From Tomitella fengzijianii (GTDB taxonomy: Bacteria; Actinomycetota; Actinomycetes; Mycobacteriales; Mycobacteriaceae), in NCBI RefSeq assembly GCF_007559025.1, contig NZ_CP041765.1, positions 1,050,679-1,114,678 on the forward strand: a stretch of 64,000 bases of DNA. The letters are read 5' to 3'. A program made the translations under genes and the position numbers. Of the stretch, positions 1 to 64,000 are shown in pieces; within the stretch, counting starts at the first letter, position 1; every line of letters begins with the position of its first letter. The notes below the pieces were generated by a model that was given only the letters and a program-made list of their open reading frames with translations, ran no database searches and had not been told where the DNA came from.

Positions 1-479
1 CGAACCGCCCGCCGACCCGTCTCAGGGTGTGCGCGCACCCGGGAACGGCGGTACCTTGTGAGGGAAAACACACGGCAAAAGCGGAGGTCGCCGTGTAAAG
101 ACTGTGTGACTCCTCCGTGTCACCCTTCAAAAATGATGGATCAGGATGATATAGCGATTTCGCGATTCGGGTTGAAGGGTCGGTCCGGGAGGTGTTTAAT
201 CACAGGCATGTGATTCGGGTGGATGCGAGGTCTTCGGGCGGTCGGCATCCTCGGGGAGTCCAGGCTCCCGGGGCGCAGGCTGCAGGACGTATCGATCGGT
301 CGCTATGGTAAACATGGACGTTCACCATTGGATCGTTCGGCGGCCGAGGCCGCAGGCCGGCGGTTCACCCGGCGCGCACGCCGACGGGCGTCGATTGCGG
401 GAAGTGCGACTGCAGGAGATGCCTGATCGGGCAACCGAGTCCAGGCATACGGCACCACGACAGATGAGGACCCTTCACG
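1..479. promoter_or_regulatory. Gene-free upstream region of whiB2 with inverted repeats
   Basis: No convincing gene lies in this 479-base stretch. Positions about 60-220 are clearly richer in A and T than the coding DNA around them, as expected of a promoter region. Two inverted repeats are visible. A 9-base pair of arms (ACCCTTCAA at 122-130 and TTGAAGGGT at 172-180) is separated by 41 bases. A second repeat, AATCACA-GGCA-TGTGATT, spans 198-215. In M. tuberculosis the equivalent region separates whiB2 from divergent fbiA, so these may serve whiB2, a leftward gene outside the window, or both. That role is inference. Confidence 0.5.
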
Positions 480-914
480 ATGCTGAATGAGCCCGGTGGT
501 CACGAATCTGGCCGCAGACTGTTTCACATGACGGAGCTTCACGCGGCCGACGGCGCCGCGCCGGGAACCGTGGCGGAACCGCAGTCGGGGGAGTGCGGGG
601 AGTTCGGTCACGGCTTCGGCGAGGAGCCGGTGGCCACCGGCCGCCCGGAGCTCGATCTGGTGGGCGGGTTCGAGGGCAGCGACCTCGGCCCGGTCGAGGA
701 GCAGTGGCAGGATCAGGCTCTGTGCGCGCAGACGGACCCGGAGGCGTTCTTCCCCGAGAAGGGCGGCTCCACGCGCGAGGCCAAGCGCATCTGCCAGAGC
801 TGCGAGGTGCGTTCCGAATGCCTCGAGTACGCGCTGGAGCACGACGAGCGGTTCGGTATCTGGGGCGGTCTCTCGGAGCGTGAGCGGCGCCGCCTGAAGA
901 AGGGCATCGTCTGA
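480..914 (+). CDS. whiB2: WhiB-family iron-sulfur transcriptional regulator, WhiB2/WhmD type
   Basis: A 144-residue WhiB protein. Four cysteines at about 82, 105, 108 and 114 (C-x22-C-x2-C-x5-C) form the [4Fe-4S] ligand set, followed by the turn motif GIWGG at 126-130 and a basic tail (ERERRRLKKG) for DNA or sigma-factor contact. WhiB2/WhmD is needed for septation and division in mycobacteria. The core from DQALCAQTDPEAFFPEK onward is almost that of WhiB2. The N-terminal 75 residues are acidic and poorly conserved, so the start is uncertain. ATG 480 has GAGGA ten bases upstream, while ATG 528 has no visible ribosome site. Synteny with the following genes supports WhiB2 rather than another WhiB. 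Confidence 0.92.
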   Translation: MLNEPGGHESGRRLFHMTELHAADGAAPGTVAEPQSGECGEFGHGFGEEPVATGRPELDLVGGFEGSDLGPVEEQWQDQALCAQTDPEAFFPEKGGSTREAKRICQSCEVRSECLEYALEHDERFGIWGGLSERERRRLKKGIV

Positions 915-965
915 CGGTCGCCCGGCGCCCGGTGGGCTGAGCCGGGTGGTGCGGGCGGCGACGTG

Positions 966-995
966 CCCGAATCTCCTGGCCCCGAATCTCCTGGC
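966..995. repeat. Perfect 15-bp tandem duplication
   Basis: The 15-base unit CCCGAATCTCCTGGC occurs twice head to tail (966-980 and 981-995) in the short gap between convergent whiB2 and the zincin-like gene. It is non-coding on both annotated strands. It probably arose by replication slippage, and no function is visible. Confidence 0.85.
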
Positions 996-1014
996 CGGAG
1001 CGCGGGCCGACGGC

Positions 1015-1605
1015 TCAATCGTCCCGGAGCGTGGGGTCGATGATCTCCGGCGTCACGCCGAGGTGGTTCGCGATCTGCTCGACGAGCACGTCGTGGATGA
1101 GCAGCATCAGCTCTTCCGGTTTGCCGGCCCGCAGTTCCAGCGGCCGCCGGAACAGCACCAGCCGTGCACGAGTGGGGCGGCCGTCGCGGGTGAGCCCGGC
1201 CGGGATGAGGCGGGCTAGGGGCACGGCCCCGTCGGCGACCACCTCCGGTGGCCACACGACCGACCGGGGGTTGCGGGCGCTGATCCGCGGTACATCGTCC
1301 ACGGCCAGGTCCAGCTTGGTCAGCCTCTCATGCCAATCCGCGTCGATCGCGCTGAACGCGTTGAGCGCGAGCTGATCGAAGGCGGACGATCGGCTCAGCC
1401 GGGCGGGGGCGCCCGCTGGGAGGATGCTGCCCCGGGGGCCGCGCCCGCGCCGTTCCACACTGCGGGAACTGGGTTCGCCGCCGCGTCGCCCGCCGGAGGA
1501 CTCGCCGTGCGCGGACGCGCGGGACACGCCCGGTGCGCCCGGGTGCCTGCGCCGTCCCAGCCCGCGACCGGCGGCCGCGCGGTCGCCGAAAGGCCCTCTC
1601 ATCAT
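1015..1605 (-). CDS. Zincin-like metallopeptidase-family protein with lost HExxH motif (Rv3259-like)
   Basis: A 196-residue protein; the C-terminal 110 residues match the DUF1025/zincin-like family found next to whiB2 (Rv3259). In active family members the last helix reads V-H-E-I-G-H-H-F-G. Here the aligned stretch is VLVEQIANHLG, so both zinc histidines and the catalytic glutamate are replaced (H to E, E to Q, H to N). The protein is therefore probably not a metalloprotease. The N-terminal 75 residues are rich in Arg, Gly and Pro, typical of a disordered tail. The start was put at the ATG at 1605 (ATG-ATG); ATG 1677 in the same frame is possible. It is divergent from the DUF3499 gene. Confidence 0.8.
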   Translation of the reverse strand: MMRGPFGDRAAAGRGLGRRRHPGAPGVSRASAHGESSGGRRGGEPSSRSVERRGRGPRGSILPAGAPARLSRSSAFDQLALNAFSAIDADWHERLTKLDLAVDDVPRISARNPRSVVWPPEVVADGAVPLARLIPAGLTRDGRPTRARLVLFRRPLELRAGKPEELMLLIHDVLVEQIANHLGVTPEIIDPTLRDD

Positions 1606-1726
1606 GACGACGAGGCTACCCGTGGGGCCGTCCGCGGGCGCACAGGCGCGTCCGGTGCGGCCCGGACGGTGCGACATGCGGTGAGTGCGACGGTGCGGCG
1701 CGGGGAGTGCGATAGGGTCGACGCTT

Positions 1727-2128
1727 GTGAGGATGCTGCGGAAATGCTGCCGGCCGGGGTGCAACAACTCGGCGGTCGCCACGTTGACGTTCGTGTACTC
1801 GGACTCGACTGCAGTGGTGGGACCGCTGGCGACGAGCGCGGAGCCGCACTCCTGGGACCTGTGCGAGTCGCACGCCGTCCGCATCACCGCGCCCCGCAAC
1901 TGGGATCTGGTCCGCCACGAGGGCCGCTTCGCGCCCGGCGAGCCCGACGAGGACGATCTGACGGCCCTCGCCGAGGCGGTCCGCGAGGCCGGACGGGGGG
2001 AACGCAGGAGGTCCGCCGCCGCCGACGGTCCGGCACGCGGGGCGGACACGCCGTCGGGGCCACCGTCGCCGATCACCAGGACGGGACGCCGGGGGCACCT
2101 GCGCGTCCTGCCGGATCCGGAATCCTGA
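1727..2128 (+). CDS. DUF3499 family protein (Rv3258c-like)
   Basis: A 133-residue conserved actinobacterial protein of unknown function. The N-terminal core contains CCRPGC, then ATLTFVYSDSTAVVGPLAT and HSWDLCESHA, the hallmark of DUF3499. The cysteine pairs near residues 7-12 and 46 with nearby histidines suggest a metal site. After the core the sequence becomes charged and low in complexity. Either GTG 1727 or ATG 1733 can start it; they differ by two codons. It sits between whiB2 and the phosphomannomutase gene as in mycobacteria. No function is assigned. Confidence 0.85.
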   Translation: MRMLRKCCRPGCNNSAVATLTFVYSDSTAVVGPLATSAEPHSWDLCESHAVRITAPRNWDLVRHEGRFAPGEPDEDDLTALAEAVREAGRGERRRSAAADGPARGADTPSGPPSPITRTGRRGHLRVLPDPES

Positions 2129-2160
2129 CGGGGATCACGACGGGCCCGGGCCGTTAGGAT

Positions 2161-2183
2161 CGTGGCCGTGCGGGACGGCCACG
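2161..2183. terminator. Hairpin between the DUF3499 gene and manB
   Basis: CGTGGCCGT (2161-2169) pairs with ACGGCCACG (2175-2183) around a 5-base loop. A 9-bp GC stem without a T-run is a common actinobacterial terminator or attenuator shape. The role is inferred from position only. Confidence 0.4.
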
Positions 2184-2239
2184 CGGGGCGTGCGGAGTCC
2201 GCCGCGCATTCGTAGACGAGATTCGAGAGGCTTGGGGCA

Positions 2240-3616
2240 GTGGTGCGATCGGCTACGTCAGTGCACGCCGTGATCAAGGCGTACGACGTGCGAGGGCTCG
2301 TGGGTGAACAGCTCGACGAGGGCTTCGTCCGCGACGTCGGCGCAGCGTTCGCGGCCCTCATGCGATCGGAGGGCGCACTCTCCGTCGTCGTGGGCCACGA
2401 CATGCGCGAGTCGTCCCCGGCGCTCGCCGCCGCCTTCGGCGAAGGAGTCCGGGCGCAGGGGCTCGACGTCGTCTCGCTGGGGCTGACCTCCACCGACGAG
2501 CTGTATTACGCATCCGGCGCGGCGTCCTGCCCCGGCGCCATGTTCACCGCCAGCCACAACCCGGCCCGCTACAACGGGATCAAGATGTGCCGTTCTGGTG
2601 CACGTCCGGTGGGGCAGGACTCCGGACTGGCCGAGATCGCCGGCGCGGTGATCGCAGGCGTCCCCTCCTGGGATGGACGCCCCGGGGAGGCGTCCCGGCG
2701 TGAGGTGCTCGGAGAGTACGCGGCGTTCCTGCGCGGGCTCGTGGACCTCAGCGCCATCCGCCCGCTCACCGTGTCGGTCGACGCGGGCAGCGGCATGGGC
2801 GGGCACACCGTGCCGGCGGTGCTCGGCGGCGCCGGCCTGCCCCTCACGATCGACCCGCTCTACTTCGAGCTCGACGGCGAGTTCCCCTTTCACGAGGCGA
2901 ACCCGCTCGACCCGAAGAACATCGTGGACCTGCAGGCGCGCGTCGTCGAGTCGGGCGCCGACGTGGGTCTGGCCTTCGACGGGGACGCGGACCGCTGCTT
3001 CGTGGTCGACGAGCTGGGCCGTCCGGTGTCGCCGTCGGCGGTGACCGCCCTGGTGGCGGAGCGCGAGCTGGCGAAGGCGCCGGGGGCGTCGATCATCCAC
3101 AACCTCATCACCTCGCGGGCGGTGCCGGAGCTGGTGCGCGAGCTCGGCGGCACCCCGGTGCGCACGCGCGTCGGCCACTCCTTCATCAAATCGACGATGG
3201 CGGACACTGGCGCGGTGTTCGGCGGAGAGCACTCGGCGCACTACTACTTCAAGGACTTCTGGAACGCGGATTCCGGCATGCTCGCGGCGATGCACGTGCT
3301 GGCCGCGCTGGGCGAGCAGGAGCGCCCGCTCTCCGAGCTGATGGCCTCCTACACCCGGTACGCGGCGTCGGGCGAGATCAACTCCACGGTCGAAGACGCG
3401 GCCGCACGCACCGACGCGGTGGTGGCGGCCTTCGCCGACCGGACCGTGTCCGTGGACGACCTGGACGGGGTCACCGTGGAACTCGAGGGCGGCGCGTGGT
3501 TCAACCTGCGGGCGTCCAACACCGAGCCGTTGCTGCGGCTCAACGCCGAGGCGGCCACGCAGTCGGAGGTGGACGCGCTGGCCGCGGAGGTGCTCGCCGT
3601 GGTGCGCGGCGGCTGA
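2240..3616 (+). CDS. manB: Phosphomannomutase/phosphoglucomutase
   Basis: A 458-residue alpha-D-phosphohexomutase of normal length that interconverts mannose-6-phosphate and mannose-1-phosphate for GDP-mannose, the donor for mannosylated lipids and lipoglycans. Four family signatures are visible: the phosphoserine loop TASHNPARYNG (Ser105), the magnesium loop DGDADR (247-252), the sugar-binding loop GEHSAHYYF (329 on), and the phosphate-binding loop RASNTEPLLRLN near 422. The GTG start at 2240 lies about 110 bases after the DUF3499 stop. The downstream Trm112-like, SIS-like and manA genes complete a mannose activation operon as in mycobacteria (Rv3257c-Rv3255c). Confidence 0.95.
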   Translation: MVRSATSVHAVIKAYDVRGLVGEQLDEGFVRDVGAAFAALMRSEGALSVVVGHDMRESSPALAAAFGEGVRAQGLDVVSLGLTSTDELYYASGAASCPGAMFTASHNPARYNGIKMCRSGARPVGQDSGLAEIAGAVIAGVPSWDGRPGEASRREVLGEYAAFLRGLVDLSAIRPLTVSVDAGSGMGGHTVPAVLGGAGLPLTIDPLYFELDGEFPFHEANPLDPKNIVDLQARVVESGADVGLAFDGDADRCFVVDELGRPVSPSAVTALVAERELAKAPGASIIHNLITSRAVPELVRELGGTPVRTRVGHSFIKSTMADTGAVFGGEHSAHYYFKDFWNADSGMLAAMHVLAALGEQERPLSELMASYTRYAASGEINSTVEDAAARTDAVVAAFADRTVSVDDLDGVTVELEGGAWFNLRASNTEPLLRLNAEAATQSEVDALAAEVLAVVRGG

Positions 3617-3781
3617 CCGGGCCAGCCGGAGGGCCGGGGGCGGCCCCGACCGCGCGGTGCGCCCCGGACTGCTGCGCGCCCGGGGCGGATCGGCAAGACT
3701 GACAGTGTGCGACGGGGATCGACCGGGAATGCGTTCGGAGGTCCCCGATGCCCGAAACGGAACCCGGAAGGAACATTCGAC

Positions 3782-4021
3782 ATGGCGGTGGAGCTGGATC
3801 CCGTGCTGGCGGAGGTGCTGGCCTGCCCGGCGCCCGACCACGGAGCGCTGCGGGCTGGAACGCCGGAGGACCCGGACGCGGACGTGCTCGCCTGCACCGT
3901 GTGCGGCCGGATGTACCCGGTTGTCGACGGCATTCCGGTGATGTTGCTGGAGGAGGCGACGCTTCCGGGCCAGGGGGTCTCCGGCGAGGCTGCGCCGCTG
4001 GACGGGGAACAGTCGACGTGA
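3782..4021 (+). CDS. Trm112-like small zinc-ribbon protein
   Basis: A 79-residue protein with the Trm112/YcaR fold pattern: LAEVLACPAPDHG, then LACTVCGRMYPVVDGIPVMLLEEA. Family members usually have two CxxC pairs binding zinc or acting as methyltransferase activators. Here the second pair (CTVC) is intact but the first has only one cysteine (CPAP), so the metal site is probably incomplete or completed by another residue. The ATG at 3782 was chosen because homology begins there. The stop overlaps the next start as GTGA, suggesting translational coupling with the SIS-like gene. Confidence 0.85.
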   Translation: MAVELDPVLAEVLACPAPDHGALRAGTPEDPDADVLACTVCGRMYPVVDGIPVMLLEEATLPGQGVSGEAAPLDGEQST

Positions 4022-5235
4022 TCGCTTCGGCGTCCGGGATCGACCTCGACGACGCCGAGCAGTTGATCCGCGGAGACCACCGCGGGATCCTGCGGTCGGC
4101 GGCCTCCGGGGGCGCGCAGTTCCGTGCCGTGGCGACGGCGGTATCGGAAGACGTACTCGTCCCGGTCGCAGGGGTGCGTCCCCGTGCGGTGGTCCTCGTG
4201 GCGCGCGGCGGTGGCGGCGCCGCGGCGGCCGACGTTGCGGCCGCCGTGCTGGGGCCGGATCTCGACGTCCCGGTCGTGCGTGCGGCGGCCCTGCCGGAAT
4301 GGGCCGGTTCCCTTGACCTCGTGGTCGTGCTCGGCGACGACGCCGGCGACCCGGCGCTGAGCGGGGCGGTGGGGGAAGCGGTGCGGCGCGGCGCGGAAAC
4401 AGTGGTCACCGTCCCCGCGGAGGGGCCCGTCGGCGCGGCGGCGGGCACGCGGGCGCTGACGTTGCCCCCGCGCGTCCCGGTGCTGATCGCCCACCGCTTC
4501 CTGCACCATCTGGCAGCGGCGCTGGCCGTGCTGGCGACCGCGCGGCCCGAACGGTGCGCCCGGTGGTTGGGGACCCGGGACGTGGCCGCAGGCCTCACTG
4601 CTCTCGCGGACCGCCTCGACGGCGAGGCGCTGACCGACGGGCCCGGGCGCGAGGCGTTCCGCAATCCGGCGAAGGCGCTGGCGGAGGCCATGCTCGGCCA
4701 TGACGTGGTGTTCGCCGGCGACGACGCCGCCACCGCGGCGCTGGCGCGCTGCGCGTCCACCGATCTGCTGTCCACGGCCGGCGCGGCTTCCGCGGGGGTC
4801 GGGCTCGTCGAGGTGCTGGCCGCGCCGCCGGTCGCGGACGGGCCGGGTGGGGCGGACTCGATCTTCCACGACGATCAGATCGACGGGCCGGCCGCGGTGG
4901 CGCCGCGCCGGGTGTTCGTCTTCGCCGCCGCCCGCGACGAACGCGCAGTGCGGCCCCGCATGGCGGCGGTGCCGGACGGACAGTTGCTCCTCGCTGCATC
5001 CGACCCGTCCGCTTCCGACCACGCCGAATCCGACCCGGCCGCCTCCGACCTGTCCACCGGTGGTCCGCCCGGCGCCGCGGACGCCGGGCGCGCCGGCACG
5101 GCGCGCGCCGCGGACTCGGTGCCGCTGATCGAGCAGTGCGCGGTGCTTGCGGTGCGGTGGCAGACGGCCGCCGGCTACGTCGCCGCGGCGTCCGGCACTG
5201 CCGCATGGGGCGGTCCGCAGGGGGAACTGAGGTAG
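4018..5235 (+). CDS. SIS-like phosphosugar-binding protein (Rv3256c-like)
   Basis: A 405-residue protein starting at GTG 4018, which overlaps the upstream stop. By position and sequence it matches the Rv3256c family found between manB and manA and often described as a bacterial phosphoglucose/phosphomannose isomerase-type SIS protein. The region around AVVLVARGGGGAAAADVAAAVL resembles the first SIS nucleotide-fold strand and loop. The long Ala-, Gly- and Asp-rich stretches make domain assignment weak, and a stretch of about residues 320-360 (ASDPSASDHAESDPAASD) is low complexity. Enzymatic activity is not demonstrated by any motif seen here. Its TAG stop overlaps the manA start by one base. 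Confidence 0.75.
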   Translation: MIASASGIDLDDAEQLIRGDHRGILRSAASGGAQFRAVATAVSEDVLVPVAGVRPRAVVLVARGGGGAAAADVAAAVLGPDLDVPVVRAAALPEWAGSLDLVVVLGDDAGDPALSGAVGEAVRRGAETVVTVPAEGPVGAAAGTRALTLPPRVPVLIAHRFLHHLAAALAVLATARPERCARWLGTRDVAAGLTALADRLDGEALTDGPGREAFRNPAKALAEAMLGHDVVFAGDDAATAALARCASTDLLSTAGAASAGVGLVEVLAAPPVADGPGGADSIFHDDQIDGPAAVAPRRVFVFAAARDERAVRPRMAAVPDGQLLLAASDPSASDHAESDPAASDLSTGGPPGAADAGRAGTARAADSVPLIEQCAVLAVRWQTAAGYVAAASGTAAWGGPQGELR

Positions 5236-6542
5236 TGCTGGTACTCGACGCAGTGGTGCGCTCCTACGCCTGGGGATCGCGGACCGCACTGGCGCGGCTG
5301 CGCGGCGACGCCGGCCCCTCGCCGCATCCCGAGGCTGAGCTGTGGTTCGGCGCGCATCCTGCTGATTCCGCCTACGTGCACGGAGCGCGCCCGCGCGACG
5401 GCGAGGACGCCCCCGCGGACGGCCGCAGCTCGCTGTTGGACCTGATCGAGTCGGACCCCGCCGGGCAGCTCGGCGCAGAGGTGATGGCCAGGTTCGGCCC
5501 GCGGCTGCCGTTCCTGCTCAAGCTGCTGGCCGCGGAGGAGCCGCTGTCGTTGCAGGCGCATCCCAGCAGGGACCAGGCGCTGGAGGGGTTCGACCGCGAG
5601 GAGGGCGCGGGGATCCCCATCGACTCGCCCATCCGCAACTACCGGGATCGCAACCACAAGCCCGAGGTGGTCGTGGCCCTCGAGCGCTTCGACGCGCTCG
5701 CCGGGTTCCGCGACCCGGCGCGCACCGTGGATCTTCTGGGCGCCATCGGCGTGCCGGAGCTCGACCCGCATCTGGGACTGCTGCGTGGGCAGCCCGACGA
5801 GGCCGGGCTTCGGGCCCTGTTCACCACGTGGATCACCATGCCGCAGGCGATGGTCTACCGGCTGTTGCCGAAGGTCCTCGAAGGGTGCGTCCGCTACCTC
5901 GCGGAGCACGGCAACGGCGGCGAATTCGCGGCCGAGGCCCGTTCCACCCTGCAGATCGGTGAGGCCTACCCGGGGGATGTGGGCGTGCTGTCGTCGATGC
6001 TGCTCAACCGGATCACGCTGGAGCCCGGCGAGGCGCTCTACCTGCCGGCGGGCAACCTGCACGCGTACCTGCACGGCGTTGGCGTGGAGATCATGGCGAA
6101 CTCCGACAACGTGCTGCGCGGCGGGCTCACCCCGAAGCACGTCGACGTCCCCGAGCTGCTGCGCGTGCTGGACTTCCACTCGGTCCCCGCCACCCCCACC
6201 GAGGGCGTCGCCACCGGGGCCCGCGAGCGCGTATACCTCTCGGACACCCCGGAGTTCCGCCTGAGCAGCATCGACCTGCACGACGGGTGCGTGGAGATCT
6301 CCGGGTCGGGACCGGAGATACTTCTCTGCACAGGGGGGGCGGTTGAGGCACACTGTGATGCTGTGGAAACCACGATCCATGCCACGCAGGCGCTGTGGGT
6401 GCCCGCATCGTCCGGACCGGTCACGCTGACGGCGGTCCCGCATGAACGCGGGCCGCTCGCGCACGTGCCGCAGGATCCGGGGGCGGGTGCCGCGGGCGGT
6501 ACCGGGGCGCAGGTCTTCCGGGCCCGGGTGGGGTCGGCGTGA
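5235..6542 (+). CDS. manA: Mannose-6-phosphate isomerase, class I
   Basis: A 435-residue type I phosphomannose isomerase that makes mannose-6-phosphate from fructose-6-phosphate, feeding the adjacent phosphomannomutase. Visible zinc and active-site elements are SLQAHPSRDQA (Gln and His ligands), NHKPEVVVAL (Glu ligand), and the signature YLPAGNLHAYLHGVGVEIM followed by SDNVLRGGLTPKHVDV. The GTG start overlaps the stop of the preceding gene by one base, giving tight coupling. The last approximately 60 residues are Gly- and Ala-rich. The stop overlaps the next gene in a GTGA arrangement. Confidence 0.95.
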   Translation: MLVLDAVVRSYAWGSRTALARLRGDAGPSPHPEAELWFGAHPADSAYVHGARPRDGEDAPADGRSSLLDLIESDPAGQLGAEVMARFGPRLPFLLKLLAAEEPLSLQAHPSRDQALEGFDREEGAGIPIDSPIRNYRDRNHKPEVVVALERFDALAGFRDPARTVDLLGAIGVPELDPHLGLLRGQPDEAGLRALFTTWITMPQAMVYRLLPKVLEGCVRYLAEHGNGGEFAAEARSTLQIGEAYPGDVGVLSSMLLNRITLEPGEALYLPAGNLHAYLHGVGVEIMANSDNVLRGGLTPKHVDVPELLRVLDFHSVPATPTEGVATGARERVYLSDTPEFRLSSIDLHDGCVEISGSGPEILLCTGGAVEAHCDAVETTIHATQALWVPASSGPVTLTAVPHERGPLAHVPQDPGAGAAGGTGAQVFRARVGSA

Positions 6543-7540
6543 GCGCCGGGCCGGGGCAGGCGGACGACGCCGCCGGACCGTCCGGTGGCGGGGCGGACGA
6601 GTCCGGCGGCCACGGGCAGGAGGGCCTGAAGACCATCCTCGCCGCGCTGTCGGCCAACCTGGGCATCGCGATCGCGAAGTTCGTCGGGTTCGCCGTCACC
6701 GGTTCGTCGTCGATGCTCGCGGAGGGCGTGCACTCGATGGCCGACACCGCCAACCAGGCGCTGCTGCTGCTGGGCCGCAAGCAGGCGTCCAAGAGGCCGG
6801 ACCGCCTGCACCAGTTCGGCTACGGCCGCAACCGCTACTTCTACGCGTTCGTCGTGGCGCTCGTGCTGTTCAGCATGGGTTCGGTGTTCGCCGTCTACGA
6901 GGGCATCGAGAAGATCCGGCACCCCGAGGAACTCAGCAGCCCGTTCGTGGCGATCGCGATCCTCCTGGTGGCCGTCGCGCTCGAGGGCTACAGCTTCCAC
7001 ACCGCCCGCGGCGAGTCGAAGGCCCTCAAGGGCGGGCAGAGCTGGTGGGGGTTCATCCGCAGAAGCAGGAACCCGGAGTTGCCGGTGGTGCTCCTGGAGG
7101 ACTCCGGAGCTCTCGTGGGCCTGGTGCTGGCGCTGGCCGGTGTGGGGCTGACCATGGCCACCGGCGACGCGGTGTGGGACGGGGTCGGCACCGTGCTCAT
7201 CGGCTGTCTGCTCGGCGCCATCGCGATCGTGCTCATCGTGGAGATGAAGTCGCTGCTCATCGGGGAGGCGGCCACCGAGGAGCAGGAGGGCAGGATCCTG
7301 GCGGCGATGGAGGCGGGTCTCGCCGAGCGCGTGATCCACCTGCGCACCCAGTACCTGAGCCCGGACGAGCTGTTGGTGGCCGCAAAAATCGCGCTGCCCC
7401 CGGGCACGCCCCTCGACGAGGTGGCGAGGCAGGTGGACGCGGCGGAGGCGCGGATCCGCGAGGCCGTGCCGGTGGCGCAGCTCATCTACATCGAGCCGGA
7501 CCTGGACCGGGCGCGCGGCGCCGGAAGCGCGGACCGCTAG
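6539..7540 (+). CDS. Cation diffusion facilitator family transporter
   Basis: A 333-residue CDF exporter (FieF/ZitB type) predicted to move divalent metals such as zinc, iron or manganese out of the cell in exchange for protons. The transmembrane core lies at about residues 30-235. The metal-site residues of helix 2 are seen in GVHSMADTANQ (His and Asp), and helix 5 has EDSGALVGLVLALAG. The C-terminal cytosolic part (from about 240) is the usual dimerising domain ending in YIEPDLDRA. The first 30 residues are a disordered Gly-rich tail. The GTG start overlaps manA by four bases. Substrate metal cannot be read from the sequence. Confidence 0.9.
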   Translation: MSAGPGQADDAAGPSGGGADESGGHGQEGLKTILAALSANLGIAIAKFVGFAVTGSSSMLAEGVHSMADTANQALLLLGRKQASKRPDRLHQFGYGRNRYFYAFVVALVLFSMGSVFAVYEGIEKIRHPEELSSPFVAIAILLVAVALEGYSFHTARGESKALKGGQSWWGFIRRSRNPELPVVLLEDSGALVGLVLALAGVGLTMATGDAVWDGVGTVLIGCLLGAIAIVLIVEMKSLLIGEAATEEQEGRILAAMEAGLAERVIHLRTQYLSPDELLVAAKIALPPGTPLDEVARQVDAAEARIREAVPVAQLIYIEPDLDRARGAGSADR

Positions 7541-7550
7541 CCTGGCAGGC

Positions 7551-7566
7551 GGTCCGCGGGCGGACC
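7551..7566. terminator. Small hairpin before ahcY
   Basis: GGTCCGC and GCGGACC flank a 2-base GG loop between the CDF transporter gene and ahcY. It may be a weak terminator or attenuator. The ahcY ribosome site (GAGGAGAGG) follows it closely. Confidence 0.3.
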
Positions 7567-7591
7567 GACCGTACGTGATGAGGAGAGGTAC

Positions 7592-9081
<1,490 letters not shown>

Positions 9082-9082
<1 letters not shown>

Positions 9083-9738
9083 TGGGCGTACTGATCGCCG
9101 TCGAGGGCATCGACGGGGCGGGCAAGCGCACGCTCACCGGCCGCCTCGTCGAGGCCTGGCGTGGCGGGGGGCTGACGGTCGCCACCGCCGCGTTCCCCCG
9201 CTACGGCGCGTCGGTGCACGCCGACCTGGGTGCCGAGGCGCTGCGCGGCGGGCACGGCGACCTGGTCGACTCCGTCTACGGCATGGCGCTGATGTGGGCG
9301 CTGGACCGGCGCGCCGCGGACGGGGACCTGGCCGGGATGATCGCCGGGCACGACGTGGTGCTGCTGGACCGCTACGTCGCATCCAACGCGGCGTACGGGG
9401 CGGCGCGCCTGCGCGAGGGCTGCGACGGGCCGTTCACCAAGTGGGTGCGCGGGCTCGAGTTCGGGCGGTTCGGCCTGCCGGTGCCGGACGCGCAGTTGCT
9501 GCTGGACGTGCCGGTGGAGCTGGCGCGCGAGCGGGCCGCCCATCGTGAGGCGCAGGACCCGTCCCGGTCCCGCGACGCCTATGAGCGCGACGGCGCGCTG
9601 CAACAGCGGGTGGCCGGCGCCTACGAGGCGCTCGCGGGCGCCGCGTGGGTGTCGCCGTGGGAGGTCGCGTCGCCGGACACGGCGGGTTCGGCGGTCGCGG
9701 TGGACGCGCTCGCCGCGCGCCTCGTGCCGGGACGGTGA
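9082..9738 (+). CDS. tmk: dTMP kinase
   Basis: A 218-residue thymidylate kinase that phosphorylates dTMP to dTDP for DNA synthesis. The P-loop is EGIDGAGKRTLT at residues 8-19, followed by the DRYVASNAAYGAAR loop near 95 that carries the conserved DR motif and contacts nucleotide. The LID region lies near 145-165. Length and order (ahcY-tmk-mtrA-mtrB-lpqB) match mycobacteria. The ATG overlaps the ahcY stop, so the two are probably co-translated. Confidence 0.95.
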
Positions 9739-9875
9739 GGCGGCGGAGGACACCGGTGATCGCACCGCGGCCAACCGATCCGAACCGGCGATCCGCCACC
9801 GGATAGACTGTTCGCGCGAGTGCCGTGCGAACCGCCGCGGCGCGTTGGGCGTCGGCGGCGGTCTGGGATGCCACG

Positions 9876-10562
9876 ATGGGGAACATGAAGCAGCGGATTC
9901 TGGTAGTCGACGACGATGCCGCCCTGGCGGAGATGCTCACGATCGTCCTGGAGGCGGAGGGCTTCGATCCCTGCGTCGTCGGCGACGGGATGGAGGCACT
10001 GCCGCAGATGCGCCAGTTCCGGCCGGACCTGGTCCTGCTCGACCTCATGCTGCCCGGGATGAACGGCATCGACGTGTGCCGGGCGATCCGCGCGGAATCC
10101 ACGGTGCCCGTGGTCATGCTCACCGCCAAGACCGACACCGTCGACGTGGTCCTGGGCCTCGAGTCCGGCGCTGACGACTACATCGTCAAGCCGTTCAAGC
10201 CCAAGGAACTCATCGCCCGGGTGCGGGCGCGCCTGCGCCGGATCGAGGACGAGCCCGCGGAGATCCTCTCCATCGGCGAGGTGGAGATCGACGTCCCCGC
10301 GCACAAGGCCACCCGCGACGGCAAGCGCGTCAACCTCACTCCGCTGGAGTTCGACCTGCTCGTCGCGCTGGCCCGCAAGCCCCGCCAGGTGTTCACCCGC
10401 GAGGTGCTGCTCGAACAGGTGTGGGGCTACCGGCACGCCGCGGACACGCGGCTGGTCAACGTGCACGTGCAGCGGCTGCGCGCCAAGATCGAGCGCGACC
10501 CGGACAATCCCGAGGTGGTGCTCACCGTCCGCGGCGTCGGCTACAAGGCCGGACCTCCGTGA
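9876..10562 (+). CDS. mtrA: Two-component response regulator MtrA
   Basis: A 228-residue OmpR-family regulator, the essential partner of MtrB controlling cell-wall hydrolase, replication and division genes. The receiver domain has the acidic pocket DDD (12-14), the phospho-acceptor Asp56 in [13 protein letters not shown], and MLTAK with the conserved lysine. The C-terminal winged helix ends in RLRAKIERD and [11 protein letters not shown]. Numbering and length equal those of the M. tuberculosis protein when ATG 9876 is used; ATG 9885 is an alternative. About 140 bases precede it without a gene, room for a separate promoter. The stop overlaps mtrB as GTGA. Confidence 0.97.
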
Positions 10563-12325
10563 TCGGTTCCCCCGGAACGCGGCGCCGCCTCCGTGGCGTC
10601 GTGATCACGGTGGCGCACGCGTTCCACAGGCTGGGACGCGTGTTGTCGCGCAGCTGGCGGCGGTCGCTGCAGCTGCGCGTGGTGGTGTCGACGCTGGCGC
10701 TGTCGCTGATGGTCATCCTCATCCTCGGGTTCGTCTTGAGCAGCCAGATCACCAACCGGATGCTCGAGGCCAAGGTCGACGCGGCGTCCGAGGAGATCGA
10801 CCGTGCGCGCGGCACCGTCGACCGCATGCTCGAGAACTCCGATCCGTCCAGTTCGCTCGAGAGCCGCCTCGAGGAGGCCAAGTCCGCGCTGACGGATCCG
10901 ACGACGGACGGCCAGGCCGGCAACAACGCGGGCGCGTTCGAGCCGGTGCTCATCGTGCCCGGCGCGGGCCCGCGCAAGGAGACCTCGGCGGGGCCGGTCA
11001 ACGAGGTGCCCGACTCGCTGCGCGGGTTCGTCCGCGCCGGCAAGGTCAGCTACCAGTACACGACCGTTCCCGACGGGTCCGGGATCGGCTCGGCGCTGGT
11101 GGTGGGGACGCCCGCGGGGTCGGACATCTCGCCGATCGAGCTCTACATGATCTTCCCGCTCACCGCGGAGGAGCGCAGCCTGTCGCTGGTGCAGGGCATC
11201 CTGCTCACCGGCGGCCTGGTACTGCTGGGCCTGCTGGCCGCGATCTCGCTGCTGGTCGCCCGGCAGGTGGTGCTGCCGGTGCGGTACGCATCGCGCATCG
11301 CCGAGAGGTTCGCTGACGGGCGGCTCAAGGAGCGGATGCCGGTGCACGGCGAGGACGACATCGCCCGGCTGGCGGTGTCGTTCAACGACATGGCGGAGAA
11401 CCTTTCGCGGCAGATCACCCAGCTGGAGGAGTACGGCAACCTGCAGAAGCGGTTCACCTCGGACGTCAGCCACGAGCTGCGCACCCCGCTCACCACGGTG
11501 CGGATGGCCGCGGACCTGATCCACGACAACAGCGACGAACTCGATCCGGTGCTGCGGCGCTCGGCGGAGCTGCTGACCGCAGAGCTCGATCGCTTCGAGG
11601 CGCTCCTGGGCGACCTGCTGGAGATCAGCCGCCACGACGCCGGTGTCGCAGAACTCGCCGCCGAGAAGCTCGACCTGCGCGCCTGCGCACGGGCGGCCCT
11701 CGAGACCGTCGAGTATCTGGCGGCCGAGTCGGGCAGCACCCTGGTGGTGGACCTGCCGGACGAAGCCGTCGTCGCGGAGGTCGACCCCCGGCGGGTCGAG
11801 AGGATCCTGCGGAACCTGCTGGCCAACGCGCTCGACCACGGGGAGGGCAAGCCGGTGGCGCTGCGCATGCGGGCCGATGAGGACACGGTGGCCGTCGTCG
11901 TGGCCGACGCCGGCCTGGGGCTGCGCCCGGGGGAGGAGAAGCTCGTGTTCAACAGGTTCTGGCGTGCGGACCCGTCCCGCGTGCGGCGCTCGGGCGGGAC
12001 CGGCCTGGGCCTGGCCATCAGCATGGAGGACGCGCGACTGCACAACGGGCGGCTGGAAGCGTCGGGGTCGCCGGGCAAGGGCGCCAGCTTCCGCCTGACG
12101 CTGCCGCGGAAGCGCGGCGCCGGCGTGGTCTCGTATCCGCTGCCGCTGCGCGTGCAGGCGCCCGCGTCGGTGCCGGCGCTCGAGGCGGCCGCCCCGGACC
12201 GGGCGTCCCCCGGACCCGACCTGCCCGGCGCGGGTGACGTGGAGCCGCCGGCGGAGGGGGACTCGGGAGACGGGGCCGCCGACGGCGCTTCCATCGATAC
12301 GAGCGGAAGCGAGGCGCGGAAATGA
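10559..12325 (+). CDS. mtrB: Two-component sensor histidine kinase MtrB
   Basis: A 588-residue membrane kinase. A first transmembrane segment lies near residues 42-62 ([20 protein letters not shown]), then an extracytoplasmic domain, a second segment near 212-238, a HAMP domain, and the phospho-acceptor His305 in [15 protein letters not shown]. The ATP-binding domain shows [12 protein letters not shown] (N box), a D-x-G-x-G-type loop ([11 protein letters not shown]), and [12 protein letters not shown]. After residue 520 a Pro- and Ala-rich tail is added. The GTG 10559 start overlaps mtrA; later starts such as GTG 10601 would trim the cytoplasmic end only. MtrB phosphorylates MtrA and is modulated by LpqB. 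Confidence 0.96.
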
Positions 12326-14103
12326 TCCGGCGCGGACTATCCGCTCGGCGGTCCAGCGCCATGCTCCTGACGGCGCTCGCCGCGATCCTCATGGTGGCAC
12401 TGTCGGCCTGCGCGGAACTGCCCACGTCGTCGTCGCCGCAGGCGCTGGGCACCGTCCAGCGCGACGTGGGCGCCGCCGACGTGCCCACGCCCACGCCCGG
12501 CAAGGAGCCGGACCTGATGGTGCGCGACTTCCTCAAGGCCAGCAGCGAGCCCGGCGGGCGGCACTCGGCGGCGCGCAAGTTCCTCACCCCGACCGCGGCG
12601 AAGAACTGGGACGACACCACCAGCACGTCGATCATCGACAAGATCGACGTGTTCTTCGACAGCCGCAGCGCCGACGAGGCGACGCTGCTCATCAGCGCCG
12701 CTAAGGTGGGCCGACTGGACGACAGCGGCTCGTTTCGGGCGGAGGAGGGCACGCTGGAGACCCGGGTGTCCATGGTGCGCGTCGACGGCGAGTGGCGCAT
12801 CGACCGGCTGCCGGACGGCGTCATCATCGACAGGTCCCAGTTCCTCAACAGCTACCACCAGGTGCAGCTGTACTTCCTCAACCCGGCGGGGACCATGGTG
12901 GTCACCGATCCGCGCTGGTTGACCGTGCGTGTCGAAGAGCTCGCCGCGCAGCTGATCTCGATGCTCATCGACGGGCCCAACCAGCTTCTCGAGGAGTCCG
13001 TGGCCACGCGGTTCGGGCCCAATGTGCACCTGCGCAGCACGCTCACCAAGCTCGACGGGCGCGACAGCAACGTGGGCGTCGGGATCGGCGGGGTGAAGAT
13101 GGATTTCCAGGGCATCGGCGGCCTGGGCCCGCGTGAGCGGCAGCAGTTCGCCGCGCAGGTCGTCTGGACCCTGTCCTCGGCCGGCGTCGCCGGCCCGTAC
13201 GAGATCCTCGCGGACGGGGCGCCGCTCGACCCGGCCCACGCGGACGGATACACCACCGCCGACGTCGCAGCGTTCGACCCGTCCGGCACCGCCGCCGACG
13301 TCGGGCTGCACGCGGTGGTCGGCGGGGCGCTGGTGGTCATGACCGACTCCGGCCCGGTACCCGTACCGGGGCCGTTGGGGTCGGCCAAGGGGCTCATCGA
13401 CGCGAGCCTCGCGCGCGACGGCAGGCACGTCGCCGCGGTGCAGAGGGCGAACGCGCCCGCGACGGGGGTGGAGCTCGTCGTCGGCCAGTACGGGGCCGCG
13501 ACCGACGTCGCCGCGGCGGGCCCGTGGATGACCGAGCCCACCTGGGGGCCCGACGGATCCACGTGGGTCGCGGTGGGGGGCGATTCGGTGCAGCGGATCA
13601 GCGAGGGAGAGAACGGCGAGCCAGCGGTCGAGCAGGTCGACATCGCAGACGTGACGAAGATCGGCGGGGACATCACCGCTCTGCGCCTCTCGCAGGACGG
13701 CGTGCGGGCGGCGCTGATCGTGGACGGACGCGTGTTCGTCGCCTACGTCACGCCCCGGGACAACGGCGGCTATGCGCTGACCTCGCCGAGTGCCATCGGG
13801 TCCAGCCTCAGCGGCGACGCGGTGTCCCTCGATTGGGGCGGCAGCGAGGAGATCGGCGTGGTCCGGTCCACCCCCGAAGCGCCGCCGGTGATCATGTCCT
13901 TCGACGGGTTCAGCATGCACGCGATGAGCAGCCGGAACCTCGCGCCGCCGCTGACGATGATCCAGATGACGCCCGACGACGTCTACGTGGTCGACAGCCG
14001 TGGTGTGATGCGCCGCGCACGCAGCGCGGGCGAAGAGGCGCAGTACTGGCGCGAGGTGCCCGGGCTCATGGGCGACGACCGCCTGCCGGTGGTGCCCGGC
14101 TGA
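12322..14103 (+). CDS. lpqB: Lipoprotein LpqB, MtrB accessory protein
   Basis: A 593-residue secreted lipoprotein. The N-terminus has Arg residues, a hydrophobic stretch and the lipobox LSAC (cleavage before Cys at about residue 30). A GerMN-type domain follows at about residues 170-300, and the remainder is a beta-propeller-like domain. LpqB is known to bind the sensor domain of MtrB and influence MtrA phosphorylation. ATG 12322 overlaps the mtrB stop in an ATGA arrangement, giving the conserved mtrA-mtrB-lpqB operon. Confidence 0.95.
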
Positions 14104-14148
14104 CAGGCATGGACGGCGTAGTCGGGGGGGCGGCGTGATCGCGACGGC

Positions 14149-14898
14149 ATGATCGGGGGGACGGTGCAGTCGGACGGCATGCGGATGCTCGCGGGGCTTC
14201 TGGACCTCGCGCTCCCGGCCGAGTGCGCCGGCTGCGGCGCGGCGGGGACCGGCTGGTGCGCACGGTGCGCGTCGGGGTTGGCGACCGAGCCCGTCGCCGT
14301 GCGCCCCCGCGTCGCGCCCGGAGCGCCTGTGTGGTCCGCCGGCGTGTTCGCCGGTCCGCGACGGGGTGCGGTGATCGCGCTCAAGGAGCACGGTCGCAGG
14401 GATGCGGCGGCGCCGTTGGCCGCCGCGCTGGCCCGGATGATCGCGGTGCTCCGGCAGGCCGGTGAGCTCGACCCGCCGGAGCTTGCGCCGCTCATCCTCG
14501 TGCCGGCCCCGTCCAGGGCGTCGGCCGCCCGCCGTCGCGGGGGCGATCCGGTCGCGCGCATAGCCCGTCTGGCCACGCGTACGCCTCCGTCGGGTCCGGC
14601 CTCGCCGGGCGCGCCCGACCGCGCGGTGCAGGCGTTGCGGCTGCGTGCGGGTGCACGTGATTCGGTGGGCCTCGGCGCCGGGGAGCGGCAACGGAACCTG
14701 GCGGGTCGTGTGGCGCTGCGGCGGAGTGCCGCCGCGCGCCTGGAGGCGGTGCCGGTTCCCGGCGTGGTTCCGCGCACCCCCGCCGTCGTTTTCGTCGACG
14801 ATGTCGTCACGACCGGGGCCACCGCCGCCGAGTCCGTGCGGGTGCTCGCGGACGCCGGTGTCACGGTGCGCGCGGTGCTGGTCCTGGGGCACGCGTGA
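14149..14898 (+). CDS. ComF-family phosphoribosyltransferase-like protein (Rv3242c-like)
   Basis: A 249-residue protein with an N-terminal double CxxC zinc ribbon (PAECAGCGAAGTGWCARC, residues about 23-41) and a C-terminal type I phosphoribosyltransferase fold with the PRPP-binding loop VVFVDDVVTTGATAAES near 205-221. ComF proteins take part in natural transformation in some bacteria, but the role of the actinobacterial member is unproven. It lies between lpqB and hpf exactly as in mycobacteria. The start at 14149 is assumed; ATG 14179 in the same frame is equally possible. Confidence 0.85.
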   Translation: MIGGTVQSDGMRMLAGLLDLALPAECAGCGAAGTGWCARCASGLATEPVAVRPRVAPGAPVWSAGVFAGPRRGAVIALKEHGRRDAAAPLAAALARMIAVLRQAGELDPPELAPLILVPAPSRASAARRRGGDPVARIARLATRTPPSGPASPGAPDRAVQALRLRAGARDSVGLGAGERQRNLAGRVALRRSAAARLEAVPVPGVVPRTPAVVFVDDVVTTGATAAESVRVLADAGVTVRAVLVLGHA

Positions 14899-15181
14899 AC
14901 GGCCGGCGGAACCGGCGCGCGGGTGTGTCGAAATGTGTGGCACAACCGGCCGAGGAGCGATAGCGTCGCAGGTAGCACCGGGTGATACCGCCGGTGCACG
15001 GTAAGTCCATGCGGGATGTCGACGCAGCGGGATCCGCGTAGCCGTCGCGGACGCGCACCGCCCCGGGGCGGTGCGAGGACGGGCGCCGCGCGAGTCGCAT
15101 GCGCGGGCGTGCTGGGTCGTCCGGCCCGTGAAGCTGCTGCCGCTGCCACACCGAGCGGCAGCCGAAGCTGGGAGGTAAGAC

Positions 15182-15850
15182 GTGTCCACCGGTTCAGAAG
15201 CAGCCATGGAGTACTTGCCCGACGAACGCGACGCGTCCGAGGACGGCGGCTTGTCGGCCGATCTCGTCATCAAGGGGCGCAACGTCACGGTCCCCGACCA
15301 TTTCCGGGTGCACGTGGCGGACAAGCTCGCCCGCCTCGAACGCTTCGATCTGAAGGTCAAGCTCTTCGACGTCGAACTCCAGCACGAGCGCAACCGCCGG
15401 CAGTCCAAGTCCGCGAGCCGCGTCGAGATCACCGCGCGGGGCAAGGGGCCGGTCGTGCGCGCGGAGGCGCGTGGCGACAGCTTCTACGCTGCGCTCGAAT
15501 CCGCCATCGACAAGCTCGAGAGCCGCCTGCGCAAGTCGAAGGACCGCCGCACGGTCAGCTACGGCGACAAGACGCCGATGTCCGTGGCGAGCGCCACCGC
15601 GGAACTGGCCCGCAATGCGGACTTCGGCATCCCCCCGGGCTCCCTCGAGGAGGACGACTATCCGGTGGGGCCGGGCCAGATCGTCCGCACCAAGGAGCAC
15701 TCGTCCACGCCCATGTCGGTCGACGATGCCCTGTACGAGATGGAACTGGTGGGACACGACTTCTACCTCTTCCACGACGCCGCCACAGACAGTCCGTCCG
15801 TGGTCTACCGGCGCCACGCGTTCGACTACGGATTGATCCGGCTCGCCTGA
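15182..15850 (+). CDS. hpf: Ribosome hibernation-promoting factor, long form
   Basis: A 222-residue protein. The N-terminal S30AE/HPF domain (residues about 22-120: LVIKGRNVTVPDHFRVHVADKL through ESRLRKSKDRR) binds the 30S decoding region. A linker and the C-terminal dimerisation domain (about 160-222, HDFYLFHDAATDSPSVVYRR to FDYGLIRLA) bring two ribosomes together as an inactive 100S particle or protect monosomes. The GTG start follows a GGGAGG ribosome site. In mycobacteria this position is Rv3241c (a paralogue of the DosR-controlled factor). It probably helps survive stationary phase. Confidence 0.93.
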   Translation: MSTGSEAAMEYLPDERDASEDGGLSADLVIKGRNVTVPDHFRVHVADKLARLERFDLKVKLFDVELQHERNRRQSKSASRVEITARGKGPVVRAEARGDSFYAALESAIDKLESRLRKSKDRRTVSYGDKTPMSVASATAELARNADFGIPPGSLEEDDYPVGPGQIVRTKEHSSTPMSVDDALYEMELVGHDFYLFHDAATDSPSVVYRRHAFDYGLIRLA

Positions 15851-15873
15851 ACCGGCCCGGTTGCGCATACCAT

Positions 15874-15909
15874 GGTTCCGGTCGGGGCGTTCGCGCCCCG
15901 GCCGGAACC
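15874..15909. terminator. Strong hairpin with TTCG tetraloop between hpf and secA1
   Basis: A 16-bp stem (15874-15889 with 15894-15909) carries one mismatched position and closes on a TTCG tetraloop flanked by C and G, the extra-stable UUCG type in RNA. It lies 24 bases after the hpf stop and about 110 before secA1. No T-run follows. It is best read as a terminator or RNA 3'-end stabiliser for hpf. Confidence 0.75.
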
Positions 15910-16016
15910 GGCGTTTGCACGTCAGGCGGCCGGCCGGGAGCCTGGACCGCGGGCCACAGCGGTCCGTGCGCCGTCCCGGGACATGAGCTCACACAGGATT
16001 GAGGAAACGAACGCCC

Positions 16017-18878
16017 GTGCTGTCGAAACTGCTGCGTATCGGTGAAGGCCGCAAGGTCAAGCAACTCAAAAAGGTCGCAGACCACATCATGGCGCTGGAG
16101 GGGGACTACGAGGGCCTCACGGACGCGCAGCTGCGGGAGAAGACCGACGAGTTCAAGAAGCGTTACGAACAAGGCGAGTCGCTGGACGACATGCTGCCGG
16201 AGGCATTCTCGGTGGCACGTGAGGCCTCCTTCCGTGTGCTGGGGCAGAAGCATTACCCGGTGCAGATCATGGGCGCCGCCGCCCTGCACTTCGGCAACAT
16301 CGCCGAGATGAAGACCGGCGAAGGCAAGACGCTCACCTGCGTGCTCCCCGCGTACCTCAACGCGATCTCCGGCAAGGGCGTGCACGTGGTCACGGTCAAC
16401 GACTACCTGGCCAAGCGCGACGCGGAGTGGATGGGCCGGGTGCACCACTTCCTGGGCCTCGAGGTGGGCTCGATCCTCAGCGGTCTCACGCCCGAACAGC
16501 GCCGGACCGCCTACAAGGCCGACATCACCTACGGGACCAACAACGAGTTCGGGTTCGACTACCTGCGCGACAACATGACGCACAACCTCGATGACCTGGT
16601 GCAGCGCGGGCACGCGTACGCCATCGTCGACGAGGTGGACTCGATCCTCATCGACGAGGCCCGCACGCCGCTGATCATCTCCGGCCCCGCGGACGGCTCG
16701 TCCAACTGGTACACCGAGTTCGCGCGCATCGCCCCGCTGCTGACGCTCGACGAGCACTACGAGATCGACATCAAGAAGCGCACGGTGGGCGTGCACGAGG
16801 CAGGCGTGGAGTTCGTCGAGGACCAGCTGGGCATCGAGAACCTCTACGAGGCCGCCAACTCGCCGCTGGTGAGCTACCTCAACAACGCCATCAAGGCCAA
16901 AGAGCTCTACACGCGCGACAAGGACTACATCGTGCGCAACGGCGAGGTCATCATCGTCGACGAGTTCACGGGCCGCGTGCTGCACGGGCGCCGGTACAAC
17001 GAGGGCATGCACCAGGCGATCGAGGCGAAGGAAGGCGTCGAGATCAAGGCCGAGAACCAGACGCTGGCCACGATCACGCTGCAGAACTACTTCCGCCTAT
17101 ACGACAAGCTCGCGGGGATGACGGGCACCGCGGAGACGGAGGCCGCCGAGCTGCACGAGATCTACAAGCTCGGCGTCATCCCGATCCCCACCAACAAGCC
17201 GATGATCCGGGCGGACCAGCGCGACCTGATCTACAAGACCGAGGTCGCCAAGTTCGACGCAGTCGTCGACGACATCGCCGAGCGGCACGAGAAGGGCCAG
17301 CCGGTGCTCATCGGCACCACCAGCGTGGAACGGTCCGAGTACCTGTCGAAGGCGCTCACCAAGCGCGGCGTGCCGCACAACGTCCTCAACGCCAAGCACC
17401 ACGAGCAGGAAGCGACGATCATCGCGCAGGCCGGGCGCAAGGGGGCCATCACCGTGGCCACCAACATGGCCGGCCGCGGCACCGACATCGTGCTGGGCGG
17501 CAACCCGGACATCATCGCCGATCTCGAGATCCGCGCGACGGGAGTCGACCCGGTCGATTCGCCCGAGGATTACGAGAATGCTTGGGACGACGCCATCGTG
17601 CGCGTCAAGGGCGTCGTCCGCGAGGAGGCCGAGAAGGTCAAGGAGGCGGGCGGACTCTACGTGCTCGGCACGGAGCGGCACGAGTCGCGGCGCATCGACA
17701 ACCAGCTGCGCGGCCGCTCGGGACGACAGGGCGACCCCGGCGAGTCGCGGTTCTACCTCTCGCTCGGCGACGAGCTGATGCGGCGCTTCAACAGCGCGGC
17801 CGTCGAGTCGATCATGACCCGCCTGAACATGCCCGAGGACATGCCGTTGGACTCCAGCATGGTGGCCAAGGCCGTGCAGACGGCGCAGACGCAGGTCGAG
17901 CAGCAGAACTTCGAGATGCGCAAGAACGTCCTCAAGTACGACGAGGTGATGAACCAGCAGCGCACGGTCATCTACGAGGAAAGGCGCCGCATCCTCGACG
18001 GCGAGGACCTCGAGGGGCAGATCGAGCTGATGGTCAGCGACGTGGTGTCGGCCTACGTCGACGGCGCGACGGCAGACGGGTACGTCGAGGATTGGGACCT
18101 GGACGCACTGTGGACGGCGCTGAAGTCCCTCTACCCGGTGGGCATCGACCACAAGGACCTCACCGGCGAGGCCACCACGGGTGAGCGCGACGACCTGACG
18201 GCCAAGGAACTCAAGGACGCCCTGCTGGCCGACGCGCAGAACGCGTACGACAAGCGCGAGGCGGAGATCGACGCGCTGGGCGGCGAGGGCGCCATGCGGC
18301 AGATCGAACGCAGCGTGCTGCTGCAGGTGCTGGACCGCAAGTGGCGCGAGCACCTCTACGAGATGGACTATCTCAAGGAGGGCATCGGCCTGCGCGCGAT
18401 GGCGCAGCGCGACCCGCTGGTCGAGTACCAGCGCGAGGGCTTCGACATGTTCGGGGGGATGCTCGAGGGGCTCAAGGAGGAGTCCGTGGGCTTCCTGTTC
18501 AACGTGTCGGTGGAGCAGACGCAGTCGGCGCCCGCCGCAGGCCAGGCGGCCGGCGCCGCGGCCGCACCGGTGGCAGGAGAGTCCTCGGCCGCCGCCGGAT
18601 CGGACGCCGCCGAGGGCGACGCGCAGGCGGACGCACAGGCGAAGGCCGAGGGCGCGCCGCCGGCGAAGGAGCCGACGGTCCGCGCCAAGGGGCTGGGCGA
18701 CGAGCAGGCTCAGGCGCTGAGCTATTCGGGGCCGTCGGAGACCGGCGACGCCGAGGTCAAGAGTTCGAAGCCGGCGGGCGGAGCGGCTCCGGCGAGCCGC
18801 CGCGAACGCCGGGCCGAAGAGCGCGCGCAGGCCAAGAAGAAGACGAAGAACGCCAAGTCCAAGAAGTCCCGCCGCTGA
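16017..18878 (+). CDS. secA: Preprotein translocase ATPase SecA1
   Basis: A 953-residue housekeeping SecA, the ATP-driven motor of Sec export. Walker A is [10 protein letters not shown] near residue 103; [15 protein letters not shown] is the DEAD-type motif; helicase motifs [38 protein letters not shown] and [13 protein letters not shown] follow. The scaffold and helical-wing domains run to about 835. The last 120 residues are Ala- and Glu-rich and end in a lysine cluster with no zinc-binding CxC motif, as usual for actinobacterial SecA1. GTG 16017 was chosen because family members begin MLSKLLR; a frame extension to 15999 exists. Confidence 0.97.
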
Positions 18879-18881
18879 GCG

Positions 18882-18923
18882 ACTCCGCCCCGCGGCGGCC
18901 GTGCGGCCGCCGCGGGGCGGAGT
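18882..18923. terminator. Perfect 20-bp hairpin terminator after secA1
   Basis: Two 20-base perfectly complementary arms (18882-18901 and 18904-18923), almost all G and C, enclose a 2-base gap three bases after the secA1 stop. There is no T-run, giving the I-shaped terminator form common in actinobacteria. It also lies downstream of the convergent Rv3235-like gene, so it can serve both strands. Confidence 0.85.
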
Positions 18924-18983
18924 GTCGGCGCAGGTCCGTGCCGAGGCCGATCCGCCGAGCGCCGCGCGTGCCTCCGCGATCCG

Positions 18984-19667
18984 TCAGGCGAGGTGCAGCG
19001 CGGTGCAGATCCACGTGCCGCGCTTGCGTTCGAATCGACCGGCGATGGCGAGCGTGCGACGGCCGCGGACGTAGGTGGCGCAGATCTCGGCGGCTCCGGC
19101 TCCGGCCGAGGTGATGTGGATGCGGCGCAGGACAGCGCTTCCCAGATGGCGGCCGGGCGGCGACGTACGGGAGAGCTTGCGGATCATCCCGAGTACGGAG
19201 GCGTCGGCGAAGCCCTCCAGCTGTTCCGGGCGGCGCCGTAAGTCCAGGACCTCCAGCACCAGCCGGAGCGTCACCTCCACCTTGCGCCGGACCTCGGCGG
19301 CGGTGGCCGCGTCCCGGGTGCGCGGGACCCGCGTGCGGGCCGACGGCGCCTGCGGCGACGGGATGGCCGCGGTCGGCGCGGTCGGCGGGGACGACGGGGC
19401 CGGCGCCGAGGCTGCCCGCAGGTGGTTCTGCGCGGGGGCCGGCCGGGCCGGGGGACGGGAGAGGTAACGCATCGTCGGGTCGAGGACCGGCACCGCGCCG
19501 CGCACTACGACGGGCGGAATGCGCAGGCCCGGCAGCCCGGGGGGTTCCGTCGATCCGGGAGCGGGCCGCGCGGAGTGCACCTGACCGGAATCAGCGTGCG
19601 CGAGGTTTCCGGGCGATGCGCCCGAGGATTCGTCATCGACGGTGGTGCCGTGCGCGTTGCCTGCCAT
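18984..19667 (-). CDS. Rv3235 family protein
   Basis: A 227-residue protein of the actinobacterial Rv3235 family, function unknown. The N-terminal 120 residues are Pro-, Ala- and Ser-rich and probably disordered. The conserved C-terminal part (from about 130) has RRKVEVTLRLVLEVLDLRRRPEQL and ends CATYVRGRRTLAIAGRFERK then WICTALHLA. A clear ribosome site, AGGGGGA, precedes ATG 19667. The gene is convergent with secA1 and divergent from the WS/DGAT-like gene. The family often sits beside secA1 in this order. Confidence 0.8.
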   Translation of the reverse strand: MAGNAHGTTVDDESSGASPGNLAHADSGQVHSARPAPGSTEPPGLPGLRIPPVVVRGAVPVLDPTMRYLSRPPARPAPAQNHLRAASAPAPSSPPTAPTAAIPSPQAPSARTRVPRTRDAATAAEVRRKVEVTLRLVLEVLDLRRRPEQLEGFADASVLGMIRKLSRTSPPGRHLGSAVLRRIHITSAGAGAAEICATYVRGRRTLAIAGRFERKRGTWICTALHLA

Positions 19668-19853
19668 GTGTCCCCCTGACTCGACCCGGGGCGCGCCGGC
19701 CGGCCCGTCCCGTGGGTGTGTTCCTGTCGAGTCCGCGGGGGAGGCGCGGACGAAATCCATCATGGCAGAATGTGTCTGCGGCCACCACCGGGGGTGGGCA
19801 CGTCGGAGGCACGTGTACGCGGGCTGCCCGAGCAAAGGTGGGGACACGCGCAG

Positions 19854-21311
19854 ATGGTCACACGACTCAGCAGCAAAGACGCCGCGTTCTTCTACATGGA
19901 GGAGGCGGCGTCGCCGTCGCACCTGTGCACGATGGCGGTGTTCGACCGCGCGGGCGCCCGCCTGGGGTACGAGCAGGTTCTGGAACAGGTCGAGCAGCAG
20001 CTGCAGCTGATCCCGCGGTACCACCAGCGCGTCCGGGAGGTGGCCGGCGGCCTCATGCGTCCGGTGTGGGTGGACGACGCCGATTTCGACATCACCTACC
20101 ACGTGCGGCGTTCGGCGCTGCCGCGCCCGGGATCCCGTGACCAGCTCAACGATCTGCTGGCCCGCTTGGTGTCGCGGCCCTTGGACCTGGGACGTCCGCT
20201 GTGGGAGCTGTACGTCATCGAGGGGATCGAGGGCGATCGGTTCGCGGTTTTCACCAAGTCGCACCGCGCCCTCGTCGATCCGCGCGGCGGCGCGCTGGAC
20301 ATCGGGCAGGTGATGCTCGACGGCTCTCCGGAGCCGCCGGAGCGGCGGGAGGACCTGTGGATGCCGCGCCCCGAGCCGGGGCGTCTGGGACTGATGTTCG
20401 AGGGTCTGGCGGGTGTGGTCTCGCGGCCGGCGTCCGGCGTGGACATGGTCCGGTACGCGTTCGGGGACGTGGCGGACTTCGCCGGCAAGACGGGCCGGAC
20501 CATCGCGGACGTCGCGTCGATCGTGCGCGGCGCCACCACCAACGGTGCGGTGGATCCGCTCAGCGGCGGCCGGTCGGCCATCCGGAGGTTCTGCGTGGCG
20601 GAGGCGGAGCTGGCCCACTTCAAGAAGGTGCGTTCGCGCTTCGGCGGGACCATCAACGACGTCGCGCTGGCCGTGGTCGCCGGCGTCCTGCGCAGCTGGC
20701 TCGTCTCGCGCGGGCACCCGGTGACCGCGTCGACCTCGGTCCGCGCCCTCGTGCCGCTGTCGGTGTATCCGGGCGATCGCGCGGCGCCGGGCACCCCGCC
20801 CGCGGTGGGGGACGGCGAGCAGTCGTCGGACCGGTATCCCGTCGGCCCCACCTACGGTGAGACCACAGTGGAACTGGCGCTGGTGGACCTGCCGGTGGGG
20901 GAGCCCAACGCCATCGTCCGCCTCTCACAGATCTCGCACGCCATGACCTCGCGTCCCGGCGCCTCGCGCGCGGTGGCCGCGCGCAACCTCATGCGGCTGT
21001 CGGGACTCACGCCGCCTACGCTGCACGCAATGGGGTCGAGGGTGACCGGCTCGATGTCGCGGCGGGCGTTCCACCTCGTCGTCGCCAACGCGCCGGGGCC
21101 GCAGACGCCGATGTACTTCGCCGGTGCGCGGATGCTGGAGATGTACCCCGTGCTGCCGTTGGTGCCGGGGCAGGCGCTGAGCATCGGCATCACCTCGTAC
21201 GACGGCAAGCTGTTCTTCGGGTTCGACGTGGAACGCGACGCCGTCCCGGACGTGGACGTCTTCCCGGCGCTGGTCCGCGAGGCCGTGGACGAACTGCTGG
21301 AATCGCTGTGA
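19854..21311 (+). CDS. WS/DGAT-family acyltransferase-like protein with altered active site (Rv3234c/Tgs3-like)
   Basis: A 485-residue protein of normal length for the wax ester synthase/diacylglycerol acyltransferase family. Family landmarks are present: LSSKDAAFFYMEEAASPSH, PLDLGRPLWELYVIEG and the C-terminal VANAPGPQTPMYFAGARM. The active-site motif HHxxxDG, however, reads HRALVDP (residues 137-143): the second histidine, regarded as the general base, is Arg, and the Gly is Pro. It may therefore be inactive or have another role. ATG 19854 was preferred since homology starts at MVTRLSSKD; the frame extends 138 bases upstream. Synteny matches Rv3234c. Confidence 0.85.
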   Translation: MVTRLSSKDAAFFYMEEAASPSHLCTMAVFDRAGARLGYEQVLEQVEQQLQLIPRYHQRVREVAGGLMRPVWVDDADFDITYHVRRSALPRPGSRDQLNDLLARLVSRPLDLGRPLWELYVIEGIEGDRFAVFTKSHRALVDPRGGALDIGQVMLDGSPEPPERREDLWMPRPEPGRLGLMFEGLAGVVSRPASGVDMVRYAFGDVADFAGKTGRTIADVASIVRGATTNGAVDPLSGGRSAIRRFCVAEAELAHFKKVRSRFGGTINDVALAVVAGVLRSWLVSRGHPVTASTSVRALVPLSVYPGDRAAPGTPPAVGDGEQSSDRYPVGPTYGETTVELALVDLPVGEPNAIVRLSQISHAMTSRPGASRAVAARNLMRLSGLTPPTLHAMGSRVTGSMSRRAFHLVVANAPGPQTPMYFAGARMLEMYPVLPLVPGQALSIGITSYDGKLFFGFDVERDAVPDVDVFPALVREAVDELLESL

Positions 21312-21335
21312 CAACCGACTGACTGGAGTGTGCTG

Positions 21336-21827
21336 ATGCGGGTTTTCGTCCCGATGACCGTGCCGATGCTGGAACAGCTCGTGCAGGACAGACTGTTCAT
21401 GCCGCTCAGCGGGACGGTGTTCACGGTCACCCCCGCGCTGCGGGACGAGTACACCTCGGACGGCGACGACGAACTCGCGGAGGTCGCGATGGCGGAGGCG
21501 GCGCGGGCCTCGCTGCGCCTGCTGTCCGCCCAGCCCGGCGCGCGGATGCGCCGGGTCGTCGTCAGCGCGGATGTACCGGCCGCGGAGCACCGCCCCGACC
21601 TCGACGCGGCGGTGGCGCGGGTGCAGGATCCGATCACGCTCAAGCAGGTGGCGTCCGTGCACGTCGACCTCGAGGACGCGGAGGACCACGTCCGGGGTGC
21701 GGCGGACGTGGTCGACGCGGCGGACCTGGGCGACGAGGACGCGGAGTTCGCGCTGGGCGACGCCGAGGACCACTCGCTGGCCTGGTACGCCACCCAGGAG
21801 TTGCCGTTCCTTCTCGAGCTCATGTGA
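21336..21827 (+). CDS. DUF6912/Rv3231c-like conserved protein
   Basis: A 163-residue acidic actinobacterial protein of unknown function, matching the gene next to the WS/DGAT gene in mycobacteria (Rv3231c). It starts MRVFVPMTVPMLEQL and ends LAWYATQELPFLLELM, with a run of Asp and Glu in between (DAADLGDEDAEF). No signal peptide, membrane segment or catalytic motif is seen. ATG 21336 was preferred over GTG 21330 because GGAG lies seven bases before it. A hairpin follows the stop. Confidence 0.85.
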   Translation: MRVFVPMTVPMLEQLVQDRLFMPLSGTVFTVTPALRDEYTSDGDDELAEVAMAEAARASLRLLSAQPGARMRRVVVSADVPAAEHRPDLDAAVARVQDPITLKQVASVHVDLEDAEDHVRGAADVVDAADLGDEDAEFALGDAEDHSLAWYATQELPFLLELM

Positions 21828-21832
21828 CGGCG

Positions 21833-21861
21833 CGGCGGCGGGCGGCGCCCGCCCGCCGCCG
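21833..21861. terminator. GC hairpin after the DUF6912 gene
   Basis: A perfect 13-bp stem (21833-21845 with 21849-21861) around a 3-base loop lies six bases after the stop codon. It separates the WS/DGAT-DUF6912 unit from the reductase-desaturase unit. Confidence 0.7.
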
Positions 21862-21892
21862 GGCGGCGCGTTCCCCTGCAGCCGCGGATGCG

Positions 21893-21916
21893 GTAACCTA
21901 CGGTTGCGTAGGTTAC
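21893..21916. promoter_or_regulatory. 10-bp perfect inverted repeat, candidate operator of the reductase-desA3 unit
   Basis: GTAACCTACG and CGTAGGTTAC are perfect inverted arms around a GTTG spacer, in a relatively AT-rich stretch about 70-90 bases before the reductase start. Size and symmetry are typical of a TetR-type repressor site. The natural target would be the reductase/desaturase genes. The regulator is not identified in this window. Confidence 0.7.
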
Positions 21917-21987
21917 GCGGTGGGTCGCGCTTCCGGAACCTCTGGAGTTTCGGGTGACGCGGGTTTCCGGATGATGCGGAACGCTGG

Positions 21988-23145
21988 ATGAGGGGACGGG
22001 CTGTGGGATTCGACCTGGGAAACAGGGTCGCGCAGGTGCGGCAGTGGCTGGAAGAGCCGGCGAAGGACGTGGCGACCACCGGGTCGCCGCGGATGAACAT
22101 GCTGCGCGGCGCGGTTGCGCGGGTGACGACCCCGCTGCTGCCGGATGACTACCTGCACCTGGTCAATCCGCTCTGGTCGGCCCGCGAACTGCGGGGCCGG
22201 ATCGTCGAGGTCCGCCCCGAGACGGCCGACTCCGCCACCCTGGTGATCAAGCCCGGCTGGGGATTCCACTTCGACTACCGGCCCGGGCAGTACATCGGCA
22301 TCGGGCTGCTCGTGGACGGGCGCTGGCACTGGCGCTCCTACTCGCTGACGTCGAGCCCCGTCGTCGGCGCTCGGCTCATCACGATCACCGTCAAGGCGAT
22401 GCCGGAGGGCTTCCTGTCCTCGCACATCGTCGGCGGCGTGGAGCCCGGCACCGTGGTCCGGCTGGCCGCTCCGCAAGGGAACTTCGCGCTGCCGGAGCCG
22501 CTGCCGGATCGGATGCTCTTCCTGACGGCGGGCAGCGGCATCACGCCGATCATGTCGATGCTGCGCACCATGGACCGTCGTGGGCGCGTGCCGGACATCG
22601 TCCACATCCACTCGGCGCCCACCGAGGACGCGGCGATGTTCCGCGGGGAGATCGCCGCGCTGGCCGACGAGCACGACGGGCTGCGGCTGCACCTGCAGCT
22701 GACCCGCTCGATGGGCCAGTTCGACATGGCCCGGCTGGACGAGCTGTGCCCGGACTGGCGTGACCGGCAGGTGTGGGCCTGCGGCCCCGCCGGGATGCTG
22801 GCGGCCGCGGAGGAGCAGTGGCGCGCTGCGGGGCTCGAGGCCAATCTGCACCTGGAACGGTTCGCGGTGGACCGCACCGGGCAGGACGGCGACGGCGGCA
22901 CGGTGACCTTCGCCCGTTCGGGCAAGGAACTGCAGATCGACGGCGCGACAACGCTGCTCGAGGCGGGGGAACAGGCGGGCGTCCAGATGCCGTTCGGCTG
23001 CCGCATGGGCATCTGCCAGACCTGTGTGGTGCCGCTCGAGGCGGGTGCCGTGAGAGATCTACGCAACGGTAAGGTTCATGAGGAAGGGAGCCGGATCCAG
23101 ACGTGCATCAGCACCGCGGCCGGCGACTGCACGCTCGAACTCTGA
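21988..23145 (+). CDS. Ferredoxin reductase-type flavoprotein with C-terminal 2Fe-2S domain (Rv3230c-like)
   Basis: A 385-residue electron-transfer protein. The FAD domain shows RPGQYIGIG and [11 protein letters not shown] (FAD-binding RxYS type), the NAD(P)H domain [14 protein letters not shown], and the C-terminal ferredoxin has C338-x4-C343-x2-C346 and C373 ligating a [2Fe-2S] cluster. In M. tuberculosis Rv3230c passes electrons from NADPH to the stearoyl desaturase DesA3, whose homologue follows here. ATG 21988 is given; GTG 22003 has the better-spaced GAGGGGAC ribosome site and is a credible alternative start. The upstream palindrome may control it. Confidence 0.93.
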
Positions 23146-23291
23146 CCGGGTCGTCATGACCGCGGGCCACGGGGGGAGGCGGCCGGATCCGGCGGAGCGG
23201 GTGGTGCAGACCTGGGAGGCGGATCGTTCCCGGTACGGGGCGGGAGGTACCGGGGCGAGCCGCCCGTCAACGAGAATTGCAGGTGACAAGC

Positions 23292-24593
23292 ATGGCGATC
23301 ACTGATGTCGGCGTTTACGCCCATCTCACGGCCGAGGATATCGAGAACCTGCGAATCGAACTGGACCGGATCCGCGAGGACGTCGAACGCGCGCGGGGCG
23401 TCCGCGACGCCCGCTACGTGCGCCGCACGATCGTCGCCCAGCGGATCCTGGAGGTCGCCGCGCGTGCGGCGATCGTCGGCGCGCGGACGCGTCCGGGGTT
23501 GTGCCTGGGGGTGCTGGGGCTGGGGGCGGCCAAGAGCATCGAGAACATGGAGCTGGGCCACAACGTCAGCCACGGCCAGTGGGACTGGATGAACGAGCCC
23601 GAGATCCACTCCACCACCTGGGAGTGGGACATGGCCTGCGTCTCCGCGCAGTGGAAGCACTACCACAACTACCTGCACCACAAGTACACGAACGTGCTGG
23701 GCATGGATGAGGACATCGGCTTCGGCATCATGCGCGTGTCCCGCGATCAGCAGTGGCGCCCCATCTATCTGATCCAGCCGGTGCAGAACCTGCTCCTGGC
23801 GATCGCGTTCGAGTGGGGGATCGGCATGCACGACATCAAGCTCGGAAAGCTCCACGGTTCCGCCGAGGAGCGCGCGCACACCAAGGCCCAAATCCGTGCG
23901 TTCGGCCGCAAGATCCGCCGCCAGGTGGTCAAGGACTACGTGCTGTTGCCGGCATTGAGCGGCCCGCGCTGGCGCCGCACCCTCGCTGCGAACGCCGCCG
24001 CGAACGTGCTGCGCAACCTCTGGGCCTACCTGGTGATCTTCTGCGGGCACTTCCCGGACGGCGCCGAGAAGTTCCTCCCCGACGACATCGCCGACGAGAC
24101 ACGCGGGGAGTGGTATCTGCGTCAGATGCTCGGCACCGCCAACTTCGACGCGGGCCCGGCCATGGCGTTCATGTCCGGCAACCTGTGCTATCAGATCGAG
24201 CACCACCTGTACCCCGACCTGCCCAGCAACCGCTACGCGGAGATCGCCGAGCGGGTCCGTGCCGTATGCGACAAGTACGACCTGCCCTACACCACGGGGC
24301 CGCTGGCCAAGCAGTACCTGCTGACCCTGCGGACCATTGTCAAACTCTCGCTGCCTGACCGGTACCTCACGGACACCGCAGATGATGCGCCGGAGACCGG
24401 GTCGGAGCGGCGATTCACCACGCCCACGGTGTCCACGATCAGCCCGCTGACCGGGCGCCGCCGGGGCCTGCGCACCGCGCTGCGCGACCTTCGGTCGGCG
24501 CGCGGCCGGGCGGGCCGCCTCCCCCGGGGTTCCGGCGCCGCGCCGGCCGTCGGCCGGGACCCGAAGCGCCCCGCCTTCGCGCACACGGCATGA
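23292..24593 (+). CDS. desA3: Membrane fatty acid desaturase, DesA3-like stearoyl-CoA 9-desaturase
   Basis: A 433-residue integral membrane di-iron desaturase expected to make oleoyl-CoA from stearoyl-CoA. The three histidine boxes are present: GHNVSH, HYHNYLHHKYTN (with HNYLHH), and QIEHHLYPDLPSNRYAEIA. Hydrophobic helices lie between them. The last 60 residues are a basic tail. ATG 23292 was selected because homology begins at MAITDVGVYAHLT. It follows its reductase as in Rv3230c-Rv3229c. Its stop overlaps the hydrolase start (ATGA). Confidence 0.93.
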   Translation: MAITDVGVYAHLTAEDIENLRIELDRIREDVERARGVRDARYVRRTIVAQRILEVAARAAIVGARTRPGLCLGVLGLGAAKSIENMELGHNVSHGQWDWMNEPEIHSTTWEWDMACVSAQWKHYHNYLHHKYTNVLGMDEDIGFGIMRVSRDQQWRPIYLIQPVQNLLLAIAFEWGIGMHDIKLGKLHGSAEERAHTKAQIRAFGRKIRRQVVKDYVLLPALSGPRWRRTLAANAAANVLRNLWAYLVIFCGHFPDGAEKFLPDDIADETRGEWYLRQMLGTANFDAGPAMAFMSGNLCYQIEHHLYPDLPSNRYAEIAERVRAVCDKYDLPYTTGPLAKQYLLTLRTIVKLSLPDRYLTDTADDAPETGSERRFTTPTVSTISPLTGRRRGLRTALRDLRSARGRAGRLPRGSGAAPAVGRDPKRPAFAHTA

Positions 24594-25405
24594 GCGCGCC
24601 GGTACTCACGGTCGCGCCGGCGGGCGTCGACATCGCGTACCGCTTCACCCGCGCCGGGGCGGCGCCGGGCGCGGATCCGGTGCTGTTCATCCACGGAATG
24701 GGCGGTGACAGCCGGACGTGGGACGCGGTCGCCCGCACCGCCCGGTCCGCCGGCCGCGACGTGATCACGGTGGACCTGCGCGGCCATGGCCGCAGCGCGA
24801 AGGCGCCGTCGTACCGGTTCGACGACATCGCGCAGGACGTCATCGGGGTGTGCGACCACCTGGGGCTGGGGAGCGTCGACATCGTCGGGCACTCGCTGGG
24901 CGCGCTGACCGCCACGCTGGTGGCGCAGCGCCGGCCGGGCCTGGCGCGCAGGCTCGTGCTGGAGGAGATGCCGATGCCGCTGCGCGCCGGCGACCCGGTG
25001 CCGGAGGTGCCCTCCCACCGGCCCACGCCCGCAGAGTTGTGGCATGCGCTGGGTGCGATGGCCCGTAGCCCGCGCGGCGTCCTCGGCTTCGACCGGGGGC
25101 TCACGGAACCGGCGATGGCCCAGTTCCGCGCGCCGAACGCCCGATGGTGGGCCGCGCTGCCCGGCCTGCGGGGCGTGCCGGTGCTGTTCCTGCGCGGCAC
25201 CCGCCAGGGCAGCATGGTCGACCCGGCCCTGCTCGCCGGGATGGCGCGGGCGCTGCCCGGGATGGCCGTGCACGAGGTGCCGTGCGGGCACAGCATCCAC
25301 CGGGACCGGAGGGCCCGCTTCGAGGCCGCGGTGCTGCCGTTCCTCGACGCATCGTTGGAGCCGCCGGACGGGGGGACGATCCGGCGGCCGGTGCGGCAGG
25401 ACTAG
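24590..25405 (+). CDS. Alpha/beta hydrolase
   Basis: A 271-residue alpha/beta-hydrolase-fold protein. The oxyanion region is LFIHGMGG, the nucleophile elbow is GHSLG with Ser102, RGHGRS lies between, and the likely catalytic histidine is in EVPCGHSIHRD near residue 242. The catalytic acid is not pinned down. It is translationally coupled to desA3 by ATGA overlap, which suggests a lipid-related esterase or thioesterase role, but the substrate cannot be read from sequence. Confidence 0.88.
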   Translation: MSAPVLTVAPAGVDIAYRFTRAGAAPGADPVLFIHGMGGDSRTWDAVARTARSAGRDVITVDLRGHGRSAKAPSYRFDDIAQDVIGVCDHLGLGSVDIVGHSLGALTATLVAQRRPGLARRLVLEEMPMPLRAGDPVPEVPSHRPTPAELWHALGAMARSPRGVLGFDRGLTEPAMAQFRAPNARWWAALPGLRGVPVLFLRGTRQGSMVDPALLAGMARALPGMAVHEVPCGHSIHRDRRARFEAAVLPFLDASLEPPDGGTIRRPVRQD

Positions 25406-25465
25406 GCTTCTTCCGTCCGATCACCGATTTCTGCGCCGGACGGCTGCGTGGAGGCTGGAGGAAAC

Positions 25466-27388
25466 GTGGCAGGCCGGGGCCATCCGCCGCGCGATTTGCG
25501 ACATCTCGCGGACTTCACGGCGCATCGCCGGATCCTGCTGATCGCCGCATTGGCGGTCCCGGTGGGGTTGCTGGGGGCGTGCGCCGCGTGGGTGCTGCTC
25601 AAGCTGATCGGCCTCATCACCAACCTGGTCTTCTACCAGCGTGTGGCCACCGAGCTGGTGGCGCCGGGGGCCGGCGACCACAGCCCGTTCCTCATCATCG
25701 GGGCGCCGGTGGCGGGCGGCCTCATCGTGGGCCTGATGGCGCGTTACGGATCCGAGAAGATCCGCGGCCACGGCATGCCGGAGGCCATCGAATCGATCCT
25801 GCTGGGCGGCAGCAAGATCCAGCCCCGCGTGGCCGTCCTCAAGCCGACCTCGTCGGCGGTGGCCATCGGCACGGGAGGGCCGTTCGGTGCCGAGGGGCCC
25901 ATCATCATGACCGGCGGCGCGCTCGGGTCGCTGCTGGCCCAGTTCCTGCAGCTGACTGCCGATGAGCGCAAGACGCTGCTGGTCGCCGGTTCCGCGGCGG
26001 GCATGGCGGCGACGTTCAACACGCCGTTCGCCGCCATCGTCCTGGCGGTGGAGCTGCTGCTGTTCGAGTGGCGCCCGCGCAGCTTCATCCCGGTGGTCGC
26101 CGCGGTCACCGTCGCCACACTGCTGCGGCACGTCATCCTGGGGACCGGGCCGTTGTTCCCCAGCACCGGCGACTTCCACATGAGCGCGGCCGCCTGGGTG
26201 CTGTGCGCGGTCACCGGCGTGGTCTCGGGGCTGTTGGCCGTGGTGGCGACGACCCTCGTGTACGCCTCGGAGGACCTGTTCCGCAAGCTGCCGGTGCACT
26301 GGATGTGGTGGCCGGCGATCGGCGGCGTGATTATCGGCATCGGCGGACTGTTCGTGCCCCAGGCGCTGGGCGTGGGCTACGACGTGATCGGTGCGGAGCT
26401 CGACGGTTCCATCGGACTGGGCCTCGTCGTGGGGATCCTCGTCGTCAAGACGCTCATCTGGTCGCTGTCGCTGGGTTCGGGCACCTCCGGTGGCGTGCTG
26501 GCGCCGATGTTCATGATCGGCGGCGCGCTCGGGGCGCTGGAGGCGCAGATTTTTCCCGACGTGGGCCCCGGTTTCTGGGCGCTGGTGGCGCTGGCCGGGG
26601 TGGTCGGCGGGGTGATGCGCTCGCCGATCACCGGCGTGGTGTTCGCCGCCGAGCTCACCCATCGCTTCGACGCGCTGCTCCCGCTGGTCATCGGCGCGAC
26701 GGCGGCCTATGCGGTGTCGGTCCTGACGCTCAAACGCTCGGTGCTCACCGAGAAGATCGCCCGCCGCGGGTTCCACGTGTCGCGTGAATACGACGTGGAC
26801 CCGTTGGAGATCCTGTTCGTCGGCGAGGTCATGAACAGCACCATCGTCACCTTCGCCCACGACATCACGGTCGACGACGCGTCCGCCACGGTCTCCGGCA
26901 ACGATCCGGCCACGCGTTCGGACCGCCGCCAGATGCTCTATCCGGTGGTCGACGGGCAGGACAACCTGGTCGGGGTGGTCACCTCAGGGATGCTCGAGAC
27001 CGCCGCGTACCGGGGCGAGTCGGACGAGTTGCTTTCGGAGCTCGCGGTCGCGCCCATCGTCACCCACCCGGAGGAGACCCTTCGGTCGGCGGCGATGAGC
27101 ATGACAGAGCACGAGGTGACCAAGATGCCGGTGGTCGACAGGGAACGGCCGCAGCGCGTGCTGGGCATCGTGACCTTGCCGATGCTCCTGGCGGGCAGGC
27201 AGAAGGATCTGGACGAGGCGCGCACCACGGAGCGGGTGCTCCGCATCCGCGTGGTGCGCCCGCGGTGGCTCGGCGGGCCGGACGGAAGTAAGTCCGGCGG
27301 CGGTGATGCGGGCGGCGGTGATGCGGGCGGCGGCGGTGGCGGCGACAGGGCCGCCGGCGCGGCGATGGGCGCCGGATCGTCCGACTGA
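25466..27388 (+). CDS. ClC-family chloride channel/transporter with two CBS domains
   Basis: A 640-residue ClC protein. The ion-selectivity segments are seen as GTGGPFGAEGPIIMTGGALGSL's core GGPFGAEGP (with the gating glutamate) and GTSGGVLAPMFMIGGALG (G-x-L-x-P form). Many hydrophobic helices run from about residue 25 to 430. The cytoplasmic C-terminus holds two CBS modules, VGEVMNSTIVTF on and APIVTHPEETLRSAAM on, which often bind adenine nucleotides. A Gly-rich tail (GGDAG repeats) ends it. GTG 25466 follows a clear GGAGGAAAC ribosome site. Channel versus proton-coupled exchange cannot be decided here. Confidence 0.92.
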   Translation: MAGRGHPPRDLRHLADFTAHRRILLIAALAVPVGLLGACAAWVLLKLIGLITNLVFYQRVATELVAPGAGDHSPFLIIGAPVAGGLIVGLMARYGSEKIRGHGMPEAIESILLGGSKIQPRVAVLKPTSSAVAIGTGGPFGAEGPIIMTGGALGSLLAQFLQLTADERKTLLVAGSAAGMAATFNTPFAAIVLAVELLLFEWRPRSFIPVVAAVTVATLLRHVILGTGPLFPSTGDFHMSAAAWVLCAVTGVVSGLLAVVATTLVYASEDLFRKLPVHWMWWPAIGGVIIGIGGLFVPQALGVGYDVIGAELDGSIGLGLVVGILVVKTLIWSLSLGSGTSGGVLAPMFMIGGALGALEAQIFPDVGPGFWALVALAGVVGGVMRSPITGVVFAAELTHRFDALLPLVIGATAAYAVSVLTLKRSVLTEKIARRGFHVSREYDVDPLEILFVGEVMNSTIVTFAHDITVDDASATVSGNDPATRSDRRQMLYPVVDGQDNLVGVVTSGMLETAAYRGESDELLSELAVAPIVTHPEETLRSAAMSMTEHEVTKMPVVDRERPQRVLGIVTLPMLLAGRQKDLDEARTTERVLRIRVVRPRWLGGPDGSKSGGGDAGGGDAGGGGGGDRAAGAAMGAGSSD

Positions 27389-27413
27389 TCGACCCCCGCC
27401 CACGGCCCGTCGG

Positions 27414-27459
27414 GTGGACTTCTGGTCGGATATCCGCCGGATACCGACCGGAAGTCCAC
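27414..27459. terminator. Large bidirectional hairpin between ClC gene and the Ltp/isomerase operon
   Basis: The arms 27414-27435 and 27439-27459 pair almost fully (one mismatch and one bulged A) around a 3-base loop: outer GTGGACTTC pairs with GAAGTCCAC and inner TATCC with GGATA. It lies between convergent genes and probably terminates both. Confidence 0.8.
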
Positions 27460-27510
27460 CGAACGCAGGGGCTCGCGTGCGGGGGCCGACGCAGGGACCG
27501 AGGGGTGGGG

Positions 27511-27921
27511 CTATTCGGCCGGCCGCGCGGTCTTCATCGCGCGGTCGAGCTCCCAGAACGCGCGCAGCGACAGCAGATCGCCAGCGTCGTCGACACGGTA
27601 GACGAACACGCCCTCCGCGTCGATGACGGTGCCCGCCAGCGTCGTCCGGATGCGCCCGATGTTGGCGACCTCGTCGCCGCAGGCCACCGAGTCATCGATG
27701 AGGAACTCGATCGAGTCGGTCTTGGCGATGGCCATGTCCCAGAAGCGGCCGATGGCCTCTTTCCCGTGATGGCCGGAACCCTCGGGGTCGAAGCCGGACT
27801 TGCCGACGGGGTCCTCCACCCATCCGTCGTCGGCGAAGATGTCCAGCCAGGCCTGCTTGTCCTTGGCGCGCACCGCCGCCATCGACCGTTGCGACGCCGT
27901 GCGCGCCGGGTGCTCGCTCAC
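27511..27921 (-). CDS. SnoaL/NTF2-like protein, ketosteroid-isomerase family
   Basis: A 136-residue NTF2-fold protein, with WLDIFADDGWVEDPVG near the N-terminus and AEGVFVYRVDDAGDLLSLRAFW at the C-terminus, the pattern of small ketosteroid isomerase/SnoaL enzymes. The GTG start overlaps the stop of the upstream Ltp gene (GTGA), so it is the last gene of a leftward operon with two Ltp proteins and a DUF35 protein. A steroid substrate is inferred from that context; the classical Tyr/Asp catalytic set was not verified. Confidence 0.82.
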   Translation of the reverse strand: MSEHPARTASQRSMAAVRAKDKQAWLDIFADDGWVEDPVGKSGFDPEGSGHHGKEAIGRFWDMAIAKTDSIEFLIDDSVACGDEVANIGRIRTTLAGTVIDAEGVFVYRVDDAGDLLSLRAFWELDRAMKTARPAE

Positions 27922-29129
27922 GCCGTGCCGCCTTCGCCGGCGGGACCTGAGGCGGACGGCGCGGGCTTGTCGGCGCCCACCACCCACATGGAGAAGTACT
28001 GCGACCCGCCGCCGTAGGCGTGTCCCAGCGCCTTGCGCGCGCCCTCCACCTGGTGGGCGCCGCCCTTTCCGGTGACCTGGATCGCCGCCTCGGCGAACCG
28101 GATCATGCCGGAGGCGCCGATCGGGTTGGAGGAGAGCACGCCGCCGGACGCGTTGACGGGCAGTTTGCCGTCGAGGGCGGTCGCGCCCGACTCGGTGAGC
28201 TTCCAGCCCTGGCCCTTCTCGGCGAAACCGAGGTTCTCCAGCCACATCGGCTCGAACCAGGAGAACGGCACGTAGATCTCCGCCGCGTCGATCTCCTCGA
28301 TCGGGTCGGTGATGCCCGCCTGCTCCCACAGCGCGGCCGCGGCGTCCCGGCCGGCCTGCGGGGAGACCTGGTTGCGGCCGGAGAACCACGTGGGCTCGGT
28401 GCGCATGGCGGTGGCGTGGACCCAGGCGACGGGGCGTCCGGCGGCGACGGACTCGTCGGCGCTCGCCTCGTCGCCGATGACCATCGCGCAGGCGCCGTCG
28501 GACGACGGGCAGGTCTCGTCATAGCGGATCGGGTCCCACAGCATCTGGGACTTCTGCACGGACTCGACGGTCATGTCCGGCTGGTGCAGGTGCGCGAGCG
28601 GGTTGAGCGCGCCGTTGCGCCGGTCCTTCGCGGCCACGATGGCGCCGACGTGCTCGGGCGCCCCGGACTCGCGGATGTATGAGCGCACGTGCGGAGCGAA
28701 GTACCCGCCCGCCCCGGCGCCGACGGGCTTGTTGAACGGGATCGGGATCGACAGCGCCCACATCGCGTTGGACTCGGACTGCTTCTCCCACGCGACCACC
28801 AGCACCTTGCGGTGGATTCCGGACTGCACCATCTTGGCGCCGACGATGGACGTCGATCCGCCCACCGATCCGGCGGTGTGCACGCGGAACAGCGGCTTGC
28901 CCACCGCTCCGAGGGCGTCGGCGGTGGGGAGCTCCGGCATCATCACGCCCTCGAACAGGTCGGGGGCCTTGCCGATGACGATGGCGTCGATCTCGTCGAG
29001 GGTCACGCCGGCGTCGTCGAGGGCGCGGTCGATGGCCTCGCGGCACAGCGAGCCCATCGTCACGTCGTGGCGCTTGGCGACGTACTTGGTCTGCCCGGTG
29101 CCGAGCACTGCGGCCAGGTTCTTACTCAT
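27918..29129 (-). CDS. Lipid-transfer/thiolase-like protein (Ltp3/Ltp4 type), no thiolase cysteine
   Basis: A 403-residue thiolase-fold protein of the SCP2-thiolase/Ltp group. Where a true thiolase has its nucleophilic cysteine, this protein reads RVHTAGSVGGSTS, and the C-terminal loop is NASGGVLSSNPIGASG, keeping the N-x-x-GG element but with SNPIG in place of GHPIG. Such Ltp proteins in steroid clusters act with DUF35 partners, and Ltp2 is a retro-aldolase in cholesterol side-chain removal. AGGAGG precedes ATG 29129. Order and sequence parallel Rv3522/Rv3523. The exact step is inferred. Confidence 0.87.
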   Translation of the reverse strand: MSKNLAAVLGTGQTKYVAKRHDVTMGSLCREAIDRALDDAGVTLDEIDAIVIGKAPDLFEGVMMPELPTADALGAVGKPLFRVHTAGSVGGSTSIVGAKMVQSGIHRKVLVVAWEKQSESNAMWALSIPIPFNKPVGAGAGGYFAPHVRSYIRESGAPEHVGAIVAAKDRRNGALNPLAHLHQPDMTVESVQKSQMLWDPIRYDETCPSSDGACAMVIGDEASADESVAAGRPVAWVHATAMRTEPTWFSGRNQVSPQAGRDAAAALWEQAGITDPIEEIDAAEIYVPFSWFEPMWLENLGFAEKGQGWKLTESGATALDGKLPVNASGGVLSSNPIGASGMIRFAEAAIQVTGKGGAHQVEGARKALGHAYGGGSQYFSMWVVGADKPAPSASGPAGEGGTA

Positions 29130-29152
29130 GGTGTTGGTCTCCTCCTGGCTGG

Positions 29153-30313
29153 TCAGCGTCGTCCGTCGAGGACGCACACGAGATTCTGCTGCAGCAGTGG
29201 GCCGCTGGTGGCATGCCCCAGGGCGCGCTCGGCGCCGCCGTCGATCACGGTTCGTGCCGCGTTGCCGATCCGCTGCAGCCCGGCCGCGAACATCGGGTTG
29301 CCGGTGAGCGGGCCGCCGGACGGGTTGATCGCGATCGCGTCGGCCGAACCGTCCAGGCCCAGGGCGGAACGCAGGATCAGCTCCTGGTGCGTGAACGGCG
29401 CGTGCAGCTCGGCCACGGTGATCCCCGCGATGTCGCCGCCGGTCGCGCGCTCGCCCGCCCGCGCGGCGGACGGGGCGGTGGTCAGGTCGCGTCCGCCCAG
29501 CTCGGCGGAGTCGATGATGTGGTCGAACCCGGTGATCCAGGCGGGGTTGTCGCACAGCTCGAAGGCCCGCCGGCCGCTGGCGAGGACGATCGCCGCCGCG
29601 CCGTCGGTGACCGGCGCGATGTCGTGCCGCCGCAAGGGGTCGGCGAGCATCGGCTGAGTCAGCAGCTGCTCGGCGGTCACGTCGTCGGTGACGGTGCCGT
29701 CCGGTCCGCGGAAGCCGGAGAACTGCGCCGCCGGATTGCCCACCGCGTCGCGCCGCGAGCGCGCCGCCACCTCTGCCATCGCCGTCTCGTCCCACAGTCC
29801 GGCGTCGAGGCCCAGCCGGGCCTGCATGCCGGCCAGCGCGAGCGAGTCCGGCCACAACGGGGCGACCACGTAAGGGTCGGTCTGCAGAGCCAGTGTGCGG
29901 CGCAGGTCGCCGGCGGAGGACTTGCCGAAACCGTAGGCCACGGCGGTGTCGGTCTCCCCGGTCTTCAGCTTGACGTAGGCCTCGTACATGGCCCACGCGC
30001 CGTCCATCTCCACGTGGGACTCGTCGATCGGCGGCACGGCGCCGATGGCGTCCACCGAGGAGATGAACGAGAACGCACGCCCCGACATGTAGTCCGAGGA
30101 GCCCGAGCACCAGAAGCCGATGTCGCGGCGGGTGATGCCCAGATCCTTGTAGAGCTGCTGGAAGATCGGCACCAGCATCTCGGTGCCGTTGGTGGTGCTG
30201 TAGCTGTGGCGCACGGACGGCGACTGGCAGAAGGCGACCACGGCGACGTCGTCGTCGGTGACGGTCTCGGGTGTCAGCGCGGCCGGACGCGCGGCGGAGG
30301 TTGTCGATGTCAT
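29153..30313 (-). CDS. Second lipid-transfer/thiolase-like protein (Ltp type)
   Basis: A 386-residue thiolase-fold protein beginning VAVVAFCQSPSVRHSYSTTNGTEM and lacking a thiolase active-site cysteine: the corresponding segment (SSVDAIGAVPPIDESHVEMD) has none. It retains the C-terminal AINPSGGPLTGNP loop. Two consecutive non-identical Ltp proteins behind a DUF35 protein match Rv3522-Rv3523 and suggest a heteromeric complex on cholesterol-derived CoA esters. ATG 30313 has GGGGAG ten bases upstream; GTG 30334, overlapping the previous stop, is an alternative. Confidence 0.86.
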   Translation of the reverse strand: MTSTTSAARPAALTPETVTDDDVAVVAFCQSPSVRHSYSTTNGTEMLVPIFQQLYKDLGITRRDIGFWCSGSSDYMSGRAFSFISSVDAIGAVPPIDESHVEMDGAWAMYEAYVKLKTGETDTAVAYGFGKSSAGDLRRTLALQTDPYVVAPLWPDSLALAGMQARLGLDAGLWDETAMAEVAARSRRDAVGNPAAQFSGFRGPDGTVTDDVTAEQLLTQPMLADPLRRHDIAPVTDGAAAIVLASGRRAFELCDNPAWITGFDHIIDSAELGGRDLTTAPSAARAGERATGGDIAGITVAELHAPFTHQELILRSALGLDGSADAIAINPSGGPLTGNPMFAAGLQRIGNAARTVIDGGAERALGHATSGPLLQQNLVCVLDGRR

Positions 30314-30330
30314 GTGTGCGTGCTCCCCGT

Positions 30331-31371
30331 TCACAGGTGCTCGGCGTAGGACTCGTACGGCGCGTCGGGTTCGCCGGAGGGCTCGAAGTGCTCGATGTTG
30401 CCCGTCGACGGGATCCACTCCTCGCGCGGCTTCCACACCGCGCGCACGCGCATGCCCATGCGCACCTCGGCCGGGTCGCAGCCCAGTACCAGGTGCAGCA
30501 GGGGGATGTCCGCGCCGTCCAGGAGGATGTAGGCGCCGACGTAGGGCGGCTTGATCTTCTGCCCGATGAACGGCACGTTGACGATGCAGAAGGTGGTGAC
30601 GGTGCCGGTGTCGGACACCTCCACCTCTTCGCTGGTGGGCACCCCGTGGGTGGGGCTGGCGCCGCGCGGCGGCACGTACACCTTGCCGGTCTCGGGGCAG
30701 CGCTGGCCCACCACGCGGCCCTCGGCGATGGCGCGCAGGTAACTGCTCTCCTCCACAGAGGCGGAGTGCTGCACCGTCATCTCGAACGGGGTGACGAGGA
30801 TCTGCAGCGGGTCCTGGTCGAGGAACGCCGTGAGCGCCTCGCCGGCGAGCGGCTCCGGATCCGCGGCGGCTTCCTCTCCGTGGCCGCCGTCGGCCCCGCC
30901 CTCCGGCGTGAAGTGGACGATGTCCCCGATGGACGCGGTCGTGGTCTCCGCCCACACGGCGCGCACGCGCATCCCGGTGGACATCTGCGCGGGGCCGTCC
31001 ACCTTGACCGCGTGCAGCATGGCGGTGTCGGCGCCGTCGAGGCGGATCAGCGCGAACGCGAACGGCTCGGTCAGCGGGTTGCCGTCCACGGGGTCGGCGA
31101 CCCACGACCAGGTGACGACCTGGCCGGACCGGCCGACTTCGACGAATTCGTCCAGCGGATCGGCGGTGTCCGGGTCATATTCGACGGGTGGCACATGCAC
31201 CCGGCCGTCGGAGCCGCGGACGCCGACGATGCGCCGCCGGGCGAGGGCTCCGAGGAAGCGGCCGATCACCGGGCCGACGGAGCGTGTGTAATCGAACTGC
31301 AGCTCGATCGGCGCGCTCAGCGGCTCGAGGTCGGGGGTAGGCATTGCCACAACAGGGGTTTGCGTGCTCAC
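30331..31371 (-). CDS. Tandem DUF35 OB-fold protein (Rv3521-like)
   Basis: A 346-residue protein with two DUF35/OB-fold units (about residues 38-155 and 185-330), each ending in MRVRAVWAE or MRVRAVWKPREEW. DUF35 proteins have an N-terminal zinc ribbon and are partners of thiolase-like Ltp enzymes or hydratases. Here the ribbon cysteines are mostly gone: the second unit keeps one (GQRCPETGKVYVPP) and the first none (GVRGSDGRVHVPP). The GTG 31371 start lies only ten bases from a KstR-like box, suggesting a leaderless or very short-leader transcript. It heads the leftward Ltp operon. Confidence 0.85.
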   Translation of the reverse strand: MSTQTPVVAMPTPDLEPLSAPIELQFDYTRSVGPVIGRFLGALARRRIVGVRGSDGRVHVPPVEYDPDTADPLDEFVEVGRSGQVVTWSWVADPVDGNPLTEPFAFALIRLDGADTAMLHAVKVDGPAQMSTGMRVRAVWAETTTASIGDIVHFTPEGGADGGHGEEAAADPEPLAGEALTAFLDQDPLQILVTPFEMTVQHSASVEESSYLRAIAEGRVVGQRCPETGKVYVPPRGASPTHGVPTSEEVEVSDTGTVTTFCIVNVPFIGQKIKPPYVGAYILLDGADIPLLHLVLGCDPAEVRMGMRVRAVWKPREEWIPSTGNIEHFEPSGEPDAPYESYAEHL

Positions 31372-31380
31372 ATGGTGAAG

Positions 31381-31394
31381 TAGAACACGTTCTC
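31381..31394. promoter_or_regulatory. KstR-type operator between DUF35/Ltp operon and LLM oxidoreductase gene
   Basis: TAGAACACGTTCTC fits the KstR consensus TnnAACnnGTTnnA at all positions but the last. The core GAACACGTTC is a perfect palindrome. It is placed between divergent genes so that one repressor could silence both until a cholesterol metabolite is present. Binding is inferred from the known motif. Confidence 0.85.
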
Positions 31395-31453
31395 ATTTGT
31401 TCGGCAAGGGTTTTTGACATATTGACTGAAACCCGGCGGAGAGGGGATCGAAC

Positions 31454-32488
31454 ATGAAGCTCGGCCTGCAACTGGGGTACTGGGGCGCACGGCCGCCGGA
31501 GGGCGTCGCCGCGCTGCTCACCGCCGCGGAGGAGTGCGGATTCGATTCCGCTTTCACCGCCGAATCCTGGGGATCGGACGCGCTCACGCCCCTCGCGTGG
31601 TGGGGCTCGGATACCAGCCGGCTGCGGCTCGGCACGTCGGTAGCGCAGCTGTCCGCGCGCACGCCCACGGCAGCCGCGATGGCCGCGTTGACGATGGACC
31701 ACCTCACCGGAGGGCGGTTCATCCTGGGGCTCGGCGTATCCGGGCCGCAAGTGGTCGAGGGGTGGTACGGGCAGCCCTTCGCCAAGCCGCTCGCCCGCAC
31801 CCGCGAGTACGTCCAGGTGATACGTGACGTCCTCGCCCGGGAGGCGCCGGTGGCCCAGGACGGGCCGCACTACACCCTGCCTTTCGCGGGGGAGGGGGCC
31901 ACGGGGCTGGGAAAGCCGCTCAAGCCGATCACCCACCCGCTGCGCGCCGACGTGCCGATCTGGCTGGGCGCGGAGGGACCCAAGAACGTCGCGCAGACGG
32001 CCGAGATCGCCGACGGCTGGCTGGCCATCTACTACTCGCCGCGCCTGGCGCCGATGTACGACGAGTGGCTGGACGAGGGGTTCGCGCGGCCGGGCGCGCG
32101 GCGCAGCCGGGAGGATTTCGAGATCGCGGCGACGTGCCAGATCACCGTCACCGACGATCCGGGCGCGGTGCGTGACGGGGTGCGGCCCACCGTGGCGCTG
32201 TATGTGGGCGGCATGGGCGCGCCCGAGCTCAACTTCCACGCGCAGGTCTACCGCCGGATGGGCTACGGCGAGGCGGTCGACGAGGTGACGGACCTGTTCC
32301 GGGCCGGGCGCAAGGACGAGGCCGCGGCCGCGGTCCCCGACGAGATGATCGACGAGACGATGATCATCGGCGACGCGCAGCACGTGCGCCGCGAAGTGGC
32401 CCGGTGGGAGGCGGCGGGGGTCACGACGATGCTGGTGACCTGCCGCGACGCGGCGCAGGTCCGGAGCATCGCAGAGGTGGTGCTGTAG
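31454..32488 (+). CDS. LLM-class F420-dependent oxidoreductase (Rv3520c-like)
   Basis: A 344-residue luciferase-like monooxygenase-fold protein of the F420-dependent group. The N-terminus MKLGLQLGYWGARPPEGV and the segment MDHLTGGRFILGLGVSGPQVVEGWYG are family hallmarks, and PIWLGAEGPKNVAQTAEIADGWL forms the deep cofactor pocket. It is divergent from the DUF35-Ltp operon behind a shared KstR box, as Rv3520c is from Rv3521. A role in cholesterol metabolism is inferred from this; the substrate is not known. Confidence 0.9.
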   Translation: MKLGLQLGYWGARPPEGVAALLTAAEECGFDSAFTAESWGSDALTPLAWWGSDTSRLRLGTSVAQLSARTPTAAAMAALTMDHLTGGRFILGLGVSGPQVVEGWYGQPFAKPLARTREYVQVIRDVLAREAPVAQDGPHYTLPFAGEGATGLGKPLKPITHPLRADVPIWLGAEGPKNVAQTAEIADGWLAIYYSPRLAPMYDEWLDEGFARPGARRSREDFEIAATCQITVTDDPGAVRDGVRPTVALYVGGMGAPELNFHAQVYRRMGYGEAVDEVTDLFRAGRKDEAAAAVPDEMIDETMIIGDAQHVRREVARWEAAGVTTMLVTCRDAAQVRSIAEVVL

Positions 32489-32492
32489 GGGC

Positions 32493-33224
32493 GTGGTCGC
32501 GGCCGCGGGGCCCTCCCGGCGGCTGGGTAAGGTGGGCCGAAAGCCATCCGCATCGGCGTCAAGGGGCCCGCGCTTGTTGGATTCGATCAACGACTTCATC
32601 ATCGGTGAGTCAGGCGCGCTTTGGCTCTATCCGCTGCTGTTCGCGGTGTGCATCATCGACGGGTTCTTCCCGCCGATACCGAGCGAAACGGTGCTGGTAA
32701 CCCTCGGATCGCTGGGCGGGGCCACCGGCGAACCGTACCTGTGGGCGGTGATCCCGGTGGCGGCGCTGGGCGCGGTGATCGGCGACAACATCGCGTACAC
32801 CATCGGCAAGTTCGTCGGCACCGACCGGTGGGCGTGGATGCGGAAACCGAAGACGGCTGCGGCCTTCGCATGGGCCCGCCACGCCCTGGACGAACGCGGT
32901 CCGGTGATCATCGTGACGGCGCGCTTCATTCCCGTGGGACGCATCGCCGTCAACATCACCGCCGGGGCCACCGGCTACCCGCGGCGCGTGTTCTTCCCGC
33001 TGACGGTGGTCGCCGGGCTCATCTGGGCCTCGTACTCGGCGCTGATGGGGCACTTCGTGGGCGGCTGGTTCGAGTCGCAGCCGCTGCTGGGGGCCGTCAT
33101 CTCGATCTGCATCGCCGTGGTGGTGGGGCTCATCGTGGACAAGCTCATGCAGCGGTTCCAGGCGCGCAAGCGCGCAGCAGCCGGCTCAAACGCCGCCGCG
33201 AAGTCGGAGGAGCCGACGTCCTGA
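32493..33224 (+). CDS. DedA family membrane protein
   Basis: A 243-residue polytopic protein of the DedA/SNARE-associated family, members of which act as lipid carrier (such as undecaprenyl-phosphate) flippases or in membrane homeostasis. Seen are FPPIPSETVLVTLGSLGG, GDNIAYTIGKFVG, and ARFIPVGRIAVNITAGATGYPRRVFF, the re-entrant and helix signature, with a final helix and a basic tail. The start is uncertain: GTG 32493 gives a long leader without ribosome site, while TTG 32574 or 32577 with AAGGGG upstream would begin LLDSINDFIIG, closer to family length. Confidence 0.88.
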   Translation: MVAAAGPSRRLGKVGRKPSASASRGPRLLDSINDFIIGESGALWLYPLLFAVCIIDGFFPPIPSETVLVTLGSLGGATGEPYLWAVIPVAALGAVIGDNIAYTIGKFVGTDRWAWMRKPKTAAAFAWARHALDERGPVIIVTARFIPVGRIAVNITAGATGYPRRVFFPLTVVAGLIWASYSALMGHFVGGWFESQPLLGAVISICIAVVVGLIVDKLMQRFQARKRAAAGSNAAAKSEEPTS

Positions 33225-33323
33225 GGGCGCGTGGGCGTCGTCGCCGCGGCTCCGGCGGCTGAAGCGGTCTGCATCGGGGCGGGACCGGCGGACTCGAGGG
33301 CGGGTCGGTGCGTTCAGAGTAGT

Positions 33324-33339
33324 CCGGACGATCGTCCGG
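33324..33339. repeat. 16-bp perfect palindrome
   Basis: CCGGACGATCGTCCGG is self-complementary over 16 bases. It lies between the convergent DedA gene and the small membrane-protein gene, two bases from the latter's stop codon. It may be a repressor site or a tight terminator stem. Confidence 0.7.
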
Positions 33340-33340
33340 T

Positions 33341-33697
33341 TCAGATCCGGCGGGTGCGCCAGGCCCAGACGGAGGCCGCGGCGCCCACCGCCGCGGCGAC
33401 GGGGAGCCACCTTCGCAGGTTCTCCTGGCGCTGCATCTCCTCGAACTGCTCGTTGGACAGGAACTGCGCTCCGGTGGGGCCGGGGGTGAAGGCGTCCCAG
33501 AAGAAGCGGGCCGAGCCGCCCAGGTTGTCGATCCACCCGAGCGAGGCCCCCACCCACCCGGCGACGGCGAGGCACAGGATCGCGAAGGCCGGCCAGAACC
33601 ACGGCAGTCCGCGGGCGCCGAACCGGGCGCGGCGGGGGACGACGGCGGTTGCCGCCGCCGCGATCACCGCGCACGCGGCGAGTATCGACCAGAGCAT
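33341..33697 (-). CDS. Small predicted membrane protein, function unknown
   Basis: A 118-residue hydrophobic protein with three probable transmembrane segments: an N-terminal one (WSILAACAVIAAAATAVV), one near residues 34-57 (WFWPAFAILCLAVAGWVGASL) and one near the C-terminus (WLPVAAAVGAAASVWAW). A polar stretch with FLSNEQFEEMQRQENLRR lies before the last helix. I do not recognise a family. It is the first gene past DedA and borders the island with toxin-antitoxin and restriction remnants. It is probably real, given its coherent membrane pattern. Confidence 0.6.
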   Translation of the reverse strand: MLWSILAACAVIAAAATAVVPRRARFGARGLPWFWPAFAILCLAVAGWVGASLGWIDNLGGSARFFWDAFTPGPTGAQFLSNEQFEEMQRQENLRRWLPVAAAVGAAASVWAWRTRRI

Positions 33698-33750
33698 GGG
33701 GGAAGCGTACGGGGGCGGCGCTGTCGGTGATTGGCGCTAGGTTCGCCGTC

Positions 33751-33843
33751 GTGATCACAGGGCAGCTCAAGAGCAAGATCGACCACGTGTGGGATGTGTT
33801 CTGGTCAGGCGGCATCCCCATTCCCCTCGAGGTGATCGAGCTG
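33751..33843 (+). pseudogene. N-terminal stub of a type I restriction-modification methyltransferase (hsdM remnant)
   Basis: Starting at GTG 33751 the frame reads VITGQLKSKIDHVWDVFW then SGGIPIPLEVIE, the well-conserved opening of HsdM (typically TGQLKSxIDxIWDxFWSGGISNPLEVIEQ). After about 31 residues homology stops abruptly and the frame continues in unrelated Arg-rich sequence to 33987. The rest of hsdM, and any hsdS or hsdR, are absent. A TAGGTT -10-like element seven bases before the GTG suggests an old leaderless promoter. This is a deletion remnant. Confidence 0.72.
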
Positions 33844-34002
33844 CGCGACGGCTGCGTTCCGTCGGCGCCGCGTCGCGGCAGAAGTCGCGGAAGAAACCTG
33901 TCGGTGCGCAGGGGCATACTCCGACAGCAACGCGACGGGAGCGGCCCGTGCGGCGACGGCGAACTGCCGACGCGGCCGCCGCTATGACACGGGGGAGGGG
34001 CC

Positions 34003-34941
34003 GTGAGCACCACCGACGAGGAGCCTGACGAGCGCAAGGGGCTCGACGCTCTATGGGAATCCGCCCTTGCATACGGCCGCGCGCCGCTGTCCGCCGAACT
34101 GCTCCAATTCGTCCGCAGGATGCCGGCCATCGCGCCCTACAACGCCGCCCTGATCGGTGTCCAGCGCCCCGGCAGCAGATTCGTGCTCACAGCGCGGGCC
34201 TGGCGGAAGAGGTTCGGGCGACGGGTGGCCCCCGGAGCCAACCCGCTGGTGATCCTCAAGCCCTTCGGCCCGGTGCAGTTCGTCTACGACGTCGCGGACG
34301 TCGAAGGCGAGCCGCTGCCCGACGAGATCATCAGCCCCTTCGCCTCCCGCGGCCCGGTCACCGAGGACGGGTTTGCGCGGTTCACTCGCGCACTGCCCTC
34401 CGCCGGCATTGCCTACGCGGAATCGCAGCGTGGGCCCGCCTCCGCGGGCGTGCTCGCGCGGCTCGGGACGCCTCGTTGGCGGCGGGTGGGCGATAGAGAG
34501 ACCGAGCTGGCCTACGAGATGGTGGTCAACCGTGATCTTGACGTCAACGCGAAGTTCGCGACCGTCGCCCACGAGCTGGGCCACCTGTATTGCGGCCATC
34601 TCGGAGCCTTCGCGCCGCCCGTCACGGTCGACCGCCGCGGCATCCGGAGCCGCCCCAAGGTCGTGATCAAGGACAGATCCCGGCTGGGGCATGCCGCCAT
34701 GGAATACGAGGCCGAGAGCGTTTCGTGGCTCGTGTGCGGGCGGGTCGGGGTCGACACTCCGTCGGCGGAGTATCTCGGCGGGCTGCCGCAGGACGGTTCG
34801 GCGTCGAAGGTCTCGCTCGAGGCGATCCTGGGGGCCGTGCACCGGGTGGAATCGCTGGGCGGAGGCGCGGAAAAGCTCGGAGCGATGATCCGCGTGGACA
34901 TACCGGCCCTGTTCACGGCACGGGCCACCGCCGTTCGGTGA
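34003..34941 (+). CDS. ImmA/IrrE-type metallopeptidase-like protein
   Basis: A 312-residue soluble protein with a zincin site: HELGH at residues 190-194 in KFATVAHELGHLYCGHLG, and the downstream EYEAESVSWLVC helix whose Glu (about 236) is the likely third zinc ligand. That arrangement matches the ImmA/IrrE (COG2856) group, which cleave repressors or antitoxins. The N-terminal 150 residues resemble the ArdC-like/antirestriction-type domain region (PYNAALIGVQRPGSRFVLTARAW...), which is tentative. A strong GGGGGAGGGG ribosome site precedes GTG 34003. No cognate HTH repressor gene is adjacent; the upstream DNA holds an hsdM remnant. Confidence 0.82.
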   Translation: MSTTDEEPDERKGLDALWESALAYGRAPLSAELLQFVRRMPAIAPYNAALIGVQRPGSRFVLTARAWRKRFGRRVAPGANPLVILKPFGPVQFVYDVADVEGEPLPDEIISPFASRGPVTEDGFARFTRALPSAGIAYAESQRGPASAGVLARLGTPRWRRVGDRETELAYEMVVNRDLDVNAKFATVAHELGHLYCGHLGAFAPPVTVDRRGIRSRPKVVIKDRSRLGHAAMEYEAESVSWLVCGRVGVDTPSAEYLGGLPQDGSASKVSLEAILGAVHRVESLGGGAEKLGAMIRVDIPALFTARATAVR

Positions 34942-34994
34942 TAGCAATTATGTGGTTCTGATATCAATCGCTGGGGGGCGAAAAGAACGAGCCG

Positions 34995-35028
34995 TCGGTA
35001 GCGCACAAGCCGGTGGGGGAGCTACCGA
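34995..35028. promoter_or_regulatory. 8-bp inverted repeat upstream of fitA-like antitoxin gene
   Basis: TCGGTAGC (34995-35002) and GCTACCGA (35021-35028) are perfect inverted arms 18 bases apart, ending 23 bases before the antitoxin ATG. FitA-type ribbon-helix-helix proteins bind such repeats to repress their own operon. The role is inferred. Confidence 0.5.
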
Positions 35029-35051
35029 TGGGCAAACCTCGGGAGGCGTGC

Positions 35052-35291
35052 ATGGCCGCCATCACGATCCGCAACCTCTCCGCGGAGACGCACCGCGCGC
35101 TCAAGGCCCGGGCTGCAATGCACAACCGCAGCACCGAGACGGAGGTGCGCGCGATCGTCGACGCCGCCGTGCTCCCCGCCGACCGCGTACGGCTCGGCAG
35201 CCTGCTCGCGGGCATCGGCGAGGAGATCGGCGGCATCGACCTGGACATCGAACGGGATCGCTCGCCGCACGACCCGATGGACCTGACGTGA
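35052..35291 (+). CDS. FitA/VapB-like ribbon-helix-helix antitoxin
   Basis: A 79-residue antitoxin. The N-terminal ribbon-helix-helix MAAITIRNLSAETHRALKAR then MHNRSTETEVRAIVDAAV is the FitA pattern, which binds DNA as a dimer. The C-terminal acidic tail (DLDIERDRSPHDP) would wrap the toxin. GGGAGG precedes ATG 35052 at ideal spacing. The stop overlaps the toxin start as GTGA, ensuring antitoxin is made first. Confidence 0.88.
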   Translation: MAAITIRNLSAETHRALKARAAMHNRSTETEVRAIVDAAVLPADRVRLGSLLAGIGEEIGGIDLDIERDRSPHDPMDLT

Positions 35292-35713
35292 TCATCCTCG
35301 ACACCAACGTGCTGTCGGAGCCGATCCGCAGTTCTCCGCACGCGGGCGTCATCCGGTGGCTCGACGCGCAGGCGATGGAGACGCTGTGGCTCACGGCCAT
35401 CACCGTCGCGGAGATCCATTACGGGATAGCGTCACTGGCGGACGGGCGGCGGAGGATCGCGCCCGGCGGCCGGATCGACAACGAGGTGCTCCCGAAGTTC
35501 GGCGGGCGGGTGCTCGAATTCGGCCTGGCTGAAGCGGTCGCGTATGCGGATCTGCGGGCCGATGCCCGGCGCGTGGGCCGTGCCATAGGTGGCCTCGACG
35601 CGCTGATCGCCGCGATCGCGGTCTCCCGCTCGGCCACGGTCGCCACTAGAGACGCCGCCCCGTTCGTCGCTGCCGGCGTCCCGGTGATCAACCCGTTCGT
35701 CGTATCCGATTGA
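35288..35713 (+). CDS. FitB/VapC-like PIN-domain toxin ribonuclease
   Basis: A 141-residue PIN-domain protein predicted to be a magnesium-dependent RNase. The acidic active-site residues are all present: Asp5 in ILDTNVLSE, Glu42 in TVAEIHYG, Asp104 in GGLDALIAA and Asp122 in TRDAAPF. Length and the LPKFGGRVLEF segment match FitB. It overlaps its antitoxin by four bases and appears intact, unlike the second toxin-antitoxin remnant 1 kb downstream. Confidence 0.88.
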   Translation: MIILDTNVLSEPIRSSPHAGVIRWLDAQAMETLWLTAITVAEIHYGIASLADGRRRIAPGGRIDNEVLPKFGGRVLEFGLAEAVAYADLRADARRVGRAIGGLDALIAAIAVSRSATVATRDAAPFVAAGVPVINPFVVSD

Positions 35714-35799
35714 TAGCTGTGGAAGGCGGCCCGACATGGAGCCGGCTCGAAATGCGGCACTGCACGATCAGCGGGCGCGGCCGACGTGAGCGTCCGCCC

Positions 35800-36438
35800 T
35801 CACGCCCCGCAGTAGCGCGTGTACCCGTACCGGTCGCTGCACCAGAAATAGCCCTGGTCCCGGTCTGCCGGGTCCTCGCCGGGGCGCGTGAAGTGGAGGG
35901 CGGTGGTCGTCCCGTCGGGCTGCATCAACGCGCCCGCGTAGGTATATCCCTGCGACAGGTCGCCGAGCCCGCCACCGGTCGAATCGAGCCGTTCGACGAG
36001 GGTGACGGTGATCCCGTCGCCGTCGGTCTCCCAGTGCACGGACCACGTTTCGCCCGTGCAGCAACCGCTGAACAGGGAGATGGTGCCGGTGCCGTCCGGT
36101 GCGAGGTCCATGGTGCGGGTGTGGCCGGTCCACTCGCCGGTGACGGCTGCTGCGGTGCCCGAGCCGCTGCCCGGCGTGGTGGCCGGGGCGGCGTCCGTGG
36201 TGCCCATGGCGGCGGGCGGGGTGGTGACGGTGGTGGGCGCGGCGGTGACCGTCGGCGGGATGCCGGTGTTCGTCGCGCTGGTGGCAGGCGACGTGGGGGA
36301 GACGGTGGTGACGGCGGGCGCGGGCGTGGTGGTGACGGCGGGAAGCGCGTCGCCGCCGGTGGACGACGAGCACGCGGCCAGAGCCAGTGCGGCGGCGAGC
36401 ACCATAGCGAGTCGTGCACCGCCATGAAGGGCCGTCAT
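35800..36438 (-). CDS. Secreted lipoprotein, function unknown
   Basis: A 212-residue putative lipoprotein: a hydrophobic signal (LAMVLAAALALAAC) ends in a lipobox with Cys23. Residues 24-95 are a Thr-, Pro- and Ala-rich linker. The conserved-looking C-terminal domain (about 97-212) is rich in aromatic residues and includes LFSGCCTGETWSVHW and GYFWCSDRYGYTRYCG, giving paired cysteines likely to form disulfides outside the cell. Similar domains occur in small actinobacterial secreted proteins, but I do not recognise a named family. It lies between two toxin-antitoxin loci. Confidence 0.8.
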   Translation of the reverse strand: MTALHGGARLAMVLAAALALAACSSSTGGDALPAVTTTPAPAVTTVSPTSPATSATNTGIPPTVTAAPTTVTTPPAAMGTTDAAPATTPGSGSGTAAAVTGEWTGHTRTMDLAPDGTGTISLFSGCCTGETWSVHWETDGDGITVTLVERLDSTGGGLGDLSQGYTYAGALMQPDGTTTALHFTRPGEDPADRDQGYFWCSDRYGYTRYCGA

Positions 36439-36514
36439 GTGCTGAGATTAGCGCCGATCGGCACTGTCCACCGGGTGATGGCGACTGTGCATGCAGGCCA
36501 CGAACGGCAGTCGT

Positions 36515-36533
36515 GTAGCACTTCTGGTGCTAC
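36515..36533. promoter_or_regulatory. 7-bp inverted repeat, candidate operator of the Phd-type antitoxin
   Basis: GTAGCAC-TTCTG-GTGCTAC is a perfect inverted repeat with a 5-base spacer, ending ten bases before the antitoxin GTG. This is the expected size and place of a Phd/YefM autoregulatory site. Confidence 0.65.
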
Positions 36534-36543
36534 GCGTGGGGGT

Positions 36544-36858
36544 GTGAAGGTCATCGGCGTGCGTGAACTGCGACAGTACGCGTCGCGATGCATCGCCGAG
36601 GTGGCAACGGGGGAGGAGATCACGGTGACCAACAGGGGGCGGGCAGTGGCGAGGACCGTGCCCGTGGCGGCGGTGGAGCAGATTCGTGACGACCGGTGCT
36701 CCGCTCCCCGGGCGCGATTCATCTGGCGTCGGCGCTGCGGCCGGCCGGAGCTCTCACAGCTTTCGTGGCGTATGACCTGCGCTTGGCCGACGCCGCGGAA
36801 TCCGCGGGGCTCGAGGTGGCCGCACCGGACTGACGGCGCGCTCACGGAGTCTCCCTGA
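36544..36858 (+). pseudogene. Phd/YefM-type antitoxin with replaced C-terminus (remnant of a vapBC-type locus)
   Basis: From GTG 36544 the frame encodes KVIGVRELRQYASRCIAEV then GEEITVTNRGRAVARTVPV, the DNA-binding fold of Phd/YefM antitoxins (about 50 residues). After DD at about residue 51 the same frame runs on in Arg- and Pro-rich sequence that is the wrong reading frame of the toxin remnant, so the natural C-terminus is lost or shortened. The N-terminal domain may still bind the upstream palindrome. I classify it as a broken locus. Confidence 0.65.
36696..36833 (+). pseudogene. C-terminal fragment of a VapC PIN-domain toxin
   Basis: In a frame different from the antitoxin, bases 36696-36833 read VLRSPGAIHLASALRPAG then ALTAFVAYDLRLADAAESAG and LEVAAPD before TGA. 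This matches the end of VapC toxins (usually LRSLDAIHLASAL...LTAFVTYDxRLAEAA). The N-terminal two thirds with the first acidic residues are deleted, and the Asp before AIHLA has become Gly. It overlaps the out-of-frame tail of the antitoxin. A nonfunctional remnant. Confidence 0.75.
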
Positions 36859-36869
36859 GGGAAGGGGCG

Positions 36870-37724
36870 CTAGCGGCCCGTGAACTCCGGCTTCTGCTTC
36901 TGCGCGAACGCCCGCGGCCCGATCTTCGCGTCGTCGCTGCGGAACACCTCGACGCCGATCTTCGACTCGATGCGGAACGCGTCCTCCTCGTGCATACCCT
37001 CGGTCTCGCGGAGGGTGCGCAGAATCGCCTGCACCGCGACGGGGCCGTTGCCGGCGATGGTCTCCGCCAGCTCGAGCGCCTTGTCCAGCGCGGCGCCCTC
37101 GTCCACGACGTGGCCGATCAGGCCGTACTCGCGGGCCTCGTCGGCGCCGATGAGCCGCCCGGTCAGCAGCATGTCCGCGGCGAGTGTGTAGGGGATCTGC
37201 CGCGCCAGCCGCACCGCCGAGCCGCCCAGCGGGAACAGTCCCCACTTGGCTTCGGCGACGCCGAACCGCGCGCTGCGCCCCGCCACCCGGATGTCGGTGC
37301 CCTGCAGGATCTCGGTGCCCCCGGCCACGGCCGCCCCCTCGACCGCCGCGATCAGCGGCTTGGTCAGCCGACGTCCCTTGAGCAGGGCCGGCAGCCGCGT
37401 GACGTCCAGCCCGCCTGCGGACGAGCCCCCGCCGCCCTGGCCCGACTCGTCGCCGGAGCGCATCGACTCGCCGGGCGGGGCGCTGTTCATCGACTTCAGA
37501 TCCATGCCCGCGCAGAACGCGCCGCCGGCGCCGGTGAGGATCGCGACGCGGATATCCGGGTCCTCGTCGACGAGATCCCACGCGGCCTGCATCGTCGCCA
37601 TCATGTCCGCGGACAGCGCGTTGCGGGCCTCGGGGCGGTGCATGGTGACGATGAGCGTGTGGCCGCGCTTGTCGACCAGGCAGTGCTCGCTGCTGATGTC
37701 CAGGCGGGTGGTCGTGGCGGTCAT
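36870..37724 (-). CDS. echA19: Enoyl-CoA hydratase, EchA19-like
   Basis: A 284-residue crotonase-fold enzyme. The CoA/oxyanion loops are [19 protein letters not shown] and [19 protein letters not shown], the latter with the Glu that acts on the C2-C3 bond; [18 protein letters not shown] follows. A Gly/Ser-rich insert (residues about 90-105) is seen in the EchA19 group. Its location divergent from fadD19 behind a KstR box matches Rv3516/Rv3515c, where EchA19 hydrates the unsaturated steroid side-chain CoA ester. ATG 37724 has a GGAGGACC ribosome site. Confidence 0.9.
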
Positions 37725-37844
37725 CGGTCCTCCAGGTCGGCGCTGCGGGTGAGGATGCGGGCGCCGCCGTCCAGGTCCGGGTGTGGCGCGCAGCGGCATC
37801 GGTGCTGTTCGTGACGTGGATCTCGAAAAGCTCTTGCCTAGAAC

Positions 37845-37858
37845 CGTAACACGTTCTA
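37845..37858. promoter_or_regulatory. KstR-type operator between echA19 and fadD19
   Basis: CGTAACACGTTCTA matches TnnAACnnGTTnnA except the first base. It ends 11 bases before the fadD19 GTG and about 120 bases before echA19 on the other strand. The closeness to the fadD19 start implies a leaderless transcript with the operator over the promoter. Confidence 0.82.
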
Positions 37859-37869
37859 GTTTGGATCGT

Positions 37870-39504
37870 GTGGCCCTGAATATCGCTGACCTCATCGAGC
37901 ACTGTGTCGACCTCGTGCCGGATCGGATCGCCATCGAGTCCGGCGACCGTGCGTGCACCTACGCGGAGATGGACGAGCGCGCCAACAGGCTTGCGCACCA
38001 TCTGATCGCGGAGGGCGTGCGCCCCGGCGACCGCGTCGGCCTCTACAGCCGCAACACGATCGAATGCATCGTGGCCATGATCGCCATCTTCAAGGCGCGC
38101 GCGGTCATGGTGAACGTGAACTACCGGTATGTGGAAAAGGAGCTCACCCACATCCTCGACGACTCCGACGCGGTGGCGCTGATCTACGAGCGCCAGTACT
38201 CGGACAAGGTCGCGGCGATCCTGCCGGGCCTGCCGCTGATCGCCGCCACCGTGGTCATCGAGGACGGCACCGACACCCCCTACGGGACGCACGGTGCGGT
38301 GCGGTACGACGACGCGCTGGCCGCGCAGCCGGGCGGGCGATCCTTCGGCGAGCGTTCCGGAGACGACCTCTACTTCCTCTACACCGGCGGCACCACCGGC
38401 ATGCCCAAGGGCGTGATGTGGCGCCAGGAGGACGTGTGGCGGGTGCTCGGCGGCGGGATCAACTTCGTCACCGGCGAGTACGTGGCGGACGAGTGGCAGC
38501 TGGCCCAGGAAGGCGCCGGCAACCCGCAGATGGTGCGCTACCCCATCCCGCCGTTCATCCACGGCGGATCGCAGTGGGCGGTGTTCCAGAGCCTGTTCAC
38601 CGCGGGCAAGGCCGTGGTCTATCCGGAGTTCGACGGCGACGTCGCCTGGCGGATCATCGAGAAGCACGGGGTCAACGTGCTGTTCATCGTCGGCGACGCG
38701 ATGGCCCGGCCCATGATCGACGGTCTGCTGTCCGGTGACTACGACACGTCCACCCTCTACGCCATCGCCTCGAGCGCAGCGCTGTTCTCGCCGTCGGTCA
38801 AGCGCCAGTACCTCGACGCGCTGCCGAACACCGTGCTCACCGACTCGATCGGGTCGTCGGAGACGGGATTCTCCGGCATGGGTCTGATCACCAAGGACAC
38901 CGAGCTGGATGCGGGCCCGCGGGTGAAGATCGACGATTCCACTCAGGTCCTGGGCGAGGACGGCGACCCCGTCGAGCCAGGCTCGGGCCAGGTGGGCCTG
39001 CTCGCGCGCTGCGGCATCCTGCCGATCGGCTACCACAAGGACGAGGCGAAGTCGGCCAAGACGTTCAGGACCATCAAGGGCGTCCGCTACTCGATCCCCG
39101 GCGACTACGCGACCGTCGACGCCGACGGCACCGTGACGATGCTGGGCCGCGGCTCGGTGTCGATCAACACCGGCGGCGAGAAGGTCTTCCCCGAGGAGGT
39201 CGAGGGCGCCGTCAAATCGCACCCCGGCGTGTTCGACGCGCTGGTGGTGGGCATCCCGGATGACAGGATGGGCAGTGCCGTCGCCGCGGTGGTGGCGGTG
39301 CGTGACGATGCGGTGCCCTCGTTCGAATCGGTGGACTCCGCCGTGCGCGAACACATCGCCGGCTACAAGACGCCGCGCGCCCTGTGGTTCGTCGACGAGA
39401 TCAAGCGGTCGCCGGCCGGGAAGCCCGACTACAAGTGGGCCAGGTCCGTCACCGAATCCCGCCCCGCCGATGCCCGCAAGGCCGCTGCGGCCTCCAACTC
39501 CTGA
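37870..39504 (+). CDS. fadD19: Steroid side-chain acyl-CoA synthetase, FadD19-like
   Basis: A 544-residue AMP-forming acyl-CoA synthetase. The ATP loop is [17 protein letters not shown], then [11 protein letters not shown] (A5 motif), [20 protein letters not shown] (A7/A8) and the catalytic lysine near the C-terminus in [12 protein letters not shown]. FadD19 activates the C26 carboxylate of 3-oxo-cholestenoic acid and needs C24-branched handling in Rhodococcus. GTG 37870 gives a length within four residues of the mycobacterial enzyme. It starts right behind a KstR box. The gene for a nitronate monooxygenase follows after eight bases. Confidence 0.93.
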
Positions 39505-39512
39505 GGACATTC

Positions 39513-40637
39513 ATGCGCACCCCTATCTGCGAGCAGCTCGGCATCGAACGGCCGGTGTTCGGCTTCACCCCTTCCGAACACGTGGCGGCCGCCATCAGCC
39601 GGGCCGGCGGGCTGGGCGTGCTCGGCTGCGTCCGGTTCAACGACCCCGACGAGCTCGAGGCCACGCTGGCCTGGATGGACGAGAACACCGACGGCAAGCC
39701 CTACGGGGTGGACGTCGTCATGCCGGCCAAGGTGCCCACCGAGGGCGGGCAGACCGATCTCGAGTCGATGATCCCGCCGGAGCACCGCGCATTCGTCGAC
39801 CGCACCCTGAACGACCTCGGCGTGCCGCCACTGGACACGTCGGACGAGCATGCGGCCGGCGTGCTCGGCTGGCTGCACTCGGTGGCCCGCGCACAGGTGG
39901 ACGTGGCGCTGCGGCACCGTCCCGCGCTCATCGCCAACGCGCTCGGCTCCCCGCCGGCGGACATCATCGGCGAGGCGCACGAGCACGGCGTCCCGGTGGC
40001 GGCGCTGGCCGGCGCGGTGTCGCACGCGCTGCATCACGTGGACAGCGGCGTCGACATCGTCATCGCCCAGGGGTACGAGGCGGGCGGTCACACCGGTGAG
40101 ATCGCGTCGATGGTGCTCGTCCCCGAGATCGTCGATGCCGTGCAGGCGGCCGCCGGCGACCGGGTCTCGGTGCTCGCGGCCGGCGGCATCGGCAGTGGCC
40201 GGCAGATCGCGGCGGCGCTGGCCCTGGGCGCGGCCGGCGTGTGGATGGGCTCGTACTGGCTCACGGCCTCCGAATACAAGCTGGGCAGCGCGTCGGGGGA
40301 GGGGCCGTCGACGATCCAGCGCGCGCTGCTCTCCGCCACGTCCTCGGACACGGTGCGCAGTCGCGTCTACTCGGGCAAACCCGCACGGTTGCTCAAGACC
40401 AAGTGGACCGAGGCGTGGTCCGCGCCCGGCGCGCCCGATCCGCTTCCGATGCCGCTGCAGAACATCCTGGTCAGCGAGGCTCACCAGCGGATTTCCGCCG
40501 CGGACGACCCGGAGGTGGTGGCCATGCCGGCCGGCCAGATCGTGGGCCGGATGAACGCCATCCGCCCGGTGGCCGAGAGCATGGACCTGCTCGTCGGCGA
40601 GTACGAGACGGCGGTGCGGCGGCTGGCGGGGTTGTAG
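39513..40637 (+). CDS. Nitronate monooxygenase (2-nitropropane dioxygenase family)
   Basis: A 374-residue FMN TIM-barrel protein. Family segments are PVFGFTPSEHVAAAISRAGGLGVLG at the N-terminus (split by the FMN contact), DIVIAQGYEAGGHTGEI with the conserved GGH, and VLAAGGIGSGRQIAAALALG with GVWMGSYWL for the phosphate of FMN. Members oxidise alkyl nitronates, but many actinobacterial ones have unknown substrates. It appears co-transcribed with fadD19 and so under KstR control, hinting at a steroid-linked role rather than nitroalkane use. That is inference. Confidence 0.87.
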   Translation: MRTPICEQLGIERPVFGFTPSEHVAAAISRAGGLGVLGCVRFNDPDELEATLAWMDENTDGKPYGVDVVMPAKVPTEGGQTDLESMIPPEHRAFVDRTLNDLGVPPLDTSDEHAAGVLGWLHSVARAQVDVALRHRPALIANALGSPPADIIGEAHEHGVPVAALAGAVSHALHHVDSGVDIVIAQGYEAGGHTGEIASMVLVPEIVDAVQAAAGDRVSVLAAGGIGSGRQIAAALALGAAGVWMGSYWLTASEYKLGSASGEGPSTIQRALLSATSSDTVRSRVYSGKPARLLKTKWTEAWSAPGAPDPLPMPLQNILVSEAHQRISAADDPEVVAMPAGQIVGRMNAIRPVAESMDLLVGEYETAVRRLAGL

Positions 40638-40644
40638 AGCACGC

Positions 40645-43323
40645 TCAGTCCGTCACCCGGAATATCCCGTGCGCCCCGCGCTCGGCGTCCACCATCGAAT
40701 GGTCGACGAAGGGATAGTGCCCGGCCTCGGGGAAGGTGAGCTCGACGAAGCCGCCCTGGGCGGGCCCCAGGTCCAGCGCCTGGCTGCCGCCCTTCGACGG
40801 GTTCCCCGGGCGCAGCAGGTAGGCGCCCTCCTTCCATACGGTGTCGAACTGCCCGCCGATCACGTGGAACGTGGTGCCGTCGTTCGGCCCGGCCGCCAGC
40901 ACCCAGATCCGCACCCGCTCACCGGCCTTCGCGGTGAGCGGGTCGTGGTCGTACTGGTTCGGGTAACCGTTGAACACCACCAGGTCCGGCCGCTCGGCGT
41001 TGATCTTGGCCTGGTCCGCGATGGCGCCGTCGGCGCCCAGGTACTCCTCGGACTGCACCAGCACGTACTCCTCGTCCACCGGGGGCAGGTCCGGCGGGTC
41101 GATGACGACGGCGCCGAACATACCGTTGGCGATGTGCAGCGACATCGGCATGGTGGAGCAGTGGTAGAGCCAGATGCCGGACTTCGTCGCGGTGAACGTG
41201 TATGTGAGCGATTCGCCCGGCGCGATGCTGCGCATGGGTCCGTCCGGCGCCAGGCTGCCGGCGTGGAAGTCGATCGAATGGTCCATGGTGGCGTCGTTGC
41301 GGAGCGTGATCTCGAACGTGTCGCCCACCTTTCCGCGCAGCACGGGCCCGGGGACGGTGCCGGCCTGCCCGTCGATGCCGTAGGGCCACAGCGTCTGGGT
41401 GAACCCCGGCGCCACCTGGATCTTCTCGTCGCGTACATCCAGCGTGACGCGGTGCACCGTGGGCCCGGCGCCGGGCGATTCGACGGCCGGGGCCACGGAG
41501 GCATCGCGCGCCCGGAAACCGGGGCCGGGGTCGGCGAGCAGTTCCGGCAGGCCGGGCACGGGGGCACCGCCTGCCCGCGCCGCGTCCGGGCCGGTTGCGG
41601 GCTCCGACTCGTCCGCGCCCACCGCGTCGATGCGCAGCACCATGCCCATCTGCCGGTGGCCGGCGATGTCGCACCAGCCGTCGACGTCGCCGTCGATCAC
41701 GCCCGCGTCGATGCGCGCCGATTGCCCCACCGCCAGCCGCGGCGAGCGGGCGCCGTTGGCGAGGACGAGATCGTGGCGCTGATCGCCGGTGTTCGTCAGC
41801 TCGATGATCAGGTTGTCGCCGCGCGGAACCTCGATCGGTGTGCCGGCGCCGAGGGTGCGGCCGTCGGCGCCGACGAACCGCATGCCCTGCACGTGCAGCG
41901 CTACCGTCGTCGTCTCGCCCGTCGACCGGCCGTCGGGCCCCGCCGCCTGCGCGGCGGCGCCGGAGTCGAGGCCCGCGGCGGCCGGGTCGACCGCGACCCC
42001 TGCCGCCGCGACGAGCACCGCGACGGCGAGCCCGGCGAGCGCGTGGCCCAGGCGCCGGCCCTGGTAGTGGTCGACGCGTGCGCGGCGGTCGGGCGGGGTC
42101 ATCGGGCCCGACCCGGCCCGGCGCGCCATCACCCATGCCCGCACCAGCAGCGGGATGAACGCGGCGAGCCCGACCACCACGACGATCCAGGAGAACTGCT
42201 GCACGCGGGGCGGCGTCGGCAGCACGGCGAGCAGCAGCGCCGCGTTGACCATGGCGATCCGGGCGACGGCGAGGGTGTCGAGGACCTTCGTCGCCTGCTG
42301 CGTCGCCGACGGCCGCGAGCCGAGGACCACCGGCATGAGATATGACAGCGCCCCCAGCAGCACCTGCGCGAGGAATCCCGCGACCAGTGCGGGGACGATG
42401 CCGCGGAGCGTGTCCTCGGCGGACGACCACGCGGCGGGGCCGCTGTGCGAGGCGGCCACCGCCATGCCCACGGTCAGCGTGACGAGGGACCCGGCCAGCC
42501 AGGCGACCCCGGCGAGCACCGACAGCGGCGGGAAGTGGAGCGGCTTCTTGCGGCGGGCCTCGTCGAGGTGCGGCCACAGCACGTACCCGACGGCGGCGGT
42601 GTAGGCGGCGACCCCGGCGGCGGTGAGCCAGGCGAGTCCGCCCAGCGCGCCCCCCACCGCGACGGCGAGCGCGGCGATGAGGGCGGGCAGGCCCCGCTTG
42701 GCCGCGTCCTCCACTCCGGAACCGATGCGGGTGCGCAGGATCGTCGCCCAGAGCGTGACGAGGGTCCCGAGCACGGTGAGCCCGATCCAGCCGAGCACGT
42801 TGAGCATGGCGTGCGCGACGATGAACCGCGAATACCAGTCGCCGGGCAGCCGGCCCCAGGCCATCGCGGCGCCCAGTCCCGCGCCGATCGGCAGCATCAG
42901 GCCGGCGGCGGCGTAGAAGCGCACCATGGGGCCGAAGCGCGAGGGCAGTGCGTGGCGCAGCCGGTGGGCCATGGCCGCGCCGTGCCACAGGGCCACGACG
43001 CCCACCACGGAGGCGCCGGCCGCGGTGGCCTGCCAGGTGTCCGTGAGAACTCCGGCGACCACCGTGACCGCGCCGGCGTTGAGCCCGGCCAGCCGGGCGG
43101 TCTGAGTGCGCCGGCCCTGATCGCGGCCCATCTTGAGCATCGCCTCGGTGAAATACCAGCTCCAGATGAGGATGGCGTTGGTGGCGGCGCCCAGCCCCAG
43201 CAGGTGCACGAGAAGCCAAGGCGACTGCGGGATCTGCTCGTGGGCGGCGGCCACGACGGCGAGCGCGACCAGCCACGCGGCGACCACCGAGCCGGTGCGC
43301 AGATGCCAGGTGCTCAGCTTCAC
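40645..43323 (-). CDS. Membrane-anchored NirK-like multicopper protein
   Basis: An 892-residue fusion. Residues about 1-455 form ten or more transmembrane helices with repeated histidines (VHLLGLG, LWHGAAMAH, FIVAHAMLN) resembling NnrS/heme-copper-type membrane domains. Residues about 480-600 form a cupredoxin-like unit (LHVQGMRFVGADGR). The C-terminal 270 residues are a two-cupredoxin Cu nitrite reductase fold: type 1 Cu ligands His682, Cys722, His730, Met735; type 2 ligands His687, His721, His875; and Asp685. The second catalytic residue, His in classical NirK (IGGHGD), is Gln825 here (IGGQFD). Nitrite-to-NO reduction is therefore plausible, not certain. GTG 43323 overlaps the upstream stop. 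Confidence 0.85.
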   Translation of the reverse strand: MKLSTWHLRTGSVVAAWLVALAVVAAAHEQIPQSPWLLVHLLGLGAATNAILIWSWYFTEAMLKMGRDQGRRTQTARLAGLNAGAVTVVAGVLTDTWQATAAGASVVGVVALWHGAAMAHRLRHALPSRFGPMVRFYAAAGLMLPIGAGLGAAMAWGRLPGDWYSRFIVAHAMLNVLGWIGLTVLGTLVTLWATILRTRIGSGVEDAAKRGLPALIAALAVAVGGALGGLAWLTAAGVAAYTAAVGYVLWPHLDEARRKKPLHFPPLSVLAGVAWLAGSLVTLTVGMAVAASHSGPAAWSSAEDTLRGIVPALVAGFLAQVLLGALSYLMPVVLGSRPSATQQATKVLDTLAVARIAMVNAALLLAVLPTPPRVQQFSWIVVVVGLAAFIPLLVRAWVMARRAGSGPMTPPDRRARVDHYQGRRLGHALAGLAVAVLVAAAGVAVDPAAAGLDSGAAAQAAGPDGRSTGETTTVALHVQGMRFVGADGRTLGAGTPIEVPRGDNLIIELTNTGDQRHDLVLANGARSPRLAVGQSARIDAGVIDGDVDGWCDIAGHRQMGMVLRIDAVGADESEPATGPDAARAGGAPVPGLPELLADPGPGFRARDASVAPAVESPGAGPTVHRVTLDVRDEKIQVAPGFTQTLWPYGIDGQAGTVPGPVLRGKVGDTFEITLRNDATMDHSIDFHAGSLAPDGPMRSIAPGESLTYTFTATKSGIWLYHCSTMPMSLHIANGMFGAVVIDPPDLPPVDEEYVLVQSEEYLGADGAIADQAKINAERPDLVVFNGYPNQYDHDPLTAKAGERVRIWVLAAGPNDGTTFHVIGGQFDTVWKEGAYLLRPGNPSKGGSQALDLGPAQGGFVELTFPEAGHYPFVDHSMVDAERGAHGIFRVTD

Positions 43324-44471
43324 GGCGCCTCCGCCTTCTGTGGAACGGGTTCGGGGGCCGAGGTGCCCTTCGTGCGCCGGTCCGGCCGCGAACCGAACAG
43401 CACCGATCCGGCGGCCACGACGACGAAGGCCAGCAGCGCGGCCACGTTGAGCACGCCGCCCCACTGCAACAGTGCGTCGACGCCGCGGGCGTCACCGCCG
43501 ATGATGCGCAGGGCCAGGGACGCGTGCAGGAGGATCGCCGGGGCGTACATGGCCGGGCGGTAGGGGAGGGGGCGGCGCAGAACCGCGGGGAAGATGATCG
43601 GGGCGTGCGCCATGATCATCGAGATGACGAACCCCAGCAGCACGGCGTGCACGGACGCGTCGTAGAGCGGGCCCGAGCGCACGGGGCCGGCGACGACCCA
43701 GATCAGCGCGGTGACGGTGAGCCAGGCGTACCCCGCGAGCAGGCAGGCCGCCGAGAACCGCGGCAGGCCGGAGGCGCGGACAGTCTTCATCGCGATGTCG
43801 TAGCGCAGCAGCCAGGCCACCAGCGCCGCGAGCGCGAGCCCCAGAAGCGGATAGCCGACCTGGGGCCAGAGCAGCGTCGCGAGCGTGCCCAGGATGACGG
43901 CACCCGCGATCCCGAGCGCGTAGGGCTGTGCGCGCGGATCGGTGAGCGCCACGTGCGCCAGCTCCAGCCGCTCGCCGGCGATGGTGAGCACCAGGAACCC
44001 GACCAGCCAGGGCAGCAGCCACGGGACGTCGACCCCGCCGAGCCACAGTCCGGTCCCGCCCAACGCGAGAACGCCGCCGGCGGCCTGCACCAGCACCGCG
44101 GGCTGCGCATTGCGGCGCCACAGCGGGAGGTACACGGCGACCAGCGCGGCCGTGCCGACGACGAAGAGCACGGCACCGACGTCCCGGGGTGCGGGTGTCA
44201 GCAGCAGGATCGCCCCGCCGCCCAGCGCCGCCGGGGCGAGAAAGCCCCATGTGCGGCCCAGTGCCACCGCGCGCTCTACGGACACGACGGTGCCGACGAA
44301 GCCGAGCACCATGAGAACGCCGTGCAGCGAGGTGAGCGACAGGTCCCGGACCGGGGCGCCCACCCCCAGCAGCAGGAGTGCGGCGTCGAGCCCGGCGAGC
44401 AACGCGACGCCGCCGGGCGCCAGCAACAGCAGGCGCACCCGGCGGGTGGCCTGCAGGCCGTCGGAGCTCAC
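43320..44471 (-). CDS. Polytopic membrane protein, NnrS-like (tentative)
   Basis: A 383-residue, highly hydrophobic protein with about 10-12 predicted helices. Segments SLHGVLMVLGFVGTVVSVERAVALG, ASVHAVLLGFVISMIMAHAPIIFPAVL and ILLHASLALRIIGG carry histidines on helices and resemble NnrS, a heme- and copper-containing protein linked to NO stress. Assignment rests on pattern and context rather than a firm motif. It overlaps both neighbours by GTGA, so regulator, this protein and the multicopper protein form one leftward operon. Confidence 0.7.
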   Translation of the reverse strand: MSSDGLQATRRVRLLLLAPGGVALLAGLDAALLLLGVGAPVRDLSLTSLHGVLMVLGFVGTVVSVERAVALGRTWGFLAPAALGGGAILLLTPAPRDVGAVLFVVGTAALVAVYLPLWRRNAQPAVLVQAAGGVLALGGTGLWLGGVDVPWLLPWLVGFLVLTIAGERLELAHVALTDPRAQPYALGIAGAVILGTLATLLWPQVGYPLLGLALAALVAWLLRYDIAMKTVRASGLPRFSAACLLAGYAWLTVTALIWVVAGPVRSGPLYDASVHAVLLGFVISMIMAHAPIIFPAVLRRPLPYRPAMYAPAILLHASLALRIIGGDARGVDALLQWGGVLNVAALLAFVVVAAGSVLFGSRPDRRTKGTSAPEPVPQKAEAP

Positions 44472-45325
44472 GCCGGGTCCTGCGGTGCGCCCGCGGGGCC
44501 CTGCCCTCCGCAGCCGCAGCCCGAGTCCGTGCCGCCCGGGTTGTCGCGGGGCCGGACGGGGGTGATCTCCAGGCGGCACGCGTCCGGCTCGGCGAATGCG
44601 GTCAGCGTGCTGGCGTGCGGGTCTCCGCCGAACTCGGCGAGCGCGCCGCGCACGATGCCGCGGTGCACCGTGCAGACGACGTCGGGATAGGTGCGCGCGG
44701 CGTCGATCAGCGGGCATTGGCGCAGCGAAACGCCGTCGCCGCGGAGCGTGGGCGCGAAGCCGAGCTCGGTGAGCAGCTGCACCAGGCGCTGCTCGGGGGT
44801 GCCGGTGCCGCGGTGCTCTCGGGCGAGGTTGCGGCCCCACTCGACGCCCGCTGCGAGACCGTCGCGCTCCACGTCGGTGCTGACCCGCCGGAGGATCGAC
44901 GCGAGCGACATCGCGAGTCCGGCGTAGTCGCGCAGCCGCGGATCGGCGTGCGGGGTCGCGGGTCCGGCGGAGTCCCCCGCGGCGTAGATCCACGCGGGGC
45001 GGCCGCGACCTCGCGGGGCCGCACGGCGCCGTTCGACGTATCCGTCCGCGGCCAGCGCATCGAGGTGCTCGCGCAGCGTGTTGGCGTGCAGGCCCGACTC
45101 CTCGGCGAGCTCGGATATCCGGGCGCCGTCCGGATGGCGCCGCAGCCGGTCCAGGACGGCGGCACGCTGGTCGGACAGGTGGGCGACGGGGGGCGGCGCC
45201 GCGCGGGGGCCGCGGTGGCGTAGCGCGGCCCTGCGTCCGGTCGGGCGGGCGCGTCCCGCCGGGCCTTCCCCGCCCGCCGGGTCCCGGTGCCCTCCCGGAT
45301 CCGCATTATTAATCACGGAATCCAC
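44468..45325 (-). CDS. Cysteine-containing winged-helix regulator (SufR-like)
   Basis: A 285-residue regulator. A winged helix at about residues 48-110 (HLSDQRAAVLDRL, ISELAEESGLHANTLREHLDAL, GYVERRR) is followed by a sensor region with Cys204, Cys218 and Cys250, a spacing like SufR-type iron-sulfur regulators (QCPL-x11-C), and a CGC tail. It probably senses redox, NO or iron-sulfur status and controls the adjacent nitrite/NO genes. The annotated GTG 45325 leaves only 29 bases to the divergent reading frame and gives a disordered N-terminus; GTG 45187, just before the HTH, is a better biological start in my view. Confidence 0.8.
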   Translation of the reverse strand: MDSVINNADPGGHRDPAGGEGPAGRARPTGRRAALRHRGPRAAPPPVAHLSDQRAAVLDRLRRHPDGARISELAEESGLHANTLREHLDALAADGYVERRRAAPRGRGRPAWIYAAGDSAGPATPHADPRLRDYAGLAMSLASILRRVSTDVERDGLAAGVEWGRNLAREHRGTGTPEQRLVQLLTELGFAPTLRGDGVSLRQCPLIDAARTYPDVVCTVHRGIVRGALAEFGGDPHASTLTAFAEPDACRLEITPVRPRDNPGGTDSGCGCGGQGPAGAPQDPA

Positions 45326-45338
45326 TGTAGTAAATTAC
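45305..45338. promoter_or_regulatory. Two AT-rich short palindromes in the regulator/DUF2249 divergent region
   Basis: ATTATTAAT (45305-45313) and GTAAATTAC (45330-45338) are each 4-base inverted arms around one base, with centres 25 bases apart. They stand out in strongly GC-rich DNA and are good candidates for operator or -10 elements of the SufR-like regulator. They fall in non-coding DNA if the regulator starts at 45187. Confidence 0.5.
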
Positions 45339-45354
45339 GGGTGAGGAGGCCACA

Positions 45355-45441
45355 ATGAGTCTGACCACGTACGGACAGCCTGTGACCATCTGCAGGCAAG
45401 ACCTGATGCGCAGGCAGGACCTGAGCGCAGACAAGGCCTGA
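45355..45441 (+). CDS. Possible 28-residue peptide
   Basis: ATG 45355 is preceded at ideal distance by GAGGAGG (45343-45349), one of the best ribosome sites in the window, and opens a 28-codon frame to TGA 45441: MSLTTYGQPVTICRQDLMRR and then QDLSADKA. It contains one cysteine and a repeated RQDL. It lies 49 bases before the DUF2249 gene in the same direction. It could be a leader peptide or small protein of the nitrite/NO module, or chance. I know no homologue. Confidence 0.4.
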   Translation: MSLTTYGQPVTICRQDLMRRQDLSADKA

Positions 45442-45490
45442 CCGCGCGCGGACAGGCCAGGAGCGATAGCGGCGAGAGGACCCGGACACG

Positions 45491-46273
45491 ATGACGACCA
45501 ACGATGTGGTCATGGCGACCAGCGCAGACGACGCCCACGCGGTGGACGGGCTGCGGGTGCAGCATGCGGAGATCACCGGGCGGCTCGCGGGGGTGGCCGA
45601 CGCACTGCGCGGCGCCGCGGGATCGGCCGGGCCGGAGTTCGACCGGGCGTTCACGGGGGCGCGCGATCATGTGGGCGGCGGCCTGCGCGCCTACCTCGAC
45701 GCGGCGGACGACGCGATCTACGCGGCGGCCCGCACGGTCCCGGCGACGAGGCTGCTCGCCGAGGCGCACCGCGTGTCCGGCCCCGGGATCCACGAGCAGA
45801 TCCGCAGGCTGGTCGATGCCACCGAGCGTCCCGAGGCCATCGCCGCCGCCGACGCGGTGTCCGCGCTGGTGCGTGCGCGCCTGGCGGTGGAGGACGAGGT
45901 GCTGCTGCCCGCGCTCGCGGGGGAGAAGGACGTGGACCTGGCCGCGTTGGCAGCGCGGCTTCCCGACCCGTTCGCGGGCAGCACGCCGCCCGCGGCGGGC
46001 GGGGCCGGCGGCCACGTGGGCTGCGCGTGCGGCGAGCACGACGGGCCGGAGGCGCCCGAGCTCGACGTGCGCGCGATCCCGCACGCGATCCGGCACGCGA
46101 CGGTGTTCGGCGCCTTCGACGCCGTCCCGGCGGGCGGTTCGATGGTGCTGGTCGCGCCGCACGACCCGATCCCGCTGCTGCACCAGCTCAACGAGCGTGC
46201 ACAGGGGCGCCTCGAGGTGTCCTACGAGGAGCGCGGCCCCGAAGCCTGGCGATTGCGCCTGGCGCGGATCTGA
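45491..46273 (+). CDS. Hemerythrin-like/DUF2249 protein
   Basis: A 260-residue protein. Residues about 10-165 are helical with spaced His and Glu (QHAEITGRL, ARDHVGGGLRAYL, HEQIRRLV, VEDEVLLPAL), resembling a hemerythrin-like metal-binding domain though not all ligands are clear. A GHVGCACGEHDG hinge follows, then a DUF2249 domain (ELDVRAIPHAIRHATVFGAFDAV to VSYEERGPEAWRLRL). DUF2249 genes are often beside nitrite and NO metabolism genes. It diverges from the SufR-like regulator, which likely controls it. Confidence 0.82.
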   Translation: MTTNDVVMATSADDAHAVDGLRVQHAEITGRLAGVADALRGAAGSAGPEFDRAFTGARDHVGGGLRAYLDAADDAIYAAARTVPATRLLAEAHRVSGPGIHEQIRRLVDATERPEAIAAADAVSALVRARLAVEDEVLLPALAGEKDVDLAALAARLPDPFAGSTPPAAGGAGGHVGCACGEHDGPEAPELDVRAIPHAIRHATVFGAFDAVPAGGSMVLVAPHDPIPLLHQLNERAQGRLEVSYEERGPEAWRLRLARI

Positions 46274-46289
46274 TCGGACTCCCCGGGGC

Positions 46290-46323
46290 GGGGCCGGGAC
46301 CGACCGCCATCGGTCCCGGCCCC
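46290..46323. terminator. Hairpin between DUF2249 gene and fadE27
   Basis: A perfect 14-bp stem (46290-46303 with 46310-46323) around a 6-base loop lies 17 bases after the DUF2249 stop and 31 before the convergent fadE27 stop. It probably terminates both and marks the edge of the nitrite/NO module. Confidence 0.8.
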
Positions 46324-46354
46324 ATCCGGCGTCGCCCCGCCGGAGCAAGCGGAG

Positions 46355-47497
46355 TCAGCCCGCGATCTGCGCGCCGATCCGGGTCAGTTGCGCAGTGGCG
46401 GACCCCAGGCGGAACTCGCCGGTCTTGGCGGCGAGGAAGTACCGGTGCACGGGGTGGTCCCGGTCCAGTCCCACGCCGCCGTGCACGTGGACGGTGGTGT
46501 GCGCCACGCGGTGCCCGGCGTCCGCGGCCCAGAACTTGGCGATGCGCACGGCGTCGTCGGCGTCGAGCCCCTCCGCCAGCCGCCAGGCGGCCTGCTCGAA
46601 CGTCAGCCTGGCGGCCTTGACGTCGATGAACGCGTCCGCCAGCCGCTGCGCGACGGCCTGGAAACTGCCGATGGGCCGGTCGAACTGTTCGCGTTCGCGC
46701 GCGTACTCGGCGGTCAGCTCGAGGGAGCGTTCGAGTACGCCGAACTGCTGGGCGCACAGCCCCACGGTGCCGTGCTGCAGGATGCGGGTGAGGACGGCCT
46801 GACCGTCGGCGTCGGGTCCGGGCCCGTCCACGGCGCCCAGCCGGGCGCCGTCCGGCACCGTGACCGCCTCCAGGTCGACGGCGGCGAGGCTGCTGTGGTC
46901 CGTGCCGTCCTGCCGGGTGATCCGCACCTCCGTCGCCGGCACGACGAACACGCCGACCGGTCCCTGGTCCCGGTCCGCGCCCACGAGCGTGGCCGGGACC
47001 AGCATCGCCTCGCACTCGTCGGCGAAGGGCACGGCGGTCTTGCCGCCGCTGAGCACCCAGTGACCTCCGTCCGCGCTCCGGGTGGCGGTGGTGGCGGGTG
47101 CGGACGGGTCCGCGGTCAACGACTCCTCGAGTGCCGCGGTGAGGATCGTCTCGCCGTCGGCGGCCCGGCAGGCCAGCTCCACGTGTGCGGGGGAGCCGTA
47201 CGTCGCCAGCGCATCCGCCGCCATCACGATCGACGGAAGGTAGGGGGTGCCGGCCAATGCGCGGCCGAGCTCGCGCAGGACGGCGGTCTGCTCGAGAATC
47301 GAGAACCCGCCCCCGGCGGGGGCGGGCACGGCCGCCGAGAGGATCCCCGCATCGGCCAGCGCGGCATGCAGGGCGCTGTCGAAGCGGCCGGGCACCTCGT
47401 CGAGTTCCTGCTGGCGATCGGGGGTGCTGAGCTTCTCGCAGATGTCGCGGGTGAGGCCGGCGAGATCGTCCTGGGCCTCGGTTCGGGTGAAATCCAT
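46355..47497 (-). CDS. fadE27: Acyl-CoA dehydrogenase subunit, FadE27/ChsE5-like
   Basis: A 380-residue acyl-CoA dehydrogenase-fold protein. The C-terminal helical region has YAREREQFDRPIGSFQAVAQRLAD and VHVHGGVGLDRDHPVHRYF. It lacks an obvious catalytic Glu, in keeping with ChsE5 (FadE27), which pairs with ChsE4 (FadE26) as a heterotetramer to dehydrogenate the cholesterol side-chain CoA ester. It lies 57 bases after fadE26 on the same strand as in Rv3504-Rv3505. ATG 47497 fits family start. Confidence 0.92.
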   Translation of the reverse strand: MDFTRTEAQDDLAGLTRDICEKLSTPDRQQELDEVPGRFDSALHAALADAGILSAAVPAPAGGGFSILEQTAVLRELGRALAGTPYLPSIVMAADALATYGSPAHVELACRAADGETILTAALEESLTADPSAPATTATRSADGGHWVLSGGKTAVPFADECEAMLVPATLVGADRDQGPVGVFVVPATEVRITRQDGTDHSSLAAVDLEAVTVPDGARLGAVDGPGPDADGQAVLTRILQHGTVGLCAQQFGVLERSLELTAEYAREREQFDRPIGSFQAVAQRLADAFIDVKAARLTFEQAAWRLAEGLDADDAVRIAKFWAADAGHRVAHTTVHVHGGVGLDRDHPVHRYFLAAKTGEFRLGSATAQLTRIGAQIAG

Positions 47498-47554
47498 GTG
47501 TGGTCCCTGTGGTCGGGCGCCGGAAACGGCGCCGGATGGTCCGTGCGCCGGGCG

Positions 47555-48742
47555 TCAGCGGCGGGAGGCGGGCTGGCCGAGTGCTGCCATCGCGATGATG
47601 TCGCGCTGGACCTCGTTGGTGCCGCCGCCGAACGTGAGGATCAGCGACGAACGGTGCATGCGCTCGAGACGGCCGCGCAGGATCGCCCCGGGCGAGTCCT
47701 GGCGCAGAAGGGCGTCGGGCCCGAGGACCTCCATGAGCAGCCGGTAGGCCTCGGTGGCGAACTCGGTGCCGAACACCTTGCAGGCCGACGCGTCGCCGGG
47801 GCTCGGCGCGTGCTCGGCGCTCCACGCGATCTCCCAGTTCATCAGCTTCAGGTACTCGACCTTGGCGTGGACGCGGGCCAGGTTCAGCTGCACCCACTCC
47901 TGGTCGATCACCCGACGTCCGTCGGTCAGGCGTGTGGACATCGCCCAATCGGTGGCCGCCTCGAGCGCCCCGATGATGGGCGCCGCGGAGGTGAGTGCGA
48001 CCCGCTCGTGGTTGAGCTGGTTGGTCATCAGCTTCCAGCCGCCGCCGACCTCGCCGACGACGTTCTCCGCGGGGACCCGCACGTCCTGGTAGTAGGTCGC
48101 GGAGGTGTCGGGCCCGGCCATGGTGTGCACCGGGGTGTAGGAGAAGCCCTCGGCGTCGGTGGGCACGATCATCATCGTGATGCCGCGGTGCTTCTTGACT
48201 TCCCGGTCGGTGCGGGCCGCCAGCCACACGTAGTCCGCGTAGGCGATGAGGCTGGTCCACATCTTCTGCCCGTTGACGATCCAGTCGCCGGAGGCGTCGT
48301 CCCGCACCGCGGACGTGCGCAGGCTCGCGAGGTCGGTGCCGGAACCGGGCTCGGAGTAGCCGATGGAGAAGTGCACCTCGCCGGCGGCGATCCGCGGCAG
48401 GTAGAACGCCTTCTGCTCCGGCGTGCCGAAGTGCATGATCGTCGGGGCCACCGAGTTGATGGTGAGGAAGGGGACGGGTGCGCCGGCGATCGCCGCCTCG
48501 TCGGTGAAGATGAGCTGATCGATGGCGGACCGGTCCTGTCCGCCGAACTCCTCCGGCCAGCCCAGCGCAAGCCAGCCGTCCTCGCCCATCTGGCGGACCA
48601 CGTCGCGGTAGGCGGTGCCTTCGCCGTACTCGCCGCTCTGCACGGAGAGCGCTTCGCGTCGCTCGGGCGTGATCAGGCGGGAGAAGTACTCGCGAAGCTC
48701 GGCGCGCAGCGCCTCCTGCTCCGGACTGTAGGCAATGTGCAT
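47555..48742 (-). CDS. fadE26: Acyl-CoA dehydrogenase subunit, FadE26/ChsE4-like
   Basis: A 395-residue subunit with FAD-contact segments FSIGYSEPGSGTDLASL and WIVNGQKMWTSLIAYADYVWLA, the probable catalytic Glu246 in NQLNHERVAL, and GTNEVQRDIIA at the C-terminus. It is the partner of FadE27; together they form the alpha2beta2 enzyme acting on 3-oxo-cholest-4-en-26-oyl-CoA. A KstR box lies 93 bases upstream, shared with divergent fdxD. The start ATG 48742 has GAGGTCAC upstream. Confidence 0.93.
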   Translation of the reverse strand: MHIAYSPEQEALRAELREYFSRLITPERREALSVQSGEYGEGTAYRDVVRQMGEDGWLALGWPEEFGGQDRSAIDQLIFTDEAAIAGAPVPFLTINSVAPTIMHFGTPEQKAFYLPRIAAGEVHFSIGYSEPGSGTDLASLRTSAVRDDASGDWIVNGQKMWTSLIAYADYVWLAARTDREVKKHRGITMMIVPTDAEGFSYTPVHTMAGPDTSATYYQDVRVPAENVVGEVGGGWKLMTNQLNHERVALTSAAPIIGALEAATDWAMSTRLTDGRRVIDQEWVQLNLARVHAKVEYLKLMNWEIAWSAEHAPSPGDASACKVFGTEFATEAYRLLMEVLGPDALLRQDSPGAILRGRLERMHRSSLILTFGGGTNEVQRDIIAMAALGQPASRR

Positions 48743-48834
48743 GTGACCTCCGTGTACGGGAAGAATGCGTCGCCGGACGGCTCACGGTGCGCCGGCGTCT
48801 GTGCGGTGCGTCACGACCGATCATTGCACATGGC

Positions 48835-48848
48835 TGGAACACGTTCTA
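48835..48848. promoter_or_regulatory. KstR-type operator between fadE26 and fdxD
   Basis: TGGAACACGTTCTA matches TnnAACnnGTTnnA completely, the best of the four boxes here. It sits between divergent fadE26 and fdxD as in M. tuberculosis, where this pair is KstR-controlled. Confidence 0.9.
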
Positions 48849-48905
48849 GTGTGTGGTGCACGCCGCCTCGGTGGAGGCGATCCGGATCTCAGGAGGAGTG
48901 AGCCG

Positions 48906-49094
48906 ATGAGGGTGAAGGTCGACCTGAACCTGTGTGAGGCCAATGCGATCTGCTGCGGGCTCGCACCCAAGGTGTTCGAGCTGGACGACGAGGACATCCT
49001 GCACGTCAAGGTGGACGAGGTCCCCGAGGAGCTGGAGAAGCGCGTGCAGATGGCCGTGGACCGCTGCCCCAAGGCGGCGCTGAGCAAGTACTGA
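48906..49094 (+). CDS. fdxD: Ferredoxin, probable 3Fe-4S type, FdxD-like
   Basis: A 62-residue ferredoxin. Cys10, Cys16 and Cys54-Pro (C-x5-C...CP) fit a [3Fe-4S] cluster; Cys17 is adjacent and the usual fourth ligand position is not a cysteine. FdxD (Rv3503c) lies in the KstR regulon and may supply electrons to a steroid-oxidising P450 or dehydrogenase. AGGAGTGAG precedes ATG 48906. The upstream in-frame extension crosses the KstR box and was not used. Confidence 0.92.
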   Translation: MRVKVDLNLCEANAICCGLAPKVFELDDEDILHVKVDEVPEELEKRVQMAVDRCPKAALSKY

Positions 49095-49098
49095 CTGC

Positions 49099-49126
49099 CG
49101 GCGACGCCGTGCGTGCGGCGTCGCCG
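49099..49126. terminator. Hairpin after fdxD
   Basis: CGGCGACGCCG (49099-49109) pairs with CGGCGTCGCCG (49116-49126) around a 6-base loop five bases after the fdxD stop. No T-run follows. Confidence 0.75.
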
Positions 49127-49146
49127 CGGTGATGGTCGAGGAATGT

Positions 49147-49173
49147 GCGCCGGCCGGATGTTCCGGCCGGCGC
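49147..49173. terminator. Second hairpin after fdxD
   Basis: GCGCCGGCCGG and CCGGCCGGCGC are perfect 11-base arms around ATGTT. Together with the hairpin at 49099 it makes a tandem terminator that would insulate fdxD from the mce4 operon. Confidence 0.7.
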
Positions 49174-49520
49174 TCCGCTGCCGGGGTGCCCTGCGGACCG
49201 GCGGTGCGACGACGGAGAGGTCGTCCGTTCGGTGCAATCGGGCCACCCCCCGGTGAGGCGGGTCACAGGTGCTGTACGGTGCTTACTGCAACACGTTCTC
49301 GTTCGTAGCGGGGAGGCCCGCACGAGGGCCGGGCGATCGCCGGAGTCCGGAGTGCCGGCCGGTGGGCCCGCCGGTGCGGGTGACACGGGTACGGCACGGG
49401 GTCACGGATGCGGGCGTCCGCCTGGTGGATACTGTGTCCGCGCCGCGTGAATAGGACGCAGGTCACGTGGCGCGCCCGTGAATCGCAGGTTGAAACGAGT
49501 AGCTCTAGGGAGGAGGTCCG
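49174..49520 (+). promoter_or_regulatory. Gene-free mce4 promoter and leader region
   Basis: No gene is supported in this stretch. It contains the KstR box at 49287-49300 and then about 220 bases before yrbE4A, unlike the short leaders of the other KstR targets in the window. The yrbE4A ribosome site GGGAGGAGG lies just before GTG 49521. A 61-codon open frame at 49269-49454 overlaps the operator and was not accepted. Confidence 0.6.
49287..49300. promoter_or_regulatory. KstR-type operator upstream of the mce4 operon
   Basis: TGCAACACGTTCTC matches TnnAACnnGTTnnA except the last base. In mycobacteria KstR represses mce4; the same control is inferred here for sterol import. Confidence 0.85.
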
Positions 49521-50282
49521 GTGAACAAGGTCATGGAAGGCCCCGTCAAAGGCATCGGCGGGTTCTTTGCGATGACGCTGGACTCCTTCCGCTACACCTT
49601 CTCCCGGCCCATCCAGTGGCGGGAGTTCATCGAACAGGCGTGGTTCATCGCGCGGGTCTCGATGATCCCCACGATCCTCGTCGCGGTGCCGTTCACGGTG
49701 CTCGTCAGCTTCACGCTGAACATCCTGCTGCGCGAGATCGGCGCATCCGACCTCAGTGGCGCCGGCGCGGCGTTCGGCACGATCAGCCAGGTCGGCCCCA
49801 TGGTGACGGTCCTGATCGTCGCCGGAGCGGGGGCCACGGCGATCTGCGCCGACCTGGGCGCCCGCACCATCCGCGAGGAGATCGCGGCCATGGAGGTGCT
49901 CGGCATCGACCCGGTCAAGCGGCTGGTGATCCCGCGGATGTGGGCCTCGATGCTGGTGGCGATCCTGCTCAACGCCATGGTGTCCACCATCGGCATCTTC
50001 GGCGGGTTCGTGTTCTCGGTGTTCCTGCAGGACGTCAACCCGGGCGCCTTCGTCAACGGCATCCCGGTGCTGACCGACCTCGGCGACCTGATCATCTCGG
50101 AGGTGAAGGCGGGTGTCTTCGGCGTGATCGCGGGCCTGGTCGCCTGCTACCGCGGGCTCACGGTCAAGGGCGGGCCCAAGAGCGTGGGGGACGCCGTCAA
50201 CGAGACGGTGGTCTACGCGTTCATGGCGCTCTTCGTGGCCAACGTCATCATCACCGCCGTCGGCGTGAAGATCGCGGGGTGA
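49521..50282 (+). CDS. yrbE4A: Mce4 ABC permease YrbE4A
   Basis: A 253-residue MlaE/YrbE-type membrane permease with about five helices, including RVSMIPTILVAVPFTVLVSFTLN and GPMVTVLIVAGAGATAICADLGARTI then EEIAAMEVLGIDPVKRLVIPRMWA, the EExDAL-like coupling motif form for an Mkl ATPase encoded elsewhere. It forms the inner-membrane channel of the Mce4 sterol importer with YrbE4B. GTG 49521 follows GGGAGGAGG. Confidence 0.95.
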   Translation: MNKVMEGPVKGIGGFFAMTLDSFRYTFSRPIQWREFIEQAWFIARVSMIPTILVAVPFTVLVSFTLNILLREIGASDLSGAGAAFGTISQVGPMVTVLIVAGAGATAICADLGARTIREEIAAMEVLGIDPVKRLVIPRMWASMLVAILLNAMVSTIGIFGGFVFSVFLQDVNPGAFVNGIPVLTDLGDLIISEVKAGVFGVIAGLVACYRGLTVKGGPKSVGDAVNETVVYAFMALFVANVIITAVGVKIAG

Positions 50283-50286
50283 CGGC

Positions 50287-51135
50287 ATGGCAGTGATCAC
50301 CGGCAGGTTGCCCCGCACGCGCAGGCAGATGGGGCGCGCCTCGGACAGCGTCGACGACTTCGGCAGGCAGGCCTTCTTCTACTGGCAGGCCATCATCAAC
50401 ATCCCCTTCGCGCTGCGCAAGTACAAGAAGGAGACGTTGCGGCTGATCGCGGAGATCAGCATGGGCACCGGCGCGCTCGCCATGATCGGCGGCACCGTCG
50501 TGATCGTCGGATTCCTGACCCTGATGGCGGGCGGCACCATCGCCACACAGGGGTTCGCCTCGCTCGGCGACATCGGTGTCGAGGCGCTGACGGGCTTCTT
50601 CGCGGCATTCATCAACGTGCGCATCGCCGCGCCGGTCGTGGCGGGCATCGGCCTGGCGGCCACCATCGGCGCGGGTTCCACCGCGCAGCTCGGTGCCATG
50701 CGGGTCAGCGAGGAGATCGACGCGCTCGAGGCGATGGCCATCGCGTCCGTGCCGTACCTGGTGAGCACGCGTGTGGTCGCCGGCATGATCGCGGTGATCC
50801 CGCTCTACTCGCTCGCGGTGATCGCCTCGTTCATCGCCAGCCGCTTCTCCACGGTGGTCCTTTTCGGCCAGTCCGCGGGCATCTACGACCACTACTTCAC
50901 GACGTTTCTGCAACCATTGGACATCCTGTGGTCGTTCTTCCAGGCGATAGCCATGGCGATCGTCGTGATGCTGGTGCACACCTACCACGGCTACAACGCC
51001 TCCGGCGGGCCGGCCGGGGTGGGCGTGGCAGTGGGTAACGCCGTGCGCACGTCGCTGATCTGCGTCGTCACCGTGACCCTGCTCATCTCCCTGGCGATCT
51101 ACGGAACGTCCGGCAACTTCCATCTCTCGGGTTAG
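50287..51135 (+). CDS. yrbE4B: Mce4 ABC permease YrbE4B
   Basis: A 282-residue second permease with the family segments FINVRIAAPVVAGIGLAATIG and GSTAQLGAMRVSEEIDALEAM then YLVSTRVVAGMIAVIPLYSL. The EEIDAL motif is the canonical contact for the ATPase. It lies four bases after yrbE4A. Together the permeases drive the Mce4A-F assembly for cholesterol import. Confidence 0.95.
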   Translation: MAVITGRLPRTRRQMGRASDSVDDFGRQAFFYWQAIINIPFALRKYKKETLRLIAEISMGTGALAMIGGTVVIVGFLTLMAGGTIATQGFASLGDIGVEALTGFFAAFINVRIAAPVVAGIGLAATIGAGSTAQLGAMRVSEEIDALEAMAIASVPYLVSTRVVAGMIAVIPLYSLAVIASFIASRFSTVVLFGQSAGIYDHYFTTFLQPLDILWSFFQAIAMAIVVMLVHTYHGYNASGGPAGVGVAVGNAVRTSLICVVTVTLLISLAIYGTSGNFHLSG

Positions 51136-51147
51136 GGGGCGGTGACG

Positions 51148-52326
51148 ATGAGTACGCGCCCCGGAGCCCGGGTCAATTACAAGCTGTTCGCGCTCGTCCT
51201 CGCGGCAGTGCTGGTGGGTCTGATCGCCATCGCCGTCACCTCGTTCCTCGGCGGGTTCCAGTCCAAGGAGCACGTGCAGTTGCGCGCGGACCGTGCCGGG
51301 CTGGTGATGGAGCCGGACGCCAAGGTCAAGATGCGCGGCGTGCAGGTCGGCTTCGTCGAGTCGATCTCGCACGAGCTCGGCGGCGCGGTGCTGGACCTGG
51401 CGATCTACCCGGACCAGATGGACCTGATCCCCGCCAATGTGAAGGCCGACATCCGCTCCACGACGGTGTTCGGCGCCAAGTACGTCAATTTCGAGGAGCC
51501 GGCCGAGCCGTCGGCCGAGCACCTGCAGGCCGGCGACGTCATCGATTCGCAGAACGTCACGGTCGAGTTCAACACCCTCTTCCAGCACCTGACCGACGTC
51601 CTCAACACCGTGCAGCCGCAGAAGATCAACGCCACGCTGGGCGCTGTGGCGACGGCGCTCGACGGCCAGGGCGAGGCGCTGGGGGAGACCCTCGTGGGCG
51701 TCGACGACTACCTCGAGAAGATGAACCCGAGCCTCCCGGACCTGCGCAACGTGCTGCAGAAGTCGGCCCCGGTCACCGACACCTACGCACAGGTCGCGCC
51801 CGACCTCATGTCTCTGCTCGACAACACGACCGCGGTGGGCGGGACCATCGTCGACAAGTCCGACGTGCTGGCGCAGAGCCTGGCCGGCGCCAAGACGACG
51901 GCGGACACCGGCAAGGCGGTGCTGGACGCCGCGGGCGACGACTTCGTCACCTCGGCGGACCTGCTGCAGCCCACCGTGGGCCTGACCCGCGAATACTCGC
52001 CGGTGCTCACGTGCTTCATCGTCGGCATCGCCAACGCCAAGGACGCCGGCCAGGCCGCGTTCGGCGGGGCGCAGCCGGGGCTCTCGCTGACCTCCGGTTT
52101 CCTCCCTGGCGCGCCGTCATACCAGTACCCGGAGAACCTTCCGAAGGTCAACGCGAAGAACGCGCCGAGCTGCTACGGCCTGCCGTGGGTGGGCGAAGGC
52201 GTGCACGCCCCCTACGTGGTCACCGACTCGGGCGCGAACCCCACCGTCACCGAGCAGCAGCGGGCCAACCCGCAGTCGCTGTGGGCGTTCCTGCTCGGCC
52301 CGCCGCCACCCGGATGGACGTGGTGA
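51148..52326 (+). CDS. mce4A: Mce-family protein Mce4A
   Basis: A 392-residue Mce protein: an N-terminal anchor (LFALVLAAVLVGLIAIAVTSF), an MlaD/Mce domain (residues about 38-120, DRAGLVMEPDAKVKMRGVQVG, STTVFGAKYVNFEEP), a helical middle part, and an ALQ-type C-terminal region with two cysteines (LTCFIVGIA and PSCYGLPW). Mce4A lines the hydrophobic sterol tunnel. ATG 51148 was preferred as GGGGG lies eight bases upstream; GTG 51142 is in frame. Confidence 0.93.
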   Translation: MSTRPGARVNYKLFALVLAAVLVGLIAIAVTSFLGGFQSKEHVQLRADRAGLVMEPDAKVKMRGVQVGFVESISHELGGAVLDLAIYPDQMDLIPANVKADIRSTTVFGAKYVNFEEPAEPSAEHLQAGDVIDSQNVTVEFNTLFQHLTDVLNTVQPQKINATLGAVATALDGQGEALGETLVGVDDYLEKMNPSLPDLRNVLQKSAPVTDTYAQVAPDLMSLLDNTTAVGGTIVDKSDVLAQSLAGAKTTADTGKAVLDAAGDDFVTSADLLQPTVGLTREYSPVLTCFIVGIANAKDAGQAAFGGAQPGLSLTSGFLPGAPSYQYPENLPKVNAKNAPSCYGLPWVGEGVHAPYVVTDSGANPTVTEQQRANPQSLWAFLLGPPPPGWTW

Positions 52327-52330
52327 ACCG

Positions 52331-53371
52331 ATGAACAAGACACCCTTGAAGTTCACCGCCCTCAAACTGGGCGTGTTCACGCTGGTGATGCTGCTGATCC
52401 TGGCCGGACTGGTCGTCGTGTTCAGCCAGTACCGCACCGGCACCACCGAGGACTACCACGCCGTGTTCGAGAACGCGTCGAGCCTGGAGAGCGGCGACAA
52501 GGTCGCCATCGCCGGCGTGACAGTGGGCACTGTGAACGGTGTGCACATCACCGACGACAACCAGGCGATGGTCGACTTCAACGTCGATGAGAAGTACCGG
52601 CTCTCCACCACCACGGAGATGGCCGTGCGGTACAAGGACCTCGTCGGCAACCGCTATGTGGAGCTGATCAAGGGCGCCGAGCCGGGCACGCCGCTGGGTA
52701 TGGGCGCCACGATCCCGGTGGAGCGCACCGAGCCCGCTCTCGACCTGGACACGCTGCTCGGCGGTTTCAAACCGCTGTTCAAGGCGCTGGATCCGCAGCA
52801 GGTCAACATGCTGGCGAAGTCGCTCATCGACGTGTTCCAAGGCCAGGGCCAGCAACTCGTGAGCCTGCTGGGCAGCACCAGCTCGTTCTCGAAGACGCTC
52901 GCGGACCGAGACCAGTTGATCGGCGACGTCATCGGCAACCTCAACGCGGTCCTGGGGACGATGGACCAGCACAAGCAGGAGTTCAGCGGCATCGTCGACA
53001 ACGTCCAGAAGGTCGTCAGCACGCTCGCGGCGAGCCGCGACGCGGTGGTGGGAGGCACCAGCAGCATCAACGACGCGACCGGCACGATGGCGTCGCTGCT
53101 GGAGGACACGCGCCCCGACCTCAAGGGCGACGTGGCCGAGCTGGACCGGCTCATGGGGCTGTTGTCCACGGACGAGGCCACCTCGGAGTTCGACTGGGTG
53201 CTCTCCAACATGCCGGCCGCGTTCCGTCAGGTCGTGCGCGTGGGCACGTACGGCGCGTTCTTCAACTTCTACCTGTGCGGCGTGACGTTCAAGGTGGGCG
53301 ACGAGAACAACCCCATCTACATTCCGCTCAAGAACCAGACGACGGGAAGGTGTGCGCCCGTTGATGACTAA
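52331..53371 (+). CDS. mce4B: Mce-family protein Mce4B
   Basis: A 346-residue Mce protein with N-terminal anchor LGVFTLVMLLILAGLVVVF, MlaD/Mce domain to about residue 130 (FENASSLESGDKVAIAGVTVGTV, KDLVGNRYVELI), a long helical section and a conserved C-terminal FNFYLCGVTF. It begins four bases after mce4A and overlaps mce4C by eight bases. It is part of the six-protein Mce4 ring assembly for sterol uptake. Confidence 0.93.
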   Translation: MNKTPLKFTALKLGVFTLVMLLILAGLVVVFSQYRTGTTEDYHAVFENASSLESGDKVAIAGVTVGTVNGVHITDDNQAMVDFNVDEKYRLSTTTEMAVRYKDLVGNRYVELIKGAEPGTPLGMGATIPVERTEPALDLDTLLGGFKPLFKALDPQQVNMLAKSLIDVFQGQGQQLVSLLGSTSSFSKTLADRDQLIGDVIGNLNAVLGTMDQHKQEFSGIVDNVQKVVSTLAASRDAVVGGTSSINDATGTMASLLEDTRPDLKGDVAELDRLMGLLSTDEATSEFDWVLSNMPAAFRQVVRVGTYGAFFNFYLCGVTFKVGDENNPIYIPLKNQTTGRCAPVDD

Positions 53372-54614
53372 GCGATCCCGACGGAGTCCTGAAGGCCAGG
53401 GCACCCGGAGGAAGCCCGGATTGTGGACGCGCATGCGGTCGCTGCCCCGATTCCGTGACATGAACCCGATCCCGATCGCCATCATCGGGCTGGTCCTCAC
53501 CGCCGCCGTGGTGCTCGGGGCGTTGCAGTACGACAAGCTGCCGTTCATCAACTCGGCCAACAGCTACCAGGCGCAGGTGGCGGACGCTGCGGGCCTCAAG
53601 TCGGGCGACGACGTGTTCGTCGCGGGACTCAAGGTCGGCAAGGTGGGCTCCATCGGGATCCAGGACGACCACGTGGTGGTCGACTTCTCCGTCGATTCGG
53701 ACATCCGGCTGGGCAAGGACACGGTGGCGGCGATCTCCACCGAGTCGATGCTGGGCAAGCGGGGCCTGCAGGTGCGCCCGGAGGGCGCCGGCGATCTCGG
53801 CGACGGCGGAGTGATCCCGTTGTCGCGCACCTCGACCCCCTACGCGCTCACCGAGGCTCTCGGCGACCTGGCCACAAACGTGGGGGAGATCGACACCGAC
53901 GCGGTCACCGAGGCGCTCGAATCGTTCTCCGACAGCTTCGCCGGTGCGCCGGAGGAGCTCCGCGGGGCGCTGGACGGCGTCACCCGGCTGTCGAAGAGCA
54001 TCAGCTCGCGCGACCAGCAGTTGCAGCAGCTGCTGAAGAAGGCGAACGGCGTCACCGGTGTGCTCAAGGACCGCAGTGACCAGCTCAACGCCCTGGTGGT
54101 GGACGCGAACTCGCTGATGGCCAAGCTGGACGAGCGCAAGCAGATGCTGAACCAGCTGATCGTGCACATCGGCGCGGTGTCCACCCAACTCACAGGCTTT
54201 GTGAACGACAACGAGCAGCAGCTCAAGCCGGCGCTCGACAACCTGCACACGGTGATGCAGGTGCTCGAGAAGAACTACAGCAACATCTCGGACTCGCTCG
54301 ACGGCGTGGCCAAGTACATGTACGCGCTGGGCGATTCGGTCGCCAACGGCCCGTACTTCATGGCGTTCATCCAGAACTTCCTCAACGCCATGGACTATCC
54401 GGGCGGAGTGCAGACCACCGACATGCTCAAACCGCTCCTCGCCCAGATGGCGCAGCAGACCCCCGCCGCGGCGCAGCTGTTCGATGCGGCGAAGCAGCCG
54501 GCCGGGGCGCCCGCGCCCGGAGGCGATGCGGGCGCAGCGCAGGACGCCGCCGGCGGCGCGGCGCAGCCGGGCGGCGCGCCGGCTGAGAACGACACGAACG
54601 GGGGCGGGCGATGA
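53364..54614 (+). CDS. mce4C: Mce-family protein Mce4C
   Basis: A 416-residue Mce protein. A basic N-terminus precedes the anchor NPIPIAIIGLVLTAAVVLGAL, then the Mce domain (DAAGLKSGDDVFVAGLKVG, STESMLGKRGLQV), a helical region with DKV-like heptads, and an Ala-, Pro- and Gly-rich tail after residue 375. ATG 53364 overlaps the mce4B stop by eight bases. The ATGA overlap at its end couples it to mce4D. Confidence 0.93.
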   Translation: MTKRSRRSPEGQGTRRKPGLWTRMRSLPRFRDMNPIPIAIIGLVLTAAVVLGALQYDKLPFINSANSYQAQVADAAGLKSGDDVFVAGLKVGKVGSIGIQDDHVVVDFSVDSDIRLGKDTVAAISTESMLGKRGLQVRPEGAGDLGDGGVIPLSRTSTPYALTEALGDLATNVGEIDTDAVTEALESFSDSFAGAPEELRGALDGVTRLSKSISSRDQQLQQLLKKANGVTGVLKDRSDQLNALVVDANSLMAKLDERKQMLNQLIVHIGAVSTQLTGFVNDNEQQLKPALDNLHTVMQVLEKNYSNISDSLDGVAKYMYALGDSVANGPYFMAFIQNFLNAMDYPGGVQTTDMLKPLLAQMAQQTPAAAQLFDAAKQPAGAPAPGGDAGAAQDAAGGAAQPGGAPAENDTNGGGR

Positions 54615-55933
54615 CGGCCTACAAGGGCTACCTCCGCTCGGTGATCGCGGTGGTGCTGGTTCTGCTGGTCGGGGTGAGCGCGTGGCTGGTGTGGCCGGGC
54701 AACCAGCGGTACACGGTCACGGCGTACTTCACCTCGGCGACGGGGATCTACGAGGGCGATTCGGTCCGGGTCCTGGGCGTGCCGGTGGGCGAGATCACCT
54801 CGATCACCCCGGACGGCACCCGCAGCAAGTTCGAGCTTTCGATCGACAAGGGCGTGGACCTCCCCGCCCAGGCCACTGCGATCGTCGTCGCGCAGAGCCT
54901 GGTGACCTCACGTTTCGTGCAGCTCACCCCGGTCTACACCGGCGGCGAGAAGCTCGAAGACGACGCGGTGATCCCCATCGACCGCACCGCGGTTCCGGTC
55001 GAATGGGACGAGATCAAAAAGGAGCTGTCCAAACTCACCGAGGCGCTGGGGCCGAAGGGCGACGAGCCCGGCGCTCTCACGGACTTCCTCAACGTCACCG
55101 GTGACACGCTCGACGGAAACGGCCAGCGGATCCACGACACGATCAAAGAGCTCGCCGCCGCCATGAACACCTTCTCCGACGGCAGCACGGACCTGTTCGG
55201 GACCATCAAGAACCTGCAGGTGTTCGTCAACGCTTTGGCGGACAGCAACCAGCAGATCGTGTCCGTCAGCGGCCATCTGGCCCGGGTCTCCGACGTGCTC
55301 GCGGACAGCAATCAGCAGCTGGACTCGTCGCTCAAGAGCCTCGATACGGCGGTGCAGGACGTCAAGGGGTTCCTCACCGACAACCGTTCGGAGCTCAGCC
55401 GTTCGATCAAGGAGCTCTCGGAGTTCACGAGCGTCATCGCGAAGAAGAAGGACCGGCTCGGTCAGCTGTTGCACGTGGGACCCACCGGTCTGGTGAACTT
55501 CTACAACATCTACCAGCCGTACCAGGGCACCTTCACCGGTGCGATCGCGCTGAACAACACGAGCAATCTGGTGGACATGGTGTGCGGCGCGATGGGCGGT
55601 TCGGACGGAACCGGCCCCAACCCGGACGTCGACACATGCATCAAGGCGCTGGCGCCAGTCATCGGTTCCATTGCGATGAACTACCCGCCCGCGGGCACAA
55701 ACCCGATCACGGGCATCACGGCGACCCCCGACCAAGTGGTCTACACCGATCCGAGCATGCACGACGTCCCCAAGCTCGAACCGCCGCGGCTGTTGCCTAA
55801 CGCGACCCCGCTGAGCGATGCGGACATCCGGCGGACCGACGGCGGCGACGGCAAGACCGACGCGGACGCGACGCCGGGCAGCGGCCTCGGCGACCTGCTC
55901 AATCCTGTGCTGCCGGAAGGAGGCGGTGACTGA
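54611..55933 (+). CDS. mce4D: Mce-family protein Mce4D
   Basis: A 440-residue Mce protein: anchor SVIAVVLVLLVGVSAWLVW, Mce domain (TSATGIYEGDSVRVLGVPVGEIT, AQSLVTSRFVQLTPVY), helical central region, conserved FYNIYQPYQGTFTGAIALNN, and a charged tail. ATG 54611 overlaps mce4C (ATGA). Two cysteines near residues 320-337 (VDMVCGAMG, VDTCIKAL) may form a disulfide outside the membrane. Confidence 0.93.
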   Translation: MTAYKGYLRSVIAVVLVLLVGVSAWLVWPGNQRYTVTAYFTSATGIYEGDSVRVLGVPVGEITSITPDGTRSKFELSIDKGVDLPAQATAIVVAQSLVTSRFVQLTPVYTGGEKLEDDAVIPIDRTAVPVEWDEIKKELSKLTEALGPKGDEPGALTDFLNVTGDTLDGNGQRIHDTIKELAAAMNTFSDGSTDLFGTIKNLQVFVNALADSNQQIVSVSGHLARVSDVLADSNQQLDSSLKSLDTAVQDVKGFLTDNRSELSRSIKELSEFTSVIAKKKDRLGQLLHVGPTGLVNFYNIYQPYQGTFTGAIALNNTSNLVDMVCGAMGGSDGTGPNPDVDTCIKALAPVIGSIAMNYPPAGTNPITGITATPDQVVYTDPSMHDVPKLEPPRLLPNATPLSDADIRRTDGGDGKTDADATPGSGLGDLLNPVLPEGGGD

Positions 55934-57333
55934 TGCGAAGCCGGCACTGCACCGGACGGCGATTGATCGCCGCGACTGCACTCGGATGCGCCGCCCTGCT
56001 CGCGAGCGGATGCACATGGAACGGCCTGAACTCGCTGCCGCTGCCCGGCACCGTCGGGACGGACGACGATTCGTACGAGATCACCGCGGTGGTGCCCAAT
56101 GTGGGCACGCTGACGCAGAACTCGCCGGTGATGATCGACGATGTCACCGTGGGCAGCGTCCGCAAGATCGTCGCGGACGAGAACTGGAACGCGCGCGTGA
56201 CGATCGGCCTCAAGGCTGGGACGAATGTTCCGCGTGGGACCCGCGCGATGGTGGGCCAGGCGAGTCTGTTGGGCTCGCAGTACCTCGAGCTCGATCCGCC
56301 CGAGGGGACGGACGCGGGGGCGGGGTATCTCAGCGCCGGGGACGTGATCCCGCTGCAGCGCGGCGGCCGGTTCCCCAGCACGGAGCAGACGCTGTCGACG
56401 CTGTCGGTGGTGCTCAACGGCGGCGGTCTGGCGCAGCTGCAGGACATCACCACGGAGCTGAACGCCGCGCTCGGCGGCAACGAGGGCAGCCTGCACGATC
56501 TCATCCCCAGGCTCGATGAGCTGGTGTCGACGCTGGACGAGCAGCGCGGCGACATCGTCGCGGCGATGGACGGCGTCGATCGCCTGAGCGCCACCGTCAA
56601 CGAGCAGAACGACGTGCTGGCGAACGCGCTGACCGGTCTGGAACCGGCCACCAAGGTGCTGGCCGACCAGAAGGACACTCTGACCGATGCGATCGTGGCG
56701 CTGGGGAACTTCAGCGCGAAGGCCGACACGGTGCTGACGGAGAGCGGCTCGGATCTGCGCTCGCTCACCAAGGACCTGAAGCCGATCCTCGCGGCCCTGG
56801 CGGACGCGGGCAAGAAGCTTCCGGAAACGCTCTCGCTGCTGTTCACCTTCCCGTTCCCGATGGAGACGTTGTTCAACGCGATGCGCGGCGACTACACCAA
56901 CCTGTGGGACGAGGTGGACCTGACGGGGCAGCGCATCCAGCGCTCGCTGCTCGTCGGCAGCCCCGCCCAACCGTGGTCCGACACCGATTGGGCGAAGAAG
57001 ATGGCGGACGCCGGCGGTGAGATCGGCGACCCGTTCAATCCGCGGATGCCCGATCCGGCAGCGGTCGAGGCGCCCGGGGCCGCACCGGCGGCGGGCGGTC
57101 AGGGCACCCCGGGTGCCCCCGCCCCGGAAGCGCAGGCCCCGGAAGCACAGGCCCCGAACGTGCAGGCCCCGAACGTGCAGGCCCCGAATACTCAAGCCTC
57201 TGACACGCAGTTGCCGGGCGCGGCAGCGGGCGGGAACGGCCCGGGCGCGGCGCCGTCCGCGGAGCCTGAGCCCGTGTTCGACGCCCCGGTCGAGGATCTC
57301 TTCGGCCCGCCGGCGACAGGAGAAGGCAAATGA
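55933..57333 (+). CDS. mce4E: Mce-family lipoprotein Mce4E (LprN-like)
   Basis: A 466-residue Mce protein with a lipoprotein signal: RRLIAATALGCAALLASGC, lipobox LASGC with Cys27, the expected mark of MceE. The Mce domain follows (PNVGTLTQNSPVMIDDVTVGSV, GQASLLGSQYLELDPP), then the helical region and a Pro- and Ala-rich tail built of five-residue repeats encoded at 57121-57210. The start overlaps the mce4D stop (TGATG). Confidence 0.94.
   Translation: MRSRHCTGRRLIAATALGCAALLASGCTWNGLNSLPLPGTVGTDDDSYEITAVVPNVGTLTQNSPVMIDDVTVGSVRKIVADENWNARVTIGLKAGTNVPRGTRAMVGQASLLGSQYLELDPPEGTDAGAGYLSAGDVIPLQRGGRFPSTEQTLSTLSVVLNGGGLAQLQDITTELNAALGGNEGSLHDLIPRLDELVSTLDEQRGDIVAAMDGVDRLSATVNEQNDVLANALTGLEPATKVLADQKDTLTDAIVALGNFSAKADTVLTESGSDLRSLTKDLKPILAALADAGKKLPETLSLLFTFPFPMETLFNAMRGDYTNLWDEVDLTGQRIQRSLLVGSPAQPWSDTDWAKKMADAGGEIGDPFNPRMPDPAAVEAPGAAPAAGGQGTPGAPAPEAQAPEAQAPNVQAPNVQAPNTQASDTQLPGAAAGGNGPGAAPSAEPEPVFDAPVEDLFGPPATGEGK
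57121..57210 (+). repeat. Six 15-bp tandem repeats in the mce4E 3' end
   Basis: Six consecutive 15-base units (first GCCCCGGAAGCGCAG, third and fourth identical GCCCCGAACGTGCAG) encode APEAQ/APNVQ/APNTQ/ASDTQ. The identity of neighbouring units points to recent slippage expansion in the disordered tail. Copy number is likely to vary between strains. Confidence 0.9.
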
Positions 57334-58793
57334 TGCTCAGCCGGTTCATCCGGATCCAGCTGGTGATCTTCCTGATCCTCTCTGTCATCGGCGTGACGGT
57401 GATGGCCACGCAGTACATGCGCGTGGGGGATCTGCTGGGGATCGGACAGGACTCGATCACCGTCGACCTGCCCAGCAGCGGCGGACTGTATGAGAACGCG
57501 AACGTGACCTACCGCGGCAGCAACGTGGGAAGGGTCAAATCGGTCGATCTCACCCGCGACGGCGTGAAGGCGCGCCTGTCCGTCGACGGCGACGCGCGGA
57601 TCCCCGTCGACACGGAGGTGGCCGTCCGTAGCGTGTCGGCGATCGGCGAACAGTACGTGGAGTTCCTGCCGCGCACCGACGAGGGGCCGTACCTGGGCGA
57701 CGGGGCGGAGATCCCCGAGGAACGGGTGAGCATGCCGGTAGACATCGGGCCGATCCTCGACAAGGCCGACGCGCTGCTGTCCACGGTCCCGCGCGACAAG
57801 CTGACCAGTCTGGTCGATGAGACGTTCACCGCGTTCGAAGGCGTGGGCCCGGACCTGCGCCGGCTCATCGAGTCCAGCAAGACGCTCATCCAGGACGCGC
57901 AGGACAGTTCCGACGCCACCAAGAGCCTCCTCGCCGAGCTGGGGCCGCTGCTGGACACGCAGGTGATCTCCGGGGACGACCTCAAGTCCTGGGTGCGCGA
58001 TCTGGCCGCGTTCACCGGGCAGGTCAGGGCGAACGACCCCCAGGTGCGGTCCGTGCTGGACAACGCTCCGGACACGTTGCGTGAGGCGCAGCAGACCTTC
58101 CAGGACGTGCAGGACACGCTGCCGTTGCTGATGGCGAACGCCGTGACGCTCGGCAAGGTCACCTACACCTACAACGATTCGATCCAGCAGATGCTGGTCG
58201 TGTATCCGGCGCTGATGTCCGCGCTGCAGACCGTCACCACCTACGCGTCGAACCACGGCAACAAGCTGCCGCTGGACTTCCACCTCGAGCTCAACGAGCC
58301 CCCCGCGTGCACCGTGGGGTACCTGGCTCCGGATCAGCGGCGGCCGCCCAACGAGGTCTCGGTGCCGGTGACGCCGGACGGGATCTACTGCAAGCTGCCG
58401 CAGGACTCGCCCATCGCCGTGCGCGGCGCCCGCAACTCTCCCTGCCCGAATCAGCCCGGTAAGCGAGCGCCGACCCCGGCCCTGTGTGAGGACCCGCAAG
58501 GGTTTGTACCCTTGGGCGAGAATCCGACGCCGTTCGGCCCGCCGCAGCCGGACGTGCCCGGCGTGCCGCCCGGCACCTACGAGGGGCTGGGGGACCAGCG
58601 CAACAGCGCACAGCCCAGCAGCGCCGAGCAAGGCCAGGGACAGATCGGCACCGCGTCCTACGACCCGGGCACGGGCAGGTACGTGGCGCCGGACGGCACA
58701 GTGACCGTGGACCGGAGCCTGAAGTCGGCGAACGGCGACGCGGCGGCGGGGGAAGACTCGTGGCAGGCTCTGCTCACCGCGCCGGGCGCGTGA
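57330..58793 (+). CDS. mce4F: Mce-family protein Mce4F
   Basis: A 487-residue Mce protein: anchor IQLVIFLILSVIGVTVMATQYM, Mce domain (PSSGGLYENANVTYRGSNVG, SVSAIGEQYVEFLP), helical part, then a conserved cysteine-containing segment (EPPACTVGYL, GIYCKLPQD, NSPCPNQPGKR, PALCEDPQG) and a Pro- and Gly-rich tail. ATG 57330 overlaps mce4E (ATGATG). It closes the mce4A-F set. Confidence 0.94.
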   Translation: MMLSRFIRIQLVIFLILSVIGVTVMATQYMRVGDLLGIGQDSITVDLPSSGGLYENANVTYRGSNVGRVKSVDLTRDGVKARLSVDGDARIPVDTEVAVRSVSAIGEQYVEFLPRTDEGPYLGDGAEIPEERVSMPVDIGPILDKADALLSTVPRDKLTSLVDETFTAFEGVGPDLRRLIESSKTLIQDAQDSSDATKSLLAELGPLLDTQVISGDDLKSWVRDLAAFTGQVRANDPQVRSVLDNAPDTLREAQQTFQDVQDTLPLLMANAVTLGKVTYTYNDSIQQMLVVYPALMSALQTVTTYASNHGNKLPLDFHLELNEPPACTVGYLAPDQRRPPNEVSVPVTPDGIYCKLPQDSPIAVRGARNSPCPNQPGKRAPTPALCEDPQGFVPLGENPTPFGPPQPDVPGVPPGTYEGLGDQRNSAQPSSAEQGQGQIGTASYDPGTGRYVAPDGTVTVDRSLKSANGDAAAGEDSWQALLTAPGA

Positions 58794-58833
58794 GCCGGTT
58801 TCCCTGTCGCGCCGAAAGCACGAGGATAGGCAA

Positions 58834-59520
58834 TTGATAGGACTGCGTAAAAGCGCGCGTGGCGACGGCGACGACGGTCGCGCTGGAGACGGCGCCCACG
58901 TCGATTCCGAAGCGAACGACACCGCCGAAGCGAACGACACCGCCGAAGCGATCGACACCGCCGAAGCACAGGACACGCTCGCATCGGCCGACGTCGCGGA
59001 AGCGGGGCGGGCGCGAGGGCCCCGCTGGTTGTTCCCCGTCGTATCGGGGGTCGTCATCGTCGCTCTGCTTGTGGCGATGAGCCTGCTGTTGTGGCAGCGA
59101 TACGGGGCGACGGACTCGAACGGCTCCGGCAGCGGCGTGCAGAGCGCTTTGCAGTCGCCGGCCATCGATGTCGCGGAGAAGGTGGTGCTGGGTGTCACCA
59201 ACGTCAACCCGGACACGGTGAAGGCCAACGCGGACGAGGTGCTCGCGAACTCCACCGGGTCCTTCCACGACGACTACCAGTCCGCGCAGGGGCAGTTCGC
59301 CACCCTCGTCGGCAAAGCGGATGCGACCTCGAAGGGCACGATCGTGCAATCGGGGCTCGAGTCGATCAAGGGCGACACCGCGACGGTTCTGGTGGTGGTG
59401 TCCACGGACGTGCAGAACTCCGCGCTGCCGGAGGCGTCGCAGCGCGGGTTCCGCCTCCGGGTGACGCTGGAGAAGGACGGGAACGACTACAAGGTGTCGA
59501 ATCTGGAGCAGGTGCCGTGA
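58834..59520 (+). CDS. Mce-associated membrane protein (Mas4A, Rv3493c-like)
   Basis: A 228-residue protein with a charged, repetitive cytoplasmic N-terminus, one transmembrane segment near residues 66-88 (LFPVVSGVVIVALLVAMSLLLW), and an extracytoplasmic domain (from about 105) of the Mce-associated family. Such proteins stabilise Mce complexes. Its frame opens at TTG 58834, with AGGATAGG just upstream; no ATG or GTG is available nearby. It overlaps the next gene by GTGA. Confidence 0.85.
   Translation: MIGLRKSARGDGDDGRAGDGAHVDSEANDTAEANDTAEAIDTAEAQDTLASADVAEAGRARGPRWLFPVVSGVVIVALLVAMSLLLWQRYGATDSNGSGSGVQSALQSPAIDVAEKVVLGVTNVNPDTVKANADEVLANSTGSFHDDYQSAQGQFATLVGKADATSKGTIVQSGLESIKGDTATVLVVVSTDVQNSALPEASQRGFRLRVTLEKDGNDYKVSNLEQVP
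58907..58973 (+). repeat. 18-bp tandem repeats in the mas4A N-terminal region
   Basis: About three and a half 18-base units (CCGAAGCGAACGACACCG type) encode EANDTA, EANDTA, EAIDTA and EAQDT. The unit is exactly in frame (six codons). Slippage in a disordered cytoplasmic tail is likely. Confidence 0.85.
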
Positions 59521-60173
59521 CGGTGGACGACGAGCTGACCGGAACCGACCCGATCGACGAAGGCGGGACGTTCGACAACCCGCGCAGGGGCCGTGCACGG
59601 CTGTTGCTGCGGGCCGCGACGGTGGCGGTCATCGTGGCGCTGGCGGCCGTGGTGGGCTGGCTCGCGTGGGGATACTTCTCCGAAGACGCGTCGCACACCG
59701 ATGCGGCCGCAGCCATCGGGCGGACACCGGAGGACGACGCGGACCCCGCCTCCAACGGGGCCGGCGCCCCCGTGGTGTGGGGCCGGGGGACCGGGCCGGC
59801 GACGGCGGCGGTCCGGGCAGCGGTGAGCGGCACCGAATCGATTTTCGGATACACCTATGACAAGGCCGAGCAGCAGCTCGGCGACGCTTCCAACGCGCTG
59901 ACCGGGGACTTCCAGGACGAGTTTCGCGAGTACGTGACCACTCAGCTCGTTCCGGCGGCCAAGGAGAAGAAGGCCTCGGTGGCGGCGACGGTCGTGGGGG
60001 CGGCTCCGGTGCGGTTCTCGGACGACTCGGCGGAGGTGCTGGTGTTCATGGACCAGGTCGCCAAGACGGAGGGCGCCGACCAGACGGCGTTCACGCCCAG
60101 CCAGATGATGGTCTCGCTGGGGAACACGGACGGAAAATGGCTGATCAGCGACGTGCAGCGCATCGCTTTCTGA
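59517..60173 (+). CDS. Mce-associated membrane protein (Mas4B, Rv3492c-like)
   Basis: A 218-residue protein with one transmembrane segment near residues 34-52 (AATVAVIVALAAVVGWLAWGYF) and an extracytoplasmic NTF2-like domain from about residue 100 (YDKAEQQLGDASNALTGDFQDEF to KWLISDVQRIAF), the Mce-associated family. GTG 59517 overlaps the previous stop. It ends the mce4 operon as in mycobacteria, 13 bases before the convergent otsA stop. Confidence 0.87.
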   Translation: MTVDDELTGTDPIDEGGTFDNPRRGRARLLLRAATVAVIVALAAVVGWLAWGYFSEDASHTDAAAAIGRTPEDDADPASNGAGAPVVWGRGTGPATAAVRAAVSGTESIFGYTYDKAEQQLGDASNALTGDFQDEFREYVTTQLVPAAKEKKASVAATVVGAAPVRFSDDSAEVLVFMDQVAKTEGADQTAFTPSQMMVSLGNTDGKWLISDVQRIAF

Positions 60174-60186
60174 CCGGGCGGCGGGC

Positions 60187-61641
60187 CTATTGCGGCTCCT
60201 GCGTGGAGGTCGACCTGAGGACCTCGAGAAACATCCGTGCCCACCGGTCGACGTCGTGCGCCAGCACCTGCCTGCGCAGCGCGCGCATACGGCGCCGGCC
60301 CGACTCGCGGTCCTGCGAGACGGCGGCCGCCATCGCGTTCTTGACGCCTTCGATATCGTGCGGGTTGACCAGGTAGGCCTGCTTGAACTCGGACGCGGCG
60401 CCGGCGAACTCGCTGAGCACGAGTGCCCCGTCCAGCCGCACCTTGCTCGCCACGTACTCCTTCGCCACCAGGTTCATGCCGTCGCGCAGGGGGGTCACCA
60501 GCATGACGTCGGCCGCCACGAAGAACGCCGTGAGCTCCTCACGCCCCACCGGCCGGTGCATGTAGTGCACCATCGTGCTGCCGACCTCGCCGTACTCGCC
60601 GTTGATGCGGCCGACCTGCTCTTCGATGGACCGCCGCATGATGGCGTACTGCTCGACGCGTTCCCGGCTGGGCGTCGCCAACTGCACCATCACGGTGTCC
60701 GAGGGGTCCAGGCGTCCCTCCTGGAGGAGCTCGCCGATCGCGCGCAACCTCATGTCGATGCCCTTGGTGTAGTCCAGGCGGTCCACGCCGAGCATGATCA
60801 CCCCCGGGTTGCCGAGCTGCCTGCGGATCTCCGCGGCTCTGTCGCGGACGGTGCGGCTGCGGGCGAGGCGATCGATCCTGGTCGAGTCGATGGAGATGGG
60901 GAATGCGCCGACGCGCACCGTACGCCCCTCGTGCGTGATCGAGCCGTGGCGCGCGAGCGGGCGGATGTACCCGCGGCTGGTCGGCAGGCCCAGCAGTTTA
61001 CGGGCGAGGATCATGAAGTTGTCGGCGCCGCCGGGCAGCTGGAACCCGATGAGGTCCGCCCCCAGCATGCCCTCGACGACCTCGCGCCGCCACGGGAGCT
61101 GCATGAACAGTTCCACGGGTGGGAACGGGATGTGCAGAAAGAATCCGATGGTGAGGTCGGGGCGCAGCTCGCGGAGCATGCGGGGCACCAGCTGCAGCTG
61201 GTAGTCCTGCACCCAGACTGTGGCCCCGGGGGCGGCCGTCTTCGCTGTTGCCTCCGCGAACCGCCTGTTCACGTCCACGTAGCTGTCCCACCACTCGCGG
61301 TGGTACATGGGCTTGACGGCCAAGTCGTGGTAGAGCGGCCACAGCGTGCCGTTGGAGAATCCCTCGTAGTAGCGCTCGTAGTCGAGGGAGTCGAGCCGTA
61401 CCGGGTGGAGTTCCAGGCCGTCCTCGACGAACGGGGCGACGTCGGCGTCGGCCTGTCCGGGCCAGCCCACCCATCCGCCGGAGTTGTTCCGCAGCACCGG
61501 TTCGAGTGCGCTGACCAGACCGCCGGGGGAGCGGCGCCACTCAGGCGCGCCGTCCGCGCCGGTGACCATGTCCACCGGAAGCCGGTTGGCCACGACGACG
61601 AAGTCCGAACCGACGTCCTTCTCGCTCACGCGGGCCTCCAC
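60187..61641 (-). CDS. otsA: Alpha,alpha-trehalose-phosphate synthase (UDP/ADP-glucose)
   Basis: A 484-residue family GT20 enzyme that joins a nucleotide-glucose and glucose-6-phosphate to trehalose-6-phosphate, the precursor of trehalose for osmoprotection and mycolate carriage. Seen are [21 protein letters not shown] (N-terminal Gly loop), [34 protein letters not shown] and [15 protein letters not shown], all conserved substrate contacts. GTG 61641 is used; GTG 61629 (VSEKDVG) is in frame. The order mas-otsA equals Rv3492c-Rv3490. The phosphatase otsB is not in the window. Confidence 0.96.
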
Positions 61642-61697
61642 ACCGTCGTCTGCGCCGACCGCCGGACGGCGGTCGGGTCAACACCGATGGTGCCAGG

Positions 61698-61877
61698 TCA
61701 TTCTTCGCGGGGCTGCGGGTCGATCCCCAGCATCGACAGGAACATGCGGCACTCCGCCGCATCCGTTGCGAATGCGGCGACGACGCGCTGAGCCTGGTGC
61801 GCGGTCTCGTCCGCCAGCGGTGCGAGATCCTCGTCGAGTTCCTGCGCGGCGCTTTCGCCGGTGGTTCGTGCCGCCAT
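61698..61877 (-). CDS. Small conserved-looking protein upstream of otsA
   Basis: A 59-residue acidic, helical protein (MAARTTGESAAQELDEDLAP to MFLSMLGIDPQPREE) without signal or membrane segment and with one cysteine. GGAGG lies five bases before ATG 61877, so this start was chosen over ATG 61889, which would contain that ribosome site. It is 56 bases before otsA on the same strand and probably co-transcribed. I do not recognise a named family. Confidence 0.65.
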   Translation of the reverse strand: MAARTTGESAAQELDEDLAPLADETAHQAQRVVAAFATDAAECRMFLSMLGIDPQPREE

Positions 61878-62101
61878 CGGTTCCTCCATATTAGGGGTGT
61901 TGGCCTGTGACTGGTTGTGTCGGTAGTGGCCCGCGCGGGGTGGACGGTGAGCGTGTGGGCGGAGACCCGGGCAGGGGCCTGCGGTAGGGCCGTTCCGGCC
62001 GCAGCCGCATGCCCACAGAGCCGACGCCGCTCGTCCGGAGCGCGGAGGCCGCGCGACCGCTGCGACACGAAGGTGCGGGCGGGGCGCGGATCAGTACGAC
62101 T
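61878..62101. other. Gene-free gap between thrE-like gene and the otsA unit
   Basis: Neither strand shows a coding frame with homology here. It is 224 bases long and likely carries the promoter of the small-protein/otsA unit and the end of the exporter transcript. I saw no tRNA and no obvious operator. Confidence 0.5.
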
Positions 62102-63745
62102 CTAGGAGACGGTTCGCTTGTTCCGCCACTTCGATTCCGTGTGTTCTCGGCCATGTCCGATGTCGCGGCCGATGCGCCGGACGATGGGCTTGGGCAACGC
62201 CGCGGCGCGCACTATTCGCGGCCGGCGGATGGTGCGGGCCGCCCATTCGCCGAGCACCACGCCTGCCGCGAGGGAACTGCCGATGCCGAACACGGTCGCG
62301 AGTCCGCTTAAGCCCGTGAGCGGTTCGTTGGAAAGGAATGAGTACAGGCTGCGATACAGGGACAGGCCGGGCAGCAACGGGGTGATGCCCGCTATGCCGA
62401 CGATGATCGGCGGGGTCAGCGCGCGGCGGGCGAGCAGGCCGCCCGCGACGCCCACGACGGTGGCCGCGGTGCCCGCCGCGATGATCGGGCCGGTGGCCCA
62501 GATTTGCAGCACCGTGTAGACCAGGCTGCCGACCGCGCCCGCCGCGGCGGCCACGCTCACCGCGCGCGCCTCCGCGTAACAGGCCAACGCGAAGAACCCG
62601 GCGGCGAAGGCGCCCGCGATCACCTGGACCGGGATGCGGGTGAGGTCCCCGGAGTACTGCGCGGCGCTGATCGGCGGGAGGGTGAGGCCGACCGCATCGG
62701 ATACGCGCAGACCGATCGCCACGCCGACGATGATGCCCGCTGTCATCATGAGGAGCTCGAAGAACCGGGCCGACGCGGTGATGGGGGCGCCGGTGATGGC
62801 GTCCTGGACCGAGCCGACCACGGAGAGGCCGGACAGCAGCACCACGATCCCCGAGGCGATGACCAGGGAAGGGCGCAGGTCCAGGCCCATGGCGTCGCGC
62901 GCGGAGTAGAGCCCTGCCGCAGGGATCGTGGCGATGAATCCGCCGACGATTTGCTGGAAGAAGTACGGCAGCCCGACTCTGTTGAGCACCAGGTTGGTCT
63001 GGTAGATCGCCATGGTGCACAGCAGCGCCACCGACGCGACGATCACGCCCGCGCCCAGCAACACCGCGATGGCGCCGGCCATTCCGGCCCACGCCACTGT
63101 CGAAACCCAGCGAGGGTACGGATGCGGCGAGTTGGTGATCGATTCGAGCTCGTTCCGGGCCTCGACGGGGCTGACCGCGCCGACGCGAATACGCCGGACC
63201 AGCCGGTCGATGGCCGCCAGCCTGCTGAAGTCGTGGGAACGGTGTTCGACGATCCGGATCGACCCGGCCGGTGGCAGCGTCGACCCGCGGCGGGCGCTGA
63301 TCGCGATCGAGTTGAAGGTGACGTCCACGTCGCACTCCGCCAGGCCGTACGCCGCGGCGACCTGGCGGACCTGGATCTGTGTGTCGATGGCGCCGGTGCC
63401 CGACGCCATCAGGACCTCGCCCACCCAGATGGCGAGGCGGAGCACCTCGGTGACGGCGGTGTCGTCCGTGAGATCGATCGGCTGCAGCGGCGACGGCGGC
63501 GGCGTCGTCGTATCGACCGTGGCACGACGCACTTTGCGCGGGCGGCGCAGATCCTTGCGGCGGGTCAGACGCTGCGCGAGCGACCGCCGCGGAGGTGCCA
63601 CGGCCGTCGGTGCGGAGGCCGCGGCGCCACCGACGTCCGCAGGAGTCGACCCCGGCGGGTCCGGAGGCTGAACCCCGGCGGGGTCGGCTGGTTCGGCGCT
63701 GTCAGTCTTCGACAAGATCCCCGTCCCCGAGTCCGGTCGCGGCAA
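62102..63745 (-). CDS. Threonine/serine exporter family protein (ThrE-like)
   Basis: A 547-residue membrane protein of the ThrE family (DUF1212 plus DUF3815). After a Pro- and Ala-rich N-terminus of about 90 residues comes the soluble part with VLMASGTGAIDTQIQVRQVA and CDVDVTFNSIAISARRG, then about ten helices from residue 215 (including AAGLYSARDAMGLDLRPSLV and IAGITPLLPGLSLYRSLYSF), typical of the exporter of Corynebacterium. The first available codon is TTG 63745, overlapping the upstream gene; TTG 63715 is an alternative. It probably exports threonine, serine or small peptides. Confidence 0.9.
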   Translation of the reverse strand: MPRPDSGTGILSKTDSAEPADPAGVQPPDPPGSTPADVGGAAASAPTAVAPPRRSLAQRLTRRKDLRRPRKVRRATVDTTTPPPSPLQPIDLTDDTAVTEVLRLAIWVGEVLMASGTGAIDTQIQVRQVAAAYGLAECDVDVTFNSIAISARRGSTLPPAGSIRIVEHRSHDFSRLAAIDRLVRRIRVGAVSPVEARNELESITNSPHPYPRWVSTVAWAGMAGAIAVLLGAGVIVASVALLCTMAIYQTNLVLNRVGLPYFFQQIVGGFIATIPAAGLYSARDAMGLDLRPSLVIASGIVVLLSGLSVVGSVQDAITGAPITASARFFELLMMTAGIIVGVAIGLRVSDAVGLTLPPISAAQYSGDLTRIPVQVIAGAFAAGFFALACYAEARAVSVAAAAGAVGSLVYTVLQIWATGPIIAAGTAATVVGVAGGLLARRALTPPIIVGIAGITPLLPGLSLYRSLYSFLSNEPLTGLSGLATVFGIGSSLAAGVVLGEWAARTIRRPRIVRAAALPKPIVRRIGRDIGHGREHTESKWRNKRTVS

Positions 63746-64000
63746 AGGCGCTGGCGAGGTCCGGGTGCACGAACACGGAGCCGACCTGGTCGCCGGTGAT
63801 CTGGAAAGCCGCGGCGATGGTGCGGGAGTCCGGCGCCTCGCCCGGAGTCGCCGAGCCGCTGGCGACGCTTTCCGAAACGACGAGATCGCCCCGCATGAAC
63901 ACGCGCTCGGGGGTCATCGTGGTGTGGGATTCGGACGCCCACTTGTTGAGCACTGCGAGGCCCTGTCCGCCGCCGTGATCGCCGGCGATCTCGATGCCGT
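63702..64000 (-). CDS. NTF2-like protein, 5' part beyond window
   Basis: The frame is open to the window edge and gives at least 98 residues ending in AFAATGLGDGDLVED. The pattern RVFMRGDLVVSE, DSRTIAAAFQITGDQVGSVFVHPDLASAFAATGL resembles the second half of NTF2/SnoaL-like proteins, where a cone-shaped sheet ends with such strands. The start lies outside the window. It overlaps the ThrE-like gene start, so the two are probably co-transcribed. Confidence 0.65.
   Translation of the reverse strand, partial: GIEIAGDHGGGQGLAVLNKWASESHTTMTPERVFMRGDLVVSESVASGSATPGEAPDSRTIAAAFQITGDQVGSVFVHPDLASAFAATGLGDGDLVED

Follow-up and report, generated by a model that had tools for sequence, protein, structure and literature searches.

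Gene organization of the nirK locus

We analysed a 64,000-nucleotide stretch of the Tomitella fengzijianii genome (the window), in which one reverse-strand gene encodes a membrane domain, a cupredoxin and a NirK-like copper domain in a single chain. The reading frame given in the first-pass annotation, complement(40645-43323) with a GTG start and 892 aa, was confirmed, and the initial MKL of relatives falls where this GTG lies. As had also been described there, the copper domain is joined to a cupredoxin and a large multi-helix domain, in which we find 12-13 helices. The features of the locus are listed below, with residues numbered along the 892-aa protein.

40645..43323, minus strand: whole gene, membrane domain plus cupredoxin plus NirK, 892 aa (open reading frame, GTG start at 43323)
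42088..43323, minus strand: 12-helix membrane domain, residues 1-412, predicted heme-copper-oxidase (HCO) subunit I fold
43204..43206, minus strand: His40, helix 2, present in 39 of 39 family sequences
42982..42984, minus strand: His114, helix 4, kept in the fused clade (19 of 39) and absent from most separate copies
42811..42813, minus strand: His171, helix 6, present in 39 of 39 family sequences
41989..42069, minus strand: 13th helix, residues 419-445, predicted to take the chain to the outside
41620..41922, minus strand: cupredoxin, residues 468-568, type 1 site H517, C551, H556, M561
40648..41469, minus strand: two-domain NirK core, residues 619-892 (Pfam, TIGR02376, PDB and fold matches)
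41269..41271, minus strand: catalytic Asp685 (alignment with class I NirK and residue table)
40864..40866, minus strand: catalytic His820, in FHVIG, present (alignment, residue table and PMC4770552)
40849..40851, minus strand: Gln825, a variable position (alignment and residue table)
43320..44471, minus strand: NB, 383-aa membrane protein encoded upstream of nirK and distantly homologous to the membrane domain
44468..45325, minus strand: winged-helix (IclR/MarR-like) regulator, kept beside relatives
45491..46273, plus strand: hemerythrin-like plus DUF2249 protein, divergent neighbour

The stop of NB overlaps the nirK start as GTGA, and the winged-helix regulator likely belongs to the same operon as these two genes. 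The flanks (37783-40637 and 46355-47497) encode lipid and acyl-CoA metabolism, namely an acyl-CoA synthetase, an NMO-family flavoprotein and an acyl-CoA dehydrogenase, so that the nirK cluster forms an island of about four genes. The nearest match of the 892-aa protein is in Tomitella cavernea (88% in the best segment). Elsewhere, the genome encodes narG and one aa3 COX1, and no nitric oxide reductase (NOR) of the COX1 family was found in it. A second full-length membrane-fused NirK is present in the same genome (C1:1647835-1650450, L029), about 44-48% identical; this copy retains all ligands, has no adjoining NB gene and has an MFS transporter gene upstream.

The first-pass annotation had considered such a single-polypeptide fusion unusual. 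However, a NirK of about 900 aa with a transmembrane domain of about 400 aa, a CX4HX4M cupredoxin and a clade II core was reported earlier for Propionibacterium (Cutibacterium) acnes and Actinobacteria (PMC4770552), and so the fusion itself had been described before. The domain order reported for the P. acnes protein is that of the protein studied here, a likeness drawn from the published description rather than from its sequence. The same paper calls the 400-aa membrane domain 'of unknown function' (PMC4770552).

Copper sites of the NirK core

The C-terminal copper domain matches Pfam Cu-oxidase_3 (1e-13), and the NirK family model TIGR02376 is matched at 1e-47 with 163 bits, below its curated cut-off of 296 bits; the protein is thus not assigned to TIGR02376, although it is a NirK by its residues and fold. 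The best PDB match by sequence is the NirK 2dv6 (1e-45). By structure, this Hyphomicrobium denitrificans enzyme (HdNirK) was again the best match to the core and cupredoxin (E 1.6e-28). The NirK core fold was recovered with AniA and Geobacillus NirK as well, the E values for the three lying between 1e-28 and 1e-20. Like the Tomitella protein, H. denitrificans NirK (2dv6, 6tfo) has an N-terminal cupredoxin ahead of the NirK core, but it is soluble and without the membrane domain.

All copper ligands of the core are in place, with H682, C722, H730 and M735 at the type 1 site and three histidines, H687, H721 and H875, at the type 2 site, and the residue table bears out the earlier statement that these and Asp685 are present. 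The IGGQFD motif with Gln at 825 is likewise there. It was proposed in the first-pass annotation that this Gln replaces the catalytic His, casting doubt on nitrite as the substrate. We find instead that the catalytic His of NirK, the one in the TRPHL and SSFHV motifs (PMC4770552), corresponds to H820, five residues earlier. When the protein is aligned to a pair of rhizobial class I NirKs, TTFHVIGGQFDTVW pairs with TRPHLIGGHG[ED]YVW. H820 then falls on the catalytic His and Q825 on the second His of class I IGGHG, which is not catalytic; the misregistration arose from aligning on that second His of HLIGGHG. In a set of 47 related rows, some of which repeat one locus, every row retains the catalytic His. 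The equivalent of Asp685 is absent only in a decayed Speluncibacter copy (L009) and a two-domain oxidase (L027). The residue at 825 varies between Q, I, V, L, H and F, and GGQFD, GTQFD or GAQFD is the usual form among membrane-fused actinobacterial NirKs. Since H820 and Asp685 are retained and position 825 is variable, the copper site looks fit for nitrite, and the Gln, a false lead, gives no ground to doubt that substrate. The idea of Gln825 as a lost catalytic residue was ruled out by the class I alignment and the residue table. The enzyme is best explained as a copper nitrite reductase that is anchored in the membrane, forms NO and belongs to the actinobacterial part of clade II NirK.

The Speluncibacter jeojiensis locus (L009:6001-8166) keeps the membrane domain and NB, while the cupredoxin is gone and the NirK lacks its catalytic Asp along with two of the type 2 His; this NirK is decayed or repurposed.

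Fold, conserved residues and topology of the membrane domain

NirK entries crowded the fold search of the full-length model, and the membrane domain was therefore modelled alone (AlphaFold2, residues 1-440, 14 rows; pLDDT 77.6, pTM 0.80). All 50 of the 50 VIA-align matches listed for this model are HCO subunit I chains, including CcoN (8smr_E, Z 26.2; 3mk7_A, Z 26.1; 369-371 residues, with 3.8 A and 12% identity for 3mk7_A), NorB (4xyd_A, Z 24.0) and bovine COX1 (Z 23). The top 14 Foldseek matches are likewise HCO subunit I, at modest E values of about 0.01-0.07 and probabilities of 0.98-1.00. Sequence profiles tie the domain to HCOs weakly (hhalign P 6e-4), and a comparison with a single NnrS gave P 0.38. 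Pfam searches of 13 membrane-domain and 12 NB members returned nothing consistent, and no PF00115 match for the membrane domain. Overall, residues 1-412 are predicted to adopt the HCO subunit I fold, resembling CcoN (3mk7, cbb3) and NorB (4xyd, cNOR) in the 12-helix arrangement (Z 24-26) and in the histidines of helices 2 and 6, but differing from both in lacking the helix 7 and 10 His ligands, in the low identity (11-14%) and in the missing PF00115 match.

A single-sequence search found many separate copies of the domain, about 410 aa long, across the phylum. Five residues, H40, H171, R129, F58 and P331, do not vary among 39 family sequences, and Q320 is almost always kept. In HCOs, helix 2 carries the low-spin heme His and helix 6 a CuB/FeB His, and H40 and H171 fall in these two helices as assigned by helix order rather than by superposed residues. 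Helices 7 and 10 hold four of the six ligands in HCOs and NORs. We looked for two His in helix 7 and for HxH in helix 10, and found no conserved His there in the 39 sequences. With these ligands missing, the membrane domain is unlikely to be an oxidase or an NO reductase; it may have lost its oxygen- or NO-reducing centre and may hold a single cofactor near the outer face. NO-reductase activity of the domain was considered as a candidate and rejected on the same missing ligands.

The count of Lys and Arg in the loops is 26 on one side versus 4 on the other, which under the positive-inside rule predicts a chain with its N terminus inside, 13 helices and the copper domains outside. H40 and H171 would then lie near the outer face, on the same side as the copper domains. 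The suggestion in the first-pass annotation of a membrane domain for electron entry with histidines gains weight from the predicted HCO fold and the two invariant His near the outer face; binding of heme or quinol we infer. The comparison by structure and alignment with NirK and oxidases that it had proposed supports a NirK-like core with Asp in place of the oxidase His, and gives no lost catalytic His.

In Prescottella subtropica (L017:5995-7671) a complete 559-aa open reading frame consists of the membrane domain and cupredoxin without a NirK core.

NB and the exchange of membrane modules

NB lies directly upstream of the NirK gene at nine loci (L001-L003, L005-L007, L009, L020 and L031). 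NB and the membrane domain are distantly homologous; the hhalign comparison of the two was weak with few rows and reached P 2e-5 over 357 columns with 38 rows. NB conserves H50, H275 and H289. The second helix-10 His of CcoN lies +5 to G-aromatic and +20 to P, and H275 is spaced in the same way. In Bifidobacteriaceae (L010, L011, L013), with the genera Galliscardovia and Aeriscardovia, it is NB that is fused to the cupredoxin and NirK instead of the membrane domain, and no member of the membrane-domain family was found in the genomes of these two. The bifidobacterial NB fusions are nested within the fused branch of the NirK tree, where support of 98/95 applies to the whole branch; this takes in two MAG sequences whose membrane domain is of a third, divergent version. 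Galliscardovia has cytochrome bd and lacks ferrochelatase, and Aeriscardovia has a ferrochelatase relic only and no bd. With no intact ferrochelatase in either, heme there would be scavenged or absent.

The third version of the membrane domain occurs in actinobacterial MAG NirKs (L012:2-1240 and L015:4504-5952), basal to the fused branch, and its helix 10 has GHAHK, which contains HxH.

At six further loci (L047-L051 and L053) the membrane domain is a separate gene adjoining NirK-like or cupredoxin genes. Regulators of the Rrf2 family, which includes the NO sensor NsrR, are common at loci with the separate gene. NB and the membrane domain are also neighbours at L061:2987-5275, where nirK is missing and an Rrf2 (NsrR-like) regulator and a DUF2249 gene adjoin them; such a pair may act in NO biology in its own right.

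Proposed electron supply to NirK

The literature consulted left open how NirK is supplied with electrons in these Gram-positives and what the 400-aa membrane half does. We consider it fairly probable that the membrane domain and NB form an electron-transfer module feeding the cupredoxin and NirK, for which we infer heme and quinol. In this scheme the quinol pool (or another membrane donor) would reduce a b-type heme or comparable cofactor that the membrane domain, NB or both carry close to the outer face. The electrons would then move on through the cupredoxin type 1 copper and the NirK type 1 copper to the type 2 copper, where nitrite would be reduced to NO. The layout would be that of cytochrome-oxidase subunit I and its cupredoxin in reverse, with the membrane part as electron donor rather than acceptor. 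The NirK end of this mechanism is well supported, and the membrane end is suggested by the fold, the His conservation, the topology and the repeated linkage of the domain or NB to nirK (fused, adjacent, with the GTGA overlap, or swapped). Against such a path, both bifidobacteria with NB fusions are poor in heme equipment, and the extra cupredoxin of Hyphomicrobium NirK was reported as not needed, being too far for efficient transfer, with a type 1 mutant that is more active (PMC4770552). More tentatively, and at less than even confidence, this degenerate HCO-fold family, fused, exchanged or separate in nirK loci, could be a dedicated quinol-side donor, such that actinobacterial NirK respiration would bypass cytochrome bc1 and soluble carriers.

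The membrane domain could instead be an anchor or a maturation module (for example, for copper loading or NO handling), with NirK taking its electrons from soluble cupredoxins or cytochromes. Consistent with this, the whole family has only two invariant His, the NB fusion and its His persist in bifidobacteria that are poorly or not at all equipped for heme, the pair at L061 occurs without nirK beside an Rrf2 regulator, and some actinobacterial NirKs (L014, L016, L018) show no membrane domain in the chain. We nevertheless regard it as rather unlikely, as the domain is repeatedly tied to a cupredoxin in one chain or operon and has an HCO fold in which the helix 2 His is kept and the His are placed at the outer face.

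Two other readings appear far less plausible. A bifunctional chain, with the NO from NirK being reduced further to N2O by the HCO-fold domain, would agree with the NorB match at Z 24.0 and with the lack of a COX1-family NOR elsewhere in the genome, but it is very improbable given that only the helix 2 and 6 His are kept. Equally little credence is due to the proposal that the copper enzyme is something other than a nitrite reductase, such as a laccase-like oxidase, on account of a catalytic His changed to Gln. Residue 825 is indeed Gln and the TIGR02376 score is under the cut-off, but His820 and Asp685 are present, residue 825 is variable and the nearest structures are NirKs. Laccases and two-domain multicopper oxidases differ at the Asp position, the two-domain oxidase L027 having a His there, the trinuclear-site residue, where the Tomitella protein has Asp685.

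For the electron-transfer module, a degenerate subunit I fold with two named invariant His and swapping modules makes the question of electron supply answerable by mutation and spectroscopy. The actinobacterial NirK type itself was known. What appears to be new is the HCO-like reading of its membrane half, as drawn from the model, and a literature search outside subscription papers found no such reading.

A related membrane protein in a rhizobial nirK cluster

In a rhizobial nirK cluster that also has NnrS, a membrane protein annotated as hypothetical (L045:136-1485) is flanked by DUF2249 genes. It groups with the membrane domain at P 2e-12 in a three-member set that includes it and at P 0.004 alone. 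By profile, and in its position beside nirK, it is thus like the membrane domain, but it is a separate gene, comes from a proteobacterium and is a weak match alone. DUF2249 genes are common to this rhizobial cluster and to the Tomitella neighbourhood (45491..46273).
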